In this document: in pieces, positions 1 through 53,390 of the stretch
Position numbering within the stretch: position 1 is the first letter of the stretch
Layout of the letters: each line of letters starts with the position of its first letter
NCBI GenBank assembly: GCA_013289165.1
Contig: JABDAL010000009.1
Span: 1 to 53,390, forward strand
Direction: 5' to 3'
Length of the DNA: 53,390 nucleotides
Source: Bacteroidota bacterium
Lineage (GTDB): Bacteria; Bacteroidota; Bacteroidia; JABEUT01
Notes under the pieces: generated by a model
What the model was told of the DNA's origin: nothing
Databases searched by the model: none
The model's input: the letters and a program-made list of their open reading frames with translations, nothing else
Made by a program: the position numbers and the translations under genes

Positions 1-157
1 TCGAAGTCCCAATACCCTCTCCAAATAATTTTACTCCGACAAAATTTTTAAATAACCCATGTGCATTGGTATCCATAATATTCATATAGGCATCTTGGGA
101 AAAGCAGTTAAAAGAAACCACCATGAACGCTAAAACCAGTTTTATTATTCTCACCAT
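1..157 (-). CDS. Partial secreted protein, N-terminus only
   Basis: An open frame begins with ATG at 157 on the minus strand and runs off the left edge of the window, giving about 52 residues. The start reads MVRIIKLVLAFMVVSFNCFSQ, a short basic region, a hydrophobic stretch and a likely cleavage site after FSQ, so a Sec signal peptide is probable and the product is periplasmic or exported. The rest (DAYMNIMDTNAHGLFKNF...) is not a family I recognise. It begins 25 bases after the lysA stop on the same strand with no promoter visible between them, so it may be the third gene of the lysC-lysA unit. The function is unknown. Confidence 0.6.
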   Translation of the reverse strand, partial: MVRIIKLVLAFMVVSFNCFSQDAYMNIMDTNAHGLFKNFVGVKLFGEGIGTS

Positions 158-182
158 GAACTACTTTTAATCAGTCTCAAAG

Positions 183-1343
183 TTATACATCCTCAGTAAA
201 ATAGGCTTTTGCCCGGCTGCGCATATTGTAGTCAAGCGACATGCTTTCTGAATAAGCTCCCGCCGTGCGAATGGCAATGATGTCTCCCCGCCTGGTTTCC
301 GTTAACTCCACTGCCTTCCGGAAACAATCAGATGATTCACATATGGGGCCTGTGACATCATATAGATATTTCCCTTTTCTTGTAGCTCCTAAAAGATTCT
401 CAATAGTATGGTAGGATTGGTATAATGCAGGACGTAAGAGTTCAGTCATTCCGGCATCCAATATTACAAAATTGGTCTGCATTCCCTTTTTCACAAAGAG
501 AACACGGGAAATAAGCGAGCCGCATTGAGCCACGATAGCCCTCCCGGGTTCAAGGTGCATTTTTATATGCGAGCCTGGTTTTAAAAATTTTCTAAACAAA
601 CCGAAATAGTTTTCAAAGTCAGGTATAGGGTCTTCATCAGGGTGATGATAATCCACACCCAAGCCACCACCAAGGTTTATGTTTTCAATAAATATGTCCT
701 TGTCGGCAAACCATTGCAATAATTCATTCGCCTTTACACATAAGGTTTTATAAACCGATAAATCTGTTATTTGGGAACCAATATGAAAATGCAGCCCGAT
801 TAATTTTATGTTTTTGCATTTGCGTAAAACATTCAGGCTTTCGTCTAATTCCCAACTGTTAATCCCAAATTTATTTTCTTCCAATCCAGTAGTAATATAG
901 CGGTGGGTATTGGCATTTACATTGGGATTTATACGCAATGCTACCTGTGCAGTTCTATTCTCACCTTTTGCAATTTCATTAACTACTTTCAGTTCTTCAA
1001 TAGATTCAGCATTAAAGCAAAAAATATTCTTTTGTACAGCAAATCTGATTTCCTTGTCTGATTTTCCAACCCCGGCAAATACTATTTTACCAGCTTTAAA
1101 TCCAGATTCAAAAGCCCTTTTCACTTCGTTTCCACTTACGCAATCAGCACCAAAGCCGGAATCTTTTACCAGTTTGAGTACTCCTTTATTAGCATTCGCT
1201 TTAAGAGCATAGTGTAATTCAATATCCTGTTTTTCGGCAGCTTTCCGGGCAGCTTTTAAGGTATCTGATAACAGTTTTGTATCGTAATAGTAAAAAGGAG
1301 TTTCAATTCCCTGGAATTTTTTAAGTAACGACGGACTAAACAT
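183..1343 (-). CDS. lysA: Diaminopimelate decarboxylase
   Basis: This PLP-dependent enzyme converts meso-diaminopimelate to L-lysine, the last step of lysine synthesis, in the cytoplasm. The 386-residue product has the fold type III alanine-racemase-like barrel. The YALKAN motif carries the PLP lysine (about K48). HFHIGSQ and GGGLGVDY contact the cofactor near residues 185-230, EPGR lies near 265, and GPICESSD carries the active-site cysteine contributed to the partner subunit of the dimer. SESMSLDYN near the C-terminus supplies the conserved tyrosine region. The length is slightly short for the family but no motif is missing. It follows lysC by three bases on the same strand, so the two are almost certainly cotranscribed. 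This couples the first and last steps of the aspartate-to-lysine route. Confidence 0.96.
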   Translation of the reverse strand: MFSPSLLKKFQGIETPFYYYDTKLLSDTLKAARKAAEKQDIELHYALKANANKGVLKLVKDSGFGADCVSGNEVKRAFESGFKAGKIVFAGVGKSDKEIRFAVQKNIFCFNAESIEELKVVNEIAKGENRTAQVALRINPNVNANTHRYITTGLEENKFGINSWELDESLNVLRKCKNIKLIGLHFHIGSQITDLSVYKTLCVKANELLQWFADKDIFIENINLGGGLGVDYHHPDEDPIPDFENYFGLFRKFLKPGSHIKMHLEPGRAIVAQCGSLISRVLFVKKGMQTNFVILDAGMTELLRPALYQSYHTIENLLGATRKGKYLYDVTGPICESSDCFRKAVELTETRRGDIIAIRTAGAYSESMSLDYNMRSRAKAYFTEDV

Positions 1344-1346
1344 ATC

Positions 1347-2669
1347 TTATTTATTGATTTTAAATACTCCCCTATTCAACGCCAATAGTGCTTCCTTCTT
1401 ATACTCGGCAGCTATTAATACGGAGATATTGTTTTTGCTTCCTCCATATGAAATCATCCGGATGGGGACATCTTTCAACGAATCAAAAATACGGACGGCA
1501 TAACCATGTTTATCGGCGAGAAAATCGCCCACTATACAAATTATCACCTGGTTCATCTCTACATCCACGGTGCCATACATTTCTAATTCGGTAATTATTT
1601 CTTTCAGGTTAGTTACATCATCAATGGTGAGCGAAACAGCAACCTCTGAAGTCGTAATCATATCAATAGGCGCCTTATACCTCTCAAACACCTCAAAAAT
1701 ACTTCGCAAAAAACCGTAGGCCATCAGCATACGAGTAGACTTTATTTTGATAACCGTAATGCTGTCTTTGGCAGCAACCGCCTTTATTTCGTCTCCTGAA
1801 GCAGCCTTGCTGATAAGTGTGCCTTTCGCTTCAGGCTGCATGGTGTTGAGAAGCCGTACGGGTACATTCTTCTTTTTTGCCGGAAGAATACAATAAGGAT
1901 GCAAAATCTTTGCCCCGAAATAAGCCAATTCCGCAGCTTCATCAAATGAAAGCTCTGCTATAGGATAGGTATCGGGAACGTAACGGGGGTCATTATTATG
2001 CATGCCATCAATATCCGTCCATATTTGAACTTCTTCCGCATTTATAGCAGCCCCTATAAGCGACGCCGAATAATCACTTCCCCCCCTTTTAAGATTATCT
2101 ACCTGCCCGAAAGCATTACGGCATATATAGCCTTGTGTAATAAATAATTCAGCATGCGGATATTTTGCCAATTCCTTTGCCAAATGCTCTTGCATATATT
2201 CCAAATCGGGTTCTCCATTCTCATCAATCCGCATAAAATTAAGAGCAGGTAAAAGAACCGATGGAATTTTCTGTTCCTCTAAATAATAATGAAACAAAGC
2301 GGTTGAAAGCAGTTCACCTTCCGCAAGAATGCTTTTTTCTTCGTTATGGGTGAACATATCCTGTGTAAAAGACGCGAGGAAATTAAAATGCTCAGTAACT
2401 ATTTCATTCCCTTTTTTCTTGTATTCATTCGTCGTAAAAAGCGTTTCAATCGTATCCCTATAAAGGGGTTCCAGTTCCTTTACTATGCGGGAAGCCTCAC
2501 TGGGTAATTGTTCGAAAAGGGCTTTTGTTATTCTCACTAGTTGGTCAGTAGTACCCGACATAGCAGATAATACAACTATTTTTCGGCCGGGATAATTTAC
2601 CAGCTTAGCAACCGCCTTCATACGCTCTGCCGAACCTACCGATGTTCCTCCAAATTTTAATACCTGCAT
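1347..2669 (-). CDS. lysC: Aspartate kinase, monofunctional
   Basis: The enzyme phosphorylates aspartate, the committed step to lysine, methionine, threonine and diaminopimelate. I place the start at ATG 2669, giving 440 residues beginning MQVLKFGGTSVG. The open frame extends 35 codons further upstream, but that part crosses the promoter box at 2689-2696 and is not family sequence. The kinase domain shows KFGGTSVG at the N-terminus, LKRGGSDYSASL and WTDIDGMHNNDPR. The C-terminal 130 or so residues form two ACT-type regulatory repeats, so feedback control by an end product such as lysine is expected. There is no fused homoserine dehydrogenase domain. It is the first gene of the lysC-lysA operon and diverges from the acyl-CoA reductase at 2742. 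Confidence 0.95.
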   Translation of the reverse strand: MQVLKFGGTSVGSAERMKAVAKLVNYPGRKIVVLSAMSGTTDQLVRITKALFEQLPSEASRIVKELEPLYRDTIETLFTTNEYKKKGNEIVTEHFNFLASFTQDMFTHNEEKSILAEGELLSTALFHYYLEEQKIPSVLLPALNFMRIDENGEPDLEYMQEHLAKELAKYPHAELFITQGYICRNAFGQVDNLKRGGSDYSASLIGAAINAEEVQIWTDIDGMHNNDPRYVPDTYPIAELSFDEAAELAYFGAKILHPYCILPAKKKNVPVRLLNTMQPEAKGTLISKAASGDEIKAVAAKDSITVIKIKSTRMLMAYGFLRSIFEVFERYKAPIDMITTSEVAVSLTIDDVTNLKEIITELEMYGTVDVEMNQVIICIVGDFLADKHGYAVRIFDSLKDVPIRMISYGGSKNNISVLIAAEYKKEALLALNRGVFKINK

Positions 2670-2688
2670 TTTATTCTTTTTGGGGGTG

Positions 2689-2696
2689 CAAAAGTA
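2689..2696 (-). promoter_or_regulatory. Promoter -7 box of lysC-lysA
   Basis: The minus strand reads TACTTTTG, an exact match to the Bacteroidota TAnnTTTG element, 19 bases before the lysC ATG at 2669. It lies inside the upstream extension of the lysC reading frame, which supports the shorter start. Confidence 0.65.
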
Positions 2697-2741
2697 AGAA
2701 AAGGAAAGATGTAGTAACTTTACACTCTGTTGAAAGTCATT

Positions 2742-3800
2742 ATGCAACTTGATAGAGCCATAAATAGTTTTCATTTACTGGGAGAAGAAATAGGCAATTT
2801 CTTGTATGGGAAAACTGCAAACCGGGAAAAGTGGGAAAAAGCATTACTATTAACTGAACAGGAGAACCCCTGGTTCACAAAGGAAAATATTATATCGGCA
2901 CTGAATGGTATAACTCCCTGGCTTGAAAAGGATAAACTAAATGCCTGGCTGGCCCAATACCCTCAACCGGATAACAAAAAAGTACTAACCGTTGGGGTTG
3001 TGATGGCAGGCAATATTCCTTTAGTTGGCTTCCACGATTTCTTATGTGTCCTGTTAAGTGGGAATATTCTTCATGCTAAACTATCACATTCCGATAAAAC
3101 ACTACTCCCCTTTCTTGCTAAAATACTTATCGGGATTGAACCGGAATGGGAAAACCAAATACACTTTGCTGACAAACTTTCTTCCACCGGTTTAAATGCC
3201 ATTATTGCAACAGGGAGCAATAATACGGCAAGACATTTTGAATATTATTTCCGGGACATTCCGCATATTATTCGAAAAAACCGTAATGGCGTAGCCATTT
3301 TGGCTGGCTTGGAAATAACCCATGATTTATCTATGCTTGGGGAAGATATATTCAGCTATTATGGGCTTGGCTGCCGGAATGTCTCTAAACTATTTGTTCC
3401 CAAAGGGTATGATTTTAAGCTGTTCTTTGAATCTATTGAGAAGTATAAGGATGTAATAAACCATAATAAATACCATTCCAACTATGTGTATAACCGGACT
3501 ATTTATCTGATGGATGGAAAAAAAATTACCGATAATGGTTTTCTTGCTGTTATAAATAGCCCTCATGTCGCCTCTCCTATTGCAGTATTAAATTTTGAAG
3601 AATACGATAACCTGGAAGTATTAGTAAAAGAGTTGAATAGCATAAAGGAAGAAATACAATGTGTAGCTACTTCGAACAGTGTAAATAAAAACCTTGGAAA
3701 CCTTGCCCCTCTTAAAGTAGAATTAGGTGAAACCCAGTCCCCATTATTGACGGACTATGCCGATGGAGTGGATATTATGAGGTTCTTATCGGAGCAATAG
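2742..3800 (+). CDS. Acyl-CoA reductase, LuxC family
   Basis: The 352-residue product resembles the LuxC-type acyl-CoA reductases, which reduce fatty acyl-CoA to aldehyde with NADPH through an aldehyde-dehydrogenase-like fold. Supporting segments are VGVVMAGNIPLVGFHDFLCV (the glycine-rich nucleotide-binding region), IATGSNNTARHFEYYF and YYGLGCRNVSKLFVP. The last carries the cysteine expected to act as nucleophile. The start is ATG 2742; a TTG four codons upstream is unlikely because it lies within the shared promoter region. Such genes are common as solitary reductases in this phylum, where the physiological substrate is unclear, so the family call is firmer than the role. There are no lux genes nearby. 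It is transcribed divergently from lysC and followed by folP, which has its own promoter. Confidence 0.8.
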   Translation: MQLDRAINSFHLLGEEIGNFLYGKTANREKWEKALLLTEQENPWFTKENIISALNGITPWLEKDKLNAWLAQYPQPDNKKVLTVGVVMAGNIPLVGFHDFLCVLLSGNILHAKLSHSDKTLLPFLAKILIGIEPEWENQIHFADKLSSTGLNAIIATGSNNTARHFEYYFRDIPHIIRKNRNGVAILAGLEITHDLSMLGEDIFSYYGLGCRNVSKLFVPKGYDFKLFFESIEKYKDVINHNKYHSNYVYNRTIYLMDGKKITDNGFLAVINSPHVASPIAVLNFEEYDNLEVLVKELNSIKEEIQCVATSNSVNKNLGNLAPLKVELGETQSPLLTDYADGVDIMRFLSEQ

Positions 3801-3824
3801 ATAGCCCGACAAGCCCATTTTTTG

Positions 3825-3832
3825 TAACTTTG
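3825..3832 (+). promoter_or_regulatory. Promoter -7 box of folP-cdaA
   Basis: TAACTTTG is an exact TAnnTTTG match ending nine bases before the folP ATG, which leaves room for only a very short leader. No Shine-Dalgarno sequence is visible. Confidence 0.65.
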
Positions 3833-3841
3833 TAGCAAACC

Positions 3842-4723
3842 ATGAACAGCACGATAAGGGAAATAACGCATCCCCTGAAAGGGTTACATTTAAAAAATGG
3901 CACTTATCTGTCTATGGAATCTCCATTGGTTATGGGGATCATAAATATAACCTCCGATTCATTTTACGATGGAGGACGATATAATACAAGCCAGGCTGCT
4001 ATTGAACGCTCGGAACAGCTTATTGCCGAAGGAGCAGATATTGTAGATTTAGGAGCAGCTTCCACCCGTCCGGGAGCTGAAGATATAGGCTCGGGTGAGG
4101 AGTTAAAAAGAATATTACCTGTACTTGATTATCTTTTAAAATATCACCCTCATGTTCCTGTTTCAATTGACACGTATTACTCAGTTGTAGCAAAAGAAAC
4201 TATTGACAGAGGAGCATCTATAGTGAATGATGTATCTGGTGGCAGCATGGATAAAGAAATGTACAAAACAGTGGCTGCCTTAAAAGTTCCCTATATTTTG
4301 ATGCACATGCAAGGCACGCCAAAAACTATGCAGGCGGACCCTCATTATATCAATGTGGTAGAAGAAGTTTATGAATATTTTTCTGAACGGATACCTCAAC
4401 TGCAAGTAGCAGGTGTGGAACAAATTATCATTGATCCCGGATTTGGGTTTGGAAAAACCGTAGAGCATAATTATACCCTATTGCGCCATCTTGACCGGTT
4501 TAAAAGCCTTGGTTTACCAATAATGGCCGGGCTTTCACGCAAATCAATGATTAATAAAGTCCTTAAAACAAAACCTGAGAATGCCCTTACGGGTACCATT
4601 TCATTAAATACACTGGCCCTCCTGCAGGGAGCCAATATTTTGCGGGTGCACGATGTAAAAGAAGCCAGACAGGTTATTAAATTGGTGGAACAATATTTAC
4701 CTCCCAAATCTATTGCCCGATAA
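3842..4723 (+). CDS. folP: Dihydropteroate synthase
   Basis: The enzyme condenses p-aminobenzoate with 6-hydroxymethyl-dihydropterin pyrophosphate to make dihydropteroate in folate synthesis, and it is the sulfonamide target. The 293-residue TIM barrel shows the expected signatures in order: MGIINITSDSFYDGG, DIVDLGAASTRPGAE, PVSIDTY, VNDVSGG, LMHMQGTP, IIDPGFGFGKT and GLSRKSMI. Length is typical. The ATG at 3842 lies directly after a TAnnTTTG promoter. The stop codon overlaps the ATG of cdaA by one base (TAATG), so the two are translationally coupled. The folP-cdaA order is common in this phylum. Confidence 0.96.
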   Translation: MNSTIREITHPLKGLHLKNGTYLSMESPLVMGIINITSDSFYDGGRYNTSQAAIERSEQLIAEGADIVDLGAASTRPGAEDIGSGEELKRILPVLDYLLKYHPHVPVSIDTYYSVVAKETIDRGASIVNDVSGGSMDKEMYKTVAALKVPYILMHMQGTPKTMQADPHYINVVEEVYEYFSERIPQLQVAGVEQIIIDPGFGFGKTVEHNYTLLRHLDRFKSLGLPIMAGLSRKSMINKVLKTKPENALTGTISLNTLALLQGANILRVHDVKEARQVIKLVEQYLPPKSIAR

Positions 4724-5502
4724 TGCTGACCTTATTCATCACATTCCGCTTTATTGATGCAATAGATATTTTACTAGTTGCCATTTTGCTTTATGAACTT
4801 TATAATCTTGTTAAAGGGACCACAGCTATTAACATACTTACAGGCATGGTTCTGTTGTATGTGCTTTGGCTAATTGTGAAAGCCTTAAACATGACCCTGC
4901 TTAGCAGCATATTGGGTGGTTTTATCAATGCAGGTATTATTGCCATTATTATCGTATTCCAGCAAGAATTAAGAAGGTTTCTCTTGTTGATAGGCAAAAC
5001 AGAATTTTTCAACCGACGCAACTTTGCCAAAAATTTCCTTATGCTGCAAATGAGTGATCGCAGGCCTTTGAATTTACAACCACTTATAAAAGCCTGCCGC
5101 AACATGAGCGAACAAAAGACGGGTGCTTTAATCGTAATCAGCCAGGATACAGACCTTTCCTTTTATTCCCAAACCGGTGATACCATAGACTCGAATATTA
5201 CGGAATCTATATTGGAAAGTATTTTTTATAAAAATAATCCACTCCATGATGGAGCCATTATTATAGAAAATAACAAAATACATGCTGTACGCTGCGTACT
5301 GCCCAGTACAGAAAAAATAGATTTCCCTGCCCACTTGGGAATGAGGCACCGGGCAGCGGTTGGGATTACTGAAAAGTCAGATGCTATTGCCATCGTAGTT
5401 TCAGAACAAACAGGTTCTATTTCACTAGCCAGCAATGGTGAACTGCAATATGACCTGACACCTGAAAGACTGGCTAACCTGATACAGGAAAAATCAGGAT
5501 AA
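4723..5502 (+). CDS. cdaA: Diadenylate cyclase, membrane CdaA type
   Basis: The enzyme makes cyclic di-AMP from two ATP. The 259-residue product starts with three hydrophobic helices (roughly residues 1-80, including IDILLVAILLYELYNLV and AGIIAIIIVFQQE). A DAC (DisA_N) catalytic domain follows, with the DGA motif in LHDGAIIIENN near residue 175 and the RHR motif in GMRHRAAVG near residue 210, so catalytic residues are complete. This is the CdaA/DacA topology, anchored in the inner membrane with the active site in the cytoplasm. It overlaps folP by one base. Cyclic di-AMP commonly controls potassium and osmotic balance in other bacteria, but no target gene or riboswitch for it was seen in this window. 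Confidence 0.95.
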   Translation: MLTLFITFRFIDAIDILLVAILLYELYNLVKGTTAINILTGMVLLYVLWLIVKALNMTLLSSILGGFINAGIIAIIIVFQQELRRFLLLIGKTEFFNRRNFAKNFLMLQMSDRRPLNLQPLIKACRNMSEQKTGALIVISQDTDLSFYSQTGDTIDSNITESILESIFYKNNPLHDGAIIIENNKIHAVRCVLPSTEKIDFPAHLGMRHRAAVGITEKSDAIAIVVSEQTGSISLASNGELQYDLTPERLANLIQEKSG

Positions 5503-5512
5503 AAAGAATAAT

Positions 5513-5520
5513 TACATTTG
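5513..5520 (+). promoter_or_regulatory. Promoter -7 box of the OmpH-like gene
   Basis: TACATTTG, an exact TAnnTTTG match, 38 bases before the ATG at 5559. Confidence 0.6.
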
Positions 5521-5558
5521 CGGCTGATTTTACTGTACCAATAATTAAAAATATAACC

Positions 5559-6182
5559 ATGAAAAACCTGTCAATTGCACTTAATGTTATCCTACTAATA
5601 CTTGTAATTATTCTTTTTGTAATGGTCAATAACTTAAAAAAGGGCATGGGAGAAGACAATTCTGCTATGCCTGCCGATAACAATAAGACCCTCCGTATTG
5701 CTTATGTTAATGCCGATAGCATTAACAGTACTTACCAAATGATGAAAGATTTTAAAAATGAAGTACAGGCCAAACAAATGCAAATGCAGGAGGTGTATGA
5801 CCAAAAGGCAAAAAAATTGCAAGCTGAATATGAAGCGTATGTTCAAAAGAAACAAGCAGGTAATATTTCAGAAATAGATGATAAAAAAGCTCAGCAGGAT
5901 ATACAGAATAAAAAGACTGAGTTGGATGAAATGCAACAAGGGCAACAAGACTTGCTAAAGGATGTACAGGCAAAAAACTTGGAAATAGAAAAAACGGTAC
6001 AAGATTATATTACCAGTTACAATAAAACTGCTCATTTTGATTATGTACTGGGCTACGAAAGTATTGGAGGAACGGTATTATTTGCCAACAATAGCTTTGA
6101 TATTACAAAGCAAATTGTAGGCGGGCTTAACCAGCAGTATAAGGACAGCCTGCAAAAAACTCCTTCAGGCCCTAAGCAGTAG
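5559..6182 (+). CDS. OmpH/Skp-like membrane-anchored protein
   Basis: The 207-residue product begins with an uncleaved-looking hydrophobic helix (MKNLSIALNVILLILVIILFVMV), so it is probably tethered to the inner membrane facing the periplasm. After a short linker, the segment RIAYVNADSINSTY matches the start of the OmpH/Skp fold. A long Gln/Lys/Glu-rich coiled coil follows (about residues 60-150), and then a return strand, FDYVLGYESIGGTVLFANNSFDIT, which is the C-terminal part of the Skp body. Skp proteins hold unfolded outer-membrane proteins. Anchored versions such as this are frequent in Bacteroidota, usually in several copies. Its stop overlaps the LysE-type gene tail by eleven bases in convergent orientation. 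Confidence 0.8.
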   Translation: MKNLSIALNVILLILVIILFVMVNNLKKGMGEDNSAMPADNNKTLRIAYVNADSINSTYQMMKDFKNEVQAKQMQMQEVYDQKAKKLQAEYEAYVQKKQAGNISEIDDKKAQQDIQNKKTELDEMQQGQQDLLKDVQAKNLEIEKTVQDYITSYNKTAHFDYVLGYESIGGTVLFANNSFDITKQIVGGLNQQYKDSLQKTPSGPKQ

Positions 6183-6822
6183 TTCTTCCAATAAAAAGGC
6201 TTTTATACAAAAGTACTATCCCGCAAATAATAAGGGCTATGGCCATTATATAATGGATGACCATCATTACCTTGTGTGTAAGGATTTTCGTCAGCCTGTT
6301 TGCAGCCAATGATTTGAGCAGGTCGAGAACCAAAATCATTAAAAGAGTCCCGGCAGAAAATGACAGAATTTCCTCTCCTGAACCATATTGTGAACTCACT
6401 GTGGTCATCCATGCAATCCACATAAATAAAACGAAGGGGTTCAATATGTTAAGGGCAAATCCTTTTACAATCATCCAGGGCAGGCGTTTGTTTACGTTTG
6501 CTACCGCCTCTATCCCTACTTTAACATCTCTTTCGTCTTCATGCTTTTGAAAAAGTTCGTAGATACCATAGATAAATAAAAGGATACTGCCTCCAATACC
6601 TTCATATAGTTTCACCTTAGGATTGTTAAAGAATTGTTGCGCGCCCAGGTAAGCAAGAAATACAAAAAAAGAATCGCTCAGTGAAATTCCGAAAGCCATA
6701 GCCGCAGCCGAACGAAATCCATTCTTAATACTGGTTTGTATAAGAGCAAACAATCCAGGCCCTATTAAAAATATGGACATTGAAAAACCCAATATCGCTC
6801 CTTTCAAAAATGTTACAATCAT
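6172..6822 (-). CDS. LysE/RhtB family amino-acid exporter
   Basis: The 216-residue protein is almost entirely hydrophobic, with six predicted helices. It opens with FLKGAILGFSMSIFLIGPGLFALIQ, which matches the LysE/RhtB signature of a first helix followed by a GP motif. This superfamily exports basic or neutral amino acids, or small related metabolites, by proton antiport. The substrate cannot be read from the sequence. It is divergent from dapA, and lysC and lysA lie 4 kb away, so lysine or a pathway intermediate is a reasonable guess, but that is inference from position only. A near-match promoter (TACTTTTA on the minus strand, 6849-6856) precedes it. Confidence 0.8.
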   Translation of the reverse strand: MIVTFLKGAILGFSMSIFLIGPGLFALIQTSIKNGFRSAAAMAFGISLSDSFFVFLAYLGAQQFFNNPKVKLYEGIGGSILLFIYGIYELFQKHEDERDVKVGIEAVANVNKRLPWMIVKGFALNILNPFVLFMWIAWMTTVSSQYGSGEEILSFSAGTLLMILVLDLLKSLAANRLTKILTHKVMMVIHYIMAIALIICGIVLLYKSLFIGRTTA

Positions 6823-6873
6823 TTATAAATGCCTATTGCTTTTGGTTCTAAAAGTACTAATTTTTATAAATCG

Positions 6874-6881
6874 TATCTTTG
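6874..6881 (+). promoter_or_regulatory. Promoter -7 box of dapA
   Basis: TATCTTTG, an exact TAnnTTTG match, 21 bases before the dapA ATG at 6903. It lies in the 80-base divergent region shared with the LysE-type exporter. Confidence 0.6.
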
Positions 6882-6902
6882 CCAACCTAAATATAAGTAT
6901 TT

Positions 6903-7817
6903 ATGGCTCCTGGAAAAAACACAATTAAAAACAAGCCTTCGCAGTTCGGAAAGTGCACGGGTGTTGCTATTGTTACCCCATTTAAAAAAGATGGAAGCGT
7001 AGATTTCAAATCGTTGGAAAAAATTGTAGAGCACCTTATAAAAGGCAACGTAGAATATATTGTGGCTTTAGGAACTACAGGCGAGTCCGCAACCCTTAGT
7101 AAGGAGGAAAAATTGGCCGTAACAAAACATATTATTGCAGTTGCCAATGGCAGAGTAGATATCGTTTTAGGAATTGGCGGAAATAATACTGCGGAAGTAG
7201 TAAATTCTTTGAAAACAACAGATACAAAGGGTATAACTGCCATTCTTTCTGTTTGCCCCTACTATAATCGTCCTACCCAGGAGGGGCTTTACCAGCACTT
7301 TAAAGCAGCGGCAAAAGCTGCCCCTTTACCTGTAATATTGTATAATGTGCCCGGAAGAACAAGCTGCAACCTTACAGATGAAACCACCCTGCGCCTTGCT
7401 CACGAATTTAAAAATATAATTGGTGTTAAAGAAGCCTCAGGTAATCTTGCCCAAATAATGAATATTATTAAAAACCGTCCGAAAGGCTTTTTAGTTATTT
7501 CAGGTGATGACCTGATTACATTGCCCATTGTAGCCTGTGGCGGAGACGGAGTAATATCGGTTGTAGCGAATGCCTATCCTAAAGATTTCTCCGAAATGGT
7601 TAGGCAGGCATTGTCCGGCAACTATGAGGAAGCCCGCAAATTACATTATAAACTTACAAACATCACAAACCTGATGTTTGCAGATGGAAGTCCCGGAGGT
7701 GTAAAAGCTGCCCTGGACATAATGGGATTGTGTGAGCCTCATGTCCGTCTGCCATTGGTCAATATTAATAAGAAAACCCATTCTGCATTAGCAGAGGAAG
7801 TAATGAACTACAAATAA
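6903..7817 (+). CDS. dapA: 4-hydroxy-tetrahydrodipicolinate synthase
   Basis: The enzyme condenses pyruvate with aspartate semialdehyde, the branch point to diaminopimelate and lysine. The 304-residue class I aldolase barrel shows GTTGES (pyruvate carboxylate binding), YNVPGRTS (catalytic tyrosine) and GVKEASGN with the Schiff-base lysine (about K174). SGDDLITLP lies further along. The first 15 residues (MAPGKNTIKNKPSQF) precede the usual family start and may be a short tail; a later in-frame start is not obvious. The gene is followed after 15 bases by the cation transporter, so cotranscription is likely. Confidence 0.95.
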   Translation: MAPGKNTIKNKPSQFGKCTGVAIVTPFKKDGSVDFKSLEKIVEHLIKGNVEYIVALGTTGESATLSKEEKLAVTKHIIAVANGRVDIVLGIGGNNTAEVVNSLKTTDTKGITAILSVCPYYNRPTQEGLYQHFKAAAKAAPLPVILYNVPGRTSCNLTDETTLRLAHEFKNIIGVKEASGNLAQIMNIIKNRPKGFLVISGDDLITLPIVACGGDGVISVVANAYPKDFSEMVRQALSGNYEEARKLHYKLTNITNLMFADGSPGGVKAALDIMGLCEPHVRLPLVNINKKTHSALAEEVMNYK

Positions 7818-7832
7818 TCCGGCAAAGCTGAA

Positions 7833-8753
7833 ATGGGACACGACCATGAACACGAACATCACCACCATCACCATGTGGCCAAGGTTGAAAATGTAAACTC
7901 AGCTTTTGTTATTGGTATCATCCTTAACTTTTTATTTGTAGTTATTGAGGCTGTTGTCGGAATTGCGATTCATTCCCTTTCATTGCTCTCCGATGCCGGA
8001 CATAACCTGGCAGACATAGGCACGCTTGCTTTGTCACTTCTCGCATTCCGGATGATGAAAATAAAATCGAATGACCGTTATACTTACGGATACCGGAAAA
8101 CCTCCGTATTTGCTGCTCTTATCAATTCAGTGGTGTTGCTGGTTTCCATTGGAGCCATAGTTTACGAAGCTGTTCATCGTTTATTTAATCCTGAACCTTT
8201 GCCCGGTGGTATTATTTCTATCGTAGCCGGGATTGGAATAATTATAAATGGGCTGTCGGCAATGCTCTTTATGCGTAATAAAGAAAAAGACCTTAACATT
8301 AAAAGTGCCTATATACACCTTCTATCCGATGCGGTAGTTTCGCTAGCGCTGGTTATAGGTGGTATTATTATTATATACACCGGCTGGTATATTATCGACA
8401 GTATTTTAAGTTTGGTTGTTGCCGGAATTATTTTGACCAATACATGGAATTTGCTGCGCGATAGCCTGCGCCTCTCCCTCGATGCAGTTCCTACGGGTAT
8501 TAGCATTGAGAAAATTAGAAATGTAGCTTTGAAAATAAAAGGGGTAAAAGATTTACACCACATTCATGTATGGGCTATAAGTACAACAGAAAACGCCCTC
8601 ACTGCTCACTTGGTTTTATCGGAAGAAGTGAGCCATCAGGAAGAAGAACAGATTAAACACATCCTGAAGCACGAACTGGAGCACAATAACATACACCATA
8701 TTACTCTTGAGTCAGAATATGATAATAAAGCGTGTGAAGAGGAAAAGTGTTAG
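7833..8753 (+). CDS. Cation diffusion facilitator, zinc type
   Basis: The 306-residue inner-membrane antiporter moves divalent metal (most likely Zn2+, possibly Co2+ or Cd2+) out of the cytoplasm. It has a histidine-rich N-terminus (MGHDHEHEHHHHHHVAK), six hydrophobic helices and the two metal-site pairs expected in helix 2 (SDAGHNLAD) and helix 5 (HLLSDAVVS). The C-terminal cytoplasmic domain contains GVKDLHHIHVWAIS and ends in an acidic, cysteine-containing tail (CEEEKC). This is the CzcD/ZitB subgroup by its HxxxD pattern. It follows dapA by 15 bases, and no separate promoter is evident. No metal-responsive regulator is adjacent. Confidence 0.9.
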   Translation: MGHDHEHEHHHHHHVAKVENVNSAFVIGIILNFLFVVIEAVVGIAIHSLSLLSDAGHNLADIGTLALSLLAFRMMKIKSNDRYTYGYRKTSVFAALINSVVLLVSIGAIVYEAVHRLFNPEPLPGGIISIVAGIGIIINGLSAMLFMRNKEKDLNIKSAYIHLLSDAVVSLALVIGGIIIIYTGWYIIDSILSLVVAGIILTNTWNLLRDSLRLSLDAVPTGISIEKIRNVALKIKGVKDLHHIHVWAISTTENALTAHLVLSEEVSHQEEEQIKHILKHELEHNNIHHITLESEYDNKACEEEKC

Positions 8754-8764
8754 TGCTTCTTTAA

Positions 8765-8794
8765 AAGAAAAAACCCCGGTATTTGAAGCCGGGG
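8765..8794 (-). terminator. Rho-independent terminator of yceI
   Basis: CCCCGG (8774-8779) pairs with CCGGGG (8789-8794) around a nine-base loop. On the minus strand the hairpin is followed by a T-run, so it ends transcription of the YceI gene. It may also slow plus-strand readthrough from the cation transporter. Confidence 0.75.
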
Positions 8795-8819
8795 CCTAAC
8801 TAAATCAGTACTCCCTTGA

Positions 8820-9362
8820 TTATTCTGCAATAAATTCCACATTAGCAGTTATACCAATATCTTCTCCGAGTATAACGACCGGTGTAGCAGGGGCAAGGTT
8901 ATAGTCAGAACGCTTTACTTCTCCTTTTACTTTAAATCCTGCTATCATTGTACCCTTCTTTATCGGATGATTTACCACATTACCGGTAACATCGAGATTA
9001 ATATTATTTGTAACCCCATTAAAAGTAAGGTCTCCGTTTAAGGCATACCTTTTGTCTGCCAACTTAGCGAACGACTTGCTTTTAAAGCTAATCATAGGAT
9101 TCTGCTCCGCATGAAAAAAATCTTTTGCTTTTAAATGAGCGTCGCGCATTTCATTAGCCGTATCAATGCTATTAATATCAGCGGTAAAATCAATCTCGGC
9201 TCCTGAAAAATCCTCATTAGGAACATTTAATTTAATGTCGAATGTTTTAAAAGAACCTTCTACTTCAGATACCAGCATGTGGGTTATACCAAACCCGATT
9301 TTTGCATGTGCTTTATCTAATGTCCAATTCTTAATTGTTGTTGTTTTTTCTAAAGTTTCCAT
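8820..9362 (-). CDS. YceI-like family protein, cytoplasmic form
   Basis: The 180-residue protein has the YceI lipocalin-like beta barrel, a family that binds polyprenoid or other amphiphilic lipids. Typical segments are WTLDKAHAKIGFGITHMLVSEVEGSF at the N-terminus, DFFHAEQNPMISFKS in the middle and KRSDYNL near the C-terminus. There is no signal peptide, so this version should stay in the cytoplasm, unlike E. coli YceI. In many bacteria such genes are induced by redox or acid stress and sit beside HxlR-family regulators and DoxX genes, as here. Its promoter region holds an array of GTATAC-like half-sites (9408-9461). A hairpin terminator lies just downstream. Confidence 0.88.
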   Translation of the reverse strand: METLEKTTTIKNWTLDKAHAKIGFGITHMLVSEVEGSFKTFDIKLNVPNEDFSGAEIDFTADINSIDTANEMRDAHLKAKDFFHAEQNPMISFKSKSFAKLADKRYALNGDLTFNGVTNNINLDVTGNVVNHPIKKGTMIAGFKVKGEVKRSDYNLAPATPVVILGEDIGITANVEFIAE

Positions 9363-9390
9363 TTTGTCTTATTTTATTTGTTTGTGGCAG

Positions 9391-9398
9391 CAAAGATA
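9391..9398 (-). promoter_or_regulatory. Promoter -7 box of yceI
   Basis: The minus strand reads TATCTTTG, an exact TAnnTTTG match, 28 bases before the YceI ATG at 9362. The operator array begins about a dozen bases upstream of it, over the expected -33 region. Confidence 0.65.
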
Positions 9399-9407
9399 CT
9401 CTAATAA

Positions 9408-9461
9408 TAGTATACAAAGTATACCAGTATACATTTATATACTGATATACTTTAATATACC
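9408..9461. promoter_or_regulatory. GTATAC operator array upstream of yceI
   Basis: Six GTATAC or ATATAC half-sites start at 9410, 9419, 9427, 9437, 9445 and 9455. Together they build an imperfect 38-base dyad (9416-9453) with perfect outer arms AAAGTATA / TATACTTT and inner arms CAGTATA (9425-9431) / TATACTG (9438-9444). The array covers the -33 region of the yceI promoter. The same core, as GGAGTATACTCC, lies at 10007-10018 between doxX and the HxlR regulator, so I infer that the HxlR protein encoded at 10076 binds both. Confidence 0.6.
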
Positions 9462-9519
9462 ATTCTGATTATTAAAAGAAAACGGCAGAAAAGAAACAAC
9501 AAACTACACTGCCGAAGAT

Positions 9520-9939
9520 TTAACCCGCCTGCTTCGTGGAACGTGCATCAAGGCTAATGGGGCCTGCTCCAAAATAGCTTATCATCAATGCACCACCCAT
9601 CATAGACAGGTTTTTCATGAACATTGCCATTTGCATGGTTTTCATCATTGCTTGCGCGGGGTCGGTAATGGTCCAGAAGTTATGCATGGCAAATGTGATG
9701 GGAACAAGAAAAATAACGATTAGCCAGGCGCCCATTTTTGCCTTATATCCAAGTATAATGCTTAAGGCTCCTAAAATGGCAATGATCCCCGAGATGACAA
9801 CGAGTGGCATTGCCATGGGGAGGCCACTTGATGAGGCATATGCAGCCGTTTGCGATGCCATTGCTAAATGCCCCATAATTCCAGAACTGAGGAAAATAAG
9901 GGAAAAAAGAATTCTGCCGATGAGTGGGATGTACTTCAT
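9520..9939 (-). CDS. DoxX family membrane protein
   Basis: The 139-residue product has four hydrophobic helices and the DoxX-like signature LIGRILFSLIFLSSGIMGHL at the N-terminus; VVISGIIAILGALSIILGY forms a central helix. DoxX family proteins are small inner-membrane proteins. Some are subunits of quinol oxidases, and others form membrane complexes linked to oxidative or thiol stress. The exact role here is not known. I chose ATG 9939: the frame stays open to 10287 but that region contains the promoter, the palindrome and the divergent HxlR gene. The gene is divergent from hxlR and shares its 140-base control region. Confidence 0.85.
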   Translation of the reverse strand: MKYIPLIGRILFSLIFLSSGIMGHLAMASQTAAYASSSGLPMAMPLVVISGIIAILGALSIILGYKAKMGAWLIVIFLVPITFAMHNFWTITDPAQAMMKTMQMAMFMKNLSMMGGALMISYFGAGPISLDARSTKQAG

Positions 9940-9967
9940 AATTTTTGTATTTATTTGGTTAGAATAA

Positions 9968-9975
9968 CAAATATA
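9968..9975 (-). promoter_or_regulatory. Promoter -7 box of doxX
   Basis: The minus strand reads TATATTTG, an exact TAnnTTTG match, 28 bases before the DoxX ATG at 9939. Confidence 0.6.
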
Positions 9976-10006
9976 AACATTTACTATAGCCGGTATATAA
10001 AATATA

Positions 10007-10018
10007 GGAGTATACTCC
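10007..10018. promoter_or_regulatory. Palindromic operator between doxX and hxlR
   Basis: GGAGTATACTCC is a perfect 12-base palindrome containing the GTATAC core seen six times (with variants) before yceI. It is about 30 bases upstream of both facing -7 boxes (9968-9975 minus and 10050-10057 plus), so one bound dimer could act on both genes. Confidence 0.6.
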
Positions 10019-10049
10019 AGGAAACCTCCTTTCCGGTTAACAAAAGATT

Positions 10050-10057
10050 TATATTTG
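10050..10057 (+). promoter_or_regulatory. Promoter -7 box of hxlR-ridA
   Basis: TATATTTG, an exact TAnnTTTG match, 18 bases before ATG 10076. It overlaps a TTG at 10055 that would otherwise be a possible start, which argues for ATG 10076. Confidence 0.65.
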
Positions 10058-10075
10058 CAAACTAAAAGAAATAAA

Positions 10076-10471
10076 ATGCCAACTGCTCTTGAAAAAGAAA
10101 TAAAAAAGAAGCGTGAAGGTGCTTCAACTGCTGAGCAACATAGTGAATGTAAAAAGAACCTTTTGCCGGTAAGGGACGCCTTGGATATTCTAAGCGGTAA
10201 ATGGAAACTACCTATTATTATTGCCCTTACCTTTGATAAGAAACGCTTTAAAGAAATGCAGCGTGAAATCGAAGGTATCACCCCCAAGATGTTGTCGAAG
10301 GAATTAAAAGAACTGGAGATAAACCAACTTGTAAAGCGTACTGTATATGATACTCTGCCTGTAACCGTTGAATATTCTCTTACCGCCTATGGAAAATCTC
10401 TGCACAAAGTAATTATAGAGTTACGTACCTGGGGCTTGCAACATAGAAAAAGACTTATATCAAAAAACTAA
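10076..10471 (+). CDS. HxlR (DUF24) family transcriptional regulator
   Basis: The 131-residue product is a winged-helix regulator of the HxlR/DUF24 branch of the MarR superfamily. Its core DALDILSGKWKLPIIIAL, then RFKEMQREIEGITPKMLSKE (recognition helix region) and VTVEYSLTAYGKSL (wing), is standard. A cysteine (about C25, in HSECKKN) sits at the N-terminal position that acts as a thiol sensor in well-studied members such as YodB and HypR. Redox or electrophile sensing is therefore plausible, though it is not shown here. The gene diverges from doxX, and ridA follows after seven bases. GTATAC palindromes in this intergenic region and before yceI are its likely operators. Confidence 0.9.
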   Translation: MPTALEKEIKKKREGASTAEQHSECKKNLLPVRDALDILSGKWKLPIIIALTFDKKRFKEMQREIEGITPKMLSKELKELEINQLVKRTVYDTLPVTVEYSLTAYGKSLHKVIIELRTWGLQHRKRLISKN

Positions 10472-10478
10472 AACTTTT

Positions 10479-10856
10479 ATGAAACCTATTTACACTAAAA
10501 ACGCGCCTGAACCGATTGGGCCATATAGCCAGGCAATACAAGCAGGAAATTTTGTTTTTGTTTCCGGGCAGGTGGGTAAAGATCCTGTAAGTGGAGCCAT
10601 GAAAAATGAAAACATTAAAACAGAGGCTACACAGGTAATGATGAATGTAAAAAATGTGCTTGAAGCAGCCGGTTTAAAAATGTCCCAAATTGTAAAAACC
10701 ACCATTTTCCTTACCAATATGGATGACTTTGGGCAGGTGAATGAAGTATACGGTTCTTTTTTTACCGGGAATTATCCCGCTCGCGAAACCGTTCAGGTGT
10801 CCCGTTTACCTTTGAATGCTAATATTGAGATATCGGTAATTGCCGGAGTTGAGTAA
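10479..10856 (+). CDS. ridA: RidA family enamine/imine deaminase
   Basis: The 125-residue protein matches RidA (YjgF/YER057c/UK114). These trimeric enzymes hydrolyse reactive enamine and imine intermediates, such as 2-aminoacrylate released by PLP enzymes. Visible signatures are PEPIGPYSQAIQAGNFVFVSGQ at the N-terminus, then VKTTIFLTNMDDF, and ARETVQVSRLP with the arginine that holds the substrate carboxylate. Length is typical. It is seven bases downstream of hxlR and should be cotranscribed, which would link metabolite damage repair to the HxlR response. It ends one base before the convergent M61 peptidase gene. Confidence 0.93.
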   Translation: MKPIYTKNAPEPIGPYSQAIQAGNFVFVSGQVGKDPVSGAMKNENIKTEATQVMMNVKNVLEAAGLKMSQIVKTTIFLTNMDDFGQVNEVYGSFFTGNYPARETVQVSRLPLNANIEISVIAGVE

Positions 10857-10857
10857 G

Positions 10858-12606
10858 TTAAAAACTACGATGGCTCCAAGCAGTATAAGCCTCTTTTTGC
10901 TCGGGTGTCGCATCCGGTCTTTTTGTAACATTAAACGAAGGGAAAAACTCTTTGCCTTCCATCGGTTTAATATTTACAAACCGTCTAAAATTTTGATATA
11001 TCAATGTTAAACGTACATCATCCTGGCCGTAATAGGTAGCCCATTCATGGAAACTGCCCTTTATATAGTGCTCGTTTATTAATACTATTTCATCGTTTAC
11101 GCAAATGCCTGCTTGCTCGGCAGGAGAAAATGGAGCAACAGCAGTAACCTTACACCGGGTGTCCTCCTCGTTCACTTTCATCCCCCAAAACCGCTCACAA
11201 TGCTTTGCTGAAGGGAATATCTGTATCATCAAACCGAGATATTGTAAGGCCTCATTTAACGGCTTTTCAAGGTCTGCCGGTTTGTTTGCATAATTATCAA
11301 ATAATTCCCGGCATGATTGTCCTGCCACCTGTTCAATGATATTCCAATAATCATCTTCACTATAGGGCTTGCCTTGTTCGGCATAGTCATGATATAAGGT
11401 TCTCATTACATCGTCCAGCGACTTTGTATTCCCTGTAGCTGTTCTGATAAACACATCTACTATAAGAGCCAATATAGAACCTTCCGTATAAATGGACACT
11501 TTACGATACGGAGCACCCTGGGAATAACCATCTAACCAGGTATCAAATGACGAATCGGCAACGCTAAGATTAAATCTGCCATAATTGTCAAAATGTTTCT
11601 CAATGTGTTGGTGGAGGTGCTTGAAATAATCTGCTTCCGTAAACACTCCTGACCTCAACAATAAATAATCTCCATAGTATTCCGTTACTCCTTCATACAC
11701 ATAGCCAAGGCGTGAATAGTTTTCCCGGGTATAATCATACGGGAACATTTCCACCGGGCGGATAGTTTTAATATTCCAGCAATGGAACAACTCGTGGCAG
11801 GAAATATCAAGGAACTCATTATACTGGTCGTTCTTCATCATACTGTAAGAAGGCCCCATAGCAATAATTGTGGATGCAAGGTGCTCCACTCCATGACGGA
11901 ATTTATTTGGCAAAGCCTGATAAATAAAATGGTATTCGTCCACCGGGCAGCCACCCATCATTTTTACCTGTTCATTAACCAAAATAAAGAAGTCATTTTT
12001 TATTTTCTCCCAATTAGGCTTTACCTCCCCTTGGAACCATATATTTACTTTCAGTTTATCTACTTGTATAGTTTCCAGTTGCAATGTGGGGCTTGCTACC
12101 AGCGGGCTGTCAGCAAGCTCATCGTAATTAGTGGCAGTAAGCGTGTGTGCATAATGGGTTCCGGACTTTTTGACAGTACCTATTTTCATAGCAGTAGCTA
12201 TCCGGTATCCCGGCAGCAGTAATATCTCCATAGAAACAGGCTCCTTTCTTAAACGCGGAACATACATGCAGCAGTTTACAGGATTCATGTAAAGTTGTCG
12301 GTCGTCAAGAAATGTGGAACCTGCATTCAAGTCAGAAGCATAGTAATCATAAAAGACATGCAACTCCTTGCAATTTGCAGTTTCTACTTCCCATAAGTCT
12401 TTATTCAATTTATGAAAATTCAATGCCTCTCCTTTTTCATTTAAAGCTCTCCAGCTACGCACGTTAGCAGAAAAGTTTCCTATCTCGTATCTTCCAGGTC
12501 TCCAGGCAGCGCATTGTACCTGCGTTTGAGGAGCATTCACCTTTATCACTATCTCGATATTTATAAAATGCTGATGCTGTTGCGAGTAAGAAACTATGTA
12601 TTTCAT
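10858..12606 (-). CDS. M61 family metallopeptidase
   Basis: The 582-residue protein belongs to peptidase family M61 (glycyl aminopeptidase type). An N-terminal beta domain (roughly 1-180) is followed by the zinc site CHELFHCWN (HExxH at residues 271-275) and the third ligand in YEGVTEY (about E305). A PDZ-like domain near residues 470-550 follows (FWGMKV ... VTAVAPFSPAEQAGICVNDEIVLI). Catalytic residues are complete. I see no signal peptide at the N-terminus (MKYIVSYSQQHQHFINIEI), so a cytoplasmic location is suggested, although many relatives are exported. An imperfect promoter, TAACTTCG on the minus strand at 12625-12632, precedes it. The physiological substrate is unknown. Confidence 0.88.
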   Translation of the reverse strand: MKYIVSYSQQHQHFINIEIVIKVNAPQTQVQCAAWRPGRYEIGNFSANVRSWRALNEKGEALNFHKLNKDLWEVETANCKELHVFYDYYASDLNAGSTFLDDRQLYMNPVNCCMYVPRLRKEPVSMEILLLPGYRIATAMKIGTVKKSGTHYAHTLTATNYDELADSPLVASPTLQLETIQVDKLKVNIWFQGEVKPNWEKIKNDFFILVNEQVKMMGGCPVDEYHFIYQALPNKFRHGVEHLASTIIAMGPSYSMMKNDQYNEFLDISCHELFHCWNIKTIRPVEMFPYDYTRENYSRLGYVYEGVTEYYGDYLLLRSGVFTEADYFKHLHQHIEKHFDNYGRFNLSVADSSFDTWLDGYSQGAPYRKVSIYTEGSILALIVDVFIRTATGNTKSLDDVMRTLYHDYAEQGKPYSEDDYWNIIEQVAGQSCRELFDNYANKPADLEKPLNEALQYLGLMIQIFPSAKHCERFWGMKVNEEDTRCKVTAVAPFSPAEQAGICVNDEIVLINEHYIKGSFHEWATYYGQDDVRLTLIYQNFRRFVNIKPMEGKEFFPSFNVTKRPDATPEQKEAYTAWSHRSF

Positions 12607-12729
12607 TTATCTTTTTTAAGTGCGCGAAGTTAGAAGAAATAGCTGTCAGTTTTGTAATAAATAATATGAATGTTTTAACGAATAGTTGTGCATTTATATT
12701 CCGCAAATGCAATAATTAAATTCACCTGT

Positions 12730-12737
12730 TATCTTTG
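12730..12737 (+). promoter_or_regulatory. Promoter -7 box of TMTC-like gene 1
   Basis: TATCTTTG, an exact TAnnTTTG match, 19 bases before ATG 12757. It lies downstream of the first in-frame ATG (12688), which rules that start out. Confidence 0.6.
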
Positions 12738-12756
12738 TAGTGAAATCCAATCAGTC

Positions 12757-14595
12757 ATGCCCCAGCTTAAAGTAAATACCGATAAAACTACTCCTTCTGT
12801 TTTCCCATTTACTTTTAAAACAAAGTCTATTTTTTTAATTGTGCTTAGTTTCATTTTATATGCTAACACGTTGCAAAATGGTTACCTGTTAGATGATAAT
12901 ATGACCATAACCCAAAACGATTACGTACAGCAGGGCTTTTCCGGGATTCCAGATATCCTCACCCATGATTCCTTTGACAGCTTCATGAAAAAAACAGGGT
13001 TAGACAAGCACAAATTATCCGGTGGAAGATACCGTCCGCTCTCCATTATCATCTTCGCTATAGAACACAGTCTTTTCGGGGAATCAACTTTTTTGCGGCA
13101 CCTAATAAATATATTTTTTTACTCTCTTCTTGTTTTTGTACTATTTTATTTTTTAGATAAATTTCTATTCGCATCCATAAAAGGAGGAAGAGATATTGCG
13201 TTCCTTGCCGCAACTTTATTTGCCGTGCATCCAATCCACGTAGAGGCAGTGGCGAACATAAAAAGCCTTGATGAAATACTTTCTCTTTTACTCATTTTTC
13301 TTACATTTATTTCAGTTCTGTTTTATTTTAAAAACAAAAAAATACTATTCCTTATTTTAGGTTTATTATGTTATTTCTTTGCTCTTCTGGCAAAGGAATA
13401 TGCCATAACACTACTTATTTTATTACCCATTTTATTTTATCTTATTGGCAACAAAAAGCCTATACAGGCAATTGTTTCAAGCCTTCCTTATTTGGGCATA
13501 TTTATTCTCTACATAATTATCAGGTTACATGCCATAGGTCTTCCTGGTCATTGGGCGAGTAATGATATTTCAATTAATCCTTACCTTTTTGCTACTCCTT
13601 CGCAGGCAATTGCTACCAAATTATTTGTACTTGAGAAATATCTTTTCATGTTGTTTATTCCTTATCCCCTATCGTACGATTATAACTATGCACAAATCCC
13701 ATATCAAAACTTTGTCAATATTCCGGTTACACTATCTATACTTCTTTACACAGGAATAACAGCCTGGGGAATATGGTTGGTATACAAGAAAAATATCCTG
13801 GCCTTTCCAGTTTTATTTTTCCTGCTGAACCTTACATTAGTTTCAAACTTCCTTATGAACATTGGTGCTACAATGGGCGAACGACTTATATTTCACTCAT
13901 CATTGGGATTTGTGACTATTCTTTCATATGGATTACTTACTGCTGTTAAAAAACTGTCATATAAAATTAAACAGGCAACTATTTTTACGTTACTCACACT
14001 ACTTATTATAGTTTTTGGGATAGAAATTTGGAATAGGAACATGGTATGGAAAAACTTTGAAACAATAACCACACACGATGTACATACTGTACCCAATAGC
14101 ATTATAGCCAATAATTATGCTGCAATGTCTTATATTTATTTATCGGAAATAGAAAAGGATTCCGTTAAATCTAAAATACTGTTAAGGCAAGCTGTCGATT
14201 GCGGGCTTCGGGCAGTTCATATTATGCAAAACTACTATGATGCATATGTCCGGCTGGGAACCGCATACACACAACTCAATTCACTTGATTCGGCTATATA
14301 CTACCTAAGTATTGCCAAAAATATCCGACCGGACAGCAACTCCAAAAAATATCTTGCTCATGCTTATTTGTTGAATGGCTGTTATCTCGGGAAGAAAGGT
14401 GATATGAATGAAGCCATACAGCAAATGTTGAAGGGGACAAACGAAACCCCTGCCGATGCGGATATTTGGTATAACCTGGGTGGAGCCTATTACGTTGCTC
14501 ATAAATATGATTCGGCAAGGTTTGCCTGGACAAGAACATTACAACTGGACCCTTCCAATTCTAACGCTAAGAATGGGTTGAACGCATTGCCATAA
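12757..14595 (+). CDS. TMTC-like polytopic membrane protein with C-terminal TPRs
   Basis: The 612-residue protein has about eleven hydrophobic helices followed by tetratricopeptide repeats (roughly residues 455-610). Its motifs match the TMTC/DUF1736 type of GT-C-like proteins: a DD pair in the first lumenal/periplasmic loop (NGYLLDDNMTITQNDY), AVHPIHVEAVANIKSLDEI, and GERLIFHSSLGF. In animals TMTC proteins transfer mannose to protein Ser/Thr from a lipid-linked donor. Bacterial versions are mostly uncharacterised, so a glycosyltransferase role is inference. A similar gene lies at 16650-18581 in the opposite orientation, with a lipoprotein gene between them. The start was chosen at ATG 12757 because the longer frame crosses the promoter box. 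Confidence 0.75.
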   Translation: MPQLKVNTDKTTPSVFPFTFKTKSIFLIVLSFILYANTLQNGYLLDDNMTITQNDYVQQGFSGIPDILTHDSFDSFMKKTGLDKHKLSGGRYRPLSIIIFAIEHSLFGESTFLRHLINIFFYSLLVFVLFYFLDKFLFASIKGGRDIAFLAATLFAVHPIHVEAVANIKSLDEILSLLLIFLTFISVLFYFKNKKILFLILGLLCYFFALLAKEYAITLLILLPILFYLIGNKKPIQAIVSSLPYLGIFILYIIIRLHAIGLPGHWASNDISINPYLFATPSQAIATKLFVLEKYLFMLFIPYPLSYDYNYAQIPYQNFVNIPVTLSILLYTGITAWGIWLVYKKNILAFPVLFFLLNLTLVSNFLMNIGATMGERLIFHSSLGFVTILSYGLLTAVKKLSYKIKQATIFTLLTLLIIVFGIEIWNRNMVWKNFETITTHDVHTVPNSIIANNYAAMSYIYLSEIEKDSVKSKILLRQAVDCGLRAVHIMQNYYDAYVRLGTAYTQLNSLDSAIYYLSIAKNIRPDSNSKKYLAHAYLLNGCYLGKKGDMNEAIQQMLKGTNETPADADIWYNLGGAYYVAHKYDSARFAWTRTLQLDPSNSNAKNGLNALP

Positions 14596-14620
14596 GACAG
14601 AACACATTCGCGTTTCTTTA

Positions 14621-14628
14621 TAGATTTG
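14621..14628 (+). promoter_or_regulatory. Promoter -7 box directly before the 671-residue lipoprotein gene
   Basis: TAGATTTG, an exact TAnnTTTG match, with only four bases between it and the ATG at 14633. Transcription starting at the usual distance would give a leaderless or near-leaderless mRNA. Confidence 0.5.
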
Positions 14629-14632
14629 CACT

Positions 14633-16648
14633 ATGAAACAGGCATACAGGGTATTCCTTATTACTTTCTATTTGAGCCTGACCATTTGCACCAGTTGCCA
14701 AAATACAAGTCCGCATATTGACCCTTTGCAATACCCTAAAGGGTATCCGCATCCCGCTTACACAGCCTTACAACAATTAAAAAATTATCCACTCCCTCGA
14801 TACATGCCCGGGAATAATCTAATGCGCCTTTTTAACTGGATGGACCCTACCTATTTTGGTATGCTCACCGAGCCGGGAGATAAGTCTGCCTCCGCGATTG
14901 CCAATAGATGTAATGTACAAAAAGAACTTAGCGCCGATTGGAATTATGGAATTGTAATCCCCAATTCAGGAGCAGAGTTTAATGGACCAAAAGATACTAC
15001 CTGCCCTCCCTATATTCGTTTGGCTAATCAGTATCCCAACATACCGCTGGATATAATTACCTTTTGGACCCAGGAAGACCCGAGCATATTGGGATATAAA
15101 CAAAGCAATCCCATGATACGGGAATCATCCATTGATGCTCCTTACCTCTTATCGAATAATACACTTGGTGAAGTCAAATTTAATTTTCCCGATTCACTAA
15201 TAGCCATTGACGGAAAAGTTCAAAAGTTTTACCTTGAAAGATTATTAAAATGCCTGACCCGTCCTATAAACCGCATCAATGAAAATGGAGAGGAAGCTCC
15301 TGGCGCTGAACTTCTCGGTTATCTTCCCGGTGATCCTGATATGGTAAAAATGAAAGACTCCATGAAAATAAGTTCCTGGAAAGATTTTATGTCAATTCGC
15401 AAACTGGAGATGAGAAATACTTACTCCTCTGCTTTTATGAAAGAGTTGCCTGAACTTCACAACACATTTTTCAGCTTCTATGCTGATGAAGGAGGACCTA
15501 TTGACCGATTCGATTGGCATATTATGAAAAAATGCATGACGCCTGTAAATGGTATTTATTATTCTACTCCTGATTTTTATCCCCGTTGGTCAAAAAACTG
15601 GAAAGACTGGACAGGCGCATGGCACGGATGGAAGTGGATTGAGATAGGCAGACAAACCGAAATAAAAGATGGAGACTATTTATTCAGTCCTTTTGTAGCA
15701 GCAGGCTGGTCAAGAAATCCTGCAGATGATATCCGACCCGGGCAATGGCTGGGCTTATTAAAATGCTTATCAGTTATTGGAGCTGAATTTTATTATGTGG
15801 GATATTTTAACCTGAGCCCTCCCTTTAACGACCCGGCAGAATATGCCTGGCAGGCTGCTATGCCGGCCTATGCACAAGCCACCACCAGCCGCTTTGAAGA
15901 TGTGTTGAAAAACGGAAACGTATTGTTTGATTCAAAAGGGCAGCCCATAATAACTTACAATACCGGTGACAGGCACGTTTTAATTACTGCCCGAAAGCAT
16001 AATACCAAAAATAAATATGTTATCAGCGCCACCTACCAGCCATTCTCCAACGACTCAGGTGAAATACCCGAAAAAACAAATGTTTCGGCAACTATTGACG
16101 GACATTCTTTATCATTCGAAGCAAGGCGGCAGGGCAGCGTTTACATCTATGAAAAAACATTGGACAACAGAACGGTATTCTATCAACTTGATAAATGGCA
16201 TGAGAATGCCCACCCTGACTATTGGTCGAAAGATTTTTACTTTGAAGCTGAAATAGCGGATTCAGGAGTGACTGATGAAAGAGATATTTATACATTATCC
16301 GCTGAAAATGACTACACCCATTTTATTTCATACGTTCATCTTATACCGGGCAGAGAATGTCTTTATCACTTTGGAGACAGGGATACTATAAACCACACTC
16401 ACTTTTTATGGATTTATTACAAGGGGAGTGGCAGCTTATCTTTTGAACTGAATAATAACAATGGAAGTAAAGATGTTCAGAAAACAAACTTACCGGCATG
16501 TGAAAACTGGAAATGGGCAAGGATTGAGATTCCTTCAACCTATAATTACTGTGGAAATAATACATTAAAAATAAGTACCCTGAAGGGCGAAATAGACCTG
16601 GATAAGTTTGTCATCACCACAAAGGGAAACACAGCACCTATATATTAG
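14633..16648 (+). CDS. Large lipoprotein of unknown function
   Basis: The 671-residue product begins with a lipoprotein signal peptide ending in a lipobox (LTICTSC, cysteine near residue 22), so it should be anchored in the inner or outer membrane on the periplasmic or surface side. I do not recognise the family. The body is rich in Trp, Tyr, Asp and Pro. It has segments such as FYADEGGPIDRFDWHIMKKC and WMDPTYFGMLTEPGD that could belong to a barrel-type glycan-active domain. The last 140 or so residues, with FEAEIADSG and GSLSFELNNNNG, look like a beta-sandwich of carbohydrate-binding type. A glycoside-hydrolase-like role is only a guess. It lies between two TMTC-like genes: 38 bases after one and tail-to-tail with the other, one base apart. 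Confidence 0.75.
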   Translation: MKQAYRVFLITFYLSLTICTSCQNTSPHIDPLQYPKGYPHPAYTALQQLKNYPLPRYMPGNNLMRLFNWMDPTYFGMLTEPGDKSASAIANRCNVQKELSADWNYGIVIPNSGAEFNGPKDTTCPPYIRLANQYPNIPLDIITFWTQEDPSILGYKQSNPMIRESSIDAPYLLSNNTLGEVKFNFPDSLIAIDGKVQKFYLERLLKCLTRPINRINENGEEAPGAELLGYLPGDPDMVKMKDSMKISSWKDFMSIRKLEMRNTYSSAFMKELPELHNTFFSFYADEGGPIDRFDWHIMKKCMTPVNGIYYSTPDFYPRWSKNWKDWTGAWHGWKWIEIGRQTEIKDGDYLFSPFVAAGWSRNPADDIRPGQWLGLLKCLSVIGAEFYYVGYFNLSPPFNDPAEYAWQAAMPAYAQATTSRFEDVLKNGNVLFDSKGQPIITYNTGDRHVLITARKHNTKNKYVISATYQPFSNDSGEIPEKTNVSATIDGHSLSFEARRQGSVYIYEKTLDNRTVFYQLDKWHENAHPDYWSKDFYFEAEIADSGVTDERDIYTLSAENDYTHFISYVHLIPGRECLYHFGDRDTINHTHFLWIYYKGSGSLSFELNNNNGSKDVQKTNLPACENWKWARIEIPSTYNYCGNNTLKISTLKGEIDLDKFVITTKGNTAPIY

Positions 16649-16649
16649 G

Positions 16650-18581
16650 TTAATTCTTCCCAGTTTTAGACTGCCAGTCTTTAACGAGATTCTGGTCAAC
16701 ATTGGAACCTAGCTTTTGAGCCTGTTCAGCATTTTGTAATGCTTTTGTGTACTCCTGCTTTCCGGCATAAGCCAGCGCAGAAAGGAAATACGTTTTACCT
16801 TTATCATTCACCCGCCCTAAAACCTGGTTATAATTATTCAGTGCCTCGTCAAAATTTCCCTTCCTGTAATTAGCAATTCCTCTATCTATTATAGCATCTG
16901 CATTTCCCGGCTCCAATTCAAGCAGCTTGTTAAAATCGGCAATCCCAAGGTCATTTTTACCAAGTTGGTCTACATACAAAGAACCCCGATTTAAATATGC
17001 ATCCACATAATTGGGGTCTAATTCTAATGTTTTATTGTAGTCGGCAAGCGCAAGTTCCGGCTGCGGGGGTGTTTCATACTGGTAAACAAGTCCACGCTGA
17101 TACAGGGCTTTTACTTCGCCCGGTGTCCGGTTAATTACTTCATCATATACTTTCAACGCATCGGGGTACATTCCTTTTCTGAAATAGCAGAGTCCCAAAT
17201 TCATCCTGGCACCATTACTTTGAAAAAATTTATCCTTGTCTATACTTCCCTTGAAATAAGTTATTGCATCGTCATAATCATTCTTGTCGAAATAGGCATC
17301 CCCCAAGCACTCATAAGAATGCCAATACGTACTATCCTTTTTAATAACATCACCCCAAAAAGAATAGCTATCCTTCCACACGGTAATCCTTGCCCAGGTA
17401 AGCGAAGCTAGCAAAACAAGTACGGTCATGCCCCCATATTGTATGATTTTTTTACTGGACTTGTAAGCAGGATTATTCAACAGTTTATTAAATCCATAGC
17501 CTATTGCAAAAAAGAGGCCTATATAGGGTATATAACTATACCGGTCTGCGATTATGGCTTCACTTACGGGGATAAATTTCAATACAGTACTAATGTTAAA
17601 CAGGAAAAACAAAACGCCAAACATTACATACCTGTCACGCCTGAAAATTCTATACGTTGCAAATAACAATATCAAAACAATTACCGGTGAAGCATACACA
17701 ATAGTTGGCAACGAAAAATTTGTTTCTGCGGGATTGGGGTATGCATATAAACCCGATAAATTAATGGGCAAAATGAATTTATATAAGTACAAGCAAAGTG
17801 CATAAAAGCCAAAGAAAAGATTCTGGAATGCCTGCGAATTAGCATTTATAACAATAGAGTTATCCTGTGCCTTTATAGCTACAACCCCAAAAACTATAGA
17901 TAGAATAAAGAATAGCAGCTTATCGGTTATCATATTTACGGCAGGCTTTCTTTTGAGAAAATAGTCTACGAGTAAAAAACTTAATGGTAATGTTACCGCT
18001 TGCCCCTTTGAAATAAGTGACAGAAGGTAGAGAACAAGGGCATACATAAGATATTTATTCTTTCTTCCTTGCTGCATATAAAATACGTAACAAATAAGAG
18101 CAGCCAAAAAGAAAAAAGTATACATTACATCTTTCAGTTCAGATGCCCAGGCAACTGATTCCACATGCATGGGATGAACACCAAATAATATGGCCGTAAT
18201 AAAAGTAATCAAAACATTCTTTTTGCCTAAAAGGTAATATATAAAAAAGAAAACAAGTACTGTATTACTAAGATGAAACAATAGGCTTACAGCATGGTAA
18301 CCCAGCATAGCAGAGCCAAAAAATTTATGTTCGATACTATATACAAGAATAGTTAATGGATGGTAATTCCACATATAGTATTGGGAGAATATAACCTTAA
18401 TGGGCGCAGTGAGTAAAGGATTATTAAGTATGTATTGTGGATCGTCCCAAAATACATAGTCATTATTAAATGCAGGAAGAAAGGCAATGAATGTTAAAGC
18501 AACAAGCGCAATAAGTGCCGTTTTAACATTAATTATTTCCTGAATTACTACCTGTTTTTTGACAACTTTCTTAACCGCCAT
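16650..18581 (-). CDS. TMTC-like polytopic membrane protein with C-terminal TPRs
   Basis: The 643-residue protein has the same plan as the product of 12757-14595. About eleven helices carry the DD-containing loop (NDYVFWDDPQYILNNP), FGVHPMHVESVAWASELKDV and ADRYSYIPYIGLF, followed by five or so TPR units from about residue 410 to the end (for example DALKVYDEVINRTPGEVKAL and ALADYNKTLELDPNYVDAYL). The N-terminus has a basic cytoplasmic tail (MAVKKVVKKQ). A GT-C type transfer of sugar to exported proteins is inferred from the TMTC family; no bacterial function is established for it that I know of. The two copies share motifs rather than close identity, so duplication was not recent. It is convergent with the lipoprotein gene. 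Confidence 0.75.
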   Translation of the reverse strand: MAVKKVVKKQVVIQEIINVKTALIALVALTFIAFLPAFNNDYVFWDDPQYILNNPLLTAPIKVIFSQYYMWNYHPLTILVYSIEHKFFGSAMLGYHAVSLLFHLSNTVLVFFFIYYLLGKKNVLITFITAILFGVHPMHVESVAWASELKDVMYTFFFLAALICYVFYMQQGRKNKYLMYALVLYLLSLISKGQAVTLPLSFLLVDYFLKRKPAVNMITDKLLFFILSIVFGVVAIKAQDNSIVINANSQAFQNLFFGFYALCLYLYKFILPINLSGLYAYPNPAETNFSLPTIVYASPVIVLILLFATYRIFRRDRYVMFGVLFFLFNISTVLKFIPVSEAIIADRYSYIPYIGLFFAIGYGFNKLLNNPAYKSSKKIIQYGGMTVLVLLASLTWARITVWKDSYSFWGDVIKKDSTYWHSYECLGDAYFDKNDYDDAITYFKGSIDKDKFFQSNGARMNLGLCYFRKGMYPDALKVYDEVINRTPGEVKALYQRGLVYQYETPPQPELALADYNKTLELDPNYVDAYLNRGSLYVDQLGKNDLGIADFNKLLELEPGNADAIIDRGIANYRKGNFDEALNNYNQVLGRVNDKGKTYFLSALAYAGKQEYTKALQNAEQAQKLGSNVDQNLVKDWQSKTGKN

Positions 18582-18674
18582 AGCTTCAAAAATAATTATT
18601 TTTTTACGTTAAACTTATCTTACTCGTGTTAACCCCCTATCATTTATCGATATTTCCTACTCATTCAAATTTAT

Positions 18675-18682
18675 TACCTTTG
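18675..18682 (+). promoter_or_regulatory. Promoter -7 box of rpe
   Basis: TACCTTTG, an exact TAnnTTTG match, 19 bases before the rpe ATG at 18702. Confidence 0.6.
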
Positions 18683-18701
18683 TTTTCTAACCTATTTACT
18701 C

Positions 18702-19355
18702 ATGCCTGTTTTAGTTGCACCATCCATTCTTTCGGCTGACTTCAGCCACCTCAAAGCCGCCACTGATATGATTAATGAAAGTGAGGCAGATTGGTTCCAT
18801 GTGGATGTGATGGATGGAGTATTTGTGCCTAATATTTCCTTTGGCTTCCCAGTGATGAAAAGCCTGCAAAAGCATGCTAAAAAGATACTCGACGTTCACC
18901 TGATGATAGTTGAGCCGGACCGTTATATTGAGTCCTTCCATAAGTCAGGAGCGGCCAACTTAACGGTGCACTACGAAGCCTGTACACATCTTCACCGTAC
19001 TATTCATGCTATTAAGCACGAAGGGATGAAAGCAGGGGTTGCCATTAATCCCCATACATCTGTAAGTTTGCTCGAAAATATTATTTGCGATGTAGATATA
19101 GTATTGGTAATGTCTGTGAATCCGGGGTTTGGCGGGCAAAAATTCATTCAACATACCTTTGATAAAGTATTACGTTTGAAACAGCTTATTATTGACAGCA
19201 GCTCGAAAGCAAAAATTGAAATTGACGGTGGAGTTGACCTCGATAACGCCCTTCCGCTCATTCGCGCCGGAGCAGATATTTTAGTAGCCGGTAATACCGT
19301 ATTTTCCTCTCCAAATCCTAAAGAAGCCATAAAGTTTTTGAAAGACCCGCTATAG
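18702..19355 (+). CDS. rpe: Ribulose-phosphate 3-epimerase
   Basis: The enzyme interconverts ribulose 5-phosphate and xylulose 5-phosphate in the pentose phosphate pathway. The 217-residue TIM barrel shows APSILSADF with the serine and catalytic aspartate region, HVDVMDGVFVPNISFG with metal-binding His and Asp, LDVHLMI with the second metal histidine, MSVNPGFGGQKF (phosphate loop), EIDGGVD (second catalytic Asp) and GADILVAGNTVF. Length and order are typical. It is a single gene with its own promoter, followed 56 bases later by the YqeY gene. Confidence 0.96.
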   Translation: MPVLVAPSILSADFSHLKAATDMINESEADWFHVDVMDGVFVPNISFGFPVMKSLQKHAKKILDVHLMIVEPDRYIESFHKSGAANLTVHYEACTHLHRTIHAIKHEGMKAGVAINPHTSVSLLENIICDVDIVLVMSVNPGFGGQKFIQHTFDKVLRLKQLIIDSSSKAKIEIDGGVDLDNALPLIRAGADILVAGNTVFSSPNPKEAIKFLKDPL

Positions 19356-19411
19356 GAATTATCCTCTGTGGGGGGTACGCTACATTAATACTAACGTTTA
19401 AATTTCACACA

Positions 19412-19858
19412 ATGTCACTAGAAGAAAAAATAAATGGAGAACTAAAAACCGCCATGCTGGCGAAAGACAGCAAAAGGCTGGAAGCACTCCGGGCTATTAA
19501 AGCAGAGATATTGCTTTTAAAATCTTCGGAAAAAGGAACCAGTGAAGACGCTGAAAACAAAGCCCTGCTAAAAATGGTAAAGCAACGTAAGGAAGTAGCT
19601 GATATTTATACCACTCAAAATCGTCCGGAGCTTGCCGAAACAGAACTTTTCCAGGCAGGCGTGATTGAGAGTTTTCTACCCAAACAATTAAGTGAAGATG
19701 AATTGCAAACTGCTATTAAAGAAATAATGACAACCGTAGGAGCTTCTTCGATGGCTGATATGGGAAAGGTGATGGGTATTGCTACTAAACAACTTGCCGG
19801 GAAAGCAGAAGGGAAGACAATTTCAGAAATGGTGAAAAAACTGTTGAGCGGTAACTAA
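19412..19858 (+). CDS. GatB/YqeY domain protein
   Basis: The 148-residue protein is a stand-alone YqeY domain, the helical domain found at the C-terminus of the GatB subunit of Asp/Glu-tRNA amidotransferase. Typical segments are LEEKINGELKTAMLAKDSKRLEALRAIKAEI, IESFLPKQLSEDEL and MGKVMGIATKQLAGKAEGKTI. By analogy with the GatB tail it may bind tRNA, but its own role is not established. It is cytoplasmic. A one-mismatch promoter box (TAAATTTC, 19399-19406) sits close to the ATG. It is convergent with the following gene, one base apart. Confidence 0.9.
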   Translation: MSLEEKINGELKTAMLAKDSKRLEALRAIKAEILLLKSSEKGTSEDAENKALLKMVKQRKEVADIYTTQNRPELAETELFQAGVIESFLPKQLSEDELQTAIKEIMTTVGASSMADMGKVMGIATKQLAGKAEGKTISEMVKKLLSGN

Positions 19859-19859
19859 A

Positions 19860-20525
19860 TCATTTGACTTCTGCAGTACTTACCACCTCCATTTTCCCGT
19901 TTACCAGTTTTTTAATAATGATGGTGGTTATTTTTTTAACACTATCTGCCTTTATTTCATCCTCTTCTATCAGGGTTAATTTACCATCTGTATAGTTATA
20001 AGTTTTTGTTTCCCTGCCATTCGCCTCTTCCCAATTGGCATATACCAACTTTTGATTTTGATAAAATTGGGGGGCAACTAACCTTGTTAGAACTGTATCT
20101 TCAACAAATTGCCCACTACCGGGTTGATATATCCAATAATAATAAGTATAGTTATCTGCACTGTTTAGTAAACGGATATCATTATTGCCATCAAAATTCA
20201 TATCTTCTATAATAAACTTTTCAGCCTTATTATCTTCTGTCCAGGGCCATGAAGATTCATTTTTACCGGGTACAATGACTTGTTTATGCAAACTATCGTC
20301 TACCGGAAAAATAGTTATTGACTTTACAGTACCGACAGTAAATCCAATTTGGGGTGTTTGCCTTTTATTTGTCACACTCAAGGCTTTCCTGGTATGCTGG
20401 CCGGGTAATTTTTCTACTGTCAAACGATAGACAAATTTACCATCGGTAAGGGTAACTGTAGATTGTGCTGAAAGAACTGACACAGAGAGAAGAAAGACTA
20501 GAAAAACCCCTATGTGCTTGTACAT
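19860..20525 (-). CDS. Secreted protein resembling the XAC2610 group
   Basis: I chose ATG 20525 (221 residues) because it gives a clean Sec signal peptide, MYKHIGVFLVFLLSVSVLSAQ. An ATG six codons upstream (20543) is possible but adds polar residues before it. The mature part is beta-rich and contains IEDMNFDGNNDIRLL, an acidic D-x-N-F-D-G-N-N-D loop like the calcium-binding-type motif of the XAC2610-related proteins, followed by YYYWIYQPGSGQF. The family assignment rests on that motif and on the overall pattern of a periplasmic protein with a single such loop, so it is moderate. The function is unknown. Confidence 0.6.
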   Translation of the reverse strand: MYKHIGVFLVFLLSVSVLSAQSTVTLTDGKFVYRLTVEKLPGQHTRKALSVTNKRQTPQIGFTVGTVKSITIFPVDDSLHKQVIVPGKNESSWPWTEDNKAEKFIIEDMNFDGNNDIRLLNSADNYTYYYWIYQPGSGQFVEDTVLTRLVAPQFYQNQKLVYANWEEANGRETKTYNYTDGKLTLIEEDEIKADSVKKITTIIIKKLVNGKMEVVSTAEVK

Positions 20526-20633
20526 TGTAGTATTTTCAGGCATATCTATAAGTTAATATTGTCAAACATAACCATTTAAATTCAATTTTACTTTTCATTT
20601 AGTTTATCTACTGTCAAAGTTTTAAATTATCTG

Positions 20634-20641
20634 TACATTTG
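20634..20641 (+). promoter_or_regulatory. Promoter -7 box of the DUF2911 gene
   Basis: TACATTTG, an exact TAnnTTTG match, 21 bases before ATG 20663. Confidence 0.6.
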
Positions 20642-20662
20642 AACGATTAAATATTATCACTT

Positions 20663-21541
20663 ATGAAAAACTTTAAATCACTTTTTGCGGCAACAATTAT
20701 CGGCTTATCAAGCTTACCTCTTTTTTCACAAAGCCCTTCGTTACCGGCTCCAAGCCCGGCTGCCAGCGTGAGCCAGACTTTTGGAATAACTAAAATTGAA
20801 ATCAATTATTCTTGCCCCGGTGTAAAAGGTAGACAAATCTGGGGGGCTTTAGTGCCCTATGATTCCGTATGGCGCACGGGGGCAAATGGCGCTACCAATA
20901 TTAGCTTTAGCACAGATGTAATGGTAGGCGATACAAAAGTGAAAAAGGGTAAATATGCTTTACTTACCATTCCGGGCAGAAATTCATGGACCATTATTAT
21001 TAACTCCGATGCTGACCAATTCGGTGCATTCAGTTATAAAAAATCATTGGATGTAGCCCGTTTAACAGTAACACCGCAAATGGCAGATGTGAAGGAAAGA
21101 ATGGCATTTACGATTGACCCTGTTTCAGATAGCAGTGCTACGGTAATTCTTCGCTGGGAAAAATTACAGGTAAGCTTTCCTGTAATGGCTCCTACAAAGG
21201 CATTGGTTGTAAAAGGAATTGATGATTATACCCAGGGCAACTGGTTTACCTATGCCAATTCAGCCAACTATTATGTTGATAACAACCTTGACTTAACCAA
21301 GGCACACGATTGGGCACAACTATCCGTTAATATGAGGGAACATTTCTTCAACCGTTATGTGATGGCAAAAGTATTGAAGGCACAGGGCAATAACCAGGAA
21401 GCATTAAAATATGCCAACGAAGCTAAAACCCTTGGAGAAAAGGCCAACGATGGTTTTTACAGTGCTTATAGAGACCGGATTTCCCAGCTCGTTACTGAGC
21501 TGAGTGCTATGGCTCCTGCTGAAAAGAAAAAGAAGAAATAA
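20663..21541 (+). CDS. DUF2911 domain secreted protein
   Basis: The 292-residue product has a Sec signal peptide (MKNFKSLFAATIIGLSSLPLFSQ) and the DUF2911 domain. That domain is recognisable from ASVSQTFGITKIEINYSCPGVKGR, WGALVPYDSVWRTGANGATNISF, and KGKYALLTIPGRNSWTIIIN. The last 80 or so residues are helical and TPR-like (EALKYANEAKTLGEKANDGFYSAY). The family is common in Bacteroidota and related phyla and has no established function; a periplasmic location is expected. The protein ends in a lysine tail (EKKKKK). It is preceded by its own promoter and followed by a strong hairpin at 21586-21614. Confidence 0.85.
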   Translation: MKNFKSLFAATIIGLSSLPLFSQSPSLPAPSPAASVSQTFGITKIEINYSCPGVKGRQIWGALVPYDSVWRTGANGATNISFSTDVMVGDTKVKKGKYALLTIPGRNSWTIIINSDADQFGAFSYKKSLDVARLTVTPQMADVKERMAFTIDPVSDSSATVILRWEKLQVSFPVMAPTKALVVKGIDDYTQGNWFTYANSANYYVDNNLDLTKAHDWAQLSVNMREHFFNRYVMAKVLKAQGNNQEALKYANEAKTLGEKANDGFYSAYRDRISQLVTELSAMAPAEKKKKK

Positions 21542-21585
21542 TTATACCCCCTAAGGGGCTGAAAGTAAAATTGCAACTGAATATA

Positions 21586-21614
21586 ACATAAGCCCCATGA
21601 TTTGGGGCTTATGT
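21586..21614. terminator. Perfect 11-bp hairpin between DUF2911 and PIG-L genes
   Basis: ACATAAGCCCC (21586-21596) pairs perfectly with GGGGCTTATGT (21604-21614) around a seven-base loop. There is no T-run on either side, so it is either a terminator of unusual type for the DUF2911 gene or a leader structure for the following gene. The loop contains an in-frame ATG (21597) of the PIG-L reading frame. Confidence 0.55.
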
Positions 21615-21629
21615 AGCAATAGTCAAAGT

Positions 21630-24161
21630 ATGTGCAAAATACGTCCGTTTAGATTTTTTTGGATAGTGCTGTTTCTCGCATTTTATTTTATCAATACGTC
21701 TGCCCAAAAAGCCCCCGATAAAAACTGGAGCTCATCCCGCATTGTACACGAGTTGGAGAAGATGAAACATGTGGGAAGGATTCTCTACATTGCTGCCCAC
21801 CCTGACGATGAAAACACCCAGCTTATTTCATACCTGGTAAATGTAAAAGGCATTGAAACTGCTTATATGTCGCTTACACGGGGCGATGGAGGCCAGGACC
21901 TTATTGGCCCTGAAGTACGCGAAGAACTGGGCGTGATGCGAACAGAGGAATTATTGATGGCACGCTCGGTAGATGGTGGGGAGCAATTTTTCAGCCGCGC
22001 TAATGATTTTGGCTTTTCAAAAACAGCTAAAGAAACCATGCATATTTGGGACAGCACAGAGGTATTATCGGATATAGTATGGGTAATCCGTAAATTCAAG
22101 CCCGATATTATCATCACCCGTTTCTCCCCTACCTACACAAAAACACATGGACACCACACTGCCTCTGCCATACTTGCACAAAAAGCATTTACTGCCGCTG
22201 CTGACCCCAGGCAGTTTCCCGAACAATTAAAATATATACAACCCTGGCAGGCTATGTCTCTTTTCTGGAATACTTCCACCTTCTTTTTCCAGGATGGCAA
22301 AATGGATACGGCAGGATTGTATTATATCAATATTGGAACATATATGCCCTTATTGGGGAAAGGGGTTGGAGAGATTGCGGCCGAAAGCCGGAGTATGCAT
22401 AAGAGCCAGGGATTTGGTGTATCAGCCAGGAGGGGAAATAATATGGAGTATTTCGTTCAGTTAGCCGGAAAAAAACCTGATGGCAGAGATATTTTCAGCG
22501 TTACAAACTTCAACTGGAACCGTATAAATAAATGTGACAGCGTTCCCGCTATGATTGAAGATTCTGAAGCAAAACTAGATGTACTGAATCCCTCTGCTGC
22601 AATGGGCAGCCTGGGAAGGCTCTATAATTTTCTTTATCAATATTCCGGTAATTATCTGGTTGCAGCAAAAGTGAAACAATTGCAGGAAATTCTATTGGAG
22701 TGTGCAGGAGTTTATGCAGAAGCAATTAGTATTAAGCAATACCTTACTTTAAAGGACAGCATTACTGTTAATTTGGGAATTATTTGCCCCACCGATACCC
22801 GGATTTCTGTAGATGCTTCTCTCTTAATCGACAATATTGAAGCAGGAAAAATGAGCAATCCTGTGTCTCTCACACAAAATGAAAATAAGAATATTACCAT
22901 CCGGGGACTTGTTTCAGAGAATACCACCATTACAGGCCCTTACTGGCTCGAAAATGAACCTACCGTCGGTATGTACATAGTAGGTGACCAATGGATGCGG
23001 GGATTGCCGGAAAACCCACACCAGGTTATACTTCACATAAAGTATACGCTGGATGGGTTGCCTTCTAATTTACCACTTGTTACTTTTGAAAAAGATATTC
23101 CGGTGTTTTATAAAAATACTGATCCGGTGAAAGGGGAAGTTTATTCTCTTACCCGCATTGTTCCTCCGGCTGTCGCTAATCCGGAAACCAAGCTGATGGT
23201 TTTTGCCGGGAAGGAAGCTCAAAAATTAGCAATCAAAGTAAAATCCTTTGGAAAAGGTAAAGCAACCATAAAACTAAGTGCGCCTGCCGGATGGGTAATC
23301 ACGCCTGCCTCCCTCGATATTGACTTGAAAGGGAATAGTTCTGAAATACCTCTTGACTTTAGTGTTACGCCTCCGGCTAATGCCCAAATTGCTACTCTTT
23401 TGATTGTTATAGAAAAAGATGGCAACACGTATAACCGTTCTCTTGAGGACATTAATTATGATCACATACCCGAGCAAATGTTATTACCCAAAAGCAGGGT
23501 GAAAGTGGTGAAGATGGATATTAAAACAAGCCATAAACTTATCGGCTATATAAACGGGGCCGGAGATGATATCCCACAACTATTAAGTGAACTCGGATAC
23601 AAAGTGGAAATAATTACTCCTTCGCAACTTGGTACCGCTAACCTAATCAAATACGATGCTATTATTGCGGGAGTAAGGGCATACAATACGGTTGAAAGGC
23701 TTAAATACGACAATCACCGGTTAATGGAATATGTAAAAAACGGCGGAAATTATATTGTACAATATAACAATAACTTTCGCCTTGTTACTGATAGCATTGG
23801 CCCCTACTACTTACACCCTGCCAATGTAAGAACCACTGAAGAAGATTCTAAAATCACCTTCTTAAATAAAAACAATACAGCATTAAACAAACCCAACAAA
23901 ATTACTGATGCAGATTTCGATGGATGGGTGCAGGAGCGTGGCTTATATTATCCTGATAAGTGGGACACTACGCATTACGTTCCTCTTTTGGAAATGCATG
24001 ATACCGGGGAACCTCCCGTTGATGGAGCCTTAGTTGTTACAAAACATGGTAAAGGCAATTTTGTTTATACGGGTTTATCCTTCTTCCGTGAATTGCCTGC
24101 CGGGGTGCCGGGAGCATATAGGCTTTTTGTAAATTTGATTGAGCTCCCAAAAAATGAATAA
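21630..24161 (+). CDS. Large secreted PIG-L (LmbE-like) deacetylase
   Basis: I chose ATG 21630 (843 residues): it yields a signal peptide ending NTSAQ, while the earlier ATG at 21597 lies in a hairpin loop. The N-terminal 250 or so residues form a PIG-L domain, a zinc-dependent N-acetylglucosamine-type deacetylase fold, with the metal motif AHPDDE, then RGDGGQ and GHHTAS carrying the second metal histidine. The remaining 550 or so residues are beta-rich, including an NPCBM/NEW2-like stretch (about 540-610). A glutamine-amidotransferase-like or Rossmann-type region follows at about 640-840 (YDAIIAGVRAYNTVERL, GNYIVQYN, GKGNFVYTGLSFFRELPAG). Such proteins are typical of Bacteroidota. The substrate is unknown; a glycan or glycosylated metabolite in the periplasm is likely. 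Confidence 0.85.
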   Translation: MCKIRPFRFFWIVLFLAFYFINTSAQKAPDKNWSSSRIVHELEKMKHVGRILYIAAHPDDENTQLISYLVNVKGIETAYMSLTRGDGGQDLIGPEVREELGVMRTEELLMARSVDGGEQFFSRANDFGFSKTAKETMHIWDSTEVLSDIVWVIRKFKPDIIITRFSPTYTKTHGHHTASAILAQKAFTAAADPRQFPEQLKYIQPWQAMSLFWNTSTFFFQDGKMDTAGLYYINIGTYMPLLGKGVGEIAAESRSMHKSQGFGVSARRGNNMEYFVQLAGKKPDGRDIFSVTNFNWNRINKCDSVPAMIEDSEAKLDVLNPSAAMGSLGRLYNFLYQYSGNYLVAAKVKQLQEILLECAGVYAEAISIKQYLTLKDSITVNLGIICPTDTRISVDASLLIDNIEAGKMSNPVSLTQNENKNITIRGLVSENTTITGPYWLENEPTVGMYIVGDQWMRGLPENPHQVILHIKYTLDGLPSNLPLVTFEKDIPVFYKNTDPVKGEVYSLTRIVPPAVANPETKLMVFAGKEAQKLAIKVKSFGKGKATIKLSAPAGWVITPASLDIDLKGNSSEIPLDFSVTPPANAQIATLLIVIEKDGNTYNRSLEDINYDHIPEQMLLPKSRVKVVKMDIKTSHKLIGYINGAGDDIPQLLSELGYKVEIITPSQLGTANLIKYDAIIAGVRAYNTVERLKYDNHRLMEYVKNGGNYIVQYNNNFRLVTDSIGPYYLHPANVRTTEEDSKITFLNKNNTALNKPNKITDADFDGWVQERGLYYPDKWDTTHYVPLLEMHDTGEPPVDGALVVTKHGKGNFVYTGLSFFRELPAGVPGAYRLFVNLIELPKNE

Positions 24162-24261
24162 TGTAGCAGAGCGCAACTGGAAACCTTATTACTGGACACT
24201 TGCAGGGTGGCTGGTTGTGCAGATTTTACTATACTGGTGGATAACCGTAAAGCTAAGTTAA
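24154..24261 (+). CDS. 35-residue membrane peptide overlapping the PIG-L gene
   Basis: An ATG at 24154 inside the PIG-L tail opens a 35-codon frame (MNNVAERNWKPYYWTLAGWL...) that ends TVKLS. The second half is one hydrophobic segment rich in Trp and Leu (WTLAGWLVVQILLYWWITV), flanked by charged residues, so a single-pass inner-membrane peptide is predicted. The eight-base overlap with the PIG-L stop suggests translational coupling. In other Bacteroidota a sodium:solute symporter often follows this deacetylase; no symporter is present here, and the peptide could be a remnant or a small partner of such a transporter. No homology can be claimed from reading alone. Confidence 0.5.
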   Translation: MNNVAERNWKPYYWTLAGWLVVQILLYWWITVKLS

Positions 24262-24279
24262 TACACTCATGTATTACCA

Positions 24280-25473
24280 CTAGTGATATGCCACTGCAAT
24301 GGTAGCCGTACCATTTGCCGGAACAGGTGCCCCCGTTACTGTATTATAAAGTACACAATTAAATTGCACCTGCAACATTTTGGTAGGCTGGTTCTTCTCA
24401 TTATTCTGGTAGTTGGAAACAGATGTAACCTGGAATGTGCTGATATTGGGCTGGCTTAAACTATTCGAAGTATATTGAACTCCATTTGCATCTACATAGG
24501 TTATCAACACATTAGAAATTCTTTTAGTGTTTGGAACCGGTTGCGGAGTAGATAGAAAATAATCTAATCGGCAATGGGAAGAGACAGAATCTGTAAAATT
24601 ATAAACATACCCTACTGAATCTCCACCTGAAACATATCTTACACCTACAATAACATTGTGTGATTTGGCAGGTGCACGATACGCATGGGTTATCGTATCA
24701 TAAGATGTTCTTATTGAATCTCCATCACCAAACCACCACCAATAAACACAAGGAGTTTGACCGGCGTTGGTATATGCTTTTAGCTTAACTATATGATAAC
24801 TGGTTGAAGAATCTTTTGTAACAGCATTGTTTACTATAGAAGTAACCGAATCAATGGCAAGTTGAGAAGTACCCTGGTTAGTAATCAGGAGAGGATTAGC
24901 TGCTACTACAGTACCACATGCGTTAAATTGAACAGCAAGAGCGGTGGTATAGGTTTGTTTACTTTGCGGAATGTTGTATATATGAGAAGGAGGCGTGGCA
25001 GAGTTGGTAGTATATGTAGAACCATCCCCAAAATAGTATGTATATAAAGTAGGAATTCCGGAATATATCTTAGGGGTAAAGGTTACAGTTTCTTGCAAAG
25101 GTCCTCCGGTTCCCGGTGTGTTGTATGCGTAGTATACCGAAGGAGAAACCGATTTATTTATGTCTGATGATTGACCAGGGAGCCTTGCAGTATCATCATT
25201 AATGGTAATTTGAATGCTGGTTTTATTAGTACCGGTATTTTGAAGGTTGCCTGTAAAACTATATAGTTGCAGAGAGTCTGTATAATTGTAAGATGAGTAC
25301 ATGTAATAATTATTGATGCCTGCCTGAAGGTTCAAACTAGTAGCCCCAATGATTCCATTGAATGAAAAAACAGGTTGTTGTTGCACCGTGCCGGGGGTTA
25401 GCTCTTTTTTTATACACGCAGTATAGAGTGCACAAATACAAACAATCCAAACTATATTCTTAAAAAACTTCAT
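24280..25473 (-). CDS. PKD-containing lipoprotein, paralogue B
   Basis: The 397-residue product has a lipoprotein signal (MKFFKNIVWIVCICALYTAC, lipobox LYTAC). After an N-terminal beta domain come two PKD-like units, seen as YYFGDGSTYTTNS ... HIYN and WWWFGDGDSIRTSYD ... HAYRAP. The C-terminal 80 residues (for example VSNYQNNEKNQPTKMLQV) are nearly identical to those of the paralogue encoded just upstream at 25519-26688, whereas the middle regions differ. PKD domains are Ig-like adhesive modules found on surface proteins. It is the last gene of the sigma / anti-sigma unit, 45 bases after its paralogue, so surface display under this regulator is likely. The function is unknown. Confidence 0.75.
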   Translation of the reverse strand: MKFFKNIVWIVCICALYTACIKKELTPGTVQQQPVFSFNGIIGATSLNLQAGINNYYMYSSYNYTDSLQLYSFTGNLQNTGTNKTSIQITINDDTARLPGQSSDINKSVSPSVYYAYNTPGTGGPLQETVTFTPKIYSGIPTLYTYYFGDGSTYTTNSATPPSHIYNIPQSKQTYTTALAVQFNACGTVVAANPLLITNQGTSQLAIDSVTSIVNNAVTKDSSTSYHIVKLKAYTNAGQTPCVYWWWFGDGDSIRTSYDTITHAYRAPAKSHNVIVGVRYVSGGDSVGYVYNFTDSVSSHCRLDYFLSTPQPVPNTKRISNVLITYVDANGVQYTSNSLSQPNISTFQVTSVSNYQNNEKNQPTKMLQVQFNCVLYNTVTGAPVPANGTATIAVAYH

Positions 25474-25518
25474 GGTCCTATTTCTTAAAAGCCACTCTTT
25501 TATATATTGTTGTCAATT

Positions 25519-26688
25519 TTAGTGATATGCCACCGCAATTACAGCAGTACCATTTGCAGGCAAAGCTACACCATTCACTAGGTTATAAAGCATGCAATTA
25601 AATTGTACTTGCAGCATTTTAGTAGGTTGGTTTTTCTCATTATTCTGGTAATTTGAAACCGAAGTAATTTGAAAGGTACTGCTGCTTGGCTGGTTCGGAT
25701 TATTCGATGAATATAAAGCCCCATTTGCATCCGTGTAGGTCATGGTAACACTGGAAAGCTTTTTAGGATTTGGAACCGGTTGAGGGGTCGATACAAAATA
25801 ATCATCTATACGACAGGATGCAGCATTTGCATCTGTAAAGTTATAGTTATAATATATTACCTCATTTTTATGAGAATCCATAACTCCAAATACAAGGGTA
25901 TACGTTTGGTTAGGCACCGGATAAGTATAGTTAACTGTATCGGCAGTTCCGGATTTCGTAACAGTGGTATCAAGATGATAGGGATTGCCTTTATAACTCC
26001 ACCCGTACAAATAAGGAGGCTGGCCATTTTCTATATAGGCCCTAAATGAAACCTGATAATTCTGTGATACAGTAGCAACAACAGAATCAATTTTAAGTTC
26101 ATTCAATTGTTTACCAATATCAACAGAATTACTAAGATTTTTAGTGCCGCATGGAAATTCAACTGCCAGGGTAGTGGTATAGGTTTGAACAGTTGTATTA
26201 AGCTTGTAATAATGTGTTGGAGAGCTACGATTTGAGCCCGTACTGTCTCCAAAATCATATATAAATTGAGAGGGGGTTCCGGAATAAATCCTGGGAGTAA
26301 AATGTACAGAATCGAACACCGGTATACCTCCCGGAACATTATAAGGATAATACCCCGTCGCAGTGATTGATTTATTTATATCTGATAATTGGCTGGAAGA
26401 TTTAACAGTATCATCATTTATGGTAATTTGAATGCTATTTGCATTAGTGCCTGTATTCCGGAGGTTAGCTGTAAAATTGTATATGTTATTTGTATCGTGG
26501 GTATAGGACGAATACATATAGTAATTATTTACACCCGCTTGCATACTCAAACTATTCCCCCCAATTGTTCCACTGAATGAAAAGGCAGGCCCTCCCTGTA
26601 CACTGCTGGGGCTTATCTCTTCCTTTTTACAAGTTACAAACACCATGCCTGTCGAAACAATAAGAATTGTATTTTTCAAAAACTTCAT
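25519..26688 (-). CDS. PKD-containing lipoprotein, paralogue A
   Basis: The 389-residue product starts MKFLKNTILIVSTGMVFVTC, a lipoprotein signal with lipobox VFVTC. It shares with the downstream paralogue the N-terminal pattern FSFSGTIGGNSLSMQAGVNN, a run of threonine- and asparagine-rich strands, a PKD-like unit with YDFGDSTGSNRSSP, a less clear second unit (YGWSYKGNPYHL), and the conserved C-terminal domain. The second unit lacks the FGDG motif kept in paralogue B, so the two copies have diverged mainly there. The start codon lies two bases after the stop of the anti-sigma-like gene, so cotranscription and probably coupled translation are expected. The function is unknown; a surface or periplasmic partner of the barrel domain is a possibility. 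Confidence 0.75.
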   Translation of the reverse strand: MKFLKNTILIVSTGMVFVTCKKEEISPSSVQGGPAFSFSGTIGGNSLSMQAGVNNYYMYSSYTHDTNNIYNFTANLRNTGTNANSIQITINDDTVKSSSQLSDINKSITATGYYPYNVPGGIPVFDSVHFTPRIYSGTPSQFIYDFGDSTGSNRSSPTHYYKLNTTVQTYTTTLAVEFPCGTKNLSNSVDIGKQLNELKIDSVVATVSQNYQVSFRAYIENGQPPYLYGWSYKGNPYHLDTTVTKSGTADTVNYTYPVPNQTYTLVFGVMDSHKNEVIYYNYNFTDANAASCRIDDYFVSTPQPVPNPKKLSSVTMTYTDANGALYSSNNPNQPSSSTFQITSVSNYQNNEKNQPTKMLQVQFNCMLYNLVNGVALPANGTAVIAVAYH

Positions 26689-26690
26689 AC

Positions 26691-28181
26691 CTATTTCACT
26701 AATTGATAAGAAATGGCAACCCTTACGCCATTATTTTGTTCTAACTGATTAGTGCCGGGGAAGGTACTATTACGTATATATTCAAATCCGTGATATAATT
26801 CCAGGCGCACGCCAAGCCTGAAGGTGAGCATTCTTGTATATGAAATCGTGCCCTGGATATCATAATTAGAAAATCCCTGGGTGTAACCATTTTCTTTAAC
26901 ACTGCTGAGTAATGTTTGCTCAAAATAGGTTTGATGGTAGGAATTTACCAGGCTTTGTGTCGTTAGCATCACTAAATACTCTCCACCCACACTCAGCATA
27001 TTTTTATCGTCAAAGCTGTATTGTACTTTCACAGGAACGGTAATATAGTAAATAGTTTGGGGGGTTACTTTCACCACATTTTCATTCAGTCCAAAATCAT
27101 ACTGGATAACACTGCTTGTATACCCCGTTTCAAGACTATTAAGTTCAGCATACCCGGCACCGGCCGATGCAGATATCTTAGAGCCAAAGTAATGGGTATA
27201 ATCTATTCCACCCAAAAAAGTAATTCCATTTGCTTCCTTTATCCCATTATTATTCCATCCGAAGGAATAAGCTCCGCCAATATATGCCGACAATATGTTT
27301 GCAAAATAAACCGGTTTATCAACGGGTTCTGTACCCCGAATCATTGGATACTCAGCTGCATGAGAAACATTGCTGTCCTTTTTAGGCTTCGCCGGGATAT
27401 TATTTTTATTAGGCTCACCATTATTGGCTGCCGGAAGGGCAGAGTTTTTAGGAGGTGCAATGTTGTTGAGTGCAATTACATCTGGAGCTATAGGTGCGCT
27501 TGTTTGTGCCGCCGGGGTTATTGCATTTCCCTGGGGTATGCTGTTTCCGGCAGGCTTCATACTTCCTGTTTGCGAAGGAGTATTGGAAGAAGCAGGAGCG
27601 TTTGCATTCGCCGGACTTGCAGATGAAGGTGCACCCTCTTGGGAAGCCATCGTTTGCTGTGGCAAGTTTTCTTCACGTGCTATCATCTTACTGGTATCCT
27701 TTGTCCCTGAAGTAACGAAATCGGACGGACGTTTGTTAGCTGCGTTTGTAATAAAGGACCTGTTATGGGAAGAAATTCTTCCAGCACCCGTGCCGGTTTC
27801 CTTGTTGACAAAAGCAGGTTGCACGGGTGAGGAAGTTTTTTCTTCTATGGGAATATTTTTATTGGATAGGGGCATATTATTCTGCACCTGGCTTTCAGAA
27901 GACGATGCATTTTTGGGCACAGAAGCAGGCTTAGCAGTGTTAGAAACAGCAAAATTTGGAACAACTGGGTGAACATTTATCATAAAAGGCAGCATAACAA
28001 GTATACCTACGGCAAGGCCGGCCGAGAAAATCAGGAGAATACCTGCAAATTTCCTTCGTTTTTCCTCCTCAATTATCAAACGCTCTGCATCATCCCAACT
28101 TAATTCATCGAATGGGAAATCCCTTTCTGATAATTTGGAACTTAACAACTCGTTGAATCTATTTTCTTCGTCTTCAGCCAT
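26691..28181 (-). CDS. Anti-sigma-like protein with outer-membrane barrel domain
   Basis: The 496-residue product has an architecture that would cross both membranes. Residues 1-44 are charged and cytoplasmic (FPFDELSWDDAERLI is the type of short motif found in Bacteroidota anti-sigma N-termini). Residues 45-69 form one transmembrane helix. Residues 71-290 are a Pro/Ala/Ser/Asn-rich unstructured linker, long enough to cross the periplasm. Residues 291-496 alternate polar and aromatic/hydrophobic residues as in an eight-stranded outer-membrane barrel (AYIGGAYSFGWNN, SASAGAGYAELNSL) and end in VAISYQLVK. It follows the ECF sigma gene by three bases. It fits the dual membrane-spanning anti-sigma (Dma) type described in Bacteroides thetaiotaomicron. 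Sigma binding is inferred from gene order and N-terminus only. Confidence 0.75.
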   Translation of the reverse strand: MAEDEENRFNELLSSKLSERDFPFDELSWDDAERLIIEEEKRRKFAGILLIFSAGLAVGILVMLPFMINVHPVVPNFAVSNTAKPASVPKNASSSESQVQNNMPLSNKNIPIEEKTSSPVQPAFVNKETGTGAGRISSHNRSFITNAANKRPSDFVTSGTKDTSKMIAREENLPQQTMASQEGAPSSASPANANAPASSNTPSQTGSMKPAGNSIPQGNAITPAAQTSAPIAPDVIALNNIAPPKNSALPAANNGEPNKNNIPAKPKKDSNVSHAAEYPMIRGTEPVDKPVYFANILSAYIGGAYSFGWNNNGIKEANGITFLGGIDYTHYFGSKISASAGAGYAELNSLETGYTSSVIQYDFGLNENVVKVTPQTIYYITVPVKVQYSFDDKNMLSVGGEYLVMLTTQSLVNSYHQTYFEQTLLSSVKENGYTQGFSNYDIQGTISYTRMLTFRLGVRLELYHGFEYIRNSTFPGTNQLEQNNGVRVAISYQLVK

Positions 28182-28184
28182 GAC

Positions 28185-28724
28185 TTACATCACTTTAGCT
28201 AATTTTTCTTTTAATTGTTCACGCGAATTATGCAGGTGCCATTTCGAGGTGCCTTCCGTAATTCCTAACATACTCGCAATCTCCTTATGTTCAAACCCAT
28301 CAATAACAAAAAGGTTAAATACCTTTTGGCTTATCGGCGGCAGTTCCATAATTAGCCTGTGTATCCTTTCTGCGTCCATTTTTGCAATTGCATTATTCAA
28401 TTCTACCAAGGGAGTACCTTCTGCATAATCATACGCCACTCTCATATTTTTATCGTCTTTTTTCTTTTTGCGGTATTCATCTATAAGCACATTTATCATT
28501 ATCTTCCTTATCCACGACTTAAAAGGCACATCGGTCCTGTATTTTTCAATGCTGTTTAATATTTTTAAAAAGCCCATATTTAAAGCAGCGTTTGCATCTT
28601 CGTAAGAATGTGTATATCGTATACAAATGCTCATCAAATAACGAAATACCTGCTTATAAAGCTCATATTGTGCCTTTCTCTCCTTTCTTACACAAGCAGT
28701 TATCAGGTCGATTTCAATATTCAT
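28185..28724 (-). CDS. ECF sigma-70 family factor
   Basis: The 179-residue protein has the two domains of an extracytoplasmic-function sigma factor. Region 2 covers about residues 20-90 (RYLMSICIRYTHSYEDANAA, then FKSWIRKIMINVLIDEYRKKK), and region 4 covers residues 120-175 (LPPISQKVFNLFVIDGFEHK, EIASMLGITEGTSKWHLHNS, a helix-turn-helix). Region 3 is absent, as in the class. It is the first gene of a four-gene unit with the anti-sigma-like barrel protein and two PKD lipoproteins. Two promoters are visible upstream: a housekeeping TAnnTTTG box at 28790-28797 and an ECF-type AACC-N16-CGTA site at 28759-28782, which suggests autoregulation. Confidence 0.93.
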   Translation of the reverse strand: MNIEIDLITACVRKERKAQYELYKQVFRYLMSICIRYTHSYEDANAALNMGFLKILNSIEKYRTDVPFKSWIRKIMINVLIDEYRKKKKDDKNMRVAYDYAEGTPLVELNNAIAKMDAERIHRLIMELPPISQKVFNLFVIDGFEHKEIASMLGITEGTSKWHLHNSREQLKEKLAKVM

Positions 28725-28758
28725 CAGGGCGGCATTTACGGCTTATAAAAAAAACTTA

Positions 28759-28782
28759 TACGGAGAGGATACAGTAAAGGTT
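28759..28782 (-). promoter_or_regulatory. ECF-type promoter of the sigma factor operon (AACC-N16-CGTA)
   Basis: On the minus strand AACC (28779-28782) is followed after exactly 16 bases by CGTA (28759-28762), matching the AAC / CGT pattern of ECF promoters. The surrounding 14-base block TTACCCAACCTTTA (28774-28787) recurs before the PKD protein gene at 28909-30624, again with CGTA 16 bases after AACC. The leader to the sigma ATG would be about 30 bases. Confidence 0.6.
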
Positions 28783-28789
28783 GGGTAAG

Positions 28790-28797
28790 CAAAAGTA
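28790..28797 (-). promoter_or_regulatory. Second, TAnnTTTG-type promoter of the sigma operon
   Basis: The minus strand reads TACTTTTG, an exact match to the housekeeping -7 element, just upstream of the ECF-type site. It could supply basal sigma expression. Confidence 0.5.
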
Positions 28798-28854
28798 AAA
28801 TTATAAAAAAACTTGTATCTACATACAAATCAACTATAAAAATACATTCCTTAC

Positions 28855-28884
28855 AAAAAACCTGTCCCGCAATTTTGCGGGACA
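28855..28884 (-). terminator. Rho-independent terminator of the T9SS PKD gene
   Basis: TGTCCCGCAA (28863-28872) pairs with TTGCGGGACA (28875-28884). On the minus strand the stem is followed by GG and six T residues (28855-28860), so it ends the transcript of the gene at 28909-30624 before the sigma operon promoter. Confidence 0.85.
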
Positions 28885-28908
28885 AGGCTTTTCGCTTAAC
28901 ACAAAAAA

Positions 28909-30624
28909 TTATCGTTGAATCGCTATCCGTGAAACGTAGGTGTTGCCCGAAGTAATAACCTGCAACATATAAATACCGTTTTGGGCATTTTGCAAGTTTA
29001 TATCGCTTAGGGTATTTCCCCCGTTAAGCTCCACATTAGCTTGATAAATTAATTGACCCATCATATTAGACACGCGGATTTGTGCACTTTTATCATTGGC
29101 CAGTCCATTTATGGCAATACGGAATAATCCATCATTGGGGTTAGGATAAATGGTATACATACCCTTGTCTGTAATGGAGGCAATTCCGGTAACCGTGCTG
29201 ACATTTACGATTCCCGTAAACGTTGACAAATTATACCTTGGGCTTACTCCTGAGGGAGCATGTGGCTGTATAGTGTACCATTCCGTAAGAGTAGCGCTAT
29301 AAGGCCCATTGTGCAAATAGGTATGATTGTATGTTGTCATTCCTAATCCGGAATCAGAGGGGTCGCCATCACCGGGGGTCCATTTATAATAGGTATACAT
29401 GTATGTTCCTTTGGAGCAAGCAGCACTAAAGTCATACTGTCCTGCATGCATGCTGTCAGCTATGTAAGTAAAACATGCCTCCAATGAATCCCTGTTATGA
29501 ATATTAATCCTTTCAGTATAGGAGGAAGTGCAACCCGAGGCATTGGAATCCAGCAGTGTTACGTAATACGACCCTAAAAATGGAAATACATGTGTTATCG
29601 TATCATGCGCGGTTACCTTAGGTATGCCGTCTCCAAATGTCCATTTATAGAAGGTACCTCCATTAACTCCAAGGGAGGTGCTGGTAAATTTCACCTGGCC
29701 ATTGCTATCGTACGCATAGGTAAATTTAGCCTCCAAATCGCATGCATTGGTAACGGTAACCGGTAAAGTAATTGAATCGGCACATCCCGAAGTATCGCTG
29801 TGAATCGTTAATGTTACAGAATAGGTTCCATTAAATGCATACGTATGAGAAAATGGCCCTTTACCGGGATAATTATTGGTTGTATCACCCAATATCCAAA
29901 GGTAGTATTCTATGGGTCCCAAACCAGTTGAAGTATTGGTAAATGTAATTTGTCCATTGGGTCCCGAGGTGTAAGTAAAATTAGCATGAACATGACAATG
30001 TGAACTATCAGCCGTATTTACAGTAACGTATTCCGATACCGAATCTATACAGTATGGATTGCTTGTATCTCGTATAGTGAGCCATACCAAATAGGTACCC
30101 TGGTACAAGTATTTATGTGTAAAGGTTGAACCTGCATGCCTGCGCTGGTTGCTGTCACCCGGCGACCAATAATAGTATGTATTTGCGTTGACTCCTGAAG
30201 AAGTACTGGTGAAGTTTACCACCCCATGCGCACCCACCGTGTAGGTGAAGCGTGCATGTAATATACAAGGATTGTTCACATTTGTAACAGTTATCGCATG
30301 TGCGATTGAATCAGTACATGTAGTATCTGTTACCAAAAATGAAGCATAGTACGTTGCATTTGCCGTGTAGGTATATGCAAATGTTAAACTTGCGTGGTGC
30401 CACCCGCTTCCATCCCCCGGGTTCCAGTAATACTGTGCTCCCGGACCAGCCCCCACAACGGTGCCCGTAAAATTGTAATGTCCGTTAGCAACCGCCGTGT
30501 AAGTATAACTTGCAGAACAGGCTGTACTGTTATAACTGCTAAAGGTTAGCAGCCCCATCAGGAAAAGTGCTCCCCCCAGCATTTTCCCGACTGATTTTGT
30601 TGTTTTGTTTTTGAACTTTTTCAT
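28909..30624 (-). CDS. Five-repeat PKD protein with T9SS sorting domain
   Basis: The 571-residue protein has a long N-terminal signal (about 35 residues, ending near SSYNSTAC). Five PKD-type repeats of about 85-90 residues follow, each with a Y-x-W-x-x-GDG-like turn (YYWNPGDGSGW, YYWSPGDSNQ, YLWILGDTTN, YKWTFGDG, YKWTPGDGDP) and a C-x-D-S pair. The C-terminal 80 residues form a type A sorting domain for the type IX secretion system, with YPNPNDGLFRI at the start and NGIYMLQV ... VSRIAIQR at the end. It should be exported across the outer membrane and attached to the cell surface. Its only clear promoter is the ECF-type site at 30699-30722, so it is a predicted member of the downstream sigma factor's regulon. 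Confidence 0.88.
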   Translation of the reverse strand: MKKFKNKTTKSVGKMLGGALFLMGLLTFSSYNSTACSASYTYTAVANGHYNFTGTVVGAGPGAQYYWNPGDGSGWHHASLTFAYTYTANATYYASFLVTDTTCTDSIAHAITVTNVNNPCILHARFTYTVGAHGVVNFTSTSSGVNANTYYYWSPGDSNQRRHAGSTFTHKYLYQGTYLVWLTIRDTSNPYCIDSVSEYVTVNTADSSHCHVHANFTYTSGPNGQITFTNTSTGLGPIEYYLWILGDTTNNYPGKGPFSHTYAFNGTYSVTLTIHSDTSGCADSITLPVTVTNACDLEAKFTYAYDSNGQVKFTSTSLGVNGGTFYKWTFGDGIPKVTAHDTITHVFPFLGSYYVTLLDSNASGCTSSYTERINIHNRDSLEACFTYIADSMHAGQYDFSAACSKGTYMYTYYKWTPGDGDPSDSGLGMTTYNHTYLHNGPYSATLTEWYTIQPHAPSGVSPRYNLSTFTGIVNVSTVTGIASITDKGMYTIYPNPNDGLFRIAINGLANDKSAQIRVSNMMGQLIYQANVELNGGNTLSDINLQNAQNGIYMLQVITSGNTYVSRIAIQR

Positions 30625-30698
30625 TGTTTTTTGATTTTGATTTTGGTTATTATTTTTTAATATACACTTAACGCTCTCATTCTCATTTAACTCACCAT

Positions 30699-30722
30699 TA
30701 CGTTAGCATTTATTTAAAGGTT
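30699..30722 (-). promoter_or_regulatory. ECF-type promoter of the T9SS PKD gene (AACC-N16-CGTA)
   Basis: On the minus strand AACC (30719-30722) and CGTA (30699-30702) are separated by exactly 16 bases, the same spacing as in the sigma operon promoter. The flanking block TTACCCAACCTTTA (30715-30728) is identical over 14 bases. No TAnnTTTG box is seen in this leader. The leader to ATG 30624 would be about 70 bases and includes a CAAAAT-rich stretch. Confidence 0.6.
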
Positions 30723-30856
30723 GGGTAAATTCGAAAATATTTTTTGCATCCCTTAAAAAAACGTAAGGGTAAGCCCCAGATTCACAGGCAACGAAATCTT
30801 TTGGAACACCCATAGCCTCGCTAAAAGGGGGCTTATTGCAGGTAGATTTTTTAGGA

Positions 30857-31510
30857 TTAGATTTTCATCTCCCGAACATCCCCTTCCACGATAAGGGTTC
30901 CGGCAGTTTTGGCTTTTATTTCCTCCACAGTTATACCCGGGGCGCGTTCAAGTAGTTTAAATCCCTGGGGGGTTACATCTAAAACTGCTATTTCAGTAAC
31001 AATACGTTTTACACATTTAACACCTGTAAGGGGTAATGTACAAGCAGGAAGTAATTTCGATTCACCTTTAGGGTTGATATGCTGCATGGCTACAATAATA
31101 TTTTTAGCAGAAGCAACAAGGTCCATTGCCCCGCCCATGCCCTTTACCATTTTGCCGGGGATTTTCCAGTTGGCTATATCGCCCGCTTGGCTTACCTCCA
31201 TAGCACCTAATACTGTCAAGTCAACTTTTCCGGCCCGAATCATGCCAAAGCTTTCAAATGAATCAAAATAAGATGCACCCGGTAAAACAGTCACCGTTTC
31301 CTTCCCTGCATTTATAAGATCTGCATCCACTTCGCTCTCCTTTGGATAGGGGCCTGTCCCTAATATTCCATTTTCTGACTGGAGAATGATTGTCATTCCC
31401 TTTGGAATGTAATTAGCCACTAATGTAGGAATACCAATTCCCAGGTTCACATACATTCCATCGCGCAATTCCTGCGCTATACGTTTGGCTATTCCATTTT
31501 TATCTAACAT
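30857..31510 (-). CDS. scoB: 3-oxoacid CoA-transferase subunit B
   Basis: This is the beta subunit of succinyl-CoA:3-ketoacid CoA-transferase, which activates acetoacetate with CoA from succinyl-CoA and so lets the cell use ketone bodies and branched-chain or fatty-acid products. The 217-residue product shows [15 protein letters not shown] and [11 protein letters not shown], with the catalytic glutamate in [17 protein letters not shown] lies near the middle, and [23 protein letters not shown] near the C-terminus. It is 19 bases downstream of the alpha subunit gene. Length is typical. Confidence 0.95.
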
Positions 31511-31529
31511 AAGTCGATTTTATATTACG

Positions 31530-32222
31530 TTAACTTAATACCGTTCTTCTTTCTATTCGCTTTTCATAATTACTACCTTGGAATATCCGGTGAATATATA
31601 TTCCGGGAACATGAACCTGGTCGGGGTCAAGTTCACCCGGCTGAACTAATTGTTCTACCTCGGCAATAGTAATATCCCCGGCTTTCGCAATAGGCACACT
31701 ATAATTACGGGTTGTTTTCCGGAAAACAAGGTTGCCCATTGTATCGCCTTTCCATGCCTTCACCATTGAAAAATTAGCATGCAAAGCCATCTCCATTAAG
31801 TACATTTTCCCATTGAATTCACGCACTTCTTTCCCTTCAGCTACTTCGGTACCATATCCGGCAGGAGTAAAAAAGGCAGGTATCCCCAATCCGGCCATCG
31901 CTATTCGCGTAGCAAGCGTGCCTTGGGGTATCAAATCAACTTCCAGTTCCCCTTGTAAAAATTGCCGTTCAAACTCTGCATTTTCTCCTACATACGACGA
32001 CATCATCTTTTTTATCTGTTTTGTTTTTAACAATAGCCCCAATCCAAAATCATCCACCCCGGCATTGTTCGAAATGCAAGTTAAGTTTTTCACTCCTTTC
32101 CTCAGAAGCGCCGATATACAATTTTCAGGAATGCCACACAAACCGAATCCCCCAAGCATCAATGTCATTCCATCTTTAACATCTGCTATGGCTTCGTCGG
32201 CATTTTTATAAACCTTATTCAT
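31530..32222 (-). CDS. scoA: 3-oxoacid CoA-transferase subunit A
   Basis: This is the alpha subunit of the same CoA-transferase. The 230-residue product shows the CoA-transferase family I signature [19 protein letters not shown] near the N-terminus, [13 protein letters not shown], and [26 protein letters not shown]. It precedes scoB and is transcribed with it. A one-mismatch promoter box (TAAATTCG on the minus strand, 32242-32249) lies 20 bases upstream. The gene diverges from the glycosyltransferase at 32344, with which it has no obvious functional tie. Confidence 0.95.
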
Positions 32223-32325
32223 ATTCTACTCAATTTGAGGGCGAATTTAAAGAAATTTTAATCCTATTGTTGCCACATCATGTACCTAATCGTATTATTA
32301 GGGTGCTTAAATTTTAGCAGAATGG

Positions 32326-32333
32326 TATCTTTG
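32326..32333 (+). promoter_or_regulatory. Promoter -7 box of the GT4 gene
   Basis: TATCTTTG, an exact TAnnTTTG match, ten bases before ATG 32344. Only a very short leader is possible. Confidence 0.6.
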
Positions 32334-32343
32334 TCATTGCCGC

Positions 32344-33435
32344 ATGAAAAAAATACTATTTATAGTACCTCACAGACCCGGTAGATCCCCTGCACAACGA
32401 TTCAGGTTTGAGCAATTTCTCGATTATTTTAAAAAGAACGGTTTCTCTTACGAACATTCCCACTTTATTTCCGATAGAGATGATAAACACTTTTACCGCA
32501 GAGGAGCTTATTTCCGGAAAATTAAGCTGGTTTTAAAGGCCATCTTCGTAAGGCTTAAAGACATTTCAAGGGCAAGTGAATTTGATATTATCTTCATACA
32601 AAGAGAAGCATTTATGCTGGGGACATCTTTTTTTGAAAGAGGCTTCAGGAGGTCAAAAGCAAAGTTGATTTATGACTTTGATGATTCTATATGGCTGGGA
32701 GATACATCGGATGCCAATAAAAAATTCCGATGGCTGAAATACCCCGGGAAGATTGCAAACATTATTGCCCTTTCCGATATGGTTTTTGCAGGCAACAAAT
32801 ACCTTGCCAATTATGCTTCTTACTATAATACCAATGTAAGAGTAGTTCCTACAACTATTGACACAGACGTACATAAAAGGATTCCGGGTAACCGGCTTCC
32901 CAATGGTAAAGTATGTATAGGCTGGACAGGAAGCATGACCACCATAAAACATTTTGAGCATGCAGTACCTGTGCTAAAAAAACTAAAGGAAAAATATGGC
33001 GATAAAATAGAAATCCGGGTAATTGGCGATGAAAGCTATGGAAATGATGAGCTTGGAATAAAAGGACAACACTGGGATAAAAAAAATGAGATTCGCGATC
33101 TTTCTGTATTCGATATTGGAATTATGCCCCTTCCGAACGATGAATGGACAAAAGGAAAATGTGGGCTAAAAGGTTTGCAATATATGTCCCTTGAAATACC
33201 TGCTATCATGTCACCGGTGGGGGTAAATACAGAAATAATTAATGACGGGGTAAATGGTTTTCTAGCAGATAAAGATGAAGAGTGGGTGGAGAAGCTTTCT
33301 ATTCTTATAGAGGATTCCGAATTGCGAAAAAAAATAGGACAGGAGGCCCGTAAAACAGTATTGGAAAAGTATTCTAAAAATTCGGAAAAAGATAAGTATA
33401 TCCAATATTTCAATGAAGTATTGGCTCAAAAATGA
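32344..33435 (+). CDS. Glycosyltransferase, GT4 type
   Basis: The 363-residue protein has a GT-B fold with an N-terminal acceptor half (MKKILFIVPHRPGRSPAQRF, then IYDFDDSIWLGD) and a C-terminal nucleotide-sugar half. Its donor-site region reads GLKGLQYMSLEIPAIMSPVGVNTEIINDGVNGFLA, with the conserved glutamate of the E-x7-E pattern in a partly altered form. GWTGSMTTIKH marks the interdomain segment. GT4 enzymes transfer sugars to lipid carriers or growing surface glycans at the inner membrane. Donor and acceptor cannot be predicted. It is a lone gene, tail-to-tail with the sulfotransferase (four bases apart), which suggests but does not prove a shared role in surface polysaccharide. Confidence 0.85.
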   Translation: MKKILFIVPHRPGRSPAQRFRFEQFLDYFKKNGFSYEHSHFISDRDDKHFYRRGAYFRKIKLVLKAIFVRLKDISRASEFDIIFIQREAFMLGTSFFERGFRRSKAKLIYDFDDSIWLGDTSDANKKFRWLKYPGKIANIIALSDMVFAGNKYLANYASYYNTNVRVVPTTIDTDVHKRIPGNRLPNGKVCIGWTGSMTTIKHFEHAVPVLKKLKEKYGDKIEIRVIGDESYGNDELGIKGQHWDKKNEIRDLSVFDIGIMPLPNDEWTKGKCGLKGLQYMSLEIPAIMSPVGVNTEIINDGVNGFLADKDEEWVEKLSILIEDSELRKKIGQEARKTVLEKYSKNSEKDKYIQYFNEVLAQK

Positions 33436-33439
33436 GTAT

Positions 33440-34327
33440 CTATTTACTCCATAAAACGGTAACCTTTTTACCGGTTATTTCTTCCAGCTCTTTATTCATC
33501 TCCCGGTAGTAATCCAAAAGATATTCCCTGGTAGAAGCAGCCATAGCCTCATACCGGTGATGGGTTTTATTCAGGTTCTTTATAAAGTCTCCCACCTTAT
33601 AGTTGTAATACGGAGGAACTACCAGGTTAGAATATTTCCGTAAAAAATAACTCTTCTTTAATAAATTAACCGCTATTTTAGCATAAATTTTTGGTCCCCT
33701 CCTCATGGTAGGATTGTATATTTTTATATGGGGAACAAATTTGTCATCCACACCAAGCCAGTGAAATATTTCGTGGCAAACCTTTACAGGGTCTTCTTTA
33801 ATTTCTTCACATAACACAACCTTAACCTGTTCCTTAGGAAAATATTTATAAATATTTTTTAAATGCTTGGCATAATTACCCGCATCAATAAAAAGCTTGA
33901 ATGGAAAATAATTAACGTCGGCTGTTGTTACCACTTGCTTGATTTCCTCAAATGGAAATTCCACATCTACATAGTTATATTCCATTAAATAAGAAGAGTA
34001 TGCCCTGTCTACCGGGTTACGCAAGCTCAATATCAATTTGCAGTTAGGGTTATATTCATGTAGCCGCTCAATGGCTTTTTCCGACGTATAAAGGAAGGCA
34101 TTTTTGGCCATCATTTTCTTTTTATCGAGATGCCCCATGCCATTATAATAGTGCGTAAGCGCCTTTTTATACCCCGCAGCATATTCATATTCATCGCTAA
34201 AATAAGCCATTTCCTGCTGGGGATGGGTAACGATAGAAGGATGCTCACCCAGGTATGCCTTCAATGAAGTTGTGTATGACTTTTGGGCACCCACAATCAT
34301 GAGGTCTAAAAGAGGATATTTTTGCAT
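33440..34327 (-). CDS. Sulfotransferase family protein
   Basis: The 295-residue protein resembles PAPS-dependent sulfotransferases, which move sulfate from 3'-phosphoadenosine 5'-phosphosulfate to hydroxyl groups on glycans or lipids. The first strand-loop is DLMIVGAQKSYTTSLKAYL, where the family pattern is usually K-x-G-T-T; here glycine is replaced by tyrosine. The 3'-phosphate segment LILSLRNPVDRAYSSYLMEY is normal. FFWLGVDDKFVP-type text near residue 195 (FHWLGVDD) fits too. No signal peptide is present, so it works in the cytoplasm. Its promoter, TATATTTG, is at 34384-34391 on the minus strand. The acceptor is unknown; adjacent glycosyltransferases make a surface glycan plausible. Confidence 0.8.
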   Translation of the reverse strand: MQKYPLLDLMIVGAQKSYTTSLKAYLGEHPSIVTHPQQEMAYFSDEYEYAAGYKKALTHYYNGMGHLDKKKMMAKNAFLYTSEKAIERLHEYNPNCKLILSLRNPVDRAYSSYLMEYNYVDVEFPFEEIKQVVTTADVNYFPFKLFIDAGNYAKHLKNIYKYFPKEQVKVVLCEEIKEDPVKVCHEIFHWLGVDDKFVPHIKIYNPTMRRGPKIYAKIAVNLLKKSYFLRKYSNLVVPPYYNYKVGDFIKNLNKTHHRYEAMAASTREYLLDYYREMNKELEEITGKKVTVLWSK

Positions 34328-34383
34328 TAGCGGCCTTCGCAGGTTTGGTTCAAATACATTAACTTTTTGCCAACGGGGAAGCG

Positions 34384-34391
34384 CAAATATA
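34384..34391 (-). promoter_or_regulatory. Promoter -7 box of the sulfotransferase gene
   Basis: The minus strand reads TATATTTG, an exact TAnnTTTG match, 56 bases before ATG 34327. A one-mismatch box for gldH (TAATTTCG, 34401-34408) lies beside it on the plus strand. Confidence 0.5.
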
Positions 34392-34437
34392 TAAATTAGC
34401 TAATTTCGCACATCTTTAAGCCAATTTAAATCAATTT

Positions 34438-34920
34438 GTGAAACAGGGCATTCTCACTTGCAGTTTACTACTGTGTATTATTTGTTCGTGTAATAAGGAC
34501 GTACTCTATCGCAACTGCATCACCGTGCCCAATAATATTTGGGATATGAATAAGCCCCTTGTATTTGATGTTCCGGTTAGCGACACCCTGAATAAATACA
34601 ATATATTTGTTACCGTGAGAAATGCCGACAGTTACGACTTCAATAATCTTTACCTGTTTATAGATATTAATTCCCCCATGAAAGTTACCGAACGCGATAC
34701 TATAGAGTGTATTCTTGCTGATGCAAGCGGCAGGTGGCTGGGTGAAGGGCTCGGCGATATATGGGACAACAAAATTCTTTTTAAACGCAATGTACGATTT
34801 CGCAAACCCGGAACCTATCAATTCACTCTCACACAAGCAATGCGGATTGACAGCCTCACCATGATTATGGATGCTGGTTTAAGTATCGAAAAATCCCCTG
34901 TCAATATTGCTTCAAAATAA
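34438..34920 (+). CDS. gldH: Gliding motility lipoprotein GldH
   Basis: The 160-residue lipoprotein has a signal ending in lipobox IICSC. The mature part follows the GldH pattern: FDVPVSDTLNKYNIFVTVRN, YDFNNLYLFIDI, DASGRWLGEGLGDIWDN, FRKPGTYQFTLTQAMRIDSL and a C-terminal IMDAGLSIEK. GldH is needed for gliding in Flavobacterium and is widespread in Bacteroidota with a type IX secretion system; its exact biochemical role is not settled. It begins with GTG (34438); no upstream ATG in frame exists. It is cotranscribed with metF, six bases downstream. Its presence agrees with the T9SS-sorted protein at 28909-30624. Confidence 0.85.
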   Translation: MKQGILTCSLLLCIICSCNKDVLYRNCITVPNNIWDMNKPLVFDVPVSDTLNKYNIFVTVRNADSYDFNNLYLFIDINSPMKVTERDTIECILADASGRWLGEGLGDIWDNKILFKRNVRFRKPGTYQFTLTQAMRIDSLTMIMDAGLSIEKSPVNIASK

Positions 34921-34926
34921 ATTCAT

Positions 34927-35886
34927 ATGAAAGTTATACAACATCTCAATAAAAGTAAATCCACCCTATTCTCGTTTGAAATTCTTCCTCCCCTAAAAGG
35001 TAAGAGAATTGAATCTATTTATGAAAGCATCGACCCCTTGCTTGAATTCAGCCCCTCATTTATCAACGTAACCTACCACCGGGAAGAATACATTTATAAA
35101 AAACGGGAAGGCGGCTACCTGGAAAAAATATCGGTAAGGAAACGCCCGGGAACAGTGGGTATTTGCGCTGCTATTATCAATAAATACAAAATAGACACGG
35201 TGCCTCACCTCATCTGCGGAGGCTTTACCAAAGAAGAAACCGAAAATGCCCTTATTGACCTCCAGTTTCTGGGTATTGATAATTTGCTTGCCCTACGGGG
35301 TGATGCCGTAAAAACAGAAGGCACTTTTATACCTGAACCGGGGGGCAATGAACACGCTCTCGATTTGGTTAAACAAGTAATTGCCTTGAATAATGGTAAA
35401 TACCTGTATGAAGAAGACGCGACTGATTTAAGCTCCAGCTCCTCCTTTTGTGTGGGCGTGGCAGGTTACCCTGAAAAACATTTTGAATGCCCCAATTTCA
35501 GTAGCGATTTAAAGCATTTAAAAGCAAAAGTGGAAGCTGGTGCAGAGTATATAGTTACCCAGTTATTTTACGATAATGAAAAATATTTCAGTTATGTAAA
35601 AATGTGCCGTGAAGCAGGGATTACGGTTCCCATCATTCCCGGTATCAAGCCCATAAGCAATAAGAAACAGTTACACAGCTTACCAAAGTTTTTCCACATT
35701 GAAGTACCGGAAGCCTTATCTGATGCTATGGAAAAATCAAACGATGACAATAAGCTAAAAGAAATCGGCATTGAATGGGGCATCAATCAATGCAAGGAAC
35801 TTGTAAAAGGTGGTGCACCCTGTATTCACTTTTATACAATGGGCAAATCAGAATCGGTGAAAAGGATTGCAAAGGAGATTTTTTAA
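34927..35886 (+). CDS. metF: Methylenetetrahydrofolate reductase
   Basis: This flavoprotein reduces 5,10-methylene-THF to 5-methyl-THF, the methyl donor for methionine synthesis. The 319-residue TIM barrel has FSFEILPPLKG with the catalytic glutamate, FINVTYHREEY, HLICGGFTKEETENALIDL, LALRGDAVK (GD pair near the flavin), EAGAEYIVTQLFYDNEKYF-type sequence (AGAEYIVTQLFYDN) and IPIIPGIKPI-type sequence (VPIIPGIKPISN). Length is typical for the bacterial form, which lacks a regulatory domain. It is six bases after gldH, which is probably just a shared transcript. Confidence 0.95.
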   Translation: MKVIQHLNKSKSTLFSFEILPPLKGKRIESIYESIDPLLEFSPSFINVTYHREEYIYKKREGGYLEKISVRKRPGTVGICAAIINKYKIDTVPHLICGGFTKEETENALIDLQFLGIDNLLALRGDAVKTEGTFIPEPGGNEHALDLVKQVIALNNGKYLYEEDATDLSSSSSFCVGVAGYPEKHFECPNFSSDLKHLKAKVEAGAEYIVTQLFYDNEKYFSYVKMCREAGITVPIIPGIKPISNKKQLHSLPKFFHIEVPEALSDAMEKSNDDNKLKEIGIEWGINQCKELVKGGAPCIHFYTMGKSESVKRIAKEIF

Positions 35887-35926
35887 GTTCTTGGAAGACA
35901 AGGGAATTAATTGGCACACAACCTTA

Positions 35927-36508
35927 CTATCTCTTACCGATCATCACATATTTCCCCAATATATCAAACTCCACATTTATCGAATCGCCCTCTTTAATAC
36001 TTTGAAAATTGGTATGCTTAAAAGTGTAGGGTATAATAGCAACCGAAAACTTCTTTTTAGATGCCTTTGCAACTGTAAGGCTTACTCCATTTAGAGCTAC
36101 AGAGCCCTTTTCAACAATGTATTTGCTATCGCTTTTTTTTATGTTAAACGTAAAAACATGGCTGCCTTTTAGTTTTTTAACCGAGATGCATTCTATTGTT
36201 CCGTCCACATGGCCCTGTACAAAGTGCCCGTCAATTCTGCCATTGGCCAGCAATGAGCGCTCCAGGTTTATTTTATTGCCCACCCGGAGGTGCTTTAGAT
36301 TAGTCCTTTCCAGGGTTTCCTGCACTGCCATTACTTCATAGCGCGTTTTAGATACAGGTATTACTGAAAGGCAGGTCCCGTTATGAGAAACACTTTCATT
36401 AAGCTTAAGCTCACCTGCAAAAGAAGCTTCAATTTGCAAATGCAAATTTCCTCCTTTCGTCACAAGGCTTCTTACCACACCGGTCTCTTCTATTATTCCT
36501 GTAAACAA
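35927..36508 (-). CDS. ribE: Riboflavin synthase, alpha subunit
   Basis: This enzyme dismutates 6,7-dimethyl-8-ribityllumazine to riboflavin. The 193-residue product has the two lumazine-binding beta-barrel repeats. The first runs from FTGIIEETGVV to NGTCLSVIPV, and the second from GRIDGHFVQGHVDGTI to ALNGVSLTVAKA. The conserved start of the family is MFTGI, and the codon before TTT ACA GGA is TTG (36506-36508), so TTG is the likely start. No FMN riboswitch is visible in the 66-base gap to the divergent glycosyltransferase. Confidence 0.95.
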   Translation of the reverse strand: MFTGIIEETGVVRSLVTKGGNLHLQIEASFAGELKLNESVSHNGTCLSVIPVSKTRYEVMAVQETLERTNLKHLRVGNKINLERSLLANGRIDGHFVQGHVDGTIECISVKKLKGSHVFTFNIKKSDSKYIVEKGSVALNGVSLTVAKASKKKFSVAIIPYTFKHTNFQSIKEGDSINVEFDILGKYVMIGKR

Positions 36509-36574
36509 AACTTTTAAAGTTTTAAGTTTGTAAAATTATAATTTTACGCTTTACATACTTTTAAATTTCTGGTT

Positions 36575-37546
36575 TTGCCCAAATTCCTGGTTATACGGTT
36601 TAGTTCCATTGGCGATATAGTACTCACCGGGCCAGTATTGCGGTGTATAAAACACACCTTGCCCGATGCGGAAATTCATTATTTGACCAAAAAAGCATTT
36701 CTGTCCGTTGTCAGGGCGCTTGGCAATACAGATAAAATTTATTCTATTGAAAAAGAGGTCAGCGAGGTAATAGATGATTTGAAAAAAGAACAATATGATT
36801 TCATAATAGACCTTCATCACAACCTTCGTACCATGCAGGTTAAATCAGCATTGAAAAAGAACTCGGCTTCCTTCCCCAAATTGAACATAGAAAAATGGTT
36901 GTTGGTCAACTTGAAAATAAACAGGTTGCCGGCAATTCATATTGTTGACCGCTACTTTGAAACCGTGAAAACCTTAGGCGTGACTAACGATGGCAACGGA
37001 TTAGAGTATCATATACCCTCCGAAGAAGAAATAAACATAAATACTCTTCCAACTCCCCTGCAAAATGGATATATCGGTTTTGTAGTCGGCGCCAAACACT
37101 ACACCAAACAACTTCCTGTACATAAAATAATATCCATCTGCCAAAAACTCGAAAGCCCTGTAGTATTATTCGGAGGAGCTGAAGATATAGCAAAAGCCCA
37201 GGAAATAGCTGATAGTTTGGGCGAAAAAGTTCATAATGCCTGCGGAAAATATTCCATTAATGGTTCCGCATCTCTTATTAAACAAGCAAAAAAAATTATC
37301 ACCCACGATACGGGCCTTATGCATATTGCTTCGGCATTTAAAAAAGATATTATTTCTGTTTGGGGAAATACGGTACCCGAATTTGGTATGTATCCCTATA
37401 TGCCCGGTAAAAACTCACATATTATACAAGTGAAAGGCTTATCCTGCCGGCCCTGCTCCAAGATTGGCTATAAGGCCTGCCCGAAAAAACACTTTAAATG
37501 CATGGAGCAAATAAATGAGCCGGAGATTATACAGTACCTGGAGTAG
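36575..37546 (+). CDS. Glycosyltransferase family 9 (heptosyltransferase-like)
   Basis: The 323-residue protein matches family 9, the ADP-heptose:LPS heptosyltransferases. It opens PKFLVIRFSSIGDIVLTGPVLRCIKHTLP, has DFIIDLHHNLRT in the N-terminal half, and HDTGLMHIASAFKKDIISVWGNT in the C-terminal half, which is the nucleotide-sugar motif of this family. Four cysteines near the C-terminus (LSCRPCSKIGYKACP ... KC) are also typical. The start is TTG at 36575; no in-frame ATG is near the family N-terminus. It should act on the inner face of the inner membrane in LPS core assembly. It is divergent from ribE, which also starts with TTG. Confidence 0.88.
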   Translation: MPKFLVIRFSSIGDIVLTGPVLRCIKHTLPDAEIHYLTKKAFLSVVRALGNTDKIYSIEKEVSEVIDDLKKEQYDFIIDLHHNLRTMQVKSALKKNSASFPKLNIEKWLLVNLKINRLPAIHIVDRYFETVKTLGVTNDGNGLEYHIPSEEEININTLPTPLQNGYIGFVVGAKHYTKQLPVHKIISICQKLESPVVLFGGAEDIAKAQEIADSLGEKVHNACGKYSINGSASLIKQAKKIITHDTGLMHIASAFKKDIISVWGNTVPEFGMYPYMPGKNSHIIQVKGLSCRPCSKIGYKACPKKHFKCMEQINEPEIIQYLE

Positions 37547-37575
37547 AAAGAAACTCACGTAATTAGAACTTTACG

Positions 37576-37583
37576 TACTTTTG
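37576..37583 (+). promoter_or_regulatory. Promoter -7 box of lysS
   Basis: TACTTTTG, an exact TAnnTTTG match, 18 bases before ATG 37602. It contains a TTG (37581) that opens the longer frame, so ATG 37602 is preferred. Confidence 0.6.
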
Positions 37584-37601
37584 AGCCTACATAAACTTAG
37601 C

Positions 37602-39110
37602 ATGGAACTAACAGAACAGGAAAGATTTCGTCATGAGGCGGTAGAAGAAATACGCAAATTAGGCATAGACCCCTACCCTGCTGCCCAGTACGAAGTAAAT
37701 GCCAATGCAGCCGATATACTTGCCAATTTTGAGCGGAGAAATTCTGATTACCAAAATATCAGTATTGCTGGGCGTATTATGAGCCGCCGCATTATGGGCA
37801 ATGCCTCCTTTGCAGAAATACAGGACCAAACAGGAAGAATACAGATTTATATTAAACGCGATGAGATTTGCCTTGGAGAGGATAAAACCCTCTATAATAC
37901 CTTATTCAAAAAACTGTTGGATATTGGTGACATTATCGGGGTAAAAGGATTTGTTTTTATTACCAATACCGGAACCATATCTATTCATGTTACTTCCCTG
38001 ACTTTGTTATGCAAATCTCTCCGCCCTTTGCCCGTTGTTAAAGTAGACAGTGAAGGCAAGGCGCATGATGTAGTATCTGACCCGGAGTTCCGTTATCGCC
38101 AGCGCTATGTGGACCTAATTGTTAATCCGGCTGTAAAAAATGTTTTCATGCAGCGGGCAAAAATCATCAATACCATCCGCAACTTCTTTAACGAAAGAGG
38201 GTACCTGGAAGTAGAAACACCCATATTACAGTCTATCGCCGGCGGGGCAACTGCAAGACCCTTTATTACTCACCATAATGCGCTCGACATACCGTTATAT
38301 ATGCGTATTGCCAATGAGCTTTACCTGAAACGCCTTATTGTTGGCGGGTTTGATGCCGTTTATGAATTTGCAAAAGATTTCCGCAACGAGGGTATGGACC
38401 GTACACACAATCCTGAGTTTACCCAGATGGAAATTTATGTGACTTATAAAGACTACGAATGGATGATGGAAATGACAGAGGAAATGCTGGAAAGAATAGC
38501 TATTGAACTTTACGGTACCACAGTTATTCCCTGCGGCGACCATACACTCGATTTTAAACGCCCTTTTAAACGGGTTGGCATACTAGATTCCATAAAAGAA
38601 CATACGAGCGACGATGTTTCAACTATGGATGAGGAAGGATTGCGTAAAGTGTGCCAAAAACACAATATACATGTAGACTCAACCATGGGAAAAGGCAAGC
38701 TGATTGATGAAATATTTTCTGCCAAGTGCCAAAAGCATTATTCCATGCCTACTTTTATTATTGACTATCCTGTCGAAATGTCGCCGTTGACAAAAAAACA
38801 CCGATCCAAACCGGGATTGGTAGAGCGCTTTGAGTTGATGGTAAACGGAAAAGAATTGGCAAATGCATATAGTGAGCTAAATGACGCTATGGAACAACGC
38901 ATGCGCTTTGAAGAGCAAATGAAACTGGCAGCCCGCGGCGATGACGAAGCTATGACTATAGATAATGACTTTTTACGTGCATTGGAATATGGAATGCCTC
39001 CCTGTTCGGGTATAGGAATCGGGATTGACAGGCTTACTATGCTAATGACCAATAATGCTTCCATACAAGATGTGCTTTTCTTCCCTCAAATGAAACCGGA
39101 GGTATTTTAG
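37602..39110 (+). CDS. lysS: Lysyl-tRNA synthetase, class II
   Basis: The enzyme charges tRNA-Lys. The 502-residue product has an N-terminal OB-fold anticodon domain (about residues 50-150, ISIAGRIMSRRIMGNASFAEI) and a class II catalytic domain. Motif 1 is near VETPILQSIAGGATARPF, motif 2 is FRNEGMDRTHNPEFTQME, and motif 3 is SGIGIGIDRLTML. TYKDYEWMMEMTEEML and the KELANAYSELNDAMEQRMRFEEQ stretch are standard. Length is typical. It is a single transcription unit. Confidence 0.97.
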   Translation: MELTEQERFRHEAVEEIRKLGIDPYPAAQYEVNANAADILANFERRNSDYQNISIAGRIMSRRIMGNASFAEIQDQTGRIQIYIKRDEICLGEDKTLYNTLFKKLLDIGDIIGVKGFVFITNTGTISIHVTSLTLLCKSLRPLPVVKVDSEGKAHDVVSDPEFRYRQRYVDLIVNPAVKNVFMQRAKIINTIRNFFNERGYLEVETPILQSIAGGATARPFITHHNALDIPLYMRIANELYLKRLIVGGFDAVYEFAKDFRNEGMDRTHNPEFTQMEIYVTYKDYEWMMEMTEEMLERIAIELYGTTVIPCGDHTLDFKRPFKRVGILDSIKEHTSDDVSTMDEEGLRKVCQKHNIHVDSTMGKGKLIDEIFSAKCQKHYSMPTFIIDYPVEMSPLTKKHRSKPGLVERFELMVNGKELANAYSELNDAMEQRMRFEEQMKLAARGDDEAMTIDNDFLRALEYGMPPCSGIGIGIDRLTMLMTNNASIQDVLFFPQMKPEVF

Positions 39111-39193
39111 CCTTTTCCTAATCTTTTTAAACTTTGACAAGGCACTCATGTCCATATATTCAAGCTATCTTTTAGAGGATTTATTAAAAGATA

Positions 39194-39201
39194 TCGTCTA
39201 A
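39194..39201 (+). repeat. TCGTCTAA site, copy 1
   Basis: TCGTCTAA, inside ATATCGTCTAA, lies 64 bases before the first barrel-protein ATG. Two more copies occur before the second paralogue (40544-40551 and 40587-40594). Its role is unknown. Confidence 0.35.
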
Positions 39202-39254
39202 CCTATGTCTATACTAAATATTAAAGTATCCCTTGCGTTTCCTTTTATTTCTTC

Positions 39255-39262
39255 TAAATTTG
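39255..39262 (+). promoter_or_regulatory. Promoter -7 box directly before barrel gene 1
   Basis: TAAATTTG, an exact TAnnTTTG match, with only three bases between it and ATG 39266. A transcript from it would be leaderless or nearly so. Confidence 0.45.
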
Positions 39263-39265
39263 TAA

Positions 39266-40522
39266 ATGAATTTTAAGGCTGTGGGTATACGCATATGGAA
39301 ATCTAAAAAAGCGGCCTCTTTCATATTTGTAATACTGGTTGCAAAATACACCTTTGCACAAACCCACCAGGTACACGTTTCTACTCATGATAGTTTGGCA
39401 GCTAAAATTGCAGATAGTTTAGCTACACAAAAAGATTTGGCGGATATATTTAATACCCTTATTAAAAGACATCCGAAATCAGGCCCGGACAACACCCTGG
39501 AAAAACCCGGTAAGCTCTTATTTTCAGTTGCTCCCGCATTAGGCTATACACTGGAAGGCGGAGCTATTTCAACACTTACCATAAATGCATCTTTCTATAC
39601 AGACGACCCATTAAATACCAATTTGTCTGTTTTTACATTTGGTGGGGAATATTCTGTCCATAACCAACTTATGATACCCATCATCAGCAATATCTGGTCA
39701 AAGGACAATAAATATGATTGGTTAGGTGACTGGCGTTATTACAGCTATCCCTCCAAAACATATGGATTGGGCTCCGATAATTCCCTATCGGTTGTTGACC
39801 CCACTTATTATTCTTATATAAAATTTTACCAGGAAGTACTGCGGCATTTCAGCTCTAATTATTATGTGGGGGTAGGATATAACCTGGATATTCATTATAA
39901 TATTAGTGCCGGTAGCAACGCCACCGATTTTCAATTGTATAATAACGGCTTGACAAAAACAGTATCCTCGGGGCCGGTAGTGCATTTTATGTATGATAGT
40001 AGAACAAATATTAATAATCCCAAAGATGCTCTACTTGCCAGCATAACATTTCGTCCTAATCTAACCCTTATTGGAAGCGACCAAAATTGGCAATCCCTGC
40101 TCATAGAAATCAGGAAATATTTCAGGCTCTCATCCCGGAGTGTACTGGCATTCTGGAGCTGGAATGAATTTACCAACGGGCCTGCCCCTTATTTTGATTT
40201 GCCTGCTGATCAATGGGATACATACTCCAACACAGGAAGGGGTTATATACAGGGCTTCTACCGGGGGACTAACCTGGCTTACCTGGAAGGAGAATACCGC
40301 TTTACAATAACCCATAACGGATTACTCGGGGGAGTGCTGTTTTCGAATGCCGGAACTACCACACAGTGGCCCAGTAATAAATTTGTGTATATTGACCCGG
40401 GAGAAGGAGTTGGGCTGCGCATTAAGTTTAATAAATATTCTGATGTTAATCTTTGTATTGACTATGCTGTTGGCCTATATAACTCGCGCGGATTCTTTTT
40501 CAATCTAGGCGAAGTATTTTAA
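39266..40522 (+). CDS. BamA/TamA-like outer-membrane barrel protein, paralogue 1
   Basis: The 418-residue product has a signal peptide (about 1-31, ending KYTFAQ), then a 60-residue polar stretch and about 320 residues of beta strands typical of a 16-stranded barrel. It resembles the surface-antigen (D15/Omp85) C-terminal domain without POTRA modules. Shared features are VVHFMYDSRTNINNPKDALLASI and YSNTGRGYIQGFYRG, and it ends with FFFNLGEVF, with the terminal aromatic residue that outer-membrane proteins use for recognition by the BAM machine. Such POTRA-less proteins are frequent in Bacteroidota, and their function is unknown. A paralogue follows directly. Confidence 0.75.
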   Translation: MNFKAVGIRIWKSKKAASFIFVILVAKYTFAQTHQVHVSTHDSLAAKIADSLATQKDLADIFNTLIKRHPKSGPDNTLEKPGKLLFSVAPALGYTLEGGAISTLTINASFYTDDPLNTNLSVFTFGGEYSVHNQLMIPIISNIWSKDNKYDWLGDWRYYSYPSKTYGLGSDNSLSVVDPTYYSYIKFYQEVLRHFSSNYYVGVGYNLDIHYNISAGSNATDFQLYNNGLTKTVSSGPVVHFMYDSRTNINNPKDALLASITFRPNLTLIGSDQNWQSLLIEIRKYFRLSSRSVLAFWSWNEFTNGPAPYFDLPADQWDTYSNTGRGYIQGFYRGTNLAYLEGEYRFTITHNGLLGGVLFSNAGTTTQWPSNKFVYIDPGEGVGLRIKFNKYSDVNLCIDYAVGLYNSRGFFFNLGEVF

Positions 40523-40543
40523 CTAAACCTTATAATTTTTATG

Positions 40544-40551
40544 TCGTCTAA
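40544..40551 (+). repeat. TCGTCTAA site, copy 2
   Basis: TCGTCTAA occurs 22 bases after the stop of barrel gene 1. AACC lies 15 bases upstream of its CGTC (40526-40529), which resembles an ECF promoter, but the spacing differs from the two ECF sites at 28.8 and 30.7 kb. Confidence 0.3.
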
Positions 40552-40586
40552 CCGCCATATTAGCAGGCAGGTTTACAGGTTAAATA

Positions 40587-40594
40587 TCGTCTAA
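40587..40594 (+). repeat. TCGTCTAA site, copy 3
   Basis: TCGTCTAA, again inside ATATCGTCTAA as in copy 1, lies 58 bases before the second barrel gene start, close to the distance of copy 1 from its gene (64 bases). Confidence 0.35.
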
Positions 40595-40652
40595 TAAACT
40601 CTTACCCCTGTTTGAAGGATATAGGATTATTAAATACATTAATTAAAGTTAC

Positions 40653-41933
40653 TTGAACAGGAAGAGGGTAGTATTTGGAAAATACCGTTTATGGAAAGGT
40701 TGGCCAATCAGCATTTTGATATATGTAGTATGCACGAGCATCCCTATCAACATCACTGCTCAATCATCTAATTTTATTTTAAAAGACACTATTTCTTCCC
40801 GGAAAAAGCGGGATAGTATCCGTTATACCCAAAAAGATGCAATGGATGCAATTAATAAGGTAGTCAGGCCAAAAACTAAAATAACATCCGATAGCCAAAA
40901 TATACGACCGGGTAAAATACTTACTTCTATTTTCCCTGCCGTAGGTTATTCTCTTTCCAATGGAGTTACCTTTATCCTGGCAACAAACTTCTCGTTCTAC
41001 ATGGATAGTCCTGCTACTACAGACCTTTCAGTAGTCACTTTCAACCCGTTATATTCACTTAAACAGCAAGTAATTATACCAATTATCAGCAGTATTTGGC
41101 TAAATGATAATAAAATTAATCTTCTCGGCGATTACCGCTTTTATCAATATCCCTCATTGACGTATGGATTAGGCGGCAGGCGCTTATTATCACAATCCGA
41201 TTCAGTAGACTATGCTTATATAAAAATTTCTCAAGACGCACTCTACCGTATTGCTCATAATTTATACGCGGGGCCGGGATACGATTTGGATTATCATTAT
41301 AATATTCATGAATTTGGAGATGCACGGCAATATGAAAGGTATACGGAAGATGCCTCAAAAACAACTTCGTCAGGCTTGGTAGCACGTATAAAATATGATG
41401 ACAGGACCAATATGAATAATCCTACTAATGCATTTTACGCCGATTTTATTTATCGCGACAACTTAAGGCAGTTAGGCCGCACCAGCGGCTGGCAGGAAAT
41501 TGAGATTGAGTTCAGAAAATACATTCAACTTGCCAAGCACCCCAGGGATATACTGGGATTTTGGAGCTGGAATGAATTTACTTACGGAGGCAAGGTTCCT
41601 TATTTTGATTTGCCCAGTACCGGGTGGGATGAATATTCAAATACAGGCCGGGGATATATACAGGGCCGTTTCAGGGGGGCCGATATAGTATATTTAGAGG
41701 GAGAAAACCGCTTCGATATATTGAATAATGGGCTGCTCGGCGGGGTAGTATTCTGTAACGGAGAATCTGTTCCCAATTATCCTAACAATAGGTTTTCGAC
41801 TATTCACGTTGGTAAAGGAATAGGACTGCGCATAAAACTAAACAAGTACTCTGAAACCAATCTTTGTATTGATTATGGTTGGGGCGATGGAGGCTCCCAG
41901 GGCTTTTTCTTTAATGTGGGAGAGGTATTTTAG
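40653..41933 (+). CDS. BamA/TamA-like outer-membrane barrel protein, paralogue 2
   Basis: The 426-residue product is a clear tandem paralogue of the preceding protein. Aligned blocks include FSFYMDSPATTDLSVVTF, RIKYDDRTNMNNPTNAFYADF, FWSWNEFTYGGKVPYFDLP, EYSNTGRGYIQGRFRGAD and the ending FFFNVGEVF. The N-terminus carries a signal peptide that needs TTG at 40653 as start (NRKRVVFGKYRLWKGWPISILIYVVCTSIPINITAQ follows, split here only by description). No in-frame ATG precedes it. A POTRA-less surface-antigen barrel is predicted; the function is unknown. The last 23 bases overlap the zinc-ribbon gene in convergent orientation. Confidence 0.75.
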   Translation: MNRKRVVFGKYRLWKGWPISILIYVVCTSIPINITAQSSNFILKDTISSRKKRDSIRYTQKDAMDAINKVVRPKTKITSDSQNIRPGKILTSIFPAVGYSLSNGVTFILATNFSFYMDSPATTDLSVVTFNPLYSLKQQVIIPIISSIWLNDNKINLLGDYRFYQYPSLTYGLGGRRLLSQSDSVDYAYIKISQDALYRIAHNLYAGPGYDLDYHYNIHEFGDARQYERYTEDASKTTSSGLVARIKYDDRTNMNNPTNAFYADFIYRDNLRQLGRTSGWQEIEIEFRKYIQLAKHPRDILGFWSWNEFTYGGKVPYFDLPSTGWDEYSNTGRGYIQGRFRGADIVYLEGENRFDILNNGLLGGVVFCNGESVPNYPNNRFSTIHVGKGIGLRIKLNKYSETNLCIDYGWGDGGSQGFFFNVGEVF

Positions 41934-42117
41934 CTTCCGTCTTTTTTTCCCGGAAATCGTTTCCACATCCGAAACAATGGTATTTTCCTTTAAAAAAGGG
42001 CAGAGGAAATCCCAAAAATAAAAAGGAGATGGCAAAAACCGGCAGAGATACTTTTGACCGGTGCACACCATCAGAACCACAATGGGGACATACAGTTATT
42101 TTATCTTCTTCTTTCAA
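41911..42117 (-). CDS. Small zinc-ribbon membrane protein
   Basis: The 68-residue product has two CxxC pairs, CPHCGSDGVH and YHCFGCGNDF, separated by a hydrophobic stretch (VSLPVFAISFLFLGFPLPFF). This looks like a zinc ribbon whose two knuckles are linked by a membrane-inserted or very hydrophobic loop. The start is TTG at 42117, which overlaps the stop of the upstream gene as TTGA (42114-42117), so translation is probably coupled. It is the last gene of the hppA unit. The function is unknown. The conserved cysteine arrangement, the start overlap and the absence of a better frame support it as a real gene. Confidence 0.65.
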   Translation of the reverse strand: MKEEDKITVCPHCGSDGVHRSKVSLPVFAISFLFLGFPLPFFKGKYHCFGCGNDFREKKTEAKIPLPH

Positions 42118-42833
42118 AACGTGTGGTAACAGTATATGGTTGTTGTGCTTGATATAAGGGTTAAATCCCGCCCTGAAAAAACAATATCGTAAGTGCCATT
42201 ATACACAAACTTAAAGGTATCTGCCCGGGCAATAATAAGCTTATCCCCCGCAAGACTCCATCGGCCATTTGCAGCATACGTATTAAAGCCCGGGAGTTCC
42301 ATAGCACCATCAGGTTTAAATAAAACCGATTCATCACAAAAATTATATCCGGTTAAATGGATTCCCAGGGTGCTTGGTCTATACTGCTTTCCCTGGTAAT
42401 CAATTCTATTTACGCACCAGTTTTGCTTTGTAAGTTTTTCAACCGTATTGGGAGTCATTGCCCAAATTATAAGAGTAGTAGGTATAACTATCACAAAAGC
42501 CAGCCAAATGAGTAACCTCATTTCAAAACGCAATTTTTTGAAGAAGGGTAGTTTACCAGCAAACCTTTCTAATCCTGAATAGGAATCAACGGGCGTCTCC
42601 ACTTCCTCGCGGTTAGCATATCCTTCACTATATAATATTTCCATCGCCTGCGGAACATCCTCTTCCCTTACTTGCAACTTTACCCCTCCAACCGCATTCG
42701 AAATTAAAGGGTCTACCTGTATAGTTGTATCATCTTTGGTATAACATTCAATACCCTCCGATTCAAGCCGCGCCTTGATAATGGAAACATTTCCCGGGAA
42801 GGGAATGGTTAATATGGTTACTAAAGATGACAT
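42114..42833 (-). CDS. DUF2007-like protein with membrane helix and C-terminal beta domain
   Basis: The 239-residue product has three parts. Residues 1-75 match the DUF2007 type of small alpha/beta domain (VTILTIPFPGNVSIIKARLESEGI, then GGVKLQVREEDVPQAMEIL). A basic linker and one transmembrane helix follow near residues 103-130 (LIWLAFVIVIPTTLIIWAM). The last 100 residues are beta-rich (YRPSTLGIHLTGYNFCDESVLFKPDGAMELPG ... GRWSLAGDKLIIARADTFKFV), like the small lipocalin-type domains of Bacteroidota. DUF2007 is often called a putative signal-transducing domain, but no mechanism is known. It lies between the DUF4258-like and zinc-ribbon genes in the hppA unit. Confidence 0.65.
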   Translation of the reverse strand: MSSLVTILTIPFPGNVSIIKARLESEGIECYTKDDTTIQVDPLISNAVGGVKLQVREEDVPQAMEILYSEGYANREEVETPVDSYSGLERFAGKLPFFKKLRFEMRLLIWLAFVIVIPTTLIIWAMTPNTVEKLTKQNWCVNRIDYQGKQYRPSTLGIHLTGYNFCDESVLFKPDGAMELPGFNTYAANGRWSLAGDKLIIARADTFKFVYNGTYDIVFSGRDLTLISSTTTIYCYHTF

Positions 42834-42876
42834 CGTACGGATGCCCTAAATTAAAAAATATTTAACCCGGTTTGCC

Positions 42877-43293
42877 TCAGGGGCATTTGCAAGTATCTTT
42901 TTTCGCTACGTCATGCACGTAAATAATCCGCGTTATGCTGTCAAGCTGCATGCAAATAACATTCAGTTGTTTTCCCTTTGGGGTGGTCCCGTTAAAGTTA
43001 AACAAAGGGTGGTGCACATTAAAATCCTGGCTTTTTTTAGAGTTTACTTTTCCTACCAGCATAGCTTGTCTTACTTCAACTGAATCTACACCCTGGCATT
43101 TCATTTCGCAGCGTGCTGTATCAGAATATTGCATGGTTTGCCCTGCAAGCTGGTCTAACTTTAGCATGCCGGGGGTAAGCACCTTGTAATCCCTGTTGCC
43201 GAAAAAGAAGTAAACTCCAATCAATCCTATAATAACCCCAACCATATAGAGGCGTACTCTCCTCCACAAATCAGAGTTACCCTTTTTCTGCAT
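42877..43293 (-). CDS. Membrane-anchored DUF4258-like protein
   Basis: The 138-residue product has a basic N-terminus, one helix (LYMVGVIIGLIGVYFFFGNRD, residues 15-35), and then a periplasmic domain. The domain has YSDTARCEMKCQGVDSVEVRQAM, which fits the small DUF4258 domain (a C-x-M-x-C turn), and a C-terminal stretch VICMQLDSITRIIYVHDVAKKDTCKCP with three more cysteines. It lies eight bases after hppA and should be part of that transcript. The family call is moderate, and the role is unknown. Confidence 0.5.
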   Translation of the reverse strand: MQKKGNSDLWRRVRLYMVGVIIGLIGVYFFFGNRDYKVLTPGMLKLDQLAGQTMQYSDTARCEMKCQGVDSVEVRQAMLVGKVNSKKSQDFNVHHPLFNFNGTTPKGKQLNVICMQLDSITRIIYVHDVAKKDTCKCP

Positions 43294-43301
43294 AGATTAA
43301 G

Positions 43302-45506
43302 TTATATTTTAGAATACATCACTGTAGTAGGAGCAGGAACCTTCACAGTCGGTTGAACTGTTACCGTTTTTTGGTCACCAAGCTTAATCAGGGGCTTATA
43401 GTTTTGTACACCTATATGCGGAGCAATTATGAGCGATACAATACTCATTAGCTTAATCAAAATGTTCATAGATGGACCGGAAGTATCTTTAAATGGGTCG
43501 CCAACTGTATCACCTGTTACAGAAGCTTTATGCGGTTCTGATTTTTTATAGAACATCTCACCATTAATAGAAACTCCTTTTTCAAATGATTTTTTGGCAT
43601 TATCCCATGCACCACCTGCATTCGATTGGAAGATACCCATCAACACACCGCTAACAGTAACACCTGCAAGCAGTCCGCCCAATACTTCGGGACCAAAGGT
43701 GAAGCCTACAATAATAGGCACAAGCAATGCAATAGCTCCGGGGGCAATCATTTCGCGTATAGATGCTTTGGTTGAAATAGCTACACACTTTTCATATTCA
43801 GGCTTTGCTTTATATTCCATAATGCCCGGTATTTCGCGGAACTGGCGACGAACTTCATTCACCATATCCATCGCTGCACGCCCAACGGCAGCAATACACA
43901 AGGATGAGAAGATAAACGGTATCATTCCTCCAATAAATAAGCCTGCCAATACTTGTGCCTTATAAATATCTATGGAACTAATACCCGCTATGCCAACAAA
44001 AGCAGCAAAAAGAGCAAGGGAAGTTAAGGCAGCAGAAGCAATGGCAAATCCTTTTCCGGTAGCAGCGGTAGTATTACCCACAGCATCCAGGTTATCTGTA
44101 CGGCGGCGGACTTCTTCCGGTAAGCGGCTCATTTCAGCAATGCCGCCTGCATTGTCCGATATGGGGCCGAAAGCATCTATTGATAATTGCATGGCAGTGG
44201 TTGCCATCATGCCTGCAGCAGCTATAGATACCCCATAAAGCCCTGCAAAATAATAAGAGGTTACAATCCCGCAGGCCAATACAATAATGGGCATAACCGT
44301 AGATTCCATACCTACTGAAAGGCCTCCCAATATATTGGTTGCATGCCCCGTACCTGAACGCTTAATAATAGACAATACAGGACGCTTACCCATGGCGGTA
44401 TAATATTCTGTTATCATACTCATTAGGGTACCTACCACTAAACCCGTAATAATGGCAAAGTAGACATCAAGGGAAGTGAAGGATACGCCCCTGCTTACCA
44501 TTTGTGCCGGAAGGAACATGGTAACTATAAAATAACAGGCAATAGCAGTTAAAATAATAGATGACCAGTTACCCAGGTTTAGCGCTTTTTGTACGCTGTC
44601 ATTTTCATTTTTTATTTTCACAAACCAGGTTCCTACAATAGAGAAGAGTAAGCCTGTTCCTGCAATAAACAGGGGTAGAATAATCGGGGATAATCCTCCG
44701 AAATTATCTTTCGAAGCATCAATTTCCTGCCCAAGTACCATAGTGGCTAAAATGGTAGCTACAAAGGAACCAAACAAGTCAGCACCCATACCGGCTACGT
44801 CGCCTACATTATCGCCCACATTATCGGCAATAGTGGCAGGGTTGCGCGGGTCATCTTCAGGAATACCGGCTTCCACCTTTCCAACCAGGTCGGCGCCTAC
44901 GTCAGCAGCCTTGGTATATATACCTCCACCCACGCGGGCAAACAAAGCAATAGACTCAGCTCCCAGGGAGAAACCAGCCAGTACTTCAATAGTCCTTTTC
45001 ATGTCGATACCCGTCATTAAAGCACCATTGGGAACAAATATTTTATAGAAAACAATGAATAAACTTCCTAAACCAAGTATGGCAAGTCCGGCAACGCCTA
45101 ATCCCATTACGGTGCCCCCTGTAAACGAAACTTGTAAAGCCTTCTTTAAGCTGGTCCTGGCGGCTTGCGTGGTACGCACATTGGCACGGGTAGCAATCCG
45201 CATTCCAATATACCCGGCGGTAGCAGAACATACGGCACCAATAACAAATGATACAGCTATTATAGGGCTTGAATCGGGAACGGTAGTGCCTGCCCATGCT
45301 AACACTACGGCAGCAATAGCCACAAAAATACCCAGGATTCTCCACTCAGCTTTCAGGAATGCCATAGCGCCTTTAGCTATAAATCCGGCCAATTCTATCA
45401 TGTTGGCATCACCGGCATCTTGTTTAGTAACCCACTTAGAAGTGCCTGCTGTATAGAGCAATGCTAAAATACCAAAAACAGGAACCGCGTACACAATTTC
45501 GTTCAT
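43302..45506 (-). CDS. hppA: Membrane-bound ion-pumping pyrophosphatase
   Basis: The protein couples hydrolysis of pyrophosphate to ion transport across the inner membrane. The 734-residue product has about sixteen helices and the catalytic loops: [20 protein letters not shown] (the conserved D-x-G-A-D-L-V-G-K-x-E), [20 protein letters not shown] and [20 protein letters not shown]. The position that decides potassium dependence reads [10 protein letters not shown], with alanine where potassium-independent pumps have lysine, so a potassium-dependent enzyme is predicted. Whether H+ or Na+ is pumped cannot be decided by reading. Its promoter is at 45547-45554. Three small genes follow closely in one unit, which is less usual. 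Confidence 0.95.
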
Positions 45507-45546
45507 AATAAATATAGTTTTTGTAAGGATATTTTTTAAAAGGCTG

Positions 45547-45554
45547 CAAATATA
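45547..45554 (-). promoter_or_regulatory. Promoter -7 box of the hppA unit
   Basis: The minus strand reads TATATTTG, an exact TAnnTTTG match, 40 bases before the hppA ATG at 45506. Confidence 0.6.
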
Positions 45555-45607
45555 CGGATTGGATTAATATGTACGTGGTTATGGACAAGTAAGATTGACA
45601 AGTAGAA

Positions 45608-45627
45608 TATGTCACATTTGCGACATA
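45608..45627. repeat. Imperfect inverted repeat at the left of the accessory insert
   Basis: TATGTCAC (45608-45615) faces GCGACATA (45620-45627), one mismatch in eight. The same motif forms a perfect ten-base inverted repeat at the right side of the insert (47170-47209). It may mark the boundary of the inserted block or a remnant of an element end. Confidence 0.35.
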
Positions 45628-45739
45628 ACCGCAACATATTATTAATCTGTTAGTTGTGGGGCAATTATATACCACCCGACAGCAATGGAACACTTTGAAA
45701 GTCAAAGTAAATGCTTTAACCGAGTGGGAATAATTGAAA

Positions 45740-46072
45740 ATGCCATGGCAAATCAAGAAAATAAAATGCTGGATTAAAAGCGTATGGTTCGCTATTATCG
45801 GTAAGAACTGGCATGAAATAACCTGGAAGGAGTGTCCTCCAAATGATGAAATATGGCATGAGGCATCCACGGGAATGGATTTTTTTGATAAACCATTAAA
45901 AGAAAAAGTTTCTTTAGATTCTGTCGAAAAAGACCTTCCTAACATTTTATTTATTTTCAGGAAAGAAAATGGGATAATTGATGCCTATTCCATTCCAGTT
46001 GAAAAGATTTATGGAGTTCTTAATTCTTTGCCAGAAGAAGAAAAGTTAAAATTAAGGCCCCATGAATTATAA
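45740..46072 (+). CDS. Orphan small protein
   Basis: The 110-residue product from ATG 45740 (MPWQIKKIKCWIKSVWFAII ...) has a Trp- and Lys-rich N-terminus, then ITWKECPPNDEIWHEASTG and an acidic C-terminal half (SLDSVEKDLPNILFIFRKE, LPEEEKLKLRPHEL). No family is recognised and no signal peptide is evident. A TTG two codons earlier is an alternative start. It lies in the accessory block between the hppA promoter and the transposase remnant, and its last six bases overlap the next gene convergently. It may be cargo of a mobile element. Codon-level quality looks coding, but this is weak evidence. Confidence 0.5.
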   Translation: MPWQIKKIKCWIKSVWFAIIGKNWHEITWKECPPNDEIWHEASTGMDFFDKPLKEKVSLDSVEKDLPNILFIFRKENGIIDAYSIPVEKIYGVLNSLPEEEKLKLRPHEL

Positions 46073-46330
46073 GTCTTCTCTAACCTTCCAAGTATCTTTT
46101 ATGAGTAATCTTTCTTCTACTCTATCTATAATAGGTTTGGCAACATTGACAGGGGAGAATATCCAATTACCGAATAACCTTATTCTTCCATCAGTTTCTT
46201 CACCACAAAAAGTAGGATAAAAATGAAATTTCTTATACAATGGGTCATTCTCATCTCTTTGAAATTCCTTATCTATCTGTTGACAGATACTATACATTTT
46301 CTTGTATTGGTCACTTGCCTTAAAATCCAT
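46067..46330 (-). CDS. Orphan small protein
   Basis: From ATG 46330 the product is 87 residues (MDFKASDQYKKMYSICQQID ... ). It has FQRDENDPLYKKFHFYPTFCGEETDGRIRLFGNWIF in the centre and a charged C-terminus. The frame remains open to an ATG at 46363. It is soluble by composition. I do not recognise the family. It is convergent with the preceding orphan gene and lies just before the transposase remnant, within the accessory block. Its role is unknown. Confidence 0.45.
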   Translation of the reverse strand: MDFKASDQYKKMYSICQQIDKEFQRDENDPLYKKFHFYPTFCGEETDGRIRLFGNWIFSPVNVAKPIIDRVEERLLIKDTWKVREDL

Positions 46331-47169
46331 AGTTAAAATATTTGAGAACAAAAATATACTCATAACAATATCTAACTGTTACTTAGTTTTCAAAATCATA
46401 AAATATGAACCCGATAATCAAATTTGACAACCTCGTAGAACTCACAAATTATTTCTCTGATGAGAATAAATGCTGTGAACACTTGGCTAAACTCCGTTGG
46501 GATAGTACTCCTGCCTGTCCTCATTGTGGAAGCACAAAGGTTTATAAATGTAAATCACCGAGAGCCTATATATGCGGAGAAAAGGCATGCCGGAATCGTT
46601 TTAGTGTATTAACAGGCACTTTCCTGGAAGGGACTAAAATACCCCTATCAAAATGGTTTATTGCCATGTACCTGTGCTTTTCTCATAAGAAAGGCGTTAG
46701 TAGCTGCCAACTTGCACGGGATTTGGGTGTAACTCAAAAGACCTCATGGTTTATGCTTATGCGAATCCGGTCTTTTGTTGCCAGTAGGTTACCGGAAATG
46801 CTAAATAACGTAGTGGAAGCCGACGAAACATATATTGGGGGCAAAGAAGGCAATAAACATGCCAATAAGAAATACAATCATCTTGAGCACACAGAGTGGG
46901 AAAAAAAGAAAGCAGCAAAGGGTCTTTACCACCATGATAAGATTCCTGTATTAGGACTGATAGAACGCAATGGAAAGGTAATTGCCAAACATGTGCCGGA
47001 CACAAAAGCCCCTACACTTATCCCAATCATACAAAAGCACGTGGAAAAAGGAGCAACTATAAATACGGACGAACATTATGCTTATGCAGATTTAGAATAT
47101 AAAGGATATCCACACAAAACAGTTAATCATAGTCAAAAAGAGTTCGTTAATAATGAGGTATATACCACT

Positions 47170-47209
47170 TTATGTCACGTTGCCCATTCCGTGAAAAACC
47201 GTGACATAA
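47170..47209. repeat. Perfect inverted repeat after the transposase remnant
   Basis: TTATGTCACG (47170-47179) and CGTGACATAA (47200-47209) are perfect ten-base arms separated by 20 bases. It lies where transposase homology stops and resembles the TATGTCAC / GCGACATA pair at 45608-45627. It may be an element end, a second nested insertion site or a regulatory dyad. Confidence 0.5.
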
Positions 47210-47239
47210 CGGTTTTGGAAATTTGCAAAAAATTAAGTC

Positions 47240-47247
47240 TATTTTTG
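47240..47247 (+). promoter_or_regulatory. Promoter -7 box of the DUF4199 gene
   Basis: TATTTTTG, an exact TAnnTTTG match, 19 bases before ATG 47267, inside the false 3' part of the transposase frame. Confidence 0.6.
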
Positions 47248-47266
47248 CGGCAATTTAAAAATCTCT

Positions 47267-47791
47267 ATGAAAAATATTGTGTTAAAATATGGAACCGTCT
47301 CGGGCGTTTTAATGGTTATTCTGCTCTTTACTTGCATACCCTTGGCACCTAAAATTGGATTCAATACGGTAGGCATGTTAATGTTCCTGGGCAAGATAGC
47401 CGTCTTCATTCCCATCTATTTTGCCATTCGCTTCTTCCGGCAGAGTGAAGGAGATGGGTACCTTACCTTTGCGAAGGGCTTTAATATTGGCATCCTGATA
47501 GTAGTCATTTCTGCCGTGTTCTACGCCCTTTCCTGGGTGGTGCTTTATTATTGGGTAGCACCGGATTTCCCAAGTAAGTATTTCCAGGATTTTATAACCC
47601 AATTAAAACTACATGGGGCTTTACAAAAGGATATCACCGATGCCCAAAACCAATTTGAACAATCCAAAAAAACATTAGCAAATCCTCTTATAAATGCAGC
47701 TTATGCCTTCACCGACCCATTGGAATACGGCATTATTATGACCCTTATTTTTACCGCAGTACTTAGAAAGAAACCACCTGCGGTGAGCTAG
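47267..47791 (+). CDS. DUF4199 membrane protein
   Basis: The 174-residue protein has four predicted helices, with MKNIVLKYGTVSGVLMVILLF at the start, then MLMFLGKIAVFIPIYFAIRFFRQ, and YLTFAKGFNIGILIVVISAVFYALSWVVLYY, and a last helix near the C-terminus (IIMTLIFTAVL). This matches the DUF4199 family, small inner-membrane proteins almost limited to Bacteroidota with no known function. Its promoter and first 86 bases lie within the tail of the transposase reading frame, which shows the tail is not transposase. It is convergent with icmF, three bases apart. Confidence 0.8.
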   Translation: MKNIVLKYGTVSGVLMVILLFTCIPLAPKIGFNTVGMLMFLGKIAVFIPIYFAIRFFRQSEGDGYLTFAKGFNIGILIVVISAVFYALSWVVLYYWVAPDFPSKYFQDFITQLKLHGALQKDITDAQNQFEQSKKTLANPLINAAYAFTDPLEYGIIMTLIFTAVLRKKPPAVS

Positions 47792-47794
47792 GCT

Positions 47795-50700
47795 CTACAT
47801 ATTCCTCCTGTACTGTCCTCCTACCTCAAATAAGGCACCGGTAATCTGTCCGAGGGAACAATAGTGGGTAACCTCCATCAATTTTTCAAAAAGGTTTTTG
47901 TTGTGAATGGCCGCCTGCTGCAGTTCATTTAAAAGCTGTGGTGCCTTGTCCGCATTAGCCCTATTCAGTAATTTAAGATTATGTATTTGTAGTTCTTTTT
48001 CTTCTTTCGTGGAGCGAATCACCTCTTTAGGAATAATACTTGGTGAGCCCTTGGAGGACAGGAACGTATTAACTCCCACAATAGGGAATTCGCCTGTATG
48101 TTTCATACGCTCATAGTAGAGGCTTTCTTCCTGTATTTTCCCACGCTGGTACATAGTCTCCATAGCACCCAGCACACCTCCGCGCTCGGTAATCCGGTCA
48201 AATTCTGCCAGTATTGCTTGTTCTACCAGTTCAGTTAATTCCTCGATAATGAATGAGCCCTGTAATGGGTTTTCATTTTTGGCAAGCCCCAACTCCCTGT
48301 TAATAATTAACTGGATGGCTATTGCTCTTCTTACACTTTCCTCGGTAGGGGTAGTAATAGCCTCATCGTATGCATTGGTATGAAGAGAATTACAATTATC
48401 GTAGATGGCATACAGGGCTTGTAATGTAGTACGTATGTCATTAAAGTCAATTTCCTGTGCATGTAAGGAGCGGCCTGACGTCTGTATATGATACTTTAGC
48501 ATTTGGGAACGCTCATCTCCCCCATATTTCAACTTCATAGACTTGGCCCATATCCTTCTTGCAACCCTTCCGATTACTGCATATTCGGGGTCAATACCAT
48601 TGGAAAAGAAGAAGGACAAATTGGGGGCAAAGTCATCTATATGCATCCCGCGCGAAAGGTAATACTCAACGTATGTGAATCCGTTTGCAAGTGTAAATGC
48701 AACCTGTGTTATAGGATTAGCCCCTGCCTCCGCAATATGGTATCCGGAAATAGAAACCGAATAAAAATTCCTGACCTTATTTTGTATAAAATACTGCTGT
48801 ACATCTCCCATCAAACGCAATGAAAACTCGGTGGAGAATATACAGGTATTCTGTGCCTGGTCTTCTTTCAAAATATCTGCCTGCACTGTGCCACGCACCT
48901 GCGACAACGTAAAGGCTTTTATTTTTTCATACACCTCTTTAGGAAGAACCTGGTCGCCAGTAATGCCAAGTAGCATGAGCCCTAAGCCATCATTCCCTTT
49001 GGGAAGCGTCTCATTATATGTTGGTCTTTTTATGCCTTTCTTTTTGAAGTGAGCATTTATTTTTTTCTCTACTTCTTTTTCTAAGCTGTTTTGCTTTATG
49101 TAAAGCTCACACTGCTGGTCAATGGCGGCATTCATAAAGAAGCCTGTAATGATTGAAGCAGGCCCGTTAATGGTCATGGATACGGAGGTCTTAGGGTCGC
49201 AAAGGTTGAAGCCTGAATACAATTTCTTGGCATCATCAAGGCAGCATATAGAAACACCCGCATTGCCAATCTTGCCATAAATATCGGGGCGGTAATCCGG
49301 GTCGCGTCCATATAAAGTTACAGAGTCAAATGCGGTGGAAAGCCTTTTAGCAGGCATTCCGGCACTTACATAGTGGAAACGCTTATTGGTCCGCTCAGGG
49401 CCTCCTTCTCCCGCAAACATACGGGTAGGGTCCTCTTCTGAGCGCTTGAAGGGATATACACCTGCCGTAAAAGGAAATCTGCCAGGGAAGTTTTCCTGTA
49501 AGCACCAGTGCAGTATTTCGCCCCAGGCTTTGTATTTAGGCACTGATATCTTAGGCACCATGGTATGGGAAAGAGACTCGCTATGGGTTTTTACTTTAAT
49601 ATCTTTCCCACGAACACTATAAATATAATATTCCTCTATATAGCGCTTCATCTCCTTTTCCCAATTTTCCAAGGCTTTCTTATTTTCAGGGGCAAGCTTT
49701 TCTTCCAGTTCCCCGGCTCTTTTCTGCGTCACTTTTTTTACGGCGGCATCCTTTTTGTCATCCAGCATCTCCTCCACCTTATGCAGTGCATAAAGCTTCT
49801 CAGCAATCTCGCTCTGGTTATCTGCCCAACTGTCGTATGCCCTTATAGTTTCGGTAGTCTCAGAGAGATAACGAACCCTGTCAGGGGGAATGATATATAT
49901 TTTTTGAGATTGCTCTTCAGAATGATGATAGGAAGAATGCAAATCGGCGCCTGTTTTCTCAATCAGGGTATCCATCACCGTCTTATACAAGCTATTCATA
50001 CCCGGGTCGTTAAATTGCGAGGCTATAGTACCAAACACGGGCAAATCTTCTTCCTTCTTTGTAAATACATTATGGTTTCTTTTATATTGCTTACGCACAT
50101 CCCGCAGGGCATCAGCAGCGCCACGCTTATCGAACTTGTTAATGGCAATCACATCTGCAAAATCGAGCATATCTATTTTCTCCAACTGGGTAGCAGCACC
50201 ATATTCAGGAGTCATTACATAAAGTGATACGTCACAATAATCCACAATTTCAGTATCCGATTGCCCGATACCCGATGTTTCCAAAATGATAAGGTCGAAA
50301 GCGGAAGCTTTTAATATTTCAACAGCCTTCGATATGCTTTGAGAAAGGGCAAGATGACTTTGGCGTGTCGCTAATGAGCGCATATACACACGGGGATTGG
50401 CGATGGCATTCATCCGGATGCGGTCTCCAAGCAATGCTCCACCTGTTTTGCGTTTGGAAGGGTCTACACAAACTATCCCTATGGTTTTGCCTTTATTTAT
50501 ATTTCCTTTTTCAGAAAAATCTATCAGGAAACGGCGTATAATTTCATCAATGAGGGAAGACTTACCTGCCCCGCCAACGCCAGTAATACCAAGAACGGGT
50601 ACATGCTTGCCGCCACCCTGTTTTTTAATCTTATTATGTATTTCATGAGCCTTTTCAGGGTAGCTCTCTACCACAGAAATCAGGGAGGCTATAGATTTCG

Positions 50701-51193
50701 TATCCTTTCCTTTAAGATGCTTTATATTTTGGTCAATATGGTTAGCTAAGGGCACTGTATCACACCTTTCTAAAATATCATTAATCATACCCTGCAAACC
50801 CATTTTACGGCCATCATCAGGGGAATAGATACGAGCAATACCATATTTATGTAAGTCTTCAATCTCGCTCGGGAGAATAACCCCCCCCCCGCCTGCAAAT
50901 ATTTTAATATGTCCGCAACCCTGCTCTTTCAGCAGGTCATACATATATTTTAAATATTCGTTGTGGCCTCCCTGGTACGAGGTCATGGCAATCGCATTAG
51001 CATCCTCCTGTATGGCGCAATTCACCACTTCCTGTGCATTGCGGTCATGCCCCAGGTGAATTACCTCTGCCCCACTTGCCTGCATAATTCGCCGCATGAT
51101 ATTAATAGCTGCATCATGCCCGTCGAACAAGGAAGCAGCAGTTACAATACGTATCTTATTTTTAGGCTTATAGGGAGTTACTTCGGCTTGCAT
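47795..51193 (-). CDS. icmF: Fused acyl-CoA mutase, IcmF type
   Basis: The 1132-residue protein joins three parts: a B12-binding domain (about 1-140), a MeaB-like G-protein chaperone (about 195-420) and the mutase barrel (about 560-1110). The B12 site has SLFDGHDAA (cobalt-ligand His26), TSYQGG and FAGGGGV. The P-loop is GVGGAGKSS (204-212), with [19 protein letters not shown] after it. The mutase part includes [20 protein letters not shown]-type text and [20 protein letters not shown]. IcmF isomerises isobutyryl-CoA and n-butyryl-CoA (some members pivalyl- or isovaleryl-CoA). Annotation as methylmalonyl-CoA mutase is common but less exact. G102-G104 is encoded by a run of ten G. Length is typical. 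Confidence 0.92.
50881..50890 (-). repeat. Ten-base homopolymer tract inside icmF
   Basis: The plus strand has ten consecutive C (ten G in the coding sense). They encode GGG plus the first base of a Val codon in the FAGGGGV segment of the B12-binding domain. Such a tract could slip during replication. Confidence 0.9.
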
Positions 51194-51212
51194 TTAGAGT
51201 TCCTGTTTTTTG

Positions 51213-51220
51213 CAAAGTTA
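51213..51220 (-). promoter_or_regulatory. Promoter -7 box of icmF
   Basis: The minus strand reads TAACTTTG, an exact TAnnTTTG match, 19 bases before the icmF ATG at 51193. Confidence 0.6.
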
Positions 51221-51266
51221 GCAGAAATGGAAATTATAGGGGAATATTAACCTATTTCGGTATATG

Positions 51267-51300
51267 CTACAAAGACACTAAGGCGCAAAGTTTCACAAGG
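51267..51300. repeat. Short AAAG/CTAAGG-rich intergenic repeat
   Basis: The stretch ACAAAGACACTAAGGCGCAA and its continuation AGTTTCACAAGG has internal repetition of a C-A-A-A-G / C-T-A-A-G-G pattern. It resembles a type of dispersed intergenic repeat I have seen in environmental Bacteroidota. Only one copy is in this window, so its repetitive nature is inferred. Confidence 0.3.
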
Positions 51301-51312
51301 AAAATCTTTATT

Positions 51313-51320
51313 TACCTTTG
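51313..51320 (+). promoter_or_regulatory. Promoter -7 box of the flavin reductase gene
   Basis: TACCTTTG, an exact TAnnTTTG match, 44 bases before ATG 51365. Confidence 0.5.
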
Positions 51321-51364
51321 TCTTATTGTCTTTGATTTCTAATTTCTAACTCCTGATTGAACCT

Positions 51365-52240
51365 ATGCTCTCTATCTCTCCCACCGAAATCCCTCAAAAT
51401 ATATTGCACTCGCATTTGGTATCCTCTGTAGGGCCAAGGCCGGTATGTTTTGCCAGTACTATTGATTCAAAAGGTAATCCTAACCTAAGCCCTTTCAGTT
51501 TCTTTAATGTTTTTGGTTCTAATCCACCTATTGCGGTATTTTCCCCGGCGCGTTCAGGCAGAACAGGACAACAAAAGAATACACTTGAAAATATATTGGA
51601 AGTCCCCGAAGTAGTGATTAACATTGTTACTTATAGCATGGTTCAGCAAACATCGCTTGCCAGTGCCGAATACCCCAAAGGGGTGAATGAGTTTGTAAAG
51701 TCGGGTTTTACGCCTATTCCCTCGGAGAAAGTAAGGCCCTTCCGGGTAAAAGAGTCGCCGGTACAAATGGAATGCAAAGTGCTGGAAGTAAAACATACCG
51801 GCACTGGGGGAGGTTCGGGCAACCTGGTGATTTGTGAAGTGATACATATGCATATTAACGAAGATATTTTAACCCCCGACGGGAGAATAGACCAGCAAAA
51901 AATAGACACCGTAGGCCGTATGGGTGGGCACTGGTATTGCCGTGCCCATGGAGATGCTCTCTTTGAGCTGCCACAGCCTAATTTCAATCTTGGAATTGGG
52001 GTAGATGCGCTGCCTGCTTCTATCAGAAACAGCCATGTATTTACAGGTAATAATTTAGGGCAATTGGGCAATGTAACCCACCTACCAACTGATGAGGAGA
52101 TAAAGGAATACGCCAATTTAGAAAGCTTCAAAGGGATGAAAAGCCTACCGGAAGAAAAACTTCATGAAGAAGTTAAAAAGCTTTTAGCTCAAAATAAGAT
52201 TGCAGAGGCTTGGAAACTATTGCTCGCCTATTTGAAATGA
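51365..52240 (+). CDS. Flavin reductase-like protein, FMN-binding split barrel
   Basis: The 291-residue protein has a flavin-reductase-like split-barrel domain in the first 200 residues. It includes LVSSVGPRPVCFASTIDSKGNPNLSPFSFFNVFGSNPPIAVFSPA, a pattern that binds FMN phosphate, and NILEVPEVVINIVTYSMVQQTSLASAEYPKGVNEF. The final 60 residues are helical and charged. The family reduces or binds FMN, and some members serve as partners of monooxygenases. No oxygenase gene is adjacent, so the partner is unknown. It is cytoplasmic and monocistronic by its surroundings. Confidence 0.85.
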   Translation: MLSISPTEIPQNILHSHLVSSVGPRPVCFASTIDSKGNPNLSPFSFFNVFGSNPPIAVFSPARSGRTGQQKNTLENILEVPEVVINIVTYSMVQQTSLASAEYPKGVNEFVKSGFTPIPSEKVRPFRVKESPVQMECKVLEVKHTGTGGGSGNLVICEVIHMHINEDILTPDGRIDQQKIDTVGRMGGHWYCRAHGDALFELPQPNFNLGIGVDALPASIRNSHVFTGNNLGQLGNVTHLPTDEEIKEYANLESFKGMKSLPEEKLHEEVKKLLAQNKIAEAWKLLLAYLK

Positions 52241-52309
52241 TTTCTTTAATAGGGTTGTAACTTTTTTGCCTACCTTCACGTCATAGAGTATCTTTTGAAA
52301 CTAAATCCT

Positions 52310-53038
52310 ATGAAACCCCCTATTTTATTGGCTGCTTTTGTCAGCCTGATCGTATTATCCTCCTGTGTATTTGTAGCCGGAGGTTCAGATATCAAATTCA
52401 GTTCTCTTCCACCCGAAGGAAAAACTATCCCCATTCAGCCATTTACAGCTATAAAAGCAGATGGCGTGTTTAATTTAATCTTGCAGCAGGGCAATACTGA
52501 AAGCGTGGTTGTAAAAGGCGATTATCCGAGTGATTTAAAAATAACAAATGATGGCAATACATTAATTGTAATGGATACCTTAAGCAACCATACTACCTGG
52601 GGAATCAAAAAAACGGACATATATGTAACATATAAACAACTGGATGCTATTGAAACCGAATCGGTGGGTAAGATTAAAACACTTGACACTATTAGAACAC
52701 ACCGGTTCACTTTTGAATCGGACGGAGTGGGCGAAAATGTTCTGCTTATTAACGCAGACTCTGTAACTACTTCCATAAACGGAGTGGGGGCAGATGTTCT
52801 GGCAGGCAAAGCCAACTATGCATCACTGGACGACAACGGGGTAGGTGCATTAAAGGCAAGAGATTTTAAAGTAAAAATACTGCATGCCAGCGTCAATGGT
52901 GTAGGCTCTGCCACTGTATATGCCGACAGCCTTATTTATTTAAATGTAAGTGGTGTTGGAGGAGTAACTTATTATGGCTCTGCCAGGGTAATGGAAAACG
53001 AAACTGATGGAGTTGGAAAGGTTAGACGAGGGGAATAA
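52310..53038 (+). CDS. DUF2807 (head GIN domain) lipoprotein
   Basis: The 242-residue product begins MKPPILLAAFVSLIVLSSC, a lipoprotein signal with lipobox LSSC. A TTG five codons earlier opens the frame but is not needed. The mature protein has the repetitive beta-helix-like pattern of DUF2807: FTAIKADGVFNLILQQGNTESVVVKGDY at the start, then short strands with repeated GVG turns (ESVGKI, ESDGVGENV, NGVGADV, DNGVGAL, NGVGSA, SGVGGV, TDGVGKV). This domain is common in Bacteroidota lipoproteins, whose role is probably structural or adhesive but unproven. A perfect palindromic terminator follows. Confidence 0.88.
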   Translation: MKPPILLAAFVSLIVLSSCVFVAGGSDIKFSSLPPEGKTIPIQPFTAIKADGVFNLILQQGNTESVVVKGDYPSDLKITNDGNTLIVMDTLSNHTTWGIKKTDIYVTYKQLDAIETESVGKIKTLDTIRTHRFTFESDGVGENVLLINADSVTTSINGVGADVLAGKANYASLDDNGVGALKARDFKVKILHASVNGVGSATVYADSLIYLNVSGVGGVTYYGSARVMENETDGVGKVRRGE

Positions 53039-53058
53039 TTAGAAAATTATTATAAACG

Positions 53059-53092
53059 AAAAGTCCATAAAATTTAAATTTTATGGACTTTT
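53059..53092. terminator. Bidirectional terminator, perfect 34-base palindrome
   Basis: AAAAGTCCATAAAATTT (53059-53075) is followed directly by its exact reverse complement (53076-53092). With A-runs on the left and T-runs on the right it can end transcripts from both the DUF2807 gene and rpsU, which converge on it. Confidence 0.9.
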
Positions 53093-53119
53093 CTATTTCT
53101 ACCTGCTTATTGCAGAGTA

Positions 53120-53311
53120 CTATTCCAAGGAGTCAATATATTTTTGGCGGAGAATGGCCTTCAGTTTTTTCTGTCTGCGCACTATTGATGGCTTATTATA
53201 AACCTTGCGTACACGGAGTTCCTTAACAACACCAATACGGTCAAATTTCTTCTTGAATGCTTTGAGTGACTTCTCAAGGTTCTCGCCTTCTTTTATTTGA
53301 ACAATAATCAT
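53120..53311 (-). CDS. rpsU: 30S ribosomal protein S21
   Basis: The 63-residue product starts MIIVQIKEGENLEKSLKAFK and continues KKFDRIGVVKELRVRKVYNKPS with a basic C-terminal helix (RRQKKLKAILRQKYID), the standard bS21 sequence. S21 binds near the 3' end of 16S rRNA at the platform of the small subunit. In Bacteroidota it takes part in hiding the anti-Shine-Dalgarno sequence, in line with the scarcity of Shine-Dalgarno sites in this window. Its promoter TACCTTTG is at 53342-53349 on the minus strand. Confidence 0.97.
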   Translation of the reverse strand: MIIVQIKEGENLEKSLKAFKKKFDRIGVVKELRVRKVYNKPSIVRRQKKLKAILRQKYIDSLE

Positions 53312-53341
53312 ATTTTATTCCTTATTTTTAGAAATGGGCTG

Positions 53342-53349
53342 CAAAGGTA
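53342..53349 (-). promoter_or_regulatory. Promoter -7 box of rpsU
   Basis: The minus strand reads TACCTTTG, an exact TAnnTTTG match, 30 bases before the rpsU ATG at 53311. Confidence 0.65.
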
Positions 53350-53390
53350 ATTATTTTTATAATACCTAAACAATTTTATAAAAAAATCTA

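Follow-up and report, generated by a model that had tools for sequence, protein, structure and literature searches.

A conserved ECF-type promoter motif likely links a sigma/anti-sigma operon to type IX secretion cargo genes in a Bacteroidota genome

The window analyzed here, meaning the whole stretch of 53,390 nucleotides, corresponds to contig C9 in a draft assembly of a Bacteroidota genome; the assembly totals 2.2 Mb (2,215,062 bases in 116 contigs) and is about 70% complete. On its minus strand lies the gene for an ECF sigma factor (28185-28724, 179 aa) that carries Sigma70 regions 2 and 4 only, with PF04542 (42 bits), PF08281 (50.9 bits) and TIGR02937 (89.8 bits) all above their curated cut-offs; assignment to the TIGR02985 ECF family was rejected, as its 68.8 bits fall below the cut-off of 126.4. 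Three nucleotides separate this gene from that of a likely Dma-like anti-sigma factor (26691-28181, minus strand, 496 aa), which had no Pfam or NCBIfam family match, and relatives keep the same gene order. The operon continues on the same strand with a lipoprotein (25519-26688, 389 aa) that has PKD-like beta domains in an all-beta model and Cys20 at the lipobox. Homologues of it take up the corresponding place in the operon at 15 sigma loci, with the lipobox cysteine invariant in the 15 sequences, and a Foldseek search with the lipoprotein model gave no useful match. A second operon lipoprotein copy (24280-25473, minus strand, 397 aa; PF00801, 32.3 bits) is 50% identical to the first by BLAST, such that the lipoprotein is tandemly duplicated here (24280-26688) and present as a single copy in the relatives that we looked at.

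The same strand also encodes a surface protein (28909-30624, 571 aa) with five PKD stretches (PF18911) and a C-terminal type A sorting tail of the type IX secretion system (T9SS), for which PF18962 (48.8 bits, cut-off 27) and TIGR04183 (45.8 bits, cut-off 23) both exceed their curated cut-offs. The first-pass annotation, made from the sequence alone, had proposed five PKD repeats and a type IX display signal for this protein and the absence of a housekeeping TAnnTTTG box from its gene; all of these held, with no such box found within 250 nt 5' of the PKD gene. A match to the box that it did not mention, TACTTTTG at 28790-28797 (minus strand), sits directly upstream of the ECF motif of the sigma gene. 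This rests on a pattern match only and could conceivably mark a basal housekeeping promoter of the sigma gene.

Upstream of both the sigma and PKD genes we found the 14-base block TTACCCAACCTTTA, at 28775-28788 and 30715-30728 on the minus strand, and no third copy exists in the window even when two mismatches are allowed. At both sites exactly 16 bases separate AACC from a downstream CGTA, giving the ECF-type promoters ACCCAACCTTTA-N12-CGTA at 28759-28786 (sigma operon) and 30699-30726 (PKD/T9SS gene), both on the minus strand, with 34 and 74 nt respectively from the motif end to the ATG. The arrangement upstream of the sigma factor's own gene is that of an ECF promoter, with an AAC-containing -35 element and a CGT-containing -10 element at fixed spacing. 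This confirms, with exact positions, the shared block and AACC-N16-CGTA layout that had been described before, together with the earlier claim that the shared parts are not mere copies, since spacers and flanks differ between the two sites. Our analysis adds a feature on which that description was silent, a GT at a fixed position past CGTA (CGTA-N3-GT), which both window sites have in common with many sites in relatives.

Across the 2,215,062 bases of the genome, exact ACCCAACCTTTA-N12-CGTA occurs three times: 5' of the sigma gene, 5' of the PKD/T9SS gene and between genes at C27:13814. No clear gene follows this last, perfect copy (G000:C27:13814-13841, plus strand); all that lies there is a short frame of some 57 codons that encodes a hydrophobic stretch. 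Loose matching with up to three mismatches gave no excess genome-wide (25 matches versus 35 for the reversed control), indicating that the signal resides only in near-perfect copies, and genome counts were restricted to these. Lengthening the spacer by one base (N13 after TTTA) in a genome search, an unplanned spacing control, likewise gave no excess.

A contig search recovered 49 loci with relatives of the sigma factor. The 14 closer orthologues (L070-L082 and L088) carry the same layout 48-78 nt before the start codon while the spacer and surroundings have diverged, and two distant relatives (L083 and L085) lack the motif. Motifs of the AACC/ATT...CGTA type also precede a sigma homologue in the culturable relatives Terrimonas sp. 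NS-102 (L091) and Sphingobacterium bovistauri (L093), at distances of 196 and 97 nt respectively. Within the genus, the motif precedes every sigma gene that adjoins an anti-sigma homologue, in one of two flavours. The retention of the motif 5' of orthologous sigma genes supports the autoregulation proposed by the first-pass annotation, with the reservation that no transcription start has been mapped and that both the start site and the reading of the motif by this sigma factor are inferred. In the draft sequence of one orthologous locus (L088, JABDHI010000070.1, 6001-6538) a frameshift, possibly a sequencing error, interrupts the sigma gene, and the promoter and anti-sigma gene look intact.

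The annotation had also suggested a genome scan for enrichment of the motif near particular gene classes, which we ran on 53% of the assembled genome (1,175,421 bases, 1.18 Mb), in 20-kb stretches picked by contig order and not by motif. A 15-column matrix was built from the 14 sigma-orthologue promoters, a set that contains no promoter of this genome and no cargo-gene promoter. The matrix was given its column set and spacing after the window had been viewed, and its letters come solely from other genomes. Genes (1017) were called by a simple open-frame rule and are approximate, and 50 of them were labelled T9SS by family searches with TIGR04183 and TIGR04131. A match had to score 15.5, be intergenic and lie on the same strand within 300 nt upstream of a gene. 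Eight matches were obtained, one before the sigma gene and seven before other genes, and all seven of the latter are T9SS cargo, against a base rate of 50/1017 (Fisher 4.6e-10). By comparison, 200 column-permuted matrices averaged 0.17 upstream matches and 0.015 before T9SS genes (maximum 1), and shifting the spacing by 1-3 bases left zero matches before T9SS genes. Because two of the seven cargo promoters are near-identical copies, six are independent. Near-identical upstream motifs (GCCCAACACTTGGG...ATACGTT) precede two type B T9SS genes at G000:C28:5947 (plus strand) and C17:9345 (minus strand), and these promoters appear to have been copied. The association of the motif with cargo genes is shown by computation. 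The proposed regulon that includes the PKD protein is supported and is predicted to be much wider than that one protein.

A slightly degenerate form of the motif occurs 51 times in 11 genomes of the genus versus 11 times for the reversed control (the order-level sample consists of the same 11 genomes). Among 37 genes scanned downstream of exact matches in four genomes of the genus, most are cargo: 17 have a type A and 11 a type B T9SS tail, several of the remainder look secreted or lipid-anchored or are truncated at contig ends, and there was a single weak match to a PorU model (6.3e-5). Some exact matches have no T9SS gene, or no gene at all, downstream, as at C27:13814. Orthologues of the five-PKD gene in two related species, G009 (52% identical) and G010 (58%), retain ACCCAACCTTT...CGTA-N3-GT in upstream DNA that has otherwise diverged, and they do so without lying near the sigma gene. 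The operon of sigma factor, anti-sigma factor and lipoprotein is conserved outside the genus, and a cargo-type gene with its own motif copy follows it in eight loci (L074, L075, L077, L078, L079, L081, L082 and L086), making the sigma-plus-cargo arrangement a recurrent one. In a class-level search the strict motif itself showed only a modest excess there (14 versus 5 control matches in 384 genomes), which is partly explained by clades that carry AACCCTT or TGTA variants instead.

This genome also encodes a paralogous sigma/anti-sigma pair on contig C34. Genes of the paralogue clade are preceded by CCCAACATT...CGTT in 5/5 genomes examined (AACA/AACG…CGTT for this flavour overall), and those of the window sigma's clade by CCAACC...CGTA; sigma clade and promoter flavour co-segregate in every genome examined. 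Across 51 sites, the -35 letter (C/G) co-varies with the -10 letter (A/T), with counts of 29, 5, 4 and 13 (Fisher 2.5e-5), and mixed combinations are found at nine of them. Given that flavour tracks clade and that the letters co-vary, the PKD promoter is more plausibly assigned to the window sigma factor than to its paralogue.

A further element that goes beyond the earlier annotation is control by an anti-sigma factor that may span both membranes. Its N-terminal FPFDE and W motifs are conserved, and the structure model places two helices at the N terminus, the second (29-68) with a hydrophobic stretch and membrane span. Residues 63-290 have pLDDT below 50, and we read these roughly 220 residues of very low confidence as a predicted disordered tether. 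The C-terminal strands (295-495) form a predicted barrel, for which Foldseek ranked the OmpA transmembrane domain first (E 2.4e-7), in a model with an overall pTM of 0.39. The architecture, as predicted, follows from the sequence; membrane topology is inferred. By this architecture and its position beside an ECF sigma gene, the protein is likely Dma-like, although sequence homology to Dma1-3 and binding or inhibition of the sigma factor are inferences. The sigma factor may correspondingly be Das-like, by analogy with the ECF21 sigma factors beside which Dma proteins are encoded.

At some motif copies an intrinsic terminator comes a short way downstream, in most cases with no gene in between. 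Such loci comprise G000:C34:2075 with its counterpart in G010, two each in L076 and L077, G182/G153, G304/G363 and G117. A terminator follows 10 of 74 motif copies versus 14 of 600 random intergenic positions (Fisher 8e-5); the 74 include copies from related species and are not fully independent. We regard motif-driven small RNAs as a possible lead and not as a result. On C34 the motif copy (2049-2075, minus strand, L214) lies just past the gene of the paralogous anti-sigma factor, and a strong terminator comes about 110 nt after it; between this candidate and its counterpart (G010:C34:19834, minus strand, L193) a stretch of about 60 nt before the terminator is conserved and the promoter spacer is not. 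Putative short motif-driven transcripts at L076 (9344 and 9559), L077 (9372 and 9640), L294 and L283 have the terminator loop TTTGGGATGG or TTTGGGGATGG in common, and those of L076 and L077 sit after the sigma operon and are strongly conserved. In L279 (G304) and L281 (G363), from another family, about 60 nt separate the motif from a downstream hairpin terminator that is conserved (AATCCCTTCTGC...GAAGGGATTTTTT). An Rfam search of the candidates assigned none to a family, returning only the SRP RNA and a DUF805b element.

The reading we favour, at a probability of roughly 0.84, is that ACCCAACC[T/A]TT-N13-CGTA-N3-GT is the promoter read by the sigma factor at 28185-28724 and that it governs the sigma factor's own operon together with a regulon made up mostly of T9SS cargo. 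The motif itself, its conservation and its spacing are shown by the sequence. The assessment is computational, without expression data, and the other ECF sigma factors of the genome were not surveyed. Under this model, the anti-sigma factor would sit in the outer membrane through its barrel, cross the periplasm by way of the disordered tether and keep the sigma factor bound at the inner membrane. Some change in the outer membrane or on the cell surface, perhaps involving a lipoprotein partner, would free the sigma factor, which would then raise expression of its own operon (sigma factor, Dma-like anti-sigma factor and two lipoproteins) and of dispersed surface-protein genes, mostly type IX cargo and including the five-PKD protein. 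The signal, the release mechanism and the role of the lipoproteins are all inferred.

The most serious alternative, which we consider unlikely, is that these are ECF promoters read mainly by another ECF sigma factor, such as the C34 paralogue, or by several with overlapping specificity, the window sigma gene being merely another target. In its favour, the paralogue promoter is very similar (CCCAACATT..CGTT), letters are mixed at 9/51 sites, and overlapping ECF regulons have been suggested in F. psychrophilum (PMC9723704). Against it, promoter flavour tracks sigma clade, the letters co-vary, and both window sites are of the AACC..CGTA type.

Two further readings were considered and rejected. 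That the ACCCAACCTTT block is an ordinary transcription-factor site, with CGTA incidental, draws some support from the upstream block, whose length and conservation exceed those of a typical ECF -35 element. We nevertheless hold it very unlikely, as the distance to CGTA is fixed, spacing shifts lose all T9SS matches, the block precedes orthologues of the sigma gene itself, and an ECF promoter is expected to combine AAC with CGT. A chance repeat or recent local duplication might be suspected from two copies 1.9 kb apart on the same strand; this is all but excluded, given that spacers and flanks differ and that the motif recurs at orthologous genes in other species and at unlinked cargo genes here.

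A bolder and more speculative extension is possible, whereby the outer-membrane barrel tied to the anti-sigma factor would sense outer-membrane state or type IX export status and reset the surface-protein repertoire through two arms, T9SS cargo and small RNAs from the same promoters, with flavour-diverged paralogues running separate cargo sets. This would loosely parallel the enterobacterial sigma-E response with its small RNAs. The system joins two known facets of Bacteroidota biology, anti-sigma factors that apparently span both membranes and type IX cargo. Its motif is a concrete signature by which promoters of a Das-like sigma factor can be recognized, allowing regulons to be predicted in uncultured Bacteroidota; the system also makes testable the idea of an outer-membrane sensor switching on surface adhesins and enzymes, and its two paralogous sigma factors have promoter letters that can be told apart.

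In the literature searched, mostly without subscription papers, we found neither a Dma-type system linked to T9SS cargo nor the present motif. Related systems nonetheless exist. In Porphyromonas gingivalis, PorXY-SigP provides ECF control of type IX machinery genes via the PorX response regulator (PMC4800418). It resembles the present system in tying an ECF sigma factor to type IX secretion, but it targets machinery genes, and the motif suggested for SigP, C(T)AAA(G/C/T)A(T)A(C)T(A/G)A, bears no relation to the one described here (PMC4800418). The SM6 promoters of Flavobacterium psychrophilum form a CGT-box class linked to T9SS machinery, for which the responsible sigma factor was left open (PMC9723704); features in common are a CGT box in the -10 region, a connection to T9SS and the presence of one ECF/anti-sigma operon among the motif-bearing genes, but their listed targets are machinery (gldN, porU) and band-7 proteins rather than cargo. 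A likeness also exists to Das/Dma. The Dma ("dual membrane-spanning anti-sigma") family lies beside ECF21 sigma factors, with Dma2 in a three-gene operon (PMC13088901). As predicted here, the sigma gene adjoins that of an anti-sigma factor with an N-terminal segment, one membrane helix, a long disordered tether and a C-terminal barrel (PMC13088901), in a short operon that includes an extra protein of unknown function and is subject to its own activity. The two differ in that the regulons reported in Bacteroides comprise vesicle formation (nigD1) and polysaccharide-use genes, whereas the regulon predicted here is type IX cargo, and in that the window system has a defined promoter motif and candidate small RNAs that bear it.
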